Assembly (NCBI GenBank): GCA_007125165.1
Contig: SLDV01000111.1
Span: 1 to 43,675 of the forward strand
DNA: 43,675 nucleotides
Reading direction: 5' to 3'
Source of the DNA: Geobacteraceae bacterium
Lineage (GTDB): Bacteria > Desulfobacterota > Desulfuromonadia > Desulfuromonadales > Geopsychrobacteraceae
Shown here: piece after piece, positions 1-43,675 of the stretch
How the letters are laid out: each line of letters starts with the position of its first letter
Numbering within the stretch: the stretch's first letter is position 1
Program-made: the position numbers and the translations under genes
Notes under the pieces: model-generated
Database searches by the model: none
Told to the model about the DNA's origin: nothing
The model's input: only the letters and a program-made list of their open reading frames with translations

Positions 1-1604
1 CTGTCATCGGCCTGATGCATGGTCAGGCCGAGGCTGACAGTGATGCTCACGGTTGTTGTTCCAGCGCGGATCTTGAGTTTAGAGATGGCCTTCAGCAACC
101 GTTTGCAGGTGCGCAGGGCGCCGCTCTTGTCGGTGCTCACGAGCACTGCGGCAAACTCTTCACCGCCGTAGCGTCCAAAGATATCCGTCTCGCGCAGCTC
201 CTGATGGCAGCAGTCGACCAGACGTTTTAGCACCTCATCGCCGACGCTGTGCCCGTAGGTGTCATTGACCTCCTTGAAATAATCAATGTCCAGCATCAGC
301 AGGGCCATTTGTGCCCCATAGCGGCGACCACGCAAGAGTTCAGCCGTCGCCCGCTCGATAAAGTGCCGTCGGTTGCCGGCTCCGGTCAGCGGGTCGGTTG
401 TTGCCAGTTGGTGCAATTCTTCTTCCATCCGCTTGCGTATCGTGACATCACGCACGGTTGAAAATATCCGCTTACGTTCCGGGTCCGGATGGGAGCTCCA
501 GGACAGCCATTTAATATTGCCATCTTTGCACTGACAGCGGTTTTCAAAACCGACAACAGATTCGCCGCGGCTTAACCGGTGTGAGACATCGGTACTGCTT
601 GTCAGATCATCGGAGATCACCAGGTCCAGCCATTTTATCTTTCGCAATTCTGTTGCTGACCAGCCCAGGGTACGGGACCAGGCCGGATTGGTTTCGACAA
701 ATTGCCCTTCCATGGTGTTGATACTGAGCATATCCAGGGACAATTCAAAGATTCGTTGACGGTCTGTTTCTGCTCGCTTTAGCTCAGTAATATCGCTTGC
801 GTTAACGACCACGAACCGGGGATGCAGATCCTGGCTGCGCAGAGGATGATAGGAAATATTAAAAAAACGCAGGCCGATGCCGGTACAGTTGATCCACTGA
901 TCAATCTGTATATGTTCTCCTGTAAAGGCACGCTCTAGAAGTGATTGCGTCAACTCATGGTAGGCGTCTTCTCCCACCAGTTGTTTGATGTGGGTGCCGA
1001 TCAGGAACTGGCGTTTTTTGCCAAAGGCGTCAAGGTAGGCATCGTTCACCATTTGAAATTGATGGTTTCGATCCACCAGGGCGATCAGATTGGGACTGGA
1101 GGCGACAATCTGCTCGTAGCGCCGCAATTGTTCCTGCATTTCATGCGTTGGGGTGATATCCCGGGCAAAAATCGATACACCGATAATCTTGTTATTTTCT
1201 TTGACCGGCTGGATGATGGCGGCATATTCGCGCCCGTTGTTGGGATAATTGGTGCGCAGGGTTTTCCCGCGCTGAGCCAGCGCGAGGCTATGGTTGATGA
1301 AACCCGCTTCGGTGGAGGAAAACAGGTCGGTCACCTGGATGCCGGGATGAATATTAAGGTCTCGTGTGGTCCTGAGGAGGTTGATCGTTGCCTGATTGGC
1401 AAACACAATCCGACCGTCAAGATCAACAAAAATGATCAGATCTTCGCTGCTTTCAAAAAGTGAGCGCAGGTCGTTATCAATTTGCGCAGACGGGGAAGTG
1501 CACTTTTTTTTATTCTTTGCAAGAGGCAGGTGCTGCTCTAGCTGTATAACCCGTTGTCGGGCCTGTTCCAGTTCCAGCATGAGATCGGGCAAAGATGTTT
1601 TCAC
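1..1604 (-). CDS. Sensor diguanylate cyclase with multiple PAS-like domains and a C-terminal GGDEF (GGEEF) domain; runs off the left window edge
   Basis: Manual reverse translation from a GTG at 1604: VKTSLPDLMLELEQARQRV...EDLIIFVDLDGRIVFANQ...TDPLTGAGNRRHFIERA...RETDIFGRYGGEEFAAVLVS. Absent from the ORF track because there is no stop inside the window. Confidence 0.9.
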   Translation of the reverse strand, partial: MKTSLPDLMLELEQARQRVIQLEQHLPLAKNKKKCTSPSAQIDNDLRSLFESSEDLIIFVDLDGRIVFANQATINLLRTTRDLNIHPGIQVTDLFSSTEAGFINHSLALAQRGKTLRTNYPNNGREYAAIIQPVKENNKIIGVSIFARDITPTHEMQEQLRRYEQIVASSPNLIALVDRNHQFQMVNDAYLDAFGKKRQFLIGTHIKQLVGEDAYHELTQSLLERAFTGEHIQIDQWINCTGIGLRFFNISYHPLRSQDLHPRFVVVNASDITELKRAETDRQRIFELSLDMLSINTMEGQFVETNPAWSRTLGWSATELRKIKWLDLVISDDLTSSTDVSHRLSRGESVVGFENRCQCKDGNIKWLSWSSHPDPERKRIFSTVRDVTIRKRMEEELHQLATTDPLTGAGNRRHFIERATAELLRGRRYGAQMALLMLDIDYFKEVNDTYGHSVGDEVLKRLVDCCHQELRETDIFGRYGGEEFAAVLVSTDKSGALRTCKRLLKAISKLKIRAGTTTVSITVSLGLTMHQADD

Positions 1605-1697
1605 AGCGCAAACCCCTCACTGATGACGTGATTCGAACGGGCATTCTAACACGCATTTATTAGAAGTAACACTTCTTTTTTTCCTGATTATTGCCAA

Positions 1698-1812
1698 TTT
1701 TCCGTAGATACAGCTTTATTCCCCAGAGGGAGAGGGGGGGGATTCTGACCATTTCAAGCCCCCATCCGGCTTGCAGCCACCTTCTCCTCCAGGTCTGGAG
1801 TTTCCGCATGGA
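1698..1812 (+). repeat. Intergenic repeat copy 1 of 3 (divergent)
   Basis: Shares 'ttccgtagat.c...gagggagaggg...gaccatttcaagcccccatccggctt.cagccaccttctc...' with copies at 4591-4695 and 8759-8893 (the last inverted). Boundaries approximate. Confidence 0.7.
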
Positions 1813-1840
1813 GACGAGCTGAGTCGTGATGTATTTATTT

Positions 1841-3370
1841 TCATGAGTCGCCGGGAGGGTGTAATATCCTGATTTTTGATGGGCCTGCGGTGACAGGTTT
1901 GCCTGTTGCTTTGGCAATGCCGCGCAGCATGCCGTCGAAGACGAAAAAATGAAATGGAGTGACAGCATACCAGTAGAGCATGCCAAGCAGCCCCCTGGGC
2001 AAAAAACGAGCGGTCTGTTGCAGTGTCGTGTTGCCTTGGTCATTTTCGGTCAGCTTGAAAGACAGGGTGGCTTTTCCCGGCAGCTTCATTTCTGCGACCA
2101 GGAGAAGTTGCTCTCCGGGCTTAAGTGCCAGTATCCGCCAGAAATCAATGACATCGCCCGGGTAAAGGGTTGGTGAGCTGCGCCGCCCGCGACCAAGGCC
2201 GACACCACCGCTGAAACGGTCGATCAGTCCACGAATCTTCCACAGCCAGTTAGCATAATAGTAACCGACTTCGCCACCGATGGAGGTCACCGCCGGCCAG
2301 ACCTCATCGGCTGTTGCTGCAAGGGTCAATTCGCGGGTATCTTCAAAGACGCTACCCCCCGACCAGTTGGGATCGCCGGCGGCACTCCATTCGGCCGGCT
2401 GAAGATTCCCGGAATCGCTCCAGGTTGTTTCCACCTGTTGTTGACGGATCCGGTCAAGGGCCAGGCGGATCGCTTTGCGCGCATCAAAAAGTTCCTGGGG
2501 TAATAGTTCGGTGATACTGTTTTCCGTGCAGATGACAGGATTGCTGAGGCCTTCGGCCAGTGGCCGGGCAATGGAGGCGGGGACCGGAGTCACCAGGTGA
2601 ATCCAGTAGGAGCTCAAGCGCGGGGTGAGCAGGGGGATAGGGATGATGATGCGTTTACGCAATCCTGCTTCTTCAGCGTAGGTTTCCATCAGTTCGCGGT
2701 AGTTCGTGACCTTTGGCTGGCCGATATCGAGGGTTTTGCCGATTGTTTGGGGTTGCTCGAGGCAGCCGACCAGATAATGCAGAACGTTGCGGACGCCGAT
2801 GGGTTGACAGGGGGTACTGACCCAGCGTGGCGTCACCATGACCGGCAGGCGATCGACCAGGTAACGGAGAATTTCAAAAGAAGCGCTGCCGGAACCGATA
2901 ATCATTGCCGCCCGCAGGATGGTGACCGGTACGCTCCCCTGACGCAGGCAGTTGCCAACTTCGGTACGTGATTGGAGATGGTGACTTAACGGGCCGGTGT
3001 TTTCTCCCAGTCCGCTTAAATAAATGATTTGCTCCAGCCCCCCCTGTGCTGCCGCAGCAGCCATGTTGTGGGCGGCGTTACGATCGGCAGCGGCAAAGTC
3101 GGCAACCCCGGGGAGCATGGAATGCACGAGATAGTACGCCGCCCGGCAGTCAGCCGCCGCTACCATAAGGCTGTCGCGGTTAAGAACATCTCCCTTGATG
3201 ATTTCCAGCTGCGGGTGGCTGCCCCAGGGGCGCCCAACCAGCTTTTCCGGCGTACGCGCCAGCGCCTTGACCCGATAACCGGCATCAAGCAGCAGCGGTA
3301 TCAATCTTCCACCGATGTAGCCGCTACCACCGGTGACCAGAATCGTTTTGGCGTTGGGGGAGTTACTCAT
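1841..3370 (-). CDS. SDR-family NAD(P)-binding oxidoreductase with C-terminal DUF2867-like domain
   Basis: N-terminal Rossmann motif TILVTGGSGYIGGRLIPLLLDAGYRVKALAR; C-terminal region VGYYYANWLWKIRGLIDRFSGGVGLGRGRR...GDVIDFWRI typical of DUF2867 proteins. Confidence 0.88.
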   Translation of the reverse strand: MSNSPNAKTILVTGGSGYIGGRLIPLLLDAGYRVKALARTPEKLVGRPWGSHPQLEIIKGDVLNRDSLMVAAADCRAAYYLVHSMLPGVADFAAADRNAAHNMAAAAAQGGLEQIIYLSGLGENTGPLSHHLQSRTEVGNCLRQGSVPVTILRAAMIIGSGSASFEILRYLVDRLPVMVTPRWVSTPCQPIGVRNVLHYLVGCLEQPQTIGKTLDIGQPKVTNYRELMETYAEEAGLRKRIIIPIPLLTPRLSSYWIHLVTPVPASIARPLAEGLSNPVICTENSITELLPQELFDARKAIRLALDRIRQQQVETTWSDSGNLQPAEWSAAGDPNWSGGSVFEDTRELTLAATADEVWPAVTSIGGEVGYYYANWLWKIRGLIDRFSGGVGLGRGRRSSPTLYPGDVIDFWRILALKPGEQLLLVAEMKLPGKATLSFKLTENDQGNTTLQQTARFLPRGLLGMLYWYAVTPFHFFVFDGMLRGIAKATGKPVTAGPSKIRILHPPGDS

Positions 3371-3474
3371 CGTTGACCTCCTGTGGCAATGCGGTGGTGA
3401 ATAGCAGCCGACAAAACCTGGATTCTTTTGTCGACGCTTTCTGCTAGGATACTGACGTAATTATCATTTATTAT

Positions 3475-3499
3475 GTCCATTCGGAGTTTCCGGATGGAC
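3475..3499. promoter_or_regulatory. Short hairpin in the 5' leader of the DUF523/DUF1722 gene
   Basis: GTCCATTCGG-agttt-CCGGATGGAC, 10-bp stem with one G-U wobble, ending 24 nt before the ATG at 3524. Confidence 0.35.
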
Positions 3500-3523
3500 A
3501 CTAGTTAGCAGGGAGAGTATAGC

Positions 3524-4477
3524 ATGGACGATAAAATTCGACTCGGTATCAGTTCCTGCCTTTTGGGTGCGCAGGTACGTTACGATGGCGGTCACCAGCT
3601 CGACCGTTACCTGCGTGATGTGCTTGGTGACTATGTTGAGTATGTGTCGGTCTGCCCCGAGGTTGAGGTCGGCTTGTCGATCCCGCGAGAGACTTTGCGG
3701 CTGATTGAAAATGAACAGCAGCAGGTACGTCTGGTCTTTTCACGTAGCGGTGAGGACATCACTGAGCGGATGGAAGCCTGGGCCTGTGCGCGGGTCAAGC
3801 AACTGGAAAAAGAACAACTCGACGGTTTTGTGTTCAAGGCGAAATCACCAAGCAGCGGCATGGAGCGGGTAAAACTCTATGACCGCAACGGGGTGCCGAA
3901 AAAAGTCGGGGTCGGGGTGTTTGCCCGCCATTTTATGGAACACTTTCCCTTGCTACCGGTTGAAGAAGATGGTCGCCTGAATGACCCGCGCCTGCGCGAA
4001 AACTTTATCACAGCGATCTTTGTCCTTAAACGCTGGCGGCAGATGCTTGCTGATGGCTTCAGCCTCGGGCGGTTGGTGGAGTTTCACACTCGTCACAAGT
4101 TGCTGATTATGGCGCACAGCCAGCAGCATTACCGGCAAATGGGTAAGCTGGTGGCGGCTGGACGGGATTATTCTGCCGCCGAGTTGCAGCAGGTCTATTT
4201 GAGGGAATTGGTAACGGCTCTGCGCTTGCGAACCACGATGAAAAAGCAGGTGAATGTCATGCAGCACATTCTGGGTTATTTCAAGCGGGAGCTTACTGCC
4301 GATGAAAAACAGGAAGCACTTGAACTGATTGATAATTACCGCCAGGGCCTGGTGCCGTTGATCGTTCCTCTGACACTCTTTAATCACTTTATCCGCAAGT
4401 ACGATCAGCCTTATTTGCGCCAGCAGTATTATTTGAATCCGCATCCGAAGGAGTTGAAACTGCTCAACCAGATCTGA
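3524..4477 (+). CDS. DUF523 + DUF1722 (YbgA-like) domain protein
   Basis: N-terminus MDDKIRLGISSCLLGAQVRYDGGHQLD (DUF523); C-terminal half with FHTRHKLLIMAHSQQHYRQMGKLVA (DUF1722/YbgA). 'agggagag' RBS upstream. Confidence 0.9.
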   Translation: MDDKIRLGISSCLLGAQVRYDGGHQLDRYLRDVLGDYVEYVSVCPEVEVGLSIPRETLRLIENEQQQVRLVFSRSGEDITERMEAWACARVKQLEKEQLDGFVFKAKSPSSGMERVKLYDRNGVPKKVGVGVFARHFMEHFPLLPVEEDGRLNDPRLRENFITAIFVLKRWRQMLADGFSLGRLVEFHTRHKLLIMAHSQQHYRQMGKLVAAGRDYSAAELQQVYLRELVTALRLRTTMKKQVNVMQHILGYFKRELTADEKQEALELIDNYRQGLVPLIVPLTLFNHFIRKYDQPYLRQQYYLNPHPKELKLLNQI

Positions 4478-4501
4478 AAACTTTTCCTGATTAGCGACCC
4501 A

Positions 4502-4522
4502 CGCCCCTCGGGGCGAATTTTC
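4502..4522 (+). terminator. Putative weak intrinsic terminator after the DUF523/DUF1722 gene
   Basis: CGCCC-ctcg-GGGCG followed by aatttt, 25 nt after the stop at 4477. Confidence 0.4.
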
Positions 4523-4590
4523 ATAAAGCAACTTCTATTTCCAAAGAATGTGATTTCAGGTAGTTGCCTTGTAGTTACTCAGAAGAACTG

Positions 4591-4695
4591 ATCTTCCGTA
4601 GATGCCATCTTATCCCCTCTCCCTGAGGGAGAGGGCCAGGGGGAGGGGGGCTTTCAGCCACCTTCTCACTCAGGAGAAGGGTTCAAGCGGAAGAT
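4591..4695 (+). repeat. Intergenic repeat copy 2 of 3, with TIR-like ends ATCTTCCG...CGGAAGAT
   Basis: atcttccgtagatgcca...ccctctccctgagggagagggccagggggaggggggctttcagccaccttctcactcaggagaagggttcaagcggaagat. Confidence 0.75.
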
Positions 4696-4742
4696 TGGTG
4701 CTAATCTGAAGACTTTTTGTCACTATTCAGCCCGGTTATAAA

Positions 4743-5135
4743 TCAGCCTAGAGTGAGCTCAATCTCAGGTGGATCGCTCAGGGCTTTTTTGACCGAACAC
4801 TGGCTGACGCTGCGTAAGATGGCCTGCTGGTATTTCTCGGGAAAATCCTTAGGCAGGGTCAGGATCATACTGATGGTTTCCAGTCGCCGGGTGTCAGGGT
4901 GGCGTTCGATATCGAGAGCGATGGACAGCCCTGCGCTATTCAGTTGGCGCTGCTGACAGAAGCGCAGGGCGTAATAGCCGGCGCAGGTGGCAACGGAGCT
5001 CAAAAAGAGATCATAAGGGGAGGGCGCGCCGCCACCGCCGCCGTCTTCTTCCGGCTGATCAGTCAGAATCTCATGCCCACCGATACGGGCGGCAACCTGA
5101 ACGCCGCCGGGGAAACTCACTTCAACTTTAGCCAT
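4743..5135 (-). CDS. OsmC family protein
   Basis: MAKVEVSFPGGVQVAARIGGHEILTDQPEEDGGGGGAPSPYDLFLSSVATCAGYYALRFCQ. ORF track starts at 5201, but the ATG at 5135 has RBS ggagagaatcaaacgATG. Confidence 0.9.
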   Translation of the reverse strand: MAKVEVSFPGGVQVAARIGGHEILTDQPEEDGGGGGAPSPYDLFLSSVATCAGYYALRFCQQRQLNSAGLSIALDIERHPDTRRLETISMILTLPKDFPEKYQQAILRSVSQCSVKKALSDPPEIELTLG

Positions 5136-5185
5136 CGTTTGATTCTCTCCTGGAATTATTGCTGTGGTGGATAAACATTTAAATG

Positions 5186-5257
5186 TAGGGGAGCGATTCA
5201 TCGCGCCCGATTGTCAAAACAGGTTCTCAAAACAGGGCGCGATGAATCGCTCCCCTA
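5186..5257. repeat. Long inverted repeat (23-bp perfect arms), REP/REPIN-like or terminator-like
   Basis: taggggagcgattcatcgcgccc (5186-5208) and gggcgcgatgaatcgctccccta (5235-5257) are exact reverse complements; the loop region carries 'tcaaaacagg' twice. Confidence 0.9.
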
Positions 5258-5322
5258 TACCAACGCAGGATTCAGATATTTATACACCGGGTCAGTAGCA
5301 TGTTTATTCGACCTTCCTCAGC

Positions 5323-7359
5323 TTAGCCCAACATCTGCTGAATCTGTTGAAAAAACTGATTGGCGCTTTTTTCCTCCTGCTCCGCCGACTCATCAGCGGG
5401 GGTGCCGGCCTGGCGGCTAACCAGCAGTTGTTGCGGCAGTTCCGCCAGAAAGCGGCTGGGCTCGCGCAGTTCCAGTTTGCCATGCTTGCGGCGCTGACGG
5501 GCACTGAGGAGCACCAGCCGCTGCTCGGCGCGGGTGATGCCGACATAGCAGAGGCGCCGTTCTTCGTCGATATCAAAAGTGACATCAATCGATTTTTTGT
5601 GGGGCAGGAAACCTTCCTCCATACCTATCAGAAAGACTACAGGAAATTCAAGTCCCTTGCTGGCATGAAGGCTCATCAGGGTGACGGCGTCGCTGGAAAG
5701 TTGCTGTTCCTTGTCTTTCTGACCCGTCGGCTCGGCGTCAAGCAGCGAAATGGCATCAAGAAAGCCGGTCAAGCTTGGACGTTCACTGCGTTCGATGTAG
5801 TTCGCCAGGGAGTTGAGTATTTCATTCTGGTTTTCGACCCGGCGTTGTGCTGTCAGCGGTTCTTTTTCCTGTCGATATATCTCATCCGCCAGTTTCAGTT
5901 CGCTCATCAGGGCGCGCAGGGTTTCGAGCAGTCGTAAGGGGTTTTTGAATTTGCTCTGATAGCTCTTTATCAGGGTGACAAAGTCAGCAATGCTGTCCAG
6001 TGTCCGTTGGCCCAGGCTTTCGATTTCTCCAGGGTGCTGCAGCAGTGACCAGATGCTTGTGTTCTGTTCGGCAGAACAGCGGATGATCTGATCGATACTG
6101 TTTTCCCCGATACCACGTTTGGGATAGTTGATAATGCGCAGCAGATTCACTTCGTCAGCAGGGTTGAGAATGGTGCGCAGGTAGGCCACCAGATCGCGAA
6201 TTTCCTTGCGTTCAAAGAACTGTTGCCCGCCGATCAGCACATACGGGATGTTGTCGTAGCGCAACTGCTCTTCTAAGGCGCGAGACTGGGTATTGGTGCG
6301 GTAAAGGATGGCAAAGGCACCGAACTTGCGTTGATGGCGAAAGGTTTCGGTGTGAATCAGTTCAACCACCTGGCGTGCTTCGTCTTCACTGTCTTCGCAC
6401 AGGAGATAGTCGATGCTGTGTCCCGCCTGACTGCTGGTCCACAGGGTTTTGGGTCGGCGCTGGCTGTTATTGGCAATCAAATGGTTGGCGGCACAGAGGA
6501 TATTGCCGCTGGAGCGATAGTTCTGCTCCAGTTTGATGACCCTGGTGGCCGGAAAATCTTTCTCAAAATCGAGGATGTTGCCGATATCGGCACCGCGAAA
6601 AGCATAGATGCTCTGGTCGTCGTCGCCAACGACGCAAAGATTGTGGTGGTTCCCGGCCAGAAGTTTGAGCAGTTGGTACTGGACCGGATTGGTATCCTGA
6701 TATTCGTCAACCATCTGATAAAGAAAGTGCTTCTGATAGTGCTGCAACAGATCCTGTTGTCCTTCCAGCAAGCGTACCGTTTGCAGTAGTAAATCATCAA
6801 AATCGACAGCATTGTAGGCCTTTAGCGCGCGTTGATAGCGGGGGTAGATTTTCGCGACCAGTTGTGAAAGAGGATCGCGCAGGTTGCTCTGATACTGTCC
6901 GGCATCGATCAACCGGTTTTTGGCGGCAGAAATCCGCCAGAGAACCTGCTCAGCATCACGGTTGCTGCTGTCGGCGCCAAGGTCGCGCAACAGTTCACGA
7001 ATCAGTCGCAATTGATCGCTACCGGCGTAGATGGAAAAATTACGCTTGAAGCCAAGGCGATTGATATGACTTTTGAGAATCTGGACACAGAGGGAATGGA
7101 AGGTCGAAATGGTTATTCCTTTAGTAGCGTGGCGACCGGCCATGTCCTGGACGCGCCCACGCATCTCTCGCGCCGCCTTGTTGGTAAAGGTGACCGCCAG
7201 TAGCCGCTCCGGGCTGATTCCCTGTTGCAATAAATAGGCAATGCGGCAAGTGATGACCCGGGTTTTTCCCGAGCCGGCGCCGGCCAGCAACAGCAGTGGG
7301 CCTTCGCCATGGGTGACGGCCTGGCGTTGTTGCGGATTGAGTTGAGCGAGATCAAACAT
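5323..7359 (-). CDS. rep: ATP-dependent DNA helicase, UvrD/Rep family (Rep-like)
   Basis: MFDLAQLNPQQRQAVTHGEGPLLLLAGAGSGKTRVIT (Walker A), VDEYQDTNPVQYQLLK, GDDDQSIYAFRGAD, LMSLHASKGLEFPVVFL. Start moved from 7383 to the internal Met at 7359. Confidence 0.92.
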   Translation of the reverse strand: MFDLAQLNPQQRQAVTHGEGPLLLLAGAGSGKTRVITCRIAYLLQQGISPERLLAVTFTNKAAREMRGRVQDMAGRHATKGITISTFHSLCVQILKSHINRLGFKRNFSIYAGSDQLRLIRELLRDLGADSSNRDAEQVLWRISAAKNRLIDAGQYQSNLRDPLSQLVAKIYPRYQRALKAYNAVDFDDLLLQTVRLLEGQQDLLQHYQKHFLYQMVDEYQDTNPVQYQLLKLLAGNHHNLCVVGDDDQSIYAFRGADIGNILDFEKDFPATRVIKLEQNYRSSGNILCAANHLIANNSQRRPKTLWTSSQAGHSIDYLLCEDSEDEARQVVELIHTETFRHQRKFGAFAILYRTNTQSRALEEQLRYDNIPYVLIGGQQFFERKEIRDLVAYLRTILNPADEVNLLRIINYPKRGIGENSIDQIIRCSAEQNTSIWSLLQHPGEIESLGQRTLDSIADFVTLIKSYQSKFKNPLRLLETLRALMSELKLADEIYRQEKEPLTAQRRVENQNEILNSLANYIERSERPSLTGFLDAISLLDAEPTGQKDKEQQLSSDAVTLMSLHASKGLEFPVVFLIGMEEGFLPHKKSIDVTFDIDEERRLCYVGITRAEQRLVLLSARQRRKHGKLELREPSRFLAELPQQLLVSRQAGTPADESAEQEEKSANQFFQQIQQMLG

Positions 7360-7525
7360 GAAATAGTACCTGTAAGGAAACAATGGGAGCTATCTGATAC
7401 CTGAGAACAGGGTGTGGGTCAAGGGCTGCCGGAGAGGGTGAGTAAAGAATGAATTGTACCTTGTTGATTGGGAGGCTTGTTTAAAGCGGTTGATTATCGT
7501 TTGATGTTCTGTTAGATTGCGCCAC

Positions 7526-7651
7526 ATGTTTCGATTAGCGATCATTACTATCAGTATTCTCTGGGCTTCACTGCTGTTAATCTCCTGGAGCGGAGCGACA
7601 CCCGATCCAAATGAGCCGACACCAGTGACGATGACCTCTACCCCGTCCTGA
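7526..7651 (+). CDS. Possible small secreted or membrane protein (41 aa)
   Basis: ATG..TGA gives MFRLAIITISILWASLLLISWSGATPDPNEPTPVTMTSTPS: hydrophobic N-terminus then a Pro/Thr-rich tail. Lies between two minus-strand genes; no clear RBS. Confidence 0.3.
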   Translation: MFRLAIITISILWASLLLISWSGATPDPNEPTPVTMTSTPS

Positions 7652-7683
7652 AGTTTTCTATGACAGGGTGCTGCGTACTTCAT

Positions 7684-8625
7684 TCAGAAGTCGCAGGTAC
7701 GGGTTATTGTACCCCCGTAGTAATGACCCTGCTGCGTTTCACGCCGTTCAAATTCCGCATCAATTGCATTAAGCACTTCCCATTTGTTCAGTGACCACGC
7801 CGGGGCCAGCAGCAGCTCGCGCGGGCCATCGCCGGTCAGGCGTTGAATCAGGGTGTCGGGCGACAATCGCTCCAGCACATCGACGACCATCGTCACGTAT
7901 TCTTCCATCTCCAGAGTAGTGACCTCTCCAGCGAGATAACTGTCACCCAGCGGTGTGCCGCGCAGAACATGGAGCAGGTGAAGCTTGATACCGTCGATTT
8001 CGAGGCGGGCCATTTCAGCGGCTGTTTCAAGAATATCTTCCCGGCTTTCACCCGGCAAACCAAGGATCAGGTGGACACAGACGCGCAAGCCGCGCTCTTT
8101 GGCACGCCGGTAGGCATCAAGAAAACAGGCGTAATCATGGCCGCGGTGCAGATAGTTGAGGGTCCGGTCATGGCAGCTTTGCAGTCCCAGTTCCAGCCAG
8201 AAATAGGTACGCTGATGATATTCTGCCAGCAGATCAAGAACCGGATCGGCAACACAGTCGGGACGGGTACCAACGGCAAGCCCGACGACGTTCGAAACGG
8301 CGAGGGCCTGATTGTAGCAGCTCCGCAATTGTTCAATCGGAGCGAAGGTGTTGGAGTAGGGTTGAAAATAGGCAACAAACCATTTGGCCCGGTACTTGCG
8401 TTGCATCAGCTCCTTTGCTTGTTCGAGTTGTTCAGCAATACCGACATGGCGGGCAATGCCGACTGCGGCCGAGCCGGAACTGTCACAAAAAATACAGCCA
8501 TCGATATCTCGCCCGTTTGACCGGTTGGGGCAGCCAAAACCGGCATCAACAGAGATTTTGTGGGTCCGGCCACCAAAGCGGTGTTTGAGGTAGGTTGAGT
8601 AGAGGTTTATCTGTTTTCTGTGCAT
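7684..8625 (-). CDS. TIGR01212-family radical SAM protein (YhcC-like)
   Basis: MHRKQINLYSTYLKHRFGGRTHKISVDAGFGCPNRSNGRDIDGCIFCDSSGSA with cysteine motif; LELGLQSCHDRTLNYLHRGHDYACF. Start placed at Met 8625. Confidence 0.9.
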   Translation of the reverse strand: MHRKQINLYSTYLKHRFGGRTHKISVDAGFGCPNRSNGRDIDGCIFCDSSGSAAVGIARHVGIAEQLEQAKELMQRKYRAKWFVAYFQPYSNTFAPIEQLRSCYNQALAVSNVVGLAVGTRPDCVADPVLDLLAEYHQRTYFWLELGLQSCHDRTLNYLHRGHDYACFLDAYRRAKERGLRVCVHLILGLPGESREDILETAAEMARLEIDGIKLHLLHVLRGTPLGDSYLAGEVTTLEMEEYVTMVVDVLERLSPDTLIQRLTGDGPRELLLAPAWSLNKWEVLNAIDAEFERRETQQGHYYGGTITRTCDF

Positions 8626-8758
8626 GGTCGCAACTATGCCGGAACAGGTGGTACAGGGCAAGCCGATTATGGTGCGCATGCAGTAAAATCGAGGGATTCA
8701 GTTACATCTTGGCGAAAAAATTGATACACTCTCTTAAAAATTGATCTGATCAGCACTG

Positions 8759-8893
8759 ATCTTCCGCCTGAACCCTTCTTCTGGGGGAGAAGGTGGCTGA
8801 AAGCCGGATGAGGGGGCTTGAAATGGTCAAAACCTCCCCCTCACCCTGGCCCTCTCCCTCAGGGAGAGGGAAAAATATGTGTCAACAGAAGAT
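8759..8893 (-). repeat. Intergenic repeat copy 3 of 3, inverted relative to copies 1 and 2
   Basis: Reverse complement atcttctgttgacac...ccctctccctgagggagagggccagggtgagggggaggttttgaccatttcaagccccctcatccggctttcagccaccttctcccccagaagaagggttcaggcggaagat matches copies 1 and 2. Confidence 0.8.
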
Positions 8894-8964
8894 TGGCTAT
8901 AGTCAGAAAAATTGATGGGCGGCAAATAGCCACAATGATAGCGCCTGCGTGTAAAAGGACTGAC

Positions 8965-11106
8965 ATGACCCCCCAAAACAGCACTGATGAATCCTTATCC
9001 CCTCTGAACGTCTGCATTCTGTGGCATATGCATCAACCTGATTATCGTGATCCGGTCGGTGGTCAGACTCTGCTTCCCTGGACCTGGCTGCACGGTCTCA
9101 AAGATTACGGTGAAATGCTCGAAACCGTAGCCCAGACCAGGGCCAGGGTAACAATCAACCTGGTTCCTTCCCTGCTTGAGCAGCTCGAACGATATGCCAC
9201 CGACAAAGACCAGGATCGCTGGCTCGAGTTGATTGCCCGTCCTGCTGATAAATTATCGAGTGCAGAGCGACAATTCGTGGTGGAACAGTTTTTTTCCGTA
9301 AACATTGATACCCACATACTGCCGAATCGGCGTTACCAGCAGCTCTATCTTCAGCGCGGGAGTCTGGAGCCAAGCGCCGAGAGTTTCAGTGACCAGGATA
9401 TTCTTGATCTGCAGGTCTGTTTTCTGCTCGCCTGGACCGGCTATCATCTCCGCCGGCGCTCATCTCTGGTGGGCTCCCTGCTGGATCGGGGCGGCCTCTA
9501 TCACGAAGAACACAAGCAGCAACTGATTGTTGTTTGCAAAGAGGAAATTGCCCGGATTATCGATTTCCATCGTGAATTGGAAAGTGAGGGGCTGATTGAA
9601 ATCACTGTCACACCCTATGCCCATCCGATTCTGCCGTTGCTGTGCAATCTGCAGACAGCCTGGGAGCCTTCTCCCGGCTTGCCGCTGCCGGCTGCCGACT
9701 TCCGTCATCCGGACGACGCCCGTCTGCAGGTTCGTGAAGGATTGCGGACGGCAGAGCGGTTTTTCGGCAAACGCCGCCGCGGCATGTGGCCGGCTGAAGG
9801 GGGGGTGAGTCACGAAGCGGTGCTTCTCATGCAGGAAGAGGGCGCCCTGTGGGCGGCTACCGACGAGGATATTCTGGCGCGCAGTCTTGACGGTGGATTG
9901 CGCGATCGCAGTCGTCTCTATCGGTTTTATGAATACGAAGGTCTGCCCCTGATTTTCCGTGATCGTGAACTGTCCGACCGTATAGGTTTTCTTTACGCTA
10001 CCTGGAAAGCATCAGAAGCGGTAGCCGACATCAAGCAGCGACTGCGTCAGATTGCCCGTATGACCCCCGGGGGTACGGTGGCCATCATCCTCGACGGAGA
10101 AAACTGCTGGGAGCGCTATGCTGACAATGGTTACCCGTTTTTACGCGATCTTTATCAGATGCTCCATAAGGACCCCCTGTTCGACATGACAACCATCAGT
10201 GCCGCCCTGGAACAGAGCACACCGGAACCTCTTGCACGCCTGGCCTCCGGATCCTGGATCCGTGGCGATTTTACCACCTGGATCGGTCATCCTGAAGATA
10301 ACGCCGCCTGGCAGATGCTCTATCAGGCCCGCAAGGATACCATCACGGACGAAGTAGAAAAAGCCCTGGCCAACCCCGATGAACCTTTAAGTGGTCTGGT
10401 GCAGGAGTTGCTGCGGGCCGAAGGCAGTGACTGGTTCTGGTGGTTCGGCGACGAACACTCGAGCCTTCAGGCGGATATTTTTGATCGCCTGTTCCGTCTT
10501 CATCTGGAAGGGATGTATCATCTCAAGGGCTTGTCGGTGCCGGCGGCGGTTCAACAGAGAATCAAACCCGGAGTGCGCAGGGTTATCAGTGGATACGAGC
10601 CCTCTGCCTGCTTCACGCCCCATATTGACGGGCGGGTTGGTGATTATTTCGAATGGCTCGCCACCGGCTGTATCGACCTGGCGGTCGGCGGGGCCATGTA
10701 CAGCGGTCGTGAGGGTCTGCAGCATCTCTACTATGGTTACGATAGTGATAACCTTTACTTTCGCATCGATCAGCCTGATCTGCTCAGACGACTGTGTGGT
10801 AAAGACGGCTACTTTGAGTTGCGGTTGAATGGCAGTGGTGTATTTCATGTCTGTTTCAATTTTACCGCTAACAAGGTCAAAATACTGGTCGACGGCAAGC
10901 AGGTTCCCGGAGGCGAGGGAGCCTGTGACAAGATTCTTGAGCTCGCGGTGCCGATCGACTTATTGCAGTTGGAGCAGGGGAAAAGTATCCGTGTGAGCTG
11001 TCATGCTATTCGGCAGCAACGGGAGAATGGTCGCTGGCCAACAGAAGGATATGCGATTTTGTGCTATCGCGGCAGCGCTCTTGATGAAGAAAACTGGTCG
11101 GTTTAA
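8965..11106 (+). CDS. Glycoside hydrolase family 57 protein (alpha-glucan-active amylase/pullulanase type)
   Basis: NVCILWHMHQPDYRDPVGGQTLLPWTWLHGLKDYGEML, GMWPAEGGVSHEAVLLMQEEG, ILDGENCWERY are GH57 signatures. Track start 8818 lies in the repeat; ATG 8965 follows an 'aaaagga' RBS-like site. Confidence 0.92.
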   Translation: MTPQNSTDESLSPLNVCILWHMHQPDYRDPVGGQTLLPWTWLHGLKDYGEMLETVAQTRARVTINLVPSLLEQLERYATDKDQDRWLELIARPADKLSSAERQFVVEQFFSVNIDTHILPNRRYQQLYLQRGSLEPSAESFSDQDILDLQVCFLLAWTGYHLRRRSSLVGSLLDRGGLYHEEHKQQLIVVCKEEIARIIDFHRELESEGLIEITVTPYAHPILPLLCNLQTAWEPSPGLPLPAADFRHPDDARLQVREGLRTAERFFGKRRRGMWPAEGGVSHEAVLLMQEEGALWAATDEDILARSLDGGLRDRSRLYRFYEYEGLPLIFRDRELSDRIGFLYATWKASEAVADIKQRLRQIARMTPGGTVAIILDGENCWERYADNGYPFLRDLYQMLHKDPLFDMTTISAALEQSTPEPLARLASGSWIRGDFTTWIGHPEDNAAWQMLYQARKDTITDEVEKALANPDEPLSGLVQELLRAEGSDWFWWFGDEHSSLQADIFDRLFRLHLEGMYHLKGLSVPAAVQQRIKPGVRRVISGYEPSACFTPHIDGRVGDYFEWLATGCIDLAVGGAMYSGREGLQHLYYGYDSDNLYFRIDQPDLLRRLCGKDGYFELRLNGSGVFHVCFNFTANKVKILVDGKQVPGGEGACDKILELAVPIDLLQLEQGKSIRVSCHAIRQQRENGRWPTEGYAILCYRGSALDEENWSV

Positions 11107-11127
11107 CGGATTGAAAGGATAGATACT

Positions 11128-12204
11128 TTGTCTGAATTACGTTGGGATCCACTGAAGAACAGTTGGGTTATTATGACCCTTGGAGACAGCCGTCGCCCCC
11201 AGCAGTTTCTCCAGAAGCGCCTGGGCCCCTGTGATCCGCAGGGTTCTGACTATGAGCGCCTTCAGATGCAGGACGCGAACTGTCCCTTGTGCAGTGGCAA
11301 CGAGGGGCGTACCGCACCCGAGATCATTGCCTGTCGTCCGCAGGGGAGCGCTCCTAACGAGCCGGGCTGGAATGTGCGGGTGATCCCCAACAAGTTTCCG
11401 GCCTTACGGATTGAAGGTGTGCTGGAAAATCGAGCCGAAGGACTCTACGATCGGATGAACGGCATCGGCGCCCACGAACTGATCATCGAAACACCTGATC
11501 ACAACAAATCACTTGCCGATCTGACTGAAGCCGGGATAACCGATGTTCTCAAAGCCTATCGCTCCCGGATGCTTGATCTGCGCAAGGACAGTCGTTTTCG
11601 CTATATTTTTGTCTTCAAAAACCATGGTGTCGGCACCTCTTCCAACGTCTCCCACTCCCACTCCCAGTTGATGGCAGTGCCTCTGGTGCCACCGCTTATT
11701 GCCAACGAGTTGGAATACTGCCGCCGGCACTTTCAGCAGAAAGAACGCTGCCTGGTCTGTGACCTGATCCGCCAGGAACAGCAGAGCAAGTCACGTATTG
11801 TCAGCGATGACGGTAATTTCATTGTTTATGCCCCTTACGCATCGCGTTTTCCCTTTGAGCTGATGGTTGCTCCTTTGACCCATCATCATGATTTTGCCCA
11901 GCAGAGTGACCAGCAACTGCAATTTTTAGCCAGAACCTTGCGCGATATTCTGCGGCGGTTGCGCTCAACCCTCAGGGATCCGGCTTATTCCCTGATATTG
12001 CACAGTTCTCCACCACGGCATGCGCGTATGGGGCGTCCCGACTATTGGGAATCTCTACCTTATGATTATCACTGGCATATTGAGCTGGCTCCCAAGCTGA
12101 CGCGTCTGACCGGTTTTGAATGGGGTTACGGTTTTCACACCAATCCAACCTCTCCGGAAGAAGCTGCGGAGTTTCTCCGCAGCGCCGAACCGGAGTCTGA
12201 ATAA
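11128..12204 (+). CDS. galT: Galactose-1-phosphate uridylyltransferase family protein (GalT-like, HIT superfamily)
   Basis: TTG start; SELRWDPLKNSWVIMTLGDSRRPQQF, CPLCSGNE, FKNHGVGTSSNVSHSHSQLMAVPLVPP, and HWHIELAPKLTRLTGFEWGYGFHTNPTSPEEAAEFLR. Confidence 0.88.
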   Translation: MSELRWDPLKNSWVIMTLGDSRRPQQFLQKRLGPCDPQGSDYERLQMQDANCPLCSGNEGRTAPEIIACRPQGSAPNEPGWNVRVIPNKFPALRIEGVLENRAEGLYDRMNGIGAHELIIETPDHNKSLADLTEAGITDVLKAYRSRMLDLRKDSRFRYIFVFKNHGVGTSSNVSHSHSQLMAVPLVPPLIANELEYCRRHFQQKERCLVCDLIRQEQQSKSRIVSDDGNFIVYAPYASRFPFELMVAPLTHHHDFAQQSDQQLQFLARTLRDILRRLRSTLRDPAYSLILHSSPPRHARMGRPDYWESLPYDYHWHIELAPKLTRLTGFEWGYGFHTNPTSPEEAAEFLRSAEPESE

Positions 12205-15200
12205 TGACATCGCAAGAAACCTTTTCCCGGCGTCATTATCCGCTTGACCTCCATTGCAGTCGCAGGGTGTGGGATGCGACCGATCTGACCGGCTGCTTTC
12301 GTCGTGATCCACGACCTTCACGTACCTTCATGCGTCATCTGCTGGCCGATTTTTTGCGCCGTGATTCAGACGTTGCTGTCACCGCCGCCGAACTTGAGCT
12401 GCTGGCGGTACTGAATCAGGGGCTGCGAGAGGTGGCTGCCGATTTTTTGCGCCGCCGCCGCTGTCGGGTCTATCGGGGCAAACTGGAGATTGGTAATACC
12501 CACTTGTCCCTGCCGGGCCTGGACGCGAGCCTTGAGCACTTTATCGGTTTTTTTCCGGTTCTGCCACTGGAGTTGGAACCGGCTGAACCTGCGACTTATC
12601 TAGAGCAATTGAACGAGCGGGGCGAATGGATCGATCTGCTGCTTGAATTAATTCTGCTCTATGTCCAGAGTCATAATCCAGCGCTGGGCAGACCCCGTTC
12701 TCTGTTTGCTGCAGAAGAAGAGCAGTTGCGCCGGTTGAGTGCCTACGAGAAGCATCTGGCCCTGTTCGATCAGGCCCTGCCTGTTATCGATGACGGTTAT
12801 GCCGATCAGCCACAAACGCTACTGGCCCGGTTGCTTGATCCTCTGCGCAAGGGCAAGAACCTCTCCGCCCAGATTCAGTTGCTGCGTGACACCTGGGCAG
12901 ATCTGCTGCCAGCGGAATTGCTGGCCCGCATCGGCCTGGCTATCGAGCAGTTTCAGGTCGAAGGGCACAAGCGGGGCTTCCCCGGTCCGCCGGATGTCAC
13001 CCCCCTCGATCCGGCCGCCTACAGCACGGATCATGAATACGCAAGCTTTACCGCTGACCTGGCGTGGATGCCGCGCGCCGTACTGCTGGCCAAATCGGTC
13101 TACGTCTGGCTCGAGCAACTGTCACGGCGCTATCAGCGACCGATTTACAGCCTCGATCAGATTCCTGACGAGGAACTCGATGCTCTGGTCAATTACGGCT
13201 TTACCAGCCTGTGGTTGATCGGCATCTGGAAGCGTTCACAGGCGTCTCTTAAAGTCAAAAACCTCTGTGGCCAGCAGGATGTTGCTGCTTCAGCCTATGC
13301 CATCGATGACTACGTTATAGACGAAAAGCTCGGCGGCGAACCGGCCTTTGAGCAACTGCGTCATCGCTGCCTCCAGCGCGGGCTTGATCTGGCCTGTGAT
13401 GTAGTTACCAACCACACCGGTATAGAGTCGGCCTGGTTACGTGAACACCCTGACTGGTTCATCCAACTTCACTATCCTCCTTATCCCGGCTATCGCTTTA
13501 CCGGGCCGGATTTGAGCAGCAGTCCGGATTACAGCATTCAGATTGAGGACGGTTACTACGACAACAGTGAAGCGGCGGTGGTTTGTCGCTATCAGCACCG
13601 CCATAGCAGCGAGGTACGTTACATCTACCACGGTAACGATGGTACCCACCTGCCCTGGAACGATACTGTGCAGCTCAACTATCTTCTTGCCGATGTGCGA
13701 GAGGCGATGATTCAACTTATCATCCGCGTGGCGCAGCGTTTTCGCATTATCCGCTTTGACGCCGCCATGACCCTTGCCAAGCGGCACTTTCAACGCCTTT
13801 GGTATCCGCTGCCGGGTGCGGCTGGTGGCGTACCGTCACGCAGCGATCATGCCTTGAGCCAGGAGGAATTCAACCGTTATTTTCCGGTCGAATTCTGGCG
13901 TGAGCTGGTTGACCGGGTGCAGCTTGAAGTCCCCGACACCCTGCTGGTAGCCGAAGCTTTCTGGCTGATGGAAGGCTACTTTGTCCGTACCCTGGGGATG
14001 CATCGGGTTTACAACAGTGCTTTCATGAATATGCTGATGCAGGAGGAGAACGCTAAATACCGCCAGACCATCAAGAATATCCTGCAGTTTGACCCGGCGA
14101 TTCTGCAGCGCTTTGTCAATTTTATGAGTAATCCCGATGAGGAACCGGCTGTCGAACAGTTTGGCGATGGGGATAAATATTTCTGTGTTGCTACCATGCT
14201 AGCCACCATGCCCGGCCTGCCCATGTTCGGACATGGACAGATCGAGGGATTGCGTGAGAAGTACGGTATGGAGTATCTGGCGCCACGCTGGGACGAGCCG
14301 GTCGACCAGCCATTGCTTGCGCGCCACCGCGCCAGAATCTTTCCCCTGCTGCGTCAGCGTGCCCTGTTCAGCGGTGCGGAAGCGTTTCAACTGTATGACT
14401 TTGAATCGTTTTACGGGGTCGAAGAGGATGTCTTTGTTTACAGCAACCAGCTTGAACAGCTCCGGGTGCTGGTGATCTGTAATAACTCGGCCAAGGGCAT
14501 CACCGGGCGCATTGGTGCGCCGGTCGGCATGGCTGACCGTGCCGGGCGCGATGTCGTTGACGCTTGTGCCATTGACTGCAGTAGCGATTTTGTCGTTATA
14601 AGCGACCTGACGGACAACTTGCAGTATCTGCAACCGGCTGCTTCCTTGCGGCGGGGGGGCGAATTTCAGCTCGAGCCCTACAGCTTCCGAGTGTTTGGCG
14701 GTTTCGCCCCGCGTAAAGATGAAGATGGTCGCTGGCAGCGTCTCTGGCAGCAGTATGGTGATCGCGGCGTGCGCCACCTGTGGCTCGAGCATGACGGGCT
14801 GTTGCTTGAACCAGCATGGCCCCTGGTGGAAGAATTATTGACATTGCCGCAGCCGCAACGGGCCCGCCGACAGGTACGCCGATTGCTGACGGAGTTGGCG
14901 GCTATTTATGATTCACACCCTCTGGACAGGATGACAACCAGCTATTTACTGGAAGTTGCCACCCGTGGGAGATATACGGATATTCAGATCGATAGCGACG
15001 GGTACGCGGACTTTGCTGCTTTTCTGGATCAGGCCGACTCCGAAACCGGCTGGTTCCGATTGCTCGACCGGATCAGTAACCAGCGCAAACTGCGGGCATT
15101 GCTGGGGTGCCATTTTTATGATTATACCGACTGGTGTGTAAAGCAGGATATGGAACGCTTCTGCCTGGTGCTGTTGCAATATCAATTGTTCAGTCGCCGC

Positions 15201-16847
15201 GCGCAACTATCTGCTGATTTCCCTGCGTTGATCGATCTGGTCATCGCTTTCCTGCGCCGCATTGCCGGGCTCAAACGCACCGCTGAAAAAGTCGGCTATC
15301 GCACCGATCACCTGGTGGAGATGCTCGATCCGCAACCGGCGTTGGCAAAACCGTTGTCGGTCAAAGCTGAGGGGCTCAAGATTCTGTTCGTCGCCTCCGA
15401 GGCGGCTCCTTATGCCAAATCCGGCGGTCTGGCTGATGTCGCCGGATCCTTGCCCCGTGCCCTGCGTCTGCTTGGCCACGATGTACGGGTGGTGATACCG
15501 GCCTATCCACAGACTGAAAACGCGTCGGTGATTCCCCGTAAGGCGCCCCACAGCGTTGAAATTACTCTTGAAGGGGTCGCCAGGCGTGCGAGCTTGAAGC
15601 AGGCGGTTTTTGACGGAGTACCATACTGGTTCATCGATACCCCGGAGCTTTATCAACGCGATGGCCTGTATTCTGGTCCTGACGGCGATTACGCTGACAA
15701 TGGTCTGCGCTTTGGTTTTTTCTGTCGAGCATTGCTGGAAGCAGCACGCAGCACCGATTTTCAGCCTGATCTGATTCATCTGCATGACTGGCAGACCGGA
15801 CTGGTGCCGGTATTGCTAAAAACCAGTTACGGCAAGGATCCCTTCTTTGCCCATACGCGCACCCTGCTGACCATTCACAACCTCGGCTACCATGGTACCT
15901 TCCCGTTTTCCCTGCTGCGTCAACTGGAGCTGCCCGGAGATCTGACCAGCCCGGCGGCTCTGGAGTATTACGGCAATCTGTCCCTGCTCAAAGGCGGTAT
16001 CGTCTTCTCCGATCTGGTTAATACCGTATCACCAACCTACTGCCGCGAAATCCAGACAGAGGATCAGGGCTATGGCCTTGACGGGTTGCTGCGCGAGCGT
16101 AGCGCGCATCTCCACGGTATTCTCAATGCCCTTGACGATCGTATCTGGAATCCCGCCCATGACCCGGCGTTGCCGCATAACTACTCTGTGCGTCAGCTCA
16201 AGAACAAATGGAAGTGCAAAGCCCTGTTACAGCAGGAACTGGGGCTGGAAGTCAGGGCGGATATGCCGCTGGTGGTGGTGATCAGCCGTCTGGATCGACA
16301 GAAGGGAGTCAATCTGATCGAGAGTATCTGGCCTCAGTTGCTGGAACGTCCCCTGCAGTTTGCCCTGCTCGGTTCAGGCACCCCCGACGCCATGCGTTTC
16401 TGGCGGGAGCGTCAGGGGGTAAATCCGGAGCAGGTTTCGATCAATCTGACCTTCAACGAGGGACTTTCGCGGCGGTTGTACGCAGCGGCTGATCTGTTGC
16501 TGGTCCCGAGCCTGTACGAGCCCTGCGGTCTGACCCAGATGATCGCGCTGAAATACGGTGCCCTGCCTCTGGTGCGTCGTACCGGTGGGTTGGCAGATAC
16601 CGTTGTCGACATTGACGAACATCCTGCCGGCGGTAACGGTTTTGTGTTTGACCATTTTGACCCCTGGGTGTTGCTCGATACCATCGACCGGGCGCTGCGT
16701 CATTACAACGAGCCGGATATCTGGACCAAGCTGATCAAGCGCGGCATGCGTCAGGATTTCAGTTGGGCACCATCAGCGCGGGAATATCTCAGGCTCTACC
16801 AGCGTATGACCGGAAGGCAGGTTGCTCGGGAGGAAGTAAGGGGGTAG
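12204..16847 (+). CDS. Fusion protein: N-terminal uncharacterised region + GH13 alpha-amylase-type domain + C-terminal GT5 glycogen synthase (GlgA)
   Basis: GH13 part: VTNHTGIESAW, RFDAAMTLAKRH, TLLVAEAFWLMEGYFVRTLGMHRVYNSAFMNML, FMSNPDEEPAVEQFG. GT5 part from about 15376: LKILFVASEAAPYAKSGGLADVAGSLPRAL ... PSLYEPCGLTQMIALKYGALPLVRRTGGLADTV. One uninterrupted 1547-aa frame, overlapping the galT stop by one base. Confidence 0.93.
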   Translation: MTSQETFSRRHYPLDLHCSRRVWDATDLTGCFRRDPRPSRTFMRHLLADFLRRDSDVAVTAAELELLAVLNQGLREVAADFLRRRRCRVYRGKLEIGNTHLSLPGLDASLEHFIGFFPVLPLELEPAEPATYLEQLNERGEWIDLLLELILLYVQSHNPALGRPRSLFAAEEEQLRRLSAYEKHLALFDQALPVIDDGYADQPQTLLARLLDPLRKGKNLSAQIQLLRDTWADLLPAELLARIGLAIEQFQVEGHKRGFPGPPDVTPLDPAAYSTDHEYASFTADLAWMPRAVLLAKSVYVWLEQLSRRYQRPIYSLDQIPDEELDALVNYGFTSLWLIGIWKRSQASLKVKNLCGQQDVAASAYAIDDYVIDEKLGGEPAFEQLRHRCLQRGLDLACDVVTNHTGIESAWLREHPDWFIQLHYPPYPGYRFTGPDLSSSPDYSIQIEDGYYDNSEAAVVCRYQHRHSSEVRYIYHGNDGTHLPWNDTVQLNYLLADVREAMIQLIIRVAQRFRIIRFDAAMTLAKRHFQRLWYPLPGAAGGVPSRSDHALSQEEFNRYFPVEFWRELVDRVQLEVPDTLLVAEAFWLMEGYFVRTLGMHRVYNSAFMNMLMQEENAKYRQTIKNILQFDPAILQRFVNFMSNPDEEPAVEQFGDGDKYFCVATMLATMPGLPMFGHGQIEGLREKYGMEYLAPRWDEPVDQPLLARHRARIFPLLRQRALFSGAEAFQLYDFESFYGVEEDVFVYSNQLEQLRVLVICNNSAKGITGRIGAPVGMADRAGRDVVDACAIDCSSDFVVISDLTDNLQYLQPAASLRRGGEFQLEPYSFRVFGGFAPRKDEDGRWQRLWQQYGDRGVRHLWLEHDGLLLEPAWPLVEELLTLPQPQRARRQVRRLLTELAAIYDSHPLDRMTTSYLLEVATRGRYTDIQIDSDGYADFAAFLDQADSETGWFRLLDRISNQRKLRALLGCHFYDYTDWCVKQDMERFCLVLLQYQLFSRRAQLSADFPALIDLVIAFLRRIAGLKRTAEKVGYRTDHLVEMLDPQPALAKPLSVKAEGLKILFVASEAAPYAKSGGLADVAGSLPRALRLLGHDVRVVIPAYPQTENASVIPRKAPHSVEITLEGVARRASLKQAVFDGVPYWFIDTPELYQRDGLYSGPDGDYADNGLRFGFFCRALLEAARSTDFQPDLIHLHDWQTGLVPVLLKTSYGKDPFFAHTRTLLTIHNLGYHGTFPFSLLRQLELPGDLTSPAALEYYGNLSLLKGGIVFSDLVNTVSPTYCREIQTEDQGYGLDGLLRERSAHLHGILNALDDRIWNPAHDPALPHNYSVRQLKNKWKCKALLQQELGLEVRADMPLVVVISRLDRQKGVNLIESIWPQLLERPLQFALLGSGTPDAMRFWRERQGVNPEQVSINLTFNEGLSRRLYAAADLLLVPSLYEPCGLTQMIALKYGALPLVRRTGGLADTVVDIDEHPAGGNGFVFDHFDPWVLLDTIDRALRHYNEPDIWTKLIKRGMRQDFSWAPSAREYLRLYQRMTGRQVAREEVRG

Positions 16848-16850
16848 CTG

Positions 16851-18167
16851 ATGAGTTACGCAGTAAAAGGTGTGTTCTGGATCGGGGTGTATCTGCTCCT
16901 GATACTGGCCCCGTTGGCCATTCTGCTGATCGAACCGGTTCCCCCCGGTAACGGCTTCTGGTGGGATGTCTCTCTGGCACTGGGGTTCGCCGGCACGGCC
17001 ATGATGGGCATCCTGTTTCTTCAGACCGCCCGCTTCCGTCGGGCCTCGGCTCCTTTCGGCATCGACATTATTTACTATTTTCACCGTCAGATTGCCCTGA
17101 TTGCCCTTTTTTTTATTCTCGCTCATCCACTGATTCTCCTCATTCTCAAACCGCAGCTGGTTGAATTGTTCAAGCCGGGGGTGGCCCCCGGGCACCTCTG
17201 GGGTGCTGTTGTTTCCACCCTGGCGCTGGTGGCGCTGGTGGTGACATCGATCTGGCGCAAACAGCTCAATCTTGATTATGACCTCTGGCGGGTTCTGCAT
17301 GCAGTGCTGGCAGTCGTGGCGCTTGGTCTGGCGATCTGGCATGTCCTCGGCGTCGGTCACTATGTCGACACATCGTGGCGTAAACAGTTATGGGGGACGT
17401 TCTCCCTCTCATGGTTGCTGCTGCTGGTGTATGTGCGACTGATGAAACCCTGGGCCCAGTTGCGCCACCCCTATCGGGTTGCCGAGGTCAAACAGGAGAG
17501 GGCGGATAGCTGGAGTCTGACCATCGAACCGGATGGTCATGATGGCTTGCGCTTTGAACCGGGCCAATTTGCCTGGCTGACCCTCGGCAATTCACCCTTT
17601 GCCCTCAAAGAACATCCCTTTTCTTTTTCCGGCAGCGCCGAAAAAGTTCCGACCCTGACGTTTACTATCAAGGAGTTGGGTGACTTCAGCAGCACCATCA
17701 AGCATGTTAAGCCCCGCCAAATTGCCTATATTGATGGCCCCTATGGCGCTTTCAGCCCTGACCGCATGGATGCCACCGGCTTTGTCCTGATTGCCGGTGG
17801 CATCGGCATTGCGCCGATGATGTCGATGCTGCGAACCTTTGCCGACCGCAAAGAGCAACGTCCGCTCAAGCTGTTATACGCCTATAATACCTGGGAGCGT
17901 CTGACCTTTCGAGAAGAGCTGCAGGAGCTTGAGCAGCAGCTCAACCTCGAAATAATCTGGCTGTTGAAGGATCCCCCGCCAGGCTGGCAAGGAGAATCCG
18001 GGCTGATTACCGGCGATCTGCTGCAACGCCGCCTGCCACTGACCGATCCGGAGCAGTCTTACCTTATTTGCGGACCGGTCAAGATGATCGAGCTGACGGA
18101 AAAGCTTCTGCACCAGAGTGGGGTTCCGCTGGCGCGGATTCATTCGGAATTGTTTGACATGGTATAA
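16851..18167 (+). CDS. Ferric reductase-like transmembrane protein with FAD- and NAD-binding oxidoreductase domains
   Basis: Several TM stretches with histidines (DIIYYFHRQIALIALFFILAHPLILL, VLHAVLAVVALGLAIWHVLGVGHY), then FEPGQFAWLTLG...KEHPFSFSG...GPYGAFS...FVLIAGGIGIAPMMSML...SYLICGPVKMIE. Confidence 0.9.
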   Translation: MSYAVKGVFWIGVYLLLILAPLAILLIEPVPPGNGFWWDVSLALGFAGTAMMGILFLQTARFRRASAPFGIDIIYYFHRQIALIALFFILAHPLILLILKPQLVELFKPGVAPGHLWGAVVSTLALVALVVTSIWRKQLNLDYDLWRVLHAVLAVVALGLAIWHVLGVGHYVDTSWRKQLWGTFSLSWLLLLVYVRLMKPWAQLRHPYRVAEVKQERADSWSLTIEPDGHDGLRFEPGQFAWLTLGNSPFALKEHPFSFSGSAEKVPTLTFTIKELGDFSSTIKHVKPRQIAYIDGPYGAFSPDRMDATGFVLIAGGIGIAPMMSMLRTFADRKEQRPLKLLYAYNTWERLTFREELQELEQQLNLEIIWLLKDPPPGWQGESGLITGDLLQRRLPLTDPEQSYLICGPVKMIELTEKLLHQSGVPLARIHSELFDMV

Positions 18168-18313
18168 TTACAGTTGAGGCTTTTTTGTCCACGGAAAACA
18201 TGAAAAGACACGGAAGGTTAAACGATTATTTTTGCCGGTTTGGTTCGCGCCTTCCAAATTTTCCAGGGACAGTTTTTTCTTTCCAGGATAACCCCTGTTG
18301 GAGGAGCAACTGG

Positions 18314-18406
18314 ATGAGACTGTTGTTTGCTAATCTGCTGGCCTGGGTGACCGGGGTGCTCATTGTGGTAATGGTAGTGCTGTTTGCCTGGCTGCAGAAC
18401 GGCTGA
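18314..18406 (+). CDS. Possible small single-TM protein (30 aa)
   Basis: RBS-like ggaggagcaactggATG; MRLLFANLLAWVTGVLIVVMVVLFAWLQNG; ends 4 nt before the amrS start. Confidence 0.5.
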   Translation: MRLLFANLLAWVTGVLIVVMVVLFAWLQNG

Positions 18407-18410
18407 TGCG

Positions 18411-19430
18411 ATGATAGAGGCCCGACTCTACAACAAGCGCTCAAACAACCAGGTCGCCTGCCGTCTGTGTGCCCACTTTTGTGTGATCAATAATGGTGAA
18501 CGTGGTCGGTGCGGTGTGCGCGAAAACCGTCATGGCACCCTCTATTCTCTGGTCTACGGTCACACCATCGCCAGCCATATTGATCCCATCGAGAAAAAAC
18601 CCCTGTATCACTTTTATCCCGGCAGCCGTTCTTTTTCCATTGCTACTCCCGGTTGCAACATGCACTGTCACTGGTGCCAGAATGCCGGGATATCCCAGAT
18701 TCCCCATAATCTTCAGTTTCCTGTCGGCGATGCCATGTCACCGGAGCAGGTTGTCGTAGCTGCGCAACAGAGCGGCAGTCACTCCATTGCTTACACCTAC
18801 ACCGAACCGACCATCTTTTTTGAATATAGCCTCGACACCGCCCGCCGCGCCGCCGCGGCCGGGGTCGCCAATGTCTATGTCAGCAACGGTTACATGACGG
18901 CTGAGATGTTGGAGATGGTTCACCCGTACCTTGGTGCCGCTAACATCGACCTGAAGTCCTTTCGCGACCCGACCTATCGCAAATATGCCGGAGCCCGGTT
19001 GCAGCCGGTTCTTGACAGCCTGAAAAGACTCCACCATTTCGGTATCTGGCTCGAAGTCACCACCCTGATCATTCCGGGAATCAATGATGATCCGCAGGAG
19101 CTTAAAGAACTCGCTGAATTTATCGTTACCGAACTGGGCGCCGACACCCCCTGGCATGTCAGCCGTTTCTATCCCCAATATAAACTTCAGAATCTGCCCC
19201 CAACCCCGCCGGCCTCCATCAACCAGGCAGTGGACATCGCCCGAGCCGCCGGGCTGAATTATATCTACGTCGGTAACCTGGGTGTTGATTGCGATACCAG
19301 TTGTCCCGGTTGTGGAATTGTCCTGATCCAGCGGCGGGGCTACAGTATTAGAAGCAACCGGATTAATCCGGACAGTTGTTGCCCCGACTGCGGACATCAG
19401 ATTGTCGGTGTGGGGATGGGGGGAAAATAG
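18411..19430 (+). CDS. amrS: AmmeMemoRadiSam-system radical SAM enzyme (AmrS)
   Basis: MIEARLYNKRSNNQVACRLCAHFCVINNGERGRCGVRENRHGTLYSLVYG...EKKPLYHFYPGSRSFSIATPGCNMHCHWCQNAGISQ...YTYTEPTIFFEY. Confidence 0.9.
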   Translation: MIEARLYNKRSNNQVACRLCAHFCVINNGERGRCGVRENRHGTLYSLVYGHTIASHIDPIEKKPLYHFYPGSRSFSIATPGCNMHCHWCQNAGISQIPHNLQFPVGDAMSPEQVVVAAQQSGSHSIAYTYTEPTIFFEYSLDTARRAAAAGVANVYVSNGYMTAEMLEMVHPYLGAANIDLKSFRDPTYRKYAGARLQPVLDSLKRLHHFGIWLEVTTLIIPGINDDPQELKELAEFIVTELGADTPWHVSRFYPQYKLQNLPPTPPASINQAVDIARAAGLNYIYVGNLGVDCDTSCPGCGIVLIQRRGYSIRSNRINPDSCCPDCGHQIVGVGMGGK

Positions 19431-19479
19431 AGGGACATAAAACCGATTAATCTAATCGGTTTTATGTCCCTCTATTTTC
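19423..19479. repeat. Palindrome copy A: 27-bp perfect arms, 3-nt centre
   Basis: gaaaatagagggacataaaaccgatta-atc-taatcggttttatgtccctctattttc; arms exactly complementary. Contains the amrS stop (TAG 19428-19430). Confidence 0.95.
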
Positions 19480-19495
19480 AAGGCGTCAGCAAGAA

Positions 19496-20377
19496 ATGGT
19501 AAATTTTGGTACGACATTTGTCGCACTTGCGGCACTATGCTGGGGACTCTCAGGCGGGATCGGCGGCATTCTCACGGGGCAGGGGTGGGATCCGGTTGTC
19601 GTGTCGTTCTACCGGGGTGCGATCGGGCTGTTGTTTGTTCTCGTCTGGCTGGTGTTGCGACCACAGGGCAGTGGACTGGCAAGTCGCCGCTTATGGTTCT
19701 GGTCGGCCATTGCCGGTCTCGGGGTTGCCGGAAACTTCTCATTCTATTTTATCAGCATTGCCGAGGGCAGTGTCGCAGTCGCGGCGACCTTGATGTATTG
19801 CGCCCCGGTGTTCGTCTATCTCGTATCCTTCACGCTCAAGCTTGAAAGTCCCTCTTTGTTCAAGTGGGTGGCGATCGCAATGGTCATGCTTGGAGTTGTA
19901 CTGCTGACAGGTATTTACGATATTGGAGCAGGTGAGGTTACGCCGCTTGCCGCCGGTGCCGGGTTGCTTTCCGGCCTGTCCTATGCGGTATTTATTTTCG
20001 GCTTCAAGTATGCTGCCCCGCACGGCAGCCCACAGGCGATTCTGGTGATAGCGTTTGCGGTGCTTGCCACGATACTTTTCGGGCTGGGTGATGGCGAACA
20101 GACCGTAGCCGTGCTGACAACACCGAGCTGGCCATTGTTCGTGGTGCTGGGAGTGGTTGGCGCCGGATTGTCGTTCATTGTCTATATCATCGGTTTGACC
20201 CGTACCGCTCCGGCGGTGGCCTCCATTGTGGCGATGGTTGAGCCGGTCACTGCTTCGCTATTCGGCGTTGTGATTTTAAATGAAAGTCTGGTTGATCTAC
20301 AGATCTTCGGCATGGGATTGATTTTGGCCACGGTTACTGCGCTGAGCGTATATTCGGGGGGAAATAGGGGGACATAA
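19496..20377 (+). CDS. EamA/DMT-superfamily transporter
   Basis: TM-rich protein MVNFGTTFVALAALCWGLSGGIGGIL...VVVSFYRGAIGLLFVLVWLVLR...AAVAATLMYCAPVFVYLVSF-type region...ASIVAMVEPVTASLFGVVILNESL. Confidence 0.92.
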   Translation: MVNFGTTFVALAALCWGLSGGIGGILTGQGWDPVVVSFYRGAIGLLFVLVWLVLRPQGSGLASRRLWFWSAIAGLGVAGNFSFYFISIAEGSVAVAATLMYCAPVFVYLVSFTLKLESPSLFKWVAIAMVMLGVVLLTGIYDIGAGEVTPLAAGAGLLSGLSYAVFIFGFKYAAPHGSPQAILVIAFAVLATILFGLGDGEQTVAVLTTPSWPLFVVLGVVGAGLSFIVYIIGLTRTAPAVASIVAMVEPVTASLFGVVILNESLVDLQIFGMGLILATVTALSVYSGGNRGT

Positions 20378-20415
20378 TACCGATTAATTTAATCGGTATT
20401 ATGTCCCCCTATTTC
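20361..20415. repeat. Palindrome copy B: 27-bp perfect arms, 1-nt centre
   Basis: gaaatagggggacataataccgattaa-t-ttaatcggtattatgtccccctatttc; arms exactly complementary. Contains the EamA-gene stop (TAA 20375-20377). Confidence 0.95.
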
Positions 20416-20700
20416 TCACCTATTTCTCATATATTCGTCCCACTCCAGCGGTAGCAGATCCTTCTTGTTGTTGTTGCATTCCTTACACGCCGGCACGCAG
20501 TTGCCCCTGGAGCTACGGCCGCCGCGAGTGATGGGAAGGATATGATCAAGGGTGAGTTCTTTGGGAGGGAATGTGCGTTGGCAATAATGGCAGATACCGG
20601 TGGCGATGCGGTTTTTCCACCACCCTTGTTTGCGCAGTTCACGCGCTTTATCGCGTTCACGGCGAATCTGTTGTTCATCGATATCGAGAAAAAAATCCAC
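20416..20700 (-). CDS. HNH endonuclease family protein
   Basis: GICHYCQRTFPPKELTLDHILPITRGGRSSRGNCVPACKECNNNKKDLLP: CxxC...DHI...N...CxxC HNH signature. Confidence 0.92.
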   Translation of the reverse strand: MDFFLDIDEQQIRRERDKARELRKQGWWKNRIATGICHYCQRTFPPKELTLDHILPITRGGRSSRGNCVPACKECNNNKKDLLPLEWDEYMRNR

Positions 20701-20733
20701 TTCTGCTCTGCCTTTGTACTGATCGGTTTTGCG

Positions 20734-21540
20734 TCAGGCCGACCGCTGTTTGTCCAGCATGATAAAGCCCATCTGGCGCCCGGTTTTTCCTTCATCGCGC
20801 CGGTAGGAAAAAAACATTTCCGGCTGGGTAAAGGTGCAGTGCCCGCTATCTTCAATGGCGTCAGGGGTAAGGCCTGCCTGTTCCAGTTGCAGGCGGCAGC
20901 TCAACGCCAGGTTGAGGTTCCAGTGCCCCAGGCGGGTTTCGCGGGAAATTTCGTTCCAGAAACCACTGCCCTGCCGGAAGGCATCACGCACCGGGCGATC
21001 AACTTCGTACTTGTCAGCACCAATGCCCGGGCCGACTGCTGCGATGATGTCTTGCGACGTGCAGGAAAAATGACTGGTCATGGCCTTGACAGTTTTATTG
21101 ATCAGCCCGTCTGCTGCGCCGCGCCAGCCGATATGGACCGCAGCGACTGCTGTCAGCTGTTTGTTCCACAGCAGTAGCGGATAGCAGTCAGCAGTCAGAA
21201 TACCGATCATGATGCCCGGCTGATTGGTGATAACCGCATCGACCTCAACCCGGTTGAAATGACTCAAATCGAGATTGGGCTCGTCGATCAGGAGCAGGTC
21301 CTTGCCATGGACCTGCTTGACGGTAAGAAGCTGGCGCAGGGGCAGATCGAAGGCGCGAGCGAAGGTTGAGCGGTTCCCTTCGACATGGGCTTTAAGGTCG
21401 TCGGTGTTGGTGCCCAGGTTCAGAGAGTGGTAAGGGAGTCGGCTGACACCGCCGTTGCGGGTGCTGAACCCGGCGATCAATCCGGGGGAGATTTTAGCAG
21501 GCTGCAGATAGGATATTTTTCCCTTGCGGACCAGTTTCAT
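20734..21540 (-). CDS. pgeF: Peptidoglycan editing factor PgeF / YfiH-family multicopper polyphenol oxidase
   Basis: ISPGLIAGFSTRNGGVSRLPYHSLNLGTNTDD, VKQVHGKDLLLID, ADCYPLLLWNKQLTAVAAVHIGWRGAADGLI, GPGIGADKYEVD. Confidence 0.92.
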   Translation of the reverse strand: MKLVRKGKISYLQPAKISPGLIAGFSTRNGGVSRLPYHSLNLGTNTDDLKAHVEGNRSTFARAFDLPLRQLLTVKQVHGKDLLLIDEPNLDLSHFNRVEVDAVITNQPGIMIGILTADCYPLLLWNKQLTAVAAVHIGWRGAADGLINKTVKAMTSHFSCTSQDIIAAVGPGIGADKYEVDRPVRDAFRQGSGFWNEISRETRLGHWNLNLALSCRLQLEQAGLTPDAIEDSGHCTFTQPEMFFSYRRDEGKTGRQMGFIMLDKQRSA

Positions 21541-21606
21541 TACAAGCTCCAGTATAAAAAATTAACAGTTGTACAAAAAATCAGAAAAAGGGGGTCGTTG
21601 TGGCCA

Positions 21607-22581
21607 TTAATCGGGGGCTGACGCTCCCTTTCGCAGATAGGCGATAATATGACGCAGTGGCGCCGGGATGTCACTGCTAAATTCGAGAAAATCGCCGCTA
21701 CGCGGATGAATGAAGCCAAGGCTGTGGGCGTGCAGGGCCTGACCGGGTAGTTGGCGAATCAGTAGGCGTAACTGATGATCTTTGATGTTATTCAGCTCAG
21801 CGCGCTTGCCATAGAGGGGGTCGCCAACCAGCGGATGGCCTGCTTCACTTAAATGAACACGGATCTGATGAGTGCGCCCGGTTTCCAGTTGCAGGCGGAT
21901 CAGACTGAACTTTTCCTGTTCAAAGTTGTCGATGATGCTCCAGTGGGTAACGGCTCTTTTACTGTTTCGGGCTTTGGCGCTGAACCTTTTACGGTGAACC
22001 GGGTGACGCCCCAGGGGCTGGTCAATGCTTCCCCTGGCGGCTGACATGTGGCCATGGATCAGGGCCAGATATTCGCGCTTGATGCTGTGCCGCCGGAACT
22101 GTTCGGCCAGATGCTGGTGGGCACTGTCATGTTTGGTGACGACCAGAACCCCTGAAGTGTCTTTGTCCAGGCGGTGAACGATGCCTGGGCGCAGAGCGCC
22201 ACCGATGCCGGCGAGATCGTCGCAATGATGCAGCAAAGCATTAACCAGAGTTCCCTGACTATGGCCTGCTGCCGGGTGGACTACCATGCCGGCAGGTTTG
22301 TTGATGACGATCAGATCCTGATCTTCGTAAAGAATGTCGAGGGGAATAGATTCAGCAATAGCTTCAAGGGGTTGTGGTGGCGGCAGCGATATCTGAATGG
22401 TTTCACCACCTTTGAGCTTGAAACTGGCTTTGGTCGGGGCGCCATCGCAGATAACCTGCTGATTGTCGATGAGCTTTTTAAGCTGAGCCCGGCTGATATC
22501 GGGCAGAGCCTCTGCCAGAAACGCATCCAGTCGTTGTGCGGGATGGTCACAGGGAAACAACAACTGTCGGGACCGGGTCAT
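21607..22581 (-). CDS. rluD: RluA/RluD-family 23S rRNA pseudouridine synthase
   Basis: S4-like RLDAFLAEALPDISRAQLKKLIDNQQV; VINKPAGMVVHPAAGHSQGTLVNALL; PGIVHRLDKDTSGVLVVTK. Confidence 0.93.
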   Translation of the reverse strand: MTRSRQLLFPCDHPAQRLDAFLAEALPDISRAQLKKLIDNQQVICDGAPTKASFKLKGGETIQISLPPPQPLEAIAESIPLDILYEDQDLIVINKPAGMVVHPAAGHSQGTLVNALLHHCDDLAGIGGALRPGIVHRLDKDTSGVLVVTKHDSAHQHLAEQFRRHSIKREYLALIHGHMSAARGSIDQPLGRHPVHRKRFSAKARNSKRAVTHWSIIDNFEQEKFSLIRLQLETGRTHQIRVHLSEAGHPLVGDPLYGKRAELNNIKDHQLRLLIRQLPGQALHAHSLGFIHPRSGDFLEFSSDIPAPLRHIIAYLRKGASAPD

Positions 22582-22854
22582 TTACCAGATCTGGCTCTCG
22601 ATTTTTCCTGCCTGCTGTTTGATCAGAACGTCGACAATGGCCCGCTCATAGAGATGGTCACGGTTTGTAAGATCGGGTGAAACACGTGAGAAGAAATGCT
22701 CGCGTCCTTCTTCCAGCTCTTCGTTCATCAGCTCAAAGATATTGTCGCTTTTTATCCCCTCGGATACTTTGTCCTGATTGTAAAGGGCGATGTCGGATAC
22801 AATGGCCCTGGCCAGGCGGAAGGCCAGATCAGGGTTTTCTACTACTCTTGCCAT
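22582..22854 (-). CDS. Conserved hypothetical protein (90 aa), directly upstream of rluD
   Basis: RBS cacaggaggcactatctATG; MARVVENPDLAFRLARAIVSDIALYNQDKVSEGIKSDNIFELMNEELEEGREHFFSRV. TAA stop directly abuts the rluD ATG. Confidence 0.8.
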   Translation of the reverse strand: MARVVENPDLAFRLARAIVSDIALYNQDKVSEGIKSDNIFELMNEELEEGREHFFSRVSPDLTNRDHLYERAIVDVLIKQQAGKIESQIW

Positions 22855-22924
22855 AGATAGTGCCTCCTGTGCAGCAGTCTGATGAGCCGAGAATTGAATT
22901 CTATTAATTTTTGCTCCTGTTGGC

Positions 22925-22972
22925 AAGACATAAACGGTAAAATCGGATTTTATGTCCCTATCGGTATATTTT
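22925..22972. repeat. Possible decayed relative of the 27-bp palindrome (copies A and B)
   Basis: aagacataaacggtaaaatcggattttatgtccctatcggtatattttca resembles '(g)gacataaaacc...aatcggttttatgtccctctattttca' of copy A, with only about 8 bp of stem left (gacataaa/tttatgtc). Confidence 0.5.
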
Positions 22973-23079
22973 CAGGTGGGGCACGCCAGTTTTTTGTGTT
23001 AGGATTCGCCCCGTTGTATAAGGTCGTAAAATAGTTCAAAATATGGGTGATTCTAACAGGTTTTTTCAACGAGGAAAGA

Positions 23080-23472
23080 ATGTCGAAGGCTCGTCCTGCA
23101 CAAAAAATACTTTTTGTTGATGATGAAAAAGCCCTGACGGCATTAGGCAAAGATATGCTGACTGATGAGGGCTTTGAGGTGGTGTGCGCCGCCAGCGGTC
23201 GTCAGGCACTCGATCTGTTTGAACAGCACGGCCGGCGATTTGATCTGGTTGTTACCGATGAGTCGATGCCGGGAATGACCGGGATTGAATTGGCGCAACA
23301 GCTCTTTGCGTTGGCCCCTGAGATGCCGGTTGTTTTGTGTTCCGGGTACATGCTGTCGATGGAAGATGAAGGGATTGCGCAGACCAACATAAAAAAGGTG
23401 TTGGCAAAGACTGACGTGTTTCTGTCTTTACCACAACTGATAAAAACCCTTCTTGTCAGTTCTCCGAATTGA
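23080..23472 (+). CDS. Single-domain response regulator (receiver domain)
   Basis: RBS gaggaaagATG; MSKARPAQKILFVDDEKALTALGKDMLTDEGFEVVCAASGRQALDLFEQ...DLVVTDESMPGMTGIELAQQL...MPVVLCSGY. Confidence 0.92.
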   Translation: MSKARPAQKILFVDDEKALTALGKDMLTDEGFEVVCAASGRQALDLFEQHGRRFDLVVTDESMPGMTGIELAQQLFALAPEMPVVLCSGYMLSMEDEGIAQTNIKKVLAKTDVFLSLPQLIKTLLVSSPN

Positions 23473-23508
23473 CCCGTCAAAAAAATCAGAGTATTTTCAG
23501 GCAGCTTT

Positions 23509-23829
23509 TTAGCGCAACAATACCACCAGCAGAACAATAACAACGGCAGCTCCAGCAAGAAGTGGCACCAGCGGCAGCTTGTTGGTGGTCTTCTGCCCGG
23601 TTGCCGCAATGTTGAGTTGACCGATGACAGGAAATCGTTCGATGACCGAACGGACATGGGGCGCGGTTTTCAGTTCTTCGGTCAGGTCATGGCCGGCCTG
23701 ATGTGCCCCCTCGTGATTACCGTCGGTCCAGAGTGTGCTGTTGCTCAGGTCATAAACAACACCGCTGACGGCAACATAAGCCGGCTTCCCGTCGCGCCCA
23801 TTGTAATTTGACAGCTCTTCTAATGTCAT
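23509..23829 (-). CDS. Cytochrome b5-like heme/steroid-binding domain protein with C-terminal TM helix
   Basis: MTLEELSNYNGRDGKPAYVAVSGVVYDLSNSTLWTDGNHEGAHQAGHDLTEELKTAPH...LVPLLAGAAVVIVLLVVLLR. Confidence 0.88.
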   Translation of the reverse strand: MTLEELSNYNGRDGKPAYVAVSGVVYDLSNSTLWTDGNHEGAHQAGHDLTEELKTAPHVRSVIERFPVIGQLNIAATGQKTTNKLPLVPLLAGAAVVIVLLVVLLR

Positions 23830-23964
23830 TTTCTCTCCGCCTTAAGATGTTGATGAAGTCTGGGCTCTCGTTGCAACGAAGGTTCGCTGTTTTCCCTGGC
23901 TGCATTTTTCTGACCACTATGATAAACAGAGATAGCCTTGAGGGTAAACAGGTAAAAGGAGTAA

Positions 23965-23985
23965 ATGAAAGCTATCAGATCTTGA
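23965..23985 (+). promoter_or_regulatory. Possible 6-aa leader ORF upstream of proC
   Basis: aaaaggagtaaATGAAAGCTATCAGATCTTGA (MKAIRS*), followed 4 nt later by the proC ATG at 23990. Confidence 0.35.
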
Positions 23986-23989
23986 AAGG

Positions 23990-24811
23990 ATGACCAAGAT
24001 GACCAGCGTTTATAAAATCGGCTTTATCGGTGGTGGAAATATGGCTGAAGCTTTGATCAAGGGGCTTCTGGCAGTCAATTATCCGGCCGATAAAATTGTT
24101 GTTTCGGAACCGATAGGCACCCGCCGCGACCAGTTGCAGGAAACCTTTGGTGTGACCTTGGCAGAGAATAATCCGGACCTGGTAAATATGTGCGAGATTG
24201 TGGTTCTGGCGATCAAGCCGCAAATTGTTGATGAGGTGCTGCGTGAAATTGTCCCGGTCTGGAATGATAACAAGCTGATGGTGTCGATTCTCGCCGGTGT
24301 CACCTGTGTCAGTATCGAAAGAAAGTTTGCCGGCTCGCCACGGGTTGTGCGGGTGATGCCTAATACGCCGGCACTGGTTGGCGAGGCGGCCACTGCCATC
24401 TGTCAAGGTAGTCATGCCGGCAAGGAAGATCTGCAGATCGTTAGTGAACTGTTCGAAAGTGTTGGTATCGTCGAGTTGATTGACGAGCGCCAGATGGATG
24501 CAGCAACGGGCTTGTCAGGTTCTGGTCCGGCTTATATCTATACGGTCATTGAGGCCCTTGCCGATGGCGGTGTGCGTGAAGGACTGCGCCGCGATGTGGC
24601 CCACGCATTGGCGGTACAGACGGTTGTTGGGGCTGCATTGATGGTGCGCGAGACGAAGGAGCACCCGGCGATTTTGCGCGATCGGGTCTGCTCGCCCGGT
24701 GGCACGGCGATAACCGGAGTCAGCACCCTGGAGAAGAAGGGTTTGCGAACGACCCTGATGGAAGCGGTTTCGGCGTCAGCGGCACGTTCGCGCGAACTGG
24801 GTGGAAATTGA
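23990..24811 (+). CDS. proC: Pyrroline-5-carboxylate reductase
   Basis: YKIGFIGGGNMAEALIKGLL...VLAIKPQIVDEVL...RVMPNTPALVGEAATAIC...ATGLSGSGPAYIYTVIEALADGGVREGL...VCSPGGTAITGVSTLEKKGLR. Alternative Met at 24000. Confidence 0.95.
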   Translation: MTKMTSVYKIGFIGGGNMAEALIKGLLAVNYPADKIVVSEPIGTRRDQLQETFGVTLAENNPDLVNMCEIVVLAIKPQIVDEVLREIVPVWNDNKLMVSILAGVTCVSIERKFAGSPRVVRVMPNTPALVGEAATAICQGSHAGKEDLQIVSELFESVGIVELIDERQMDAATGLSGSGPAYIYTVIEALADGGVREGLRRDVAHALAVQTVVGAALMVRETKEHPAILRDRVCSPGGTAITGVSTLEKKGLRTTLMEAVSASAARSRELGGN

Positions 24812-24836
24812 GCCTCAGGGCAACCTGTCTGTTGTG

Positions 24837-26078
24837 ATGTGCAGGCCCCCTTTTCATTATGGCTGGCTGATTATTGTTGCCTGCGTGCTGACCACTTTTT
24901 CCTGCTTCGGGCTGGCACGTTTCGCCTTTGCGATGCTTTTGCCGGGGATGCAGGAAGGGCTGTTATTAAGTTATGACCAGATGGGTTATCTGGGGACAGC
25001 AAACTTTGTCGGTTATCTCCTCGCCGTTGCCGTCACACCGACAGTGCTCGGCTTGTGGCGTCCGCGTCTGACCCTGGGCTCATCTCTTTTTCTGGTTGCT
25101 GTGACTCTGGCGGCCATGTCCCAGGCCCAAACCTTCGGCACGCTGTTTTCTCTCTACTTGTTGACCGGTTTTGGTAGCGGTCTGGCTAACATTTCCGGGG
25201 TGGTTCTGATCGCCTTCTGGTTTCGCCGTGATCGCCGCGGCCAGGCTGCCGGTCTGATGGTGGTCGGCAGTGGCCTGGCGATTATATTTTCGGGCTGGGT
25301 TGTTCCTCGTCTGAATCTGGTTGGTGGAAGCGATGGATGGCGGCTGAGTTGGCTGCTCTTTGCCCTCATTGTTGGTGTGCTGGCCCTGATCGTCTCCGTT
25401 CTGGCGCGGAATACTCCTGAAGAAATGGGGTTGCAGCCGATCGGACAGTCTGCCGTCGTGACAACAGCCGATGCCGGCAGCAGTTATCCGCGGGGCAGTG
25501 GCCGGATCCTGGTTCTGCTCGGCCTGCTTTATCTGGTTTTCGGTCTGACCTACATGGTCTACGGTACTTTTTTTGTGACCAGTCTGATTGTCGAGCACGG
25601 CTACGCGCACAGCGTGGCCGGACAATTCTGGTCGTGGGTGGGCTTTTTCAGTCTTTTTTCCGGGGTTCTGTTCGGGGCTCTATCAGATCGGATTGGCCGT
25701 CGATTTGGTTTGATGCTGGTTTTCCTGGTCCAGACGGCGGCTTACCTGCTCTCCGGGTCAGGATTGGGGCATGCTGCCCTGATGCTGTCAGTTGTTCTCT
25801 ATGGCGTCACTGCCTGGTCAATTCCCGCCATCATGGCCGCCGCGGTGGGAGATTATCTGGGTTCGGCACGAGCGGCTGCCGGTTTTTCATTGATCACCCT
25901 TTTCTTTGCCGGAGGACAGGTCTGTGGACCGGCTATCGCCGGAATCATGGCGGAGTACTTCGGCAGCTTTTCTCCCGCCTTTCTTCTCGCTGCCCTACTG
26001 ACCCTGGCGGCGGCTTTCTTTTCCCTGACATTGCCGCAAACAACCTCTGCTCAACCGGTCAGTGCCCGGCACCACTGA
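24837..26078 (+). CDS. MFS transporter
   Basis: MCRPPFHYGWLIIVACVLTTFSCFGLARFAFAMLLPGMQEGL...YLLTGFGSGLANISGVVLIAFWFRRDRRGQAAGLMVVGSG...GALSDRIGRRFGLML. Start uncertain. Confidence 0.88.
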   Translation: MCRPPFHYGWLIIVACVLTTFSCFGLARFAFAMLLPGMQEGLLLSYDQMGYLGTANFVGYLLAVAVTPTVLGLWRPRLTLGSSLFLVAVTLAAMSQAQTFGTLFSLYLLTGFGSGLANISGVVLIAFWFRRDRRGQAAGLMVVGSGLAIIFSGWVVPRLNLVGGSDGWRLSWLLFALIVGVLALIVSVLARNTPEEMGLQPIGQSAVVTTADAGSSYPRGSGRILVLLGLLYLVFGLTYMVYGTFFVTSLIVEHGYAHSVAGQFWSWVGFFSLFSGVLFGALSDRIGRRFGLMLVFLVQTAAYLLSGSGLGHAALMLSVVLYGVTAWSIPAIMAAAVGDYLGSARAAAGFSLITLFFAGGQVCGPAIAGIMAEYFGSFSPAFLLAALLTLAAAFFSLTLPQTTSAQPVSARHH

Positions 26079-26087
26079 ATGGCACCA

Positions 26088-26897
26088 TCAATCGGGGGTC
26101 TGACAACCCTGATAATAGTTTTGGATCAGCGGCAGTAATTCCTGGTGGACGCTGGGAAATCCGCAGATCAGCAGGCGATCGCGGTAGGGGGAATAGGGAT
26201 CTCCCTGCTCATTGGTGACGATGCATCCGGTTTCTTCGAGAAACAGCAGCGCTGCGGCCACATCATAGGGCTTCAGATCACTTTCCCAGAACCCCTGCAG
26301 GAAGCCGGTGGCCACATAACACAGGTCGAGGGCCGCTGAACCGAAACGGCGAATACCGCGGCAGCGGTAAAGGATATCTTTGGCGCAGGCAAAAAAAGGG
26401 TCGGCCAGATCGGCAGAGCGGTAGGGGAAGCCGGTGCCGATCAGGGCCTGCTTAAGGGGGAGGGTGATAGCCTTCCGGCAGAGTGAGCCCTGATGAAACA
26501 ATCCCTGACCGCGGATGGCGCTGAAACATTCGCTTGAGGCCGGACGCATAATGATGCCAAGCTCGCACTGCTGATTCTGTTCCAGTGCAATGGAAATGCA
26601 GAACTGATCGAGCCCGCTGAGAAAATTTGTGGTGCCGTCGATGGGATCAATGACCCAGCGCAGGTCAGCACTCCCTTCCTGCCCGGTTTCTTCACCATAG
26701 AAACCGGCCTCGGGCAGCAGGCGGACCAACCCCTCCTTGAGCATCTCTTCTGAGTTCATATCAACAACAGAAACGAATTCCCGCTCCTCTTTTTCGTTGC
26801 CACCACCCGGGCTTAACTGACGAAATTGCTGCAGTTGGTAGCGGCCGACTTCGCGGGAGAGGTTGATGACGGCATTGAGTAGATGGGTATCGGACAT
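26088..26897 (-). CDS. Inositol monophosphatase family protein (SuhB-like)
   Basis: FVSVVDMNSEEMLKEGL...GFYGEETGQEGSADLRWVIDPIDGTTNFLSGLDQFCISIAL; DLCYVATGFLQGFWESDLKPYDVAAALLFLEETGC. Confidence 0.93.
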   Translation of the reverse strand: MSDTHLLNAVINLSREVGRYQLQQFRQLSPGGGNEKEEREFVSVVDMNSEEMLKEGLVRLLPEAGFYGEETGQEGSADLRWVIDPIDGTTNFLSGLDQFCISIALEQNQQCELGIIMRPASSECFSAIRGQGLFHQGSLCRKAITLPLKQALIGTGFPYRSADLADPFFACAKDILYRCRGIRRFGSAALDLCYVATGFLQGFWESDLKPYDVAAALLFLEETGCIVTNEQGDPYSPYRDRLLICGFPSVHQELLPLIQNYYQGCQTPD

Positions 26898-26899
26898 AG

Positions 26900-28030
26900 T
26901 CAGAGCATTTTTCCGCGACTGGAAAAGTAGCGATTATAGGGATTGAAGGTGCGCCGGTACTGACGGATTTCAAGAATGACAATATTGATAATGCTGGCAA
27001 TCGGGACACCGATAATCATTCCCAGAATGCCATAGAGCTTGCCGCCCATTATAATCGCCAGAATCACCCACAGTGGATGCAGGTTGGAGACCTTGGAGAT
27101 CAGGATGGGAATCAGGATCATATTGTCGACAATAATCTGGGCAATCAGGATATAAACACACAGAATCCACCAGAACTGTGCCCCAACGCCCAGGTCGACC
27201 AGAGCGATGGTAATCCCCGGGAGCATGCCGAAGATAGGGCCGACATAGGGTACCAGGTTGGAGACACCGGCAATCACGGCAAGTATCGGTGCGTAGCGGA
27301 TGTCGGTCAAGGCGAGCCCGGCCCATACCACCAGCCCGACAATGATAGCTTCGATAATCCGCCCGCGAATAAAATTGGATAACTGCCAGCTCACGTGGGA
27401 ATAAATGTCGAGCACCATTTCAAAATAACGGTTGGGAGTGAGGGCGATGATGCCACGCATGATGCGGCGACTGTCACGCAGGAAAAAGAAAGAGAACAAG
27501 GGCACAAGAATCAGCAGACTGCCGATGCGCATTGCCGAGCGCGGTGTCTGTATCAGGATAGCGCCGATAAGCGTCTGAGAAAAGTCACGCAGATGGTCGC
27601 CAAGATTGTAATGGGCAATAAAGGGAAAATGCTGCTGAGCCAGCTCCAGTAGCCCGGTCAGATAGACGATGGCAAAGCTGACATAACGGGGCACATCCGC
27701 TTTTAGTGCCTGGATCATGCTGCGCCAGTTGGGTGGTCCGATGAGCAGCAGCAGGAGCACAATGGTGCCGGAAATAAGAAGGTAGATACAAAAGATGGCC
27801 AGGGTACGGTGAATGCCACGATTTTCGATCAGGCGAACCAGAGGCTCAAGCATGAAGGCGACAATCATGGCCAGGAGAATCGGCAGGAACAGCCCGGATG
27901 TGGCGGTTTTCAGCAGGGAGGTAATCGTAGTGGCCGAGGAATAGATGGCAATGCCCGAAGCAATCGCCGTGGTCAGGACCAGATAAAGAACGGCCACCTG
28001 GGCGCGGCTGAGACCCGGTGAATCACTCAT
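26900..28030 (-). CDS. AI-2E/PerM-family transporter
   Basis: MSDSPGLSRAQVAVLYLVLTTAIASGIAIYSS...NLVPYVGPIFGMLPGITIALVDLG...MILIPILISKVSNLHPLWVILAIIMGGKLYGILGMIIGVPIAS. Start 28030 overlaps the upstream stop (ATGAGTGA). Confidence 0.9.
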   Translation of the reverse strand: MSDSPGLSRAQVAVLYLVLTTAIASGIAIYSSATTITSLLKTATSGLFLPILLAMIVAFMLEPLVRLIENRGIHRTLAIFCIYLLISGTIVLLLLLIGPPNWRSMIQALKADVPRYVSFAIVYLTGLLELAQQHFPFIAHYNLGDHLRDFSQTLIGAILIQTPRSAMRIGSLLILVPLFSFFFLRDSRRIMRGIIALTPNRYFEMVLDIYSHVSWQLSNFIRGRIIEAIIVGLVVWAGLALTDIRYAPILAVIAGVSNLVPYVGPIFGMLPGITIALVDLGVGAQFWWILCVYILIAQIIVDNMILIPILISKVSNLHPLWVILAIIMGGKLYGILGMIIGVPIASIINIVILEIRQYRRTFNPYNRYFSSRGKML

Positions 28031-28556
28031 GAGGGCGTCCCTGCGAGATGTTACTGCTGCGTTGCAACATGACAAGTTGTTCACTGCAGTGGAGCAGGCG
28101 ATCGGCAAGCACCCGGTTCAGACCGAAGAGGATTTTTGCAGTCGGTGCCGGATGTCGATGGGTTGCTTCAAGAATGTCAGATCGGAACAGCCCGACCAGT
28201 GATGTCGCTGTTGTCGCCCGGGCCGAGGCAGAACGCGGGCGTGAAGCGGTCAACGCGACCTCGCCGAAAAAATCGCCCGGCTCCAGAAGCGCCAGCTCTT
28301 GCTCCAGACCATCCGTATCAAGAGAAAAAATCTGCACCTGTCCGGAGCGAATGATGTACATCCCGGAACCTACGTCACCAGCCGAGAAGATCATTTCATC
28401 CGCTTCAAAATTGCGGATGTGGACAAGTTTCTCCAGATAAGCAAGCTCCCGCCGGGTCAATTTGTTGAATATTGGTACCTGACTGAGAAAATAGCTGAGA
28501 GTTTGTTTGTCGGCCTGATTGCGGAAAATGTTGTGCCAGAAGGGGTTTGAAGTCAT
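28023..28556 (-). CDS. Cyclic nucleotide-binding domain protein
   Basis: VPIFNKLTRRELAYLEKLVHIRNFEADEMIFSAGDVGSGMYIIRSGQVQIFS...LLEPGDFFGEVALTASRPRSASARATTATSLVGL (CNB fold). Confidence 0.9.
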   Translation of the reverse strand: MTSNPFWHNIFRNQADKQTLSYFLSQVPIFNKLTRRELAYLEKLVHIRNFEADEMIFSAGDVGSGMYIIRSGQVQIFSLDTDGLEQELALLEPGDFFGEVALTASRPRSASARATTATSLVGLFRSDILEATHRHPAPTAKILFGLNRVLADRLLHCSEQLVMLQRSSNISQGRPHE

Positions 28557-28724
28557 GTGCTGTCCCGATAGAGGAATTTTGTCGAGATGAGGGCGGATTA
28601 AATACCAGAACGTCCAGCATGATATAACATTAATGGCAGTGAGTACCAGACAAAATCAACCATACAAAAGGTGTCGTTGCGTCAGGTTACTGATGGCAGA
28701 ATGGTAGTGATAGTGAAAAGCAAA

Positions 28725-28751
28725 GCCCCTTTTCGAGTGGCGAAAAGGGGC
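28725..28751 (-). terminator. Intrinsic terminator-like hairpin downstream of the BFD-like gene
   Basis: GCCCCTTTTCG-agtgg-CGAAAAGGGGC; on the minus strand followed by tttgcttttcac. Confidence 0.7.
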
Positions 28752-28788
28752 CATGATGATTTTTTTCGCAAGAAGCTAAGGCAGGTGG

Positions 28789-28959
28789 CTACTTGTTTTC
28801 TTCAAGCAGCTCCTCAATGTCAGGCACGCAGCCGCCACAGCCGGTACCGGCAGTGGTGGCATCCTGCACTTCTTCAACGCTGGTGAGGTTTTGTTCTTTG
28901 ATGGCTTTGACAATGGTGTCACGATCAACGTTCATGCAGTGGCAAACAGTTTCAGACAT
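28789..28959 (-). CDS. BFD-like [2Fe-2S]-binding domain protein (56 aa)
   Basis: MSETVCHCMNVDRDTIVKAIKEQNLTSVEEVQDATTAGTGCGGCVPDIEELLEENK: CxC...CGGC motif; RBS aaaggagattatcATG. Below the ORF-track size cutoff. Confidence 0.9.
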   Translation of the reverse strand: MSETVCHCMNVDRDTIVKAIKEQNLTSVEEVQDATTAGTGCGGCVPDIEELLEENK

Positions 28960-29057
28960 GATAATCTCCTTTTCGTATTGGTTTACCTGCTGGGACGATT
29001 ATAACGCTTCGACATATATCTTGCCAGATGAAGCGGTTATTTATCACGACAAAAAAT

Positions 29058-29459
29058 TCAAGGATTATTAAACCGGCGCTCTGCAGCACCGATCAGTTGA
29101 AGAGATTTCTCAACCTGGAAGCGAACCAGATGTTTTGGCCCTTTTTCCTGATCTTGCTCCGGAGTCAGGCTTGAGCGAGTCATTTGCTGTGCCAGTTGCG
29201 GGTCGTCCATTTCGCCGATTTTTTTGAGATATAGTCTGGTGCCCTGGTAGCCTGCACCAGTCTCAATGAACAGGTAGGTCGCGTGCGGGTTAGTACATAT
29301 GTTTTTATAGGACAGCCGTTCCCGCATCAGAAACGTCAAGGTACCGTCAGCAAACACCGTTGGTCGGGCATAAATGGCGCTAGTGACCTTTCCCCGGCTG
29401 TCGGCAGTTGATAAGATACCTGTACCCCGAGTATGGGTGAAATAATCGTTGAGGGTCAT
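29058..29459 (-). CDS. Pyridoxamine 5'-phosphate oxidase-family (flavin reductase-like split-barrel) protein
   Basis: MTLNDYFTHTRGTGILSTADSRGKVTSAIYARPTVFADGTLTFLMRERLSYKNICTNPHATYLFIE. Confidence 0.85.
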   Translation of the reverse strand: MTLNDYFTHTRGTGILSTADSRGKVTSAIYARPTVFADGTLTFLMRERLSYKNICTNPHATYLFIETGAGYQGTRLYLKKIGEMDDPQLAQQMTRSSLTPEQDQEKGPKHLVRFQVEKSLQLIGAAERRFNNP

Positions 29460-29623
29460 AACCGGCTCCTTTGATTCATTGCGACTTTGACGGGATATCC
29501 GTTAATTTGTCTACGACAAAAATATAACATACTTGATGGCATGTATAATATGCGTTGTGCGTTTATTTTTTGATGTGCCTGCAGGGTAAGATTTATTTTG
29601 CAATTTAACAGCAGAGCGAGACG

Positions 29624-31462
29624 ATGTTTGCCCCTGATCTGAAAGCCTATCCCCAAACTCCCGGTGTTTACCAGATGCTCGATGTTGACGGTGAAATCCT
29701 CTACATTGGCAAGGCACGTCAACTACGTTCACGCTTACGTTCCTATTTTTCAGCAACAGGTGATGGGCGCCAGCAAATTCCGTTGTTGATGAAAAAGGTT
29801 CAGCGCATCGAAGTGATCCTTACCGACACCGAAAAAGAGGCTCTGCTGCTCGAGAACACTCTGATCAAGGAGCATCGTCCACGCTACAATATCGAATTGC
29901 GTGACGATAAAACCTACGTGTCGGTGCGGATCGATCTGCGCGAGGACTTTCCCATGATGCAGGTCGTGCGTCAGGTCAAAAATGATGGTGCGCACTATTT
30001 CGGCCCCTACTCTTCGGCTGCCGCTATTCGGGAAACATTAAGGCAGATATACCGAATCTTCCCCTTGCGCCACGCATCGGTAGAGCGTTGCCGTCAGCGC
30101 GGCCGTCCCTGTCTTTTTCATCAGATCGGTCAATGTAGTGCTCCTTGCTACGGTAAGATCAGCCGTGGAGATTACCGACGTCTCGTAGAGGGGGTGGTAA
30201 AGCTGCTGGAAGGAAAGGAATCGGAAGTTATCGATTCGTTGCGCCGGCGGATGGCAGCCGCTGCTGCCGCCATGGATTATGAACTGGCGGCAGTGCTGCG
30301 TGATCAGATCCGTCTGATCGAGCAGAGCGTCGAAAAGCAGAAGGTGACTGACCATGGCGGCGGCGACCAGGACGTGATCGGTCTGCACCAGGATGGTGGT
30401 GAGGTTGAGGCCACCCTGCTTTTTGTGCGTAACGGCAAACTGATTGGTCGGCGCAGCTTTCTTCTCGCATGGGTTCTTGATCTGCCGGAATTGTTGAATG
30501 GGTTTCTGCTCGACTTTTATGCCCGGGATGTCATTATTCCCGACCAGTTGATTCTTCCCTTTTATCTCGAAAGTACTGAGGCGCTGGCCGACTGGCTGAC
30601 AGAAAAGCGTGGCAAAAAGGTGCGACTGCTGTGCCCGGAGCGCGGGGAAAAAAGACGTCTGCTCGAACTGGCACAGCGTAATGCCGAAGAATCCTATCGT
30701 CAGCGCGGACAACGCAAGGAGGCGCGAGGAAATCTGCTGACGGAACTGCAGGAGCGCCTGCACCTTCCCCGCTTTCCCCGGCGCATAGAATGTTTTGATA
30801 TTTCCAACGTCCAGGGAGAATTGGCGGTTGGCAGCATGGTGGTGTTTGAGGAGGGTGAGCCGGCCAGGCAGGAATATCGGCGCTATCGCATCAAAACAGT
30901 GGTCGGCGCGGATGATTACGCCTCGTTGCGCGAAGTGTTGTGGCGCCGGCTTGAGCGCGGGCGCGCAGAAAATTGCCTGCCGGATATGATACTCATCGAC
31001 GGCGGCAAGGGGCAGCTTGGTGTCTTGGTGGATGTCATTGACAGCGCCGGACTGACAGGTCAGATCGGGGCAGTCGGTATCGCCAAAAGTCGGGTACTGT
31101 CGAATGTCAAAGGCAAGGTGGTCGAGCGCTCAGAGGAGCGGTTTTTTCTGCCGCGGCGAAAAAATCCGGTGATCTTCCGCCATGGGTCTGCCGCTGCATT
31201 TTTACTTGAGCGATTGCGCGACGAAGCTCACCGTTTTGCCATCAGTTACCATCGCAGGCTACGCAGCAGGCAGGGGCTGCGTTCGAGTCTGGATCAGATC
31301 CCCGGCGTCGGCCCGGCGCGCCGCAAGGCCCTGCTGAAACATTTCGGTAGCCTCAAACGATTGCGCGCGGCGGGGCTGGAAGAGATCGAACAGGTGCCGG
31401 GATTTTCCAGGGCGCTGGCGCAACGCCTTGTCGCCGCGTTGAAAAATCAGCCGGGCCCATAA
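29624..31462 (+). CDS. uvrC: Excinuclease ABC subunit C
   Basis: YPQTPGVYQMLDVDGEILYIGKARQLRSRLRSYF; EVILTDTEKEALLLENTLIKEHRPRYNIELRDDKTYVSVRI; IECFDISNVQGELAVGSMVVF; C-terminal HhH DQIPGVGPARRKALLKHFGSLKRLR. Confidence 0.97.
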   Translation: MFAPDLKAYPQTPGVYQMLDVDGEILYIGKARQLRSRLRSYFSATGDGRQQIPLLMKKVQRIEVILTDTEKEALLLENTLIKEHRPRYNIELRDDKTYVSVRIDLREDFPMMQVVRQVKNDGAHYFGPYSSAAAIRETLRQIYRIFPLRHASVERCRQRGRPCLFHQIGQCSAPCYGKISRGDYRRLVEGVVKLLEGKESEVIDSLRRRMAAAAAAMDYELAAVLRDQIRLIEQSVEKQKVTDHGGGDQDVIGLHQDGGEVEATLLFVRNGKLIGRRSFLLAWVLDLPELLNGFLLDFYARDVIIPDQLILPFYLESTEALADWLTEKRGKKVRLLCPERGEKRRLLELAQRNAEESYRQRGQRKEARGNLLTELQERLHLPRFPRRIECFDISNVQGELAVGSMVVFEEGEPARQEYRRYRIKTVVGADDYASLREVLWRRLERGRAENCLPDMILIDGGKGQLGVLVDVIDSAGLTGQIGAVGIAKSRVLSNVKGKVVERSEERFFLPRRKNPVIFRHGSAAAFLLERLRDEAHRFAISYHRRLRSRQGLRSSLDQIPGVGPARRKALLKHFGSLKRLRAAGLEEIEQVPGFSRALAQRLVAALKNQPGP

Positions 31463-31499
31463 CCCACAACAAATCAACTGTGTGGCCGGCGCAACAAAA

Positions 31500-31528
31500 A
31501 GCCCTCCGCAGTGGGTCTGCAGAGGGCT
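31500..31528. terminator. Intrinsic terminator-like hairpin between convergent uvrC and the lipoprotein gene
   Basis: AGCCCTCcGCAG-tgggt-CTGCaGAGGGCT; minus-strand continuation is TTTTTGTTG. Confidence 0.75.
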
Positions 31529-31559
31529 GGTAGTCTTGAAATTAAAGTGGGGCGACCGG

Positions 31560-32315
31560 TTACTCAGTGCTCACTATGGCATTTTCCATGATCAGGTCGT
31601 AAACATAGCCATGGCCAAAATCCTTGTCTATAGTCAGCTTGCCACTGGCGATTACAATATCACCCACCTTCAGTTGTGTGTTGCTGGTCACGGTGAGGTC
31701 ATGAGTTCCTGCTTCCGGATTGCCTGAGCCGTCCTGCAGGTGGATCCAGTTGGTGCCCATAATTTGCGGGCTGAATTTCACTACTTGTGCGCGAAGGTTG
31801 ATTTCCTGACCGGACAGATCGGCGCGGGCGGCGTAAATTTCTTCAATGCTCATACCGCCTTCCAGCTTGTCGATGTCAGTTACTGCAGTGGGAGCCGTTG
31901 TTCCGACGCCGGAAATGGGGGGATGACCAGCGGGCATCTGTCCTTGTGGTGTTCCCCCGGTAGATGCTGTTGCCGAACTGGCATTAAGGATCGATTCGAC
32001 AAAGTAGACGACATCGAAGTGGCGATCGAGGGTCTGACTGTAATAATTGTGCATGGGCATCCCTTCCGGCACAACAACCAGGTCGCCCACATTTACGTTA
32101 AACTGGGGGGTCGCAGCCCAGATCTGCTCGTTGTCGGTCTCAACCAGAACATAGGTGTAGCCGAGGACGTTCATAGTTTCAACAACGCTGCCGCTGATAT
32201 TGTTGATCGGGGTCTGTGGTGACTGTGTCGGGCTTTGGGTGGTGGAGTTCTGCTGACAACCAACCAGCACTGTTAAGGTAAAAAGTAGTAGCAAATACAG
32301 GATCCGAGTCTTCAA
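31560..32315 (-). CDS. Lipoprotein with OB-fold (NrfJ-like) C-terminal domain and possibly a related N-terminal domain
   Basis: MKTRILYLLLLFTLTVLVGCQQ lipobox; NLRAQVVKFSPQIMGTNWIHLQDGSGNPEAGTHDLTVTSNTQLKVGDIVIASGKLTIDKDFGHGYVYDLIMENA. Confidence 0.8.
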   Translation of the reverse strand: MKTRILYLLLLFTLTVLVGCQQNSTTQSPTQSPQTPINNISGSVVETMNVLGYTYVLVETDNEQIWAATPQFNVNVGDLVVVPEGMPMHNYYSQTLDRHFDVVYFVESILNASSATASTGGTPQGQMPAGHPPISGVGTTAPTAVTDIDKLEGGMSIEEIYAARADLSGQEINLRAQVVKFSPQIMGTNWIHLQDGSGNPEAGTHDLTVTSNTQLKVGDIVIASGKLTIDKDFGHGYVYDLIMENAIVSTE

Positions 32316-32426
32316 GGTAACCTCCGAAGCTAGTGTTTTTCGACTTGGTGCTGAGCTTTGAGTAGTGGCCCGGACGATAGCACAAGGAATAAATTTACAA
32401 CAATAGTTGCGTGAGTTCTGATGAAT

Positions 32427-33929
32427 TTATGTGGTGATGCACAGGTCACGACCGTAAAGATGTGTTGTTTTAAGCAGGCGGTCACGCAGGGGGGTACTCA
32501 AATCACCGCTCTGGTAGCGCCAGGACCAGTTACCGGTAGCTGTCCCCGGGGTATTCATTCGGGCGTCTTCGTCCAGGCCAAGCATGTCCTGCAGGGGAAT
32601 GATGGCCAGCCTGCTGACGCTGGCCAGGGCTGTTTCAACCAGTGTCCAGGCCATTTCCTTGTCGGAGCACCGCAGATATTCTTTTGCGCGGATTTTAACT
32701 CTGTCATCAAGGCGATTCCACCAGCCCAGGGTAGTATTGTTGTCGTGGGTACCGGTGTAGATCACTGAGTTGGGGATGTGATTGTGCGGCAGATAGGGAT
32801 TGTCTGCCCCGGAATCAAATGCAAATTGCAGTATTTTCATACCGGGGAAGCAAAAGTCATCCCTGAGTTTTTCAACATCAGCAGTGATGATGCCGAGATC
32901 TTCAGCAATAATCGGCAGTTCACTATAGCGCTGGGCAAGAAGATCAAAAAGTTCACGACCCGGGGTATCGAGCCAGTGGCCGTTGACCGCTGTCTGGTCC
33001 TGAGCCGGTATGGCCCAGGACGCAACAAATCCACGAAAATGATCGACCCGTAACAGGTCAAACAGGGCAAAATTCCATTCAAAGCGCTGCATCCACCAGG
33101 AGAAATCCTGCGCTCTGGCCTGATCCCAGTGGTACAGAGGGTTGCCCCAGCGTTGTCCGGTGGCGCTGAAATAGTCTGGTGGAACGCCTGCCACCAGCGT
33201 TGGCCGCTGCTGTTCATCAAGATGAAACAGGTCGGGATTTGCCCATACATCGGCAGAGTTTTCCGCGACAAAAATCGGCAGGTCACCAAAAATAAGTACG
33301 TCTTGCTGACGGGCATAGTCCTTGAGAGAAAACCACTGTTCGAAAAAAACGAACTGCAGATACTTGTGCCAGGAAATTTCATCGGCACGGTCAACTCGAC
33401 AGTTTTCAAGGGCTTTTTCATCGCGGCTGCGCAGGGCCTGGGGCCAGTCCTGCCAACCACGGTATTCCTGCTCAGCGCGAATGACCTCGAACAGGCTGTA
33501 ATCATCCAGCCAGCTATTTTGGGTATGGCAGAAGTCGTTATAGCGCTGCCGGCGATCAGAGTTGGTGTGGTGACGAAAGTTGGTCCATGCCTTGCGAAGC
33601 AGGGGGATCTGGGACGTGAAGGCCGAACCAAAATCACAATGGGAGGTTGTCGTAGCAGGTTCGGGCAGATCGTCGGGGTTCAGATCATCCGTGCGGGCGA
33701 GATCGGCAAGGCTGATCAAGAGGGGATTTCCGGCAAAAGCGGAGAAACAACTATAGGGGCAGTTGCCATAACCAGTGGGGTTCAGAGGTAGAATCTGCCA
33801 GACTGTTTGTCCGGCAGAAATGAGAAAATCAATAAAATCACGAGCCTCCTGGCCTAGGGAGCCGGTATGCTGTGGACCCGCAAGGGAGGTTGGGTGCAGT
33901 AAAATGCCGCTGCGGCGCTGCTTCAGCAT
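32427..33929 (-). CDS. malQ: 4-alpha-glucanotransferase
   Basis: RRSGILLHPTSLAGPQHTGSLGQEARDFIDFL...QTVWQILPLNPTGYGNCPYSCFSAFAGNPLLISL...LLRVDHFRGFVASWAIPA...IIAEDLGIITADVEKLRDDFCFPGMKILQFAF...YTGTHDNNTTLGWW. Confidence 0.96.
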   Translation of the reverse strand: MLKQRRSGILLHPTSLAGPQHTGSLGQEARDFIDFLISAGQTVWQILPLNPTGYGNCPYSCFSAFAGNPLLISLADLARTDDLNPDDLPEPATTTSHCDFGSAFTSQIPLLRKAWTNFRHHTNSDRRQRYNDFCHTQNSWLDDYSLFEVIRAEQEYRGWQDWPQALRSRDEKALENCRVDRADEISWHKYLQFVFFEQWFSLKDYARQQDVLIFGDLPIFVAENSADVWANPDLFHLDEQQRPTLVAGVPPDYFSATGQRWGNPLYHWDQARAQDFSWWMQRFEWNFALFDLLRVDHFRGFVASWAIPAQDQTAVNGHWLDTPGRELFDLLAQRYSELPIIAEDLGIITADVEKLRDDFCFPGMKILQFAFDSGADNPYLPHNHIPNSVIYTGTHDNNTTLGWWNRLDDRVKIRAKEYLRCSDKEMAWTLVETALASVSRLAIIPLQDMLGLDEDARMNTPGTATGNWSWRYQSGDLSTPLRDRLLKTTHLYGRDLCITT

Positions 33930-34054
33930 GATGGCTCCTGTCTGTGGATGAAGATTATACTAACCATTGGTAAGCATCTGTCGTCATAAAAAGCTTCATG
34001 GCCTCCTGTTTTCTGGTGTGATCTGTTTTGTGGCCGAGAATCGGTCAGTATGAA

Positions 34055-34648
34055 TCAGGGAGAGATGATCCGTCCGGCTTGATGCTGTATATCGACAATG
34101 TCAAGCATGTTGGTGGCGCGCCCGACCTTTAGCTGGTCTTTCTTGTTATAAAAATCGAGGCACAGTCCGCAACTGGCTATATCCACTCCGCCGGCCTTCA
34201 GTGCTGTGAGGGTATCGAGGACCTCGGACCCTTCAGTGACCAGATGAACGCCGCTGTTGACAAAGAGGATAGCGGCCGGCAGGGGGTCAACCTCCAGTTG
34301 GGTCATAAGAAAATTCTTCAGCAGGACACGACCGAAATCTTCATCGCCGGACCCCATGCGATCACTGCCACAATAGATTACGGTTTCTCCTGCTGGCGTG
34401 CTCTGCTGTGCCGGTAAAACCTGACTTTGTGGGGTCGCTGATGGTGTCAGTTGCATTCGATAACCATCGGCAATCGGTTCAGAGGTGGCCTGATAGCCCA
34501 TTTTCTCGGCCAGTCGAGTGACATTGTCACGGCAGATTTCGTCATCAACCAGTACGTTGAGCTTGTCTGCCGGGCCGGCCAGAATCTGCTTACGGGTTTC
34601 TATTACGGGGTATGGGCAGGCGTGCCCACGGTAGTCAAGTTCCGTCAT
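34055..34648 (-). CDS. yedF: YedF-type sulfurtransferase-like protein linked to selenium metabolism
   Basis: TusA-like MTELDYRGHACPYPVIETRKQI plus DsrE-like C-terminus with VDIASCGLCLDFYNKKDQLKVGRATNMLDIV. ATG at 34648 preceded by caggagcgtttc. Confidence 0.88.
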   Translation of the reverse strand: MTELDYRGHACPYPVIETRKQILAGPADKLNVLVDDEICRDNVTRLAEKMGYQATSEPIADGYRMQLTPSATPQSQVLPAQQSTPAGETVIYCGSDRMGSGDEDFGRVLLKNFLMTQLEVDPLPAAILFVNSGVHLVTEGSEVLDTLTALKAGGVDIASCGLCLDFYNKKDQLKVGRATNMLDIVDIQHQAGRIISP

Positions 34649-34772
34649 GAAACGCTCCTGGCAAATTGGATTGAGGGGAACTGGATACCTGCATTCAGTT
34701 GTTAATAAATTATCACAAATTGAGGGGAAAAAAGAGGGAAATTGAGAAAAATGTCCATTATTTTCGACCGAT

Positions 34773-36161
34773 TTACGACCGGACCAGCTGGACGATGGTC
34801 TCAATATGTGCCGTCTGGGGAAACATGTCGACCGGTTGCAGGTGCTTGATCCGGTACCCGCCGTCCAGCAACTGTTTTAAATCACGGGCCAGGGTGTCCG
34901 GATCACAGGAGACATAGATGATCTGGCTCGGGCACAGATAAAGGAGTTGGTTGATCAGTTCCTCGCCACAGCCCTTACGTGGGGGATTGACCGTTACCAG
35001 GTCGGGTGCTGCTGCAGATGCGGCCAGGTATTGAAGCTCGGTGGTTGCATCTCCGGCAATGAACCGGCAGTTGGTCAACCTGTTCAGGGCGGCATTGGCG
35101 TCGGCATTGCGGACCGCCTCGGGAACGACTTCAATTCCGGTAACCGTGCGCGCCACTGCGGCAAGGCTCAGGGCGATACCACCAATGCCACAAAAAAGAT
35201 CGACAACATTCTCCTTGCCAGAGAGGGCGGCCCAGTCACGGATCAGGGCGTACATTGTTGCTGCCTGCCGGGTGTTGACCTGAAAAAAAGATTCAGGAGC
35301 GATATGCAGCCTGATATCGCCAACCTGCTCAATCAGATCGGGATGACCCAGCAGCTTGATTGTCTCGGTGCCGAGAATGACGTTACCACCGGAGCTGTTG
35401 ATGTTCTGATGGACGCCGATCACTTCAGGTACCTTTTTGGTCAGTTTTTTTGCCAGTTTGGGCAGTTCCTGGAAGTCTTTGTAATTACTGACGAAGGTGA
35501 CCAGAGCGCGGTTATTGTCGGGGCTGACGCGGATCAACAGGTAGCGCAGCAGTCCGCGTTTATGCCGGGGATTGTAAACAGAGACCTGTTGCCGTGCCAC
35601 ATCTTCGCGAACAATGGTAGCAATGCGATTGATCAGCGGGTGATGGACCGGGCAATTGGAAATATCGATAACGTCGTGACTGCCCCGCCGGTAAAGACCG
35701 AGCAGCAGTTTTCCGCGCTGGCGTGAGAAGACCAGTTTGGCGCTGGTGCGGTAGCCCAGGGTCTCTAGTGCAGGCAGGATCGGCAGGATGGAGAAATGAG
35801 CGGCAGGAACCTGCGCTCCAACTGCTTTTTCGACCCGCTGCTGTTTGAATTCAAGTTGGGCGGGGTACTGCATGCTGATCAGCGGACAGCCCAGACAACT
35901 CAACTCGAGGGAACAGCCGGGTTGGGCACTGCGCACAGGAGAACGGCGCAATATCTTCAGCAGACGGGTATAGATATGGGTGCGGCCTTGATGCTCAACC
36001 TCAACCACCACGGTTTCTGTCGGAAAAGCTCCCTGAACCAGGGCAGTGCGGTTTTCTGTGCCGGCCGTCCCTACCCCTTCTGCATCCAGATTTTCAATTG
36101 TCAGTTTGCGGGTATCAAGCGGTGGACGTTTGTCTTTTGTCTTTTCAGATTTTTTTTTCAT
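34773..36161 (-). CDS. rlmD: 23S rRNA (uracil-5-)-methyltransferase, RumA/RlmD type (TrmA family)
   Basis: TRAM-like N-terminus; SFFQVNTRQAATMYALIRDWAALSGKENVVDLFCGIGGIALSLA; VTVNPPRKGCGEELINQL; QIIYVSCDPDTLARDLKQLLDGGYRIKHLQPVDMFPQTAHIETIVQL. Confidence 0.92.
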   Translation of the reverse strand: MKKKSEKTKDKRPPLDTRKLTIENLDAEGVGTAGTENRTALVQGAFPTETVVVEVEHQGRTHIYTRLLKILRRSPVRSAQPGCSLELSCLGCPLISMQYPAQLEFKQQRVEKAVGAQVPAAHFSILPILPALETLGYRTSAKLVFSRQRGKLLLGLYRRGSHDVIDISNCPVHHPLINRIATIVREDVARQQVSVYNPRHKRGLLRYLLIRVSPDNNRALVTFVSNYKDFQELPKLAKKLTKKVPEVIGVHQNINSSGGNVILGTETIKLLGHPDLIEQVGDIRLHIAPESFFQVNTRQAATMYALIRDWAALSGKENVVDLFCGIGGIALSLAAVARTVTGIEVVPEAVRNADANAALNRLTNCRFIAGDATTELQYLAASAAAPDLVTVNPPRKGCGEELINQLLYLCPSQIIYVSCDPDTLARDLKQLLDGGYRIKHLQPVDMFPQTAHIETIVQLVRS

Positions 36162-36383
36162 GGTTAATAGTCTGGTTGTTACTTTCCTGGTTGGTTTCCG
36201 CTGTGGAAACTGCATTATGCTCATTCAGGTTTCCCGGATAAGCACTAAATAAAGAAGCGCGGGAATGCTGGCTGCACACTACTTCTTGTGTGTGGTTGCT
36301 GTCAAATATTGTTGGTTGTCTGGTACCTGTTGATGGGGTAGACTGCGCTGCGCAGTTCTGCCTTTTGCACCCGGAGGGTTTCC

Positions 36384-37475
36384 GTGCGTCGTAAAACACG
36401 TCAAATCAGGCTCGGCGGGCTCACGGTCGGTGGTGATGCGCCGATCAGTGTGCAGTCAATGTGTACCACTGATACCAGGGATGTTGCTGCGACTCTGAAC
36501 CAGATTGCTGAACTTGAACGGGCCGGTTGTGAGATTGTCCGTTGTGCGGTTCCCGATGTGGATGCTGCCCGGGCTCTGAAGCAGGTTCGCAATGGTTGCC
36601 GGATTCCACTAGTGGCCGATATTCATTTCGATTATCAGCTTGCCCTTGAAGCCGTCGCTGCCGGTGTAGACGGGTTGCGCATCAACCCCGGCAATATCGG
36701 TGAGCGCTGGAAGATCGCCGAGGTGGTGCGGGCCTGTCAGGAACGGCAGATTCCCATTCGCATTGGCGTAAACGCCGGGTCTCTGGAAAAGGAGTTGCTG
36801 CACAAACATGGCCAGGCTACCGCTGCGGCGATGGTGGAAAGTGCCCTGGGACACATACGCCTGTTGGAGGAGCAGGGTTTTGATCTGATGAAGATCAGCC
36901 TTAAGGCCTCTGATATTTCGCGCACGGTAGCAGCCTATCGGTTACTGGCAGAGCAGGTTGATTATCCGTTGCATGTCGGCGTTACCGAAGCCGGAACGGT
37001 TTTTAGCGGCACCATCAAGAGCGCTATCGGACTGGGGGTTCTGCTGATGGAGGGGATCGGGGACACCTTGCGAGTATCATTGACCGGCGATCCGGTGACC
37101 GAAGTGCGAGTCGGCTGGGAGATTCTCAAGGGTCTTGAGCTGCGCCAGCGCGGCCCGGTGTTTATCAGTTGTCCAACTTGCGGTCGTTGCCGGATTGATC
37201 TGATCAGGATTGCCCAGGAAGTAGAAGAGCGTCTGCAGGATCTTCCCCTGCCCCTTAAAATCGCCGTGATGGGTTGTGCTGTCAATGGACCGGGTGAGGC
37301 TCGTGAGGCCGATCTGGGTATCGCCGGGGGAAATGAAGAAGGGATTCTTTTTCGTCGGGGAAAATTGGTGCGTAAGGTTCCTCAGGCCCATCTGGCCGAT
37401 GTGCTGGTGAATGCCGCCTGGCAGGAGGTGGAGGATCGGCAGGGCAGTAAAAAGAATGATTCCCATGATCGGTAA
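36384..37475 (+). CDS. ispG: 4-hydroxy-3-methylbut-2-en-1-yl diphosphate synthase
   Basis: GTG start after ccggagggtttcc; RLGGLTVGGDAPISVQSMCTTDTRDV...LVADIHFDYQLALEAVAAGVDGLRINPGNIG...ISCPTCGRCRIDL...VMGCAVNGPGEAREADLGIAGG. Confidence 0.97.
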   Translation: MRRKTRQIRLGGLTVGGDAPISVQSMCTTDTRDVAATLNQIAELERAGCEIVRCAVPDVDAARALKQVRNGCRIPLVADIHFDYQLALEAVAAGVDGLRINPGNIGERWKIAEVVRACQERQIPIRIGVNAGSLEKELLHKHGQATAAAMVESALGHIRLLEEQGFDLMKISLKASDISRTVAAYRLLAEQVDYPLHVGVTEAGTVFSGTIKSAIGLGVLLMEGIGDTLRVSLTGDPVTEVRVGWEILKGLELRQRGPVFISCPTCGRCRIDLIRIAQEVEERLQDLPLPLKIAVMGCAVNGPGEAREADLGIAGGNEEGILFRRGKLVRKVPQAHLADVLVNAAWQEVEDRQGSKKNDSHDR

Positions 37476-37604
37476 GGGTCAAGGTGCTTGCATTTAGCCA
37501 TCCGTCAGGTTAGTTTTTCGGGTTACTTATTGTTGTGATTTGGGTGTTTAATGTGCCTGTAACCACGACCGTTTTTGCAAAAACTTCACTCAACAGGAAA
37601 ATTC

Positions 37605-39320
37605 ATGCGTTATTCTCAGTACCTTCTGCCCACTTTGAAAGAGGTTCCTGCCGATGCCGAGGTTGTCAGCCACCAGTTGATGCTACGTACCGGCATGATT
37701 CGTAAGGTAGCCGCCGGTATTTACAATTACATGCCTCTGGGGCTGCGTTCCATTCGCAAAATGGAGCAGATTATCCGCGAAGAGATGAATCGGGCCGGGG
37801 CGATCGAGTGCCTGATGCCCATGGCCAACCCGGCGGAACTGTGGCATGAATCGGGACGCTGGGAGAAGTATGGCAAAGAACTGTTGCGCTTCAAGGATCG
37901 GAAAGATGCCGATTTCTGCATGGGGCCGACTCACGAAGAAATCGTCACCGATATTGTGCGTAACACGGTCAGGTCCTATCGTCAGTTACCTTTGAATCTT
38001 TACCAGATTCAGACCAAGTTTCGCGATGAGATCCGTCCTCGCTTCGGACTGATGCGTGGGCGAGAATTCATTATGAAAGACGCCTATTCCTTTGATCTGG
38101 ATGATGCCGGTGCGGATCTTTCCTATCAAAAGATGTATCAGGCCTATCGCAATATCTTCCAGCGCTGTGGTCTGCGTTTCCGCGCGGTGGAGGCAGACAG
38201 CGGCGCCATTGGCGGCAGTTTTTCCCACGAGTTTATGGTTCTGGCGGAATCGGGGGAAGATGCCATCGTTTCCTGTGATTCGTGCGAATATGCAGCCAAT
38301 GTCGAGAAGGCCGAGGTACTGTGGAGCGGTCAGGAGACGCCGAAGCCTCGGCAGGAGATACAGTTGGTTGAGACACCGGATCAGAAAAGCATCAAAGAGG
38401 TTGCCGATTTTCTTGAACTGTCGTCATCACAATTGATCAAAACCCTGATACTGCAAACGTCGACGGAGGAAGTTATAGCTGTCCTGGTTCGCGGTGATCG
38501 CGAGCTGAATGCCATCAAACTGGCCAATCTGCTCAATGTTGACTGGGTTTTGCCGGCCGAAGAGAGTCTGGTAAAAAAGGTTACCGGGGCCCCTGCCGGT
38601 TTTGCCGGGCCGATCGGATTGGAGATCCGGGTACTGGCAGACAATGAAGTGTGCGCAATGAGCGATTATGTGGTCGGGGGCAACGTCGCTGACCGTCATT
38701 ATATTGGTGTCAATCATCCCCGTGATGTTGTTATTGATCAATTTGCTGACCTGCGTCGTGCCGAAGAGGGGGATCCCTGCCCCCGTTGCAGCGGTGGTCA
38801 CTTTGAAAGCTGGCGCGGGATCGAGGTCGGGCACGTGTTCAAGCTTGGCACCAACTACTCCGACGCCATGGAGGCGACGGTTCTTGATGATAAGGGCCAG
38901 GCCCGGACACTGGTGATGGGTTGTTATGGAATTGGTGTCGGCCGCACTGTAGCCGCAGCGATTGAACAGAACCACGATGAGCATGGCTTGAAACTTCCAC
39001 TGCCGCTGGCACCCTTTCAGGTGCTGGTGGTGATGGTTAATCCCAAGGATGAGCAGGTGCGCCGGACCAGCGAAGATATATACGCCCGTCTGCTGACTCA
39101 AGGGGTAGAGGTTCTGCTCGATGACCGTGACGAACGCCCCGGCAGTAAATTCAAGGATGCTGATCTGGTCGGCATTCCGCTGCGAGTGACGGTCGGAGCC
39201 CGTGGTCTGCAGGAAGGCGTTGTCGAGTTGAAAATCAGAACCAGCGGTGAACAGTCATCGGTGCCGATTGGCGAGATTGTTTCCGTATTGCAACAGCACA
39301 TCGATGCTGCTGCAGATTGA
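37605..39320 (+). CDS. proS: Prolyl-tRNA synthetase
   Basis: [117 protein letters not shown]-type motif. Start reset from 37575. Confidence 0.97.
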
Positions 39321-39363
39321 CAGGAATTGGTGTTGGGATGCAAATAGCAGAGCGCTTAATCGT

Positions 39364-40593
39364 ATGACAGATATTCGTGTTGACAAGGAAAGGCTGCAAG
39401 GGCTGCCGCCTGATGTTAGTCGGATGCTTGCCAGAAAGCCCCTGGAATTGCTGTCGGCATCCGACAGTCATCTGATGCTGGCAGACACCGCAACCGAGTC
39501 TCCGGTTCTATTGGCCGGGGTGCTGGAAGAAGGGGCGATCCCTGATCTGCTTTCCTATTTTAATATGTTTCGCAAAAGTGGTGTGCTTAGCGTTATTCTC
39601 AGCGGGGGAAGCAAGGCTCTTTATTTTCAGCAGGGTGAGGTGGTTTTTGCAACCAGCACCTTTGAAGCAGAAGATATCGGCTCAATCCTGTTTTCCCTCG
39701 GTAAGATAGAGCAGCAGGCTCTGGATCAGTTGCGCCGGCAGGTCACCGAAACGACCACTCTGGGCAAACTCCTGGTGGAACAGGCTGCGGTTTCTCCCAA
39801 GGATCTGTGGTTGGCGGCCCGCAGTCAGGTGGAGAATATTGTCTACAATCTCTTCAACGCCGCTCGCGGGGCCTTCTATTTTCAACTCAAGGCTGTCGAA
39901 CAGGAAGACATCCTGCGCCTGTCCATGAGTACTCAGAACATGATCATGGAGGGGCTGCGACGTCTTGATGAAAAAGCTCTGTTCATGCGCAAGATCATTT
40001 CCCTCGATCACTATCCCCAGGCGACCGGCAAGGAGGTTGGCGACCTCAGCGAAATAGAAACGCGCATGCTCAATCTGGCCAGCTTCGGACAGCTTAAAGC
40101 TCGTGAGCTTTTCAGAAAGTCGGGAGTGCGCGAGTTTGACGGTATCCGCACCCTTTACGGTCTGCTCGAAAGAGGCGTGTTGCGGATGCAGGAGTCATCT
40201 GGAACGGAAATCGACGGCGTTCTCGGGCAGATACTCACGGTTTATAACAGCTTGTTCAGGGAAATCCATATTCCCATGAGGCAGGCCAACCCCGACTTCA
40301 GCGAGGAAATAACCCAGGAGTTGCGTATTTTGCCGCAACCCTATTCTTTTGTTCTGCGTGATGTTGAGTTGCGCCCGGACGGAACTCTGGATGGCCACAG
40401 TCTGGTCGATAATCTTGACGGACTGGATGTGCGCGATCAGAAAAAGTTGCTGGTTGATTCCCTGACTGAAGTTGCGTATCTGGAGAGCATGGCTGTCAGA
40501 CAGCACCTGAGTGTTGAGCAGGCTCGTCCCCTGATATCACGTGTTCAGGAGAGTACAGCACGGGCTCGAATTCTTGCAGGGAGAGATGAATGA
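39364..40593 (+). CDS. DUF4388 (PATAN) domain protein
   Basis: MTDIRVDKERLQGLPPDVSRML...VLLAGVLEEGAIPDLLSYFNMFRKSGVLSVILSGGSKALYFQQGEVVFATS. Stop overlaps the pyrF start (ATGA). Confidence 0.85.
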   Translation: MTDIRVDKERLQGLPPDVSRMLARKPLELLSASDSHLMLADTATESPVLLAGVLEEGAIPDLLSYFNMFRKSGVLSVILSGGSKALYFQQGEVVFATSTFEAEDIGSILFSLGKIEQQALDQLRRQVTETTTLGKLLVEQAAVSPKDLWLAARSQVENIVYNLFNAARGAFYFQLKAVEQEDILRLSMSTQNMIMEGLRRLDEKALFMRKIISLDHYPQATGKEVGDLSEIETRMLNLASFGQLKARELFRKSGVREFDGIRTLYGLLERGVLRMQESSGTEIDGVLGQILTVYNSLFREIHIPMRQANPDFSEEITQELRILPQPYSFVLRDVELRPDGTLDGHSLVDNLDGLDVRDQKKLLVDSLTEVAYLESMAVRQHLSVEQARPLISRVQESTARARILAGRDE

Positions 40594-41321
40594 ACAAGAG
40601 TGCCAAGGACCGTTTGATTTTTGCTCTGGATGTCGATGATTTCGATCAGGCTCGACACTGGGTTGAAACCCTCAAAGACAACGTCGGTGTATTCAAAATT
40701 GGCAAGCAGTTGTTTACCCGCTATGGCCCTGATGTCGTCAGGATGGTCGTCGACCGGGGTGCCGATGTGTTTCTTGACCTGAAGTATCATGACATTCCCA
40801 ATACCGTTGCCAAGGCGGCGGTTGAAGCTGCCCGACTGGGTGTGCGCATTTTTAATGTTCACGCTCTGGGAGGGGGGGAAATGATGCGGACCGCGGCGGC
40901 AGAAGTTGAGTCCTACTGCCGTACTGCTCACTGTCAACGTCCGCAGATGCTGGCAGTCACTATCTTGACATCATCGGATCAGGCGACCCTGGCGGAGGTC
41001 GGAATCGATCGGCCGGTCGCTGAGATGGTAGTACGCCTGGCCCGCCTGGCCCTGGATTCCGGATTCGATGGTGTTGTGGCGTCCCCCCGTGAAGCAGCTA
41101 TGATCCGTTCCGCCTGTGGAGATGGTTTTGCCATTGTAACCCCCGGGGTGCGGCCGGCATTTTCCGCTCAGGATGATCAGAAGCGGATCATGACACCGGC
41201 GGATGCCATCGCGGCAGGTGCTACGGCGCTGGTTATCGGCCGCCCCATTTCCGCTGCTGCTGATCCCTTGGACGCAGCGGATCAGATTTTATCAGAGATC
41301 AGCACAGCCCTGAGTAGTTGA
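40590..41321 (+). CDS. pyrF: Orotidine 5'-phosphate decarboxylase
   Basis: RLIFALDVDDFDQARHWVETLKDNVGVFKIGKQLF...VFLDLKYHDIPNTVAKAAVEAARLGVRIFNVHALGG...IVTPGVRPAFSAQDDQKRIMTPADAIAAGATALVIGRPI. Confidence 0.97.
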   Translation: MNKSAKDRLIFALDVDDFDQARHWVETLKDNVGVFKIGKQLFTRYGPDVVRMVVDRGADVFLDLKYHDIPNTVAKAAVEAARLGVRIFNVHALGGGEMMRTAAAEVESYCRTAHCQRPQMLAVTILTSSDQATLAEVGIDRPVAEMVVRLARLALDSGFDGVVASPREAAMIRSACGDGFAIVTPGVRPAFSAQDDQKRIMTPADAIAAGATALVIGRPISAAADPLDAADQILSEISTALSS

Positions 41322-42076
41322 TGGCAGATTATCTGTATGGCATCAACCCGGTTGTTGAAGCGATTTCCGGGTCTGGTCGGCAACCACTGGAACTGTTGCT
41401 TGCTGAAAGTAATCGCCATCAGCGGTTGGAGCAGTTGCGTCAGCAGGCCACCGTGAAGCAGATCCCCGTGCGCCTGGTCAAGCACCACGAGCTTGACCGA
41501 CTGATCGGCCATGATCGCCATCAGGGCGTTTTGCTCAGACTGGAACCCTTCAGCTACTCATCTCTGCAAGAATTGATTGAATGTTGGAGAGGTAGCGGAA
41601 AAAATGCCTTTTTTCTGATTCTTGATGGTATTACCGATCCCCATAACTTTGGCGCCTTGGTGCGTAGTGCCGAGGGAGCCGGGTGTCATGGCGTCATCGT
41701 TGCCAGAGATCGTGCCTGTCCCGTTACCGCAGTGGTTGAAAAAGCTGCGGCAGGAGCCCTGGCTTATATGCCTTTGTGCCAGGTGACCAATCTGGCGCGC
41801 ACCCTGACGGAGCTGAAAAGGGCGGGAGTGTGGTGTTACGGTCTGGCCGGCGAGCTGGACGCGCAAGATATCTTTTCGACCTCCCTGGAGGGCGACATTG
41901 CCCTTGTTGTCGGCAGTGAGGGGAGCGGCTTGCGGCCAAATGTCCGTAAGCACTGTGATGGATTACTGTCGATACCCATGGGTGGACATCTGGCGTCCCT
42001 CAATGCGTCAGTTGCGACAGGAATTGCCCTGTTCGAGATTGTTCGGCAGCGCAAGATCAAGGGAGCAACAATTTGA
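41321..42076 (+). CDS. rlmB: 23S rRNA (guanosine-2'-O-)-methyltransferase RlmB (SpoU family)
   Basis: MADYLYGINPVVEAISGSGRQPLELLLAE...FFLILDGITDPHNFGALVRSAEGAGCHGVIVARDRACPVTAVVEKAAAGALAYMPL...VVGSEGSGLRPNVRKHCDGLLSIPMGGHLASLNASVATGIALFEI. Confidence 0.95.
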   Translation: MADYLYGINPVVEAISGSGRQPLELLLAESNRHQRLEQLRQQATVKQIPVRLVKHHELDRLIGHDRHQGVLLRLEPFSYSSLQELIECWRGSGKNAFFLILDGITDPHNFGALVRSAEGAGCHGVIVARDRACPVTAVVEKAAAGALAYMPLCQVTNLARTLTELKRAGVWCYGLAGELDAQDIFSTSLEGDIALVVGSEGSGLRPNVRKHCDGLLSIPMGGHLASLNASVATGIALFEIVRQRKIKGATI

Positions 42077-42128
42077 AGCGGGGCTATATTGTGCAGGCAG
42101 AAAAGCTTTTTTCAGGAGAGCAGGCATC

Positions 42129-42737
42129 ATGGTATTGACGGAATCCGCAGTAAAGAAACGTACCATCAATCCGCAGGAAAAAATCAATAAAGTCATTCTG
42201 GCGAGTAGAAAATTATTTGTGGAAAAAGGTTACGGCGGGGTTTCGATACCCGATATAGTCCAGGCTTCCGGGGTCAGCACCGGCGCGATTTACAGCCACT
42301 TCAAGGATAAGGAAACTCTTGCCAAAAGAATTCATGCCCACACGGTGGATGAATTCAACGATCTGCTCCAGTCACGATTGACGGGAGAGGAATCGGTCCA
42401 GGAAGTACTGAAGGTGTTTACCTATCTGGTCTGCGAGTTGGTTGAGGAAAACCCGATCCTGATGAAATACATGCTTTTCATGCAGCATGGTGGCGCTGTT
42501 GCCGGACTCTCGCCGATCTGTGAGACGGACCCCTTCCGTTTTCTGCAACAGCATTTACGACGGGGTATTGAAGAGGGTGTTGTCCGTCGCGGACAGGATT
42601 TTATGGTTGCCGGACTCTCGTATACGGGTGTGACCTTGCGCGCAGCAGAGTTACGCATGGATGCTGTACTTGATCAGCCCCTGACCGAGATCCGGGACAT
42701 CCTTGCAGAAAATGGCTGGAATGCTATCAAGGCGTGA
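42129..42737 (+). CDS. TetR/AcrR family transcriptional regulator
   Basis: INKVILASRKLFVEKGYGGVSIPDIVQASGVSTGAIYSHFKDKETLAKRIH: TetR HTH. Confidence 0.93.
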   Translation: MVLTESAVKKRTINPQEKINKVILASRKLFVEKGYGGVSIPDIVQASGVSTGAIYSHFKDKETLAKRIHAHTVDEFNDLLQSRLTGEESVQEVLKVFTYLVCELVEENPILMKYMLFMQHGGAVAGLSPICETDPFRFLQQHLRRGIEEGVVRRGQDFMVAGLSYTGVTLRAAELRMDAVLDQPLTEIRDILAENGWNAIKA

Positions 42738-42800
42738 AATATTTTATCGCTTACTGCGGACCCCTAAGTCCGAATCTTTCGGGTTCAAGTATGTTTATGG

Positions 42801-42830
42801 TTGACACCGTTACCGGTGATGCACTATAAG
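42801..42830 (+). promoter_or_regulatory. Sigma70-like promoter for the tRNA-tuf cluster
   Basis: TTGACA-(18 nt)-TATAAG followed by GC-rich 'acgccccg', about 87 nt upstream of the first tRNA. Confidence 0.7.
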
Positions 42831-42916
42831 ACGCCCCGTCAGCAACGAAGTATAGCCGGAAACTAAAGTTTTTTTCTTGCATCCCGGTATTATTTGAGAT
42901 ATAAGTCCCTTCTTGT

Positions 42917-42992
42917 GCTGGCGTAGCTCAATCGGCAGAGCAACTGACTTGTAATCAGTAGGTTGGGGGTTCAATTCCTCTCGCCAGCTCCA
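42917..42992 (+). tRNA. tRNA-Thr (UGU)
   Basis: gctggcgtagctcaatcggcagagcaactgacttgtaatcagtaggttgggggttcaattcctctcgccagctcca: 7-bp acceptor, anticodon TGT, encoded CCA. Confidence 0.97.
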
Positions 42993-43042
42993 GTAAAGTT
43001 TAAGCGGGTGTGCCCGACAATCGAATAAATGCAGGTTCCCCT

Positions 43043-43127
43043 GGAGGGGTTCCCGAGCGGCCAAAGGGATCAGACTGTAAATCTGACGTCGAAGACTTCG
43101 GAGGTTCGAATCCTCCCCCCTCCACCA
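43043..43127 (+). tRNA. tRNA-Tyr (GUA)
   Basis: ggaggggttcccgagcggccaaagggatcagactgtaaatctgacgtcgaagacttcggaggttcgaatcctcccccctccacca: class II long variable arm, anticodon GTA. Confidence 0.96.
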
Positions 43128-43243
43128 CTAAAACTTGCCGGACGAGGGCTTGTAGACTGTACGCCAGGAGGCTGTAGGCCATATGAACTGGGGCAGTAGC
43201 GGGCTTGACGTCCTGTTGTGCTTATCGACGGTAGAAAATTTGG

Positions 43244-43320
43244 GCGGGAATAGCTCAGTTGGCTAGAGCGTCAGCCTTCCAAGCTGAGGGTCGCGGGTTC
43301 GAGTCCCGTTTCCCGCTCCA
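43244..43320 (+). tRNA. tRNA-Gly (UCC)
   Basis: gcgggaatagctcagttggctagagcgtcagccttccaagctgagggtcgcgggttcgagtcccgtttcccgctcca; anticodon TCC. Confidence 0.97.
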
Positions 43321-43352
43321 TTTTATTTCTGCTGGAAAAAGAGAGGCTGCAA

Positions 43353-43428
<76 letters not shown>

Positions 43429-43560
43429 TTCCATTTTTCGAGCAGAAGGTGTTGACCGATTCAATTTAGTGGATTGTGTTCGCGTCATTCGTGGTTGCGG
43501 TAAGCTTGAGTTTTTTTCTATTAAAACAAGGTGTCTAGAAAACTAAGGGAGGATTTACAA

Positions 43561-43675
43561 TGGCGAAGGCGAAATTTGAGCGGTTAAAGCCGCATGTCAA
43601 CGTAGGAACGATTGGTCACGTCGACCACGGCAAGACGACCCTGACTGCAGCGATTACCAAGGTGCTGGCGGAGAA
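43561..43675 (+). CDS. tuf: Elongation factor Tu, truncated by the right window edge
   Basis: aagggaggatttacaATGGCGAAGGCG; [38 protein letters not shown]. Confidence 0.97.

Follow-up and report, generated by a model that had tools for sequence, protein, structure and literature searches.

Perfect palindromes in a Desulfuromonadales genome as probable gene-less relatives of a TnpAY1 transposon, with arms apparently matched by template switching

Two perfect palindromes, A and B, lie 0.9 kb apart in the window, the 43,675-nt stretch of DNA analysed here. At a probability of roughly 0.7, we interpret them from sequence comparison as gene-less, non-autonomous REPIN/MITE-like relatives of a TnpAY1 transposon, whose stems would be kept perfect by template switching from arm to arm. 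Compensated stems are usually taken as proof of selection on structure. The orthologous sites compared for this family include perfect, decayed and flipped hairpins as well as sites with none, a range that points towards a mutational cause. The family also offers a natural setting in which to test arm copying and to follow the spread and ageing of miniature hairpin elements.

The palindromes and the genes that adjoin them are arranged as follows:

18384..19430, + strand: AmmeMemoRadiSam system radical SAM gene (TIGR04337), the syntenic left neighbour
19423..19479, no strand assigned: palindrome A (arms 19423-19449 and 19453-19479, loop 19450-19452)
19496..20377, + strand: EamA transporter gene (PF00892), exactly bracketed by A and B
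20361..20415, no strand assigned: palindrome B (arms about 20361-20386 and 20390-20415)
20416..20700, - strand: HNH endonuclease gene (PF01844), the syntenic right neighbour

Palindrome A has 27-bp arms that are 100% complementary around a 3-nt loop, with a predicted DNA fold of -27.8 kcal/mol (z -15.5). Palindrome B can be read as 26 bp with a 3-nt loop or, counting the last A-T, as 27 bp with a 1-nt loop (predicted DNA fold, z -12.6). The original prediction of two perfect hairpins was borne out at these positions, the stem count of B being its sole footnote. It had also claimed that an A/G, an A/T and a one-base indel difference between the copies are each mirrored on both arms, and all three were seen. 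Stem position 9 is A.T in A (AGAGGG/CCCTCT) and G.C in B (AGGGGG/CCCCCT), position 19 is A.T in A (TAAAACC/GGTTTTA) and T.A in B (TAATACC/GGTATTA), and the outer A-run is one A longer in A (GAAAATAG) than in B (GAAATAG). The loops differ as well (C/T). The window holds four matches to the arm motif against a chance expectation of 0.06. When it was compared with Rfam, tRNAs alone reached the gathering score; miRNA matches on the A and B hairpins were sub-threshold and were rejected, because any perfect stem gives such chance matches.

The genome-wide search that had been proposed as a check revealed a dispersed family. Far from only two copies, this genome (2.64 Mb in 172 contigs; Desulfuromonadales, genus of Pelovirga) contains about 14 family hairpins plus single arms, with 23 exact 13-mer arms and 30 matches to the arm motif at up to 3 mismatches. 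Among the genomes searched, exact family arms number about 3 to 53 per genome. The exact two-arm pattern was found in 89 stretches of named genomes, belonging to Pelovirga terrestris, other Desulfuromonadales, Desulfofustis, Elusimicrobia, Omnitrophota, Aminicenantes, Acidobacteria and Hydrogenedentes, and further to SAR324, Syntrophus, Gamma- and Alphaproteobacteria and Dehalococcoidia; it had no exact match in viral contigs, and a reversed control pattern gave few or no matches. The family core, GGGACAYAATACC, recurs in Elusimicrobia, Omnitrophota, Aminicenantes, Acidobacteria, SAR324 and others; its constancy is partly imposed by the search pattern, which let the base that follows ACC vary, along with the loop and outer arms. 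Family copies differ in their loops and arms, and their outer sequence is either AAATNGG or locus-specific. The string GGGACACAATAC was not found in the literature searched. Target-site duplications are in general absent among the copies, direct repeats being present only at B (8 bp) and at the copy C88b (15 bp). The latter palindrome (own contig C88, near 2427-2468, L040) has the direct repeat TCTCGTCCGCAAACT, unlike other copies.

As the assembly comprises 172 contigs, several of which end in or near family repeats, chimeric inverted repeats could have arisen by sequencing, as an assembly or amplification artefact. We regard this as scarcely credible, since the same palindromes occur in the genome of a Pelovirga terrestris strain and in many independent assemblies, and occupy orthologous sites.

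In a set of 20 aligned copies from the genus, 97.9% of stem cells are paired (83.8% after shuffling), and 13 of the 25 stem pairs have changes on both sides. Doubly changed cells number 56, compared with 14.8 after shuffling; none of 500 shuffles was as high, a count that is not a probability because the alignment rows are related. A control that retains this relatedness, in which the partner is slid by one base, brings pairing below 49%. For the base after ACC, pairing in this genome is 1.00 within copies and 0.33 between copies, and along the outer arms, too, pairing within copies exceeds pairing between copies; in distant phyla, outer-arm pairing is weakly above background. The anticipated covariation of arms across family copies was therefore found. 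The companion expectation, that other copies would be free of uncompensated arm mismatches at a neutral rate, holds in part: such mismatches are present in some copies (for example C71, C73, C88b and C89b), yet they are far fewer than the differences between copies.

Strong arm covariation would also result from purifying selection on a functional hairpin, be it a terminator, an mRNA 3' end or a transposase substrate, which would remove broken stems and fix compensated double changes with no copying between arms. A and B stand directly 3' of stop codons, terminator-like sites were predicted at both by a scan, and REP-type hairpins are frequently located downstream of genes (PMC3733652); against this, the T-run after the A and B stems is weak. 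The orthologous sites weigh further against selection as the whole explanation, which we consider rather unlikely, although selection on the hairpin could contribute to the covariation.

Five orthologous sites could be compared with sister species, one of them (C73) being aligned on one flank alone. Site A is perfect in this genome (G000), shows arm mismatches in G003 (3) and in G002 (several), and has no palindrome in G001; the decay in two sisters speaks against selection on the hairpin. With G002, G003 and B as outgroups, A changed from G.C to A.T at position 9 and from T.A to A.T at position 19, in both cases on both arms. Neither G002 nor G003 has B as a second copy. The C71 site is empty in G003, and this genome and G002 share an insertion there whose tip is flipped: the left inner arm in one species is identical to the right inner arm in the other (loop TTC vs GAA). 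At C73, the loop is flipped between this genome and G001, and one pair is A.T in one and G.C in the other. The outer arms of C38 differ blockwise on both sides between this genome and G002, yet largely match within each. C89b lies within what remains of another repeat found across the genus: its left outer arm is the native sequence of that repeat, and its right outer arm is an inverted copy thereof. That the long outer arm of C89b is part of a travelling element was rejected, as no other exact copy exists in the four genomes. Extra tandem arms occur at C89c and C38.

The original prediction had offered either selection or arm copying. Arm copying is the better supported of the two, by the tip inversions, the block changes on both arms, the inverted copy of a native flank and the decay of site A in sisters. 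We favour template switching between the arms over purifying selection alone because it would predict flipped tips, blockwise arm changes, an inverted native flank and tandem arms, whereas selection alone predicts compensated pairs only. Arm homogenisation with spacer inversion is a described signature of template switching (PMC8604942; PMC8794818; PMC7202029). Pseudomonas REPINs also show compensatory changes, and the mechanism is not settled there (PMC3116915).

The same sites bear on another possibility, namely that each copy was recently inserted from a different, already perfect parent, so that the mirrored differences would be older than the insertions and call for no repair. Loops and arms do vary among copies, and sister species differ in their insertions, as the empty C71 site illustrates. 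However, site A is common to G002 and G003 and nevertheless shows paired changes in this genome; A and B have the same loop type at 0.9 kb from each other; flipped tips occupy the same insertion sites; and outer arms built from local flank cannot predate insertion. Recent insertion is accordingly a very unlikely source of the mirrored differences.

The preferred scheme, then, starts from a small parent transposon in which a gene for a TnpAY1 HUH tyrosine transposase lies between two inverted ends of about AAATNGGGGGACAYAATACCNATT each. In the palindromes, both ends would be joined and the gene missing, and the transposase would have spread such copies as single-stranded hairpins. Once resident, a hairpin may make the replicating polymerase switch template between its arms. 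Such a switch would rewrite one arm from the other, yielding perfect stems, and could also flip the loop, extend the palindrome into adjacent host DNA and produce tandem arms. With one arm repeatedly rewritten from the other, stems would stay perfect although their sequence changes; after duplication of one palindrome, A and B would have diverged by such paired changes.

A Y1_Tnp transposase with matching flanks had been suggested as a companion of the repeat. Such genes turned up in several phyla as well as in a sister species; in this genome the cognate gene is unassembled. In three Elusimicrobia genomes, open frames for Y1_Tnp sit between two family palindromes. Y1_Tnp loci were drawn by protein-family search alone from 17 genomes, themselves chosen because they bear the palindrome, and family arms were found near seven of these loci, in Elusimicrobia (two), Omnitrophota, SAR324, Aminicenantes, Acidobacteria and G003 of the same genus, with the closest arm at most about 100 bp from the gene. 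Given exact-arm counts of about 3 to 53 in each genome, well under one arm-adjacent Y1_Tnp gene is expected by chance, by rough estimate. Matches to PF01797 support the Y1_Tnp assignment. The arm-flanked proteins (218-247 aa) have the HUH motif NH[VIA]H, the motifs FQ/WQ and Y...NP, and a C-terminal tail, in which they share (R/K)TGRP...TGR. They cluster in a tree (2 changes vs 7.2 shuffled, 0/500), a pattern compatible with more than one origin. The family ties one transposase group to one repeat across many phyla.

Complete elements were recognised in G002, where inverted arms stand on both sides of a 247-codon frame, and in SAR324, also with inverted arms; further one- or two-sided cases occur elsewhere. 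Since inverted single arms flank HUH transposase genes, the palindromes may be understood as two terminal repeats fused in REPIN-like fashion, with the gene left out. In this genome, contig C96 begins inside the same element end as the G002 element, so the element seems to be present here with its gene unassembled. A protein-family search of this genome's assembly returned only non-cognate Y1_Tnp genes: those on C136 and C126 were rejected as the cognate transposase for having no palindrome nearby, and that on C147 because it carries a different REP-like repeat. The C147 gene (L031, 628-1320) is another RAYT, with its own repeat, GGGGACTGGCTCCG(C/A)AGGTGCCTGTCCCC, around and inside the gene. 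In Pelovirga terrestris, a Y1_Tnp gene (L100, 794-1192) has its 3' end cut off by a family palindrome.

Among known systems, the family fits the branch of TIR-associated tyrosine transposases better than canonical GTAG REP, as far as motifs and gene arrangement indicate. TIRtrons/TIRYT (Di Nocera 2013, PMC3733652) largely correspond to TnpAY1 subclass 2.1 (Quentin 2018, PMC6006769). Like them, the family has a tyrosine transposase gene with inverted repeats on either side that begin GGGGAC, the Y1 gene lying between inverted repeats in the G002 and SAR324 elements, and it has dispersed single and dimeric repeat copies in the genome. The motifs of subclass 2.1 (NHVH, FQ/WQ, Y..xNP, a C-terminal extension, about 238 aa) were compared with the family proteins by motif and length. 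Unlike in TIRtrons/TIRYT, a single core is spread here over many phyla and the dimers form perfect palindromes; moreover, the published motif GGGGWSAS is fitted by the C variant GGGGACAC only, GGGGACAT, the majority variant in the genus, deviating from it at the last base.

The assignment to a REP/REPIN-type element, made in the original prediction, stands for the two-unit hairpin and fails for canonical GTAG REP. As in REPINs/RAYTs (Bertels and Rainey 2011, PMC3116915), two inverted units form one hairpin, compensatory changes fall on both hairpin sides, and mobilisation would be by an HUH tyrosine transposase; the empty C71 site in G003 and the gene association make mobilisation by the cognate enzyme plausible. 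In contrast to REPINs, whose copy number is usually over 100, copies are in the tens rather than hundreds (23 exact arms here, at most about 53 elsewhere searched), with little or no spacer. The canonical REP foot GT[AG]G is missing from the family, and, unlike in canonical GTAG REP, a single unit forms no hairpin of its own: the half-element as its own hairpin was rejected, since pairing inside halves is no higher than in a position-by-position shuffle. The family resembles quasipalindrome template switching (PMC7202029, PMC8794818, PMC8604942) in its arm homogenisation, spacer inversion and TTC/GAA-type loop flip, homogenisation and spacer inversion both being found at orthologous inverted repeats. 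It differs from the known cases in that switching, as judged from the species comparison, apparently acts on a dispersed mobile repeat and extends into host flank. The kind of element thus appears to be already known, and what seems unusual is the clear mechanistic evidence, in the form of orthologous snapshots of arm rewriting.

At the locus itself, A contains the stop codon (TAG) of the upstream radical SAM gene, and the final codons and stop of the EamA frame come from the left arm of B. The coding sequence of the closest EamA homologue runs on where B starts, so that here B takes the place of the frame's end. G002 has one palindrome between the radical SAM and HNH genes, directly adjoining the latter; in this genome the same interval is occupied by A, the EamA gene and B. 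Among the other genomes searched from the host's taxonomic family, none yielded an EamA homologue at E <= 1e-60; homologues 80-83% identical are present in other families of the order, and the gene was probably acquired horizontally. The loop type of A and B is absent from this genome's other hairpins, which suggests that B probably arose by duplication of A at the time the transporter gene came to lie between the two. If so, the differences between A and B would have arisen after the duplication. A further reading, which we consider quite unlikely, is that the palindromes are ends carrying unrelated genes and that this same hairpin machinery imported or captured the transporter as a unit bracketed by palindromes; if true, a passenger gene can be moved by two ends that have no gene of their own.

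At several other copies (L035, L037, L038, L009 and L043, on own contigs C28, C73, C82, C88 and C100), one flank alone aligns in sister genomes or the flanks map apart, so that palindromes may often sit at borders of rearrangement or gene gain. Separately, a second repeat of about 100-140 bp, with CTTCTGAGTAACTnCAAGGCAACTACCTGAAATCACATTCTTTGGAAATAGAAGTTGCTTTATG..., was noticed at 4480-4640 of the window and on own contigs C77, C81 and C156; it has at least four copies in this genome and occurs in three sister genomes too.
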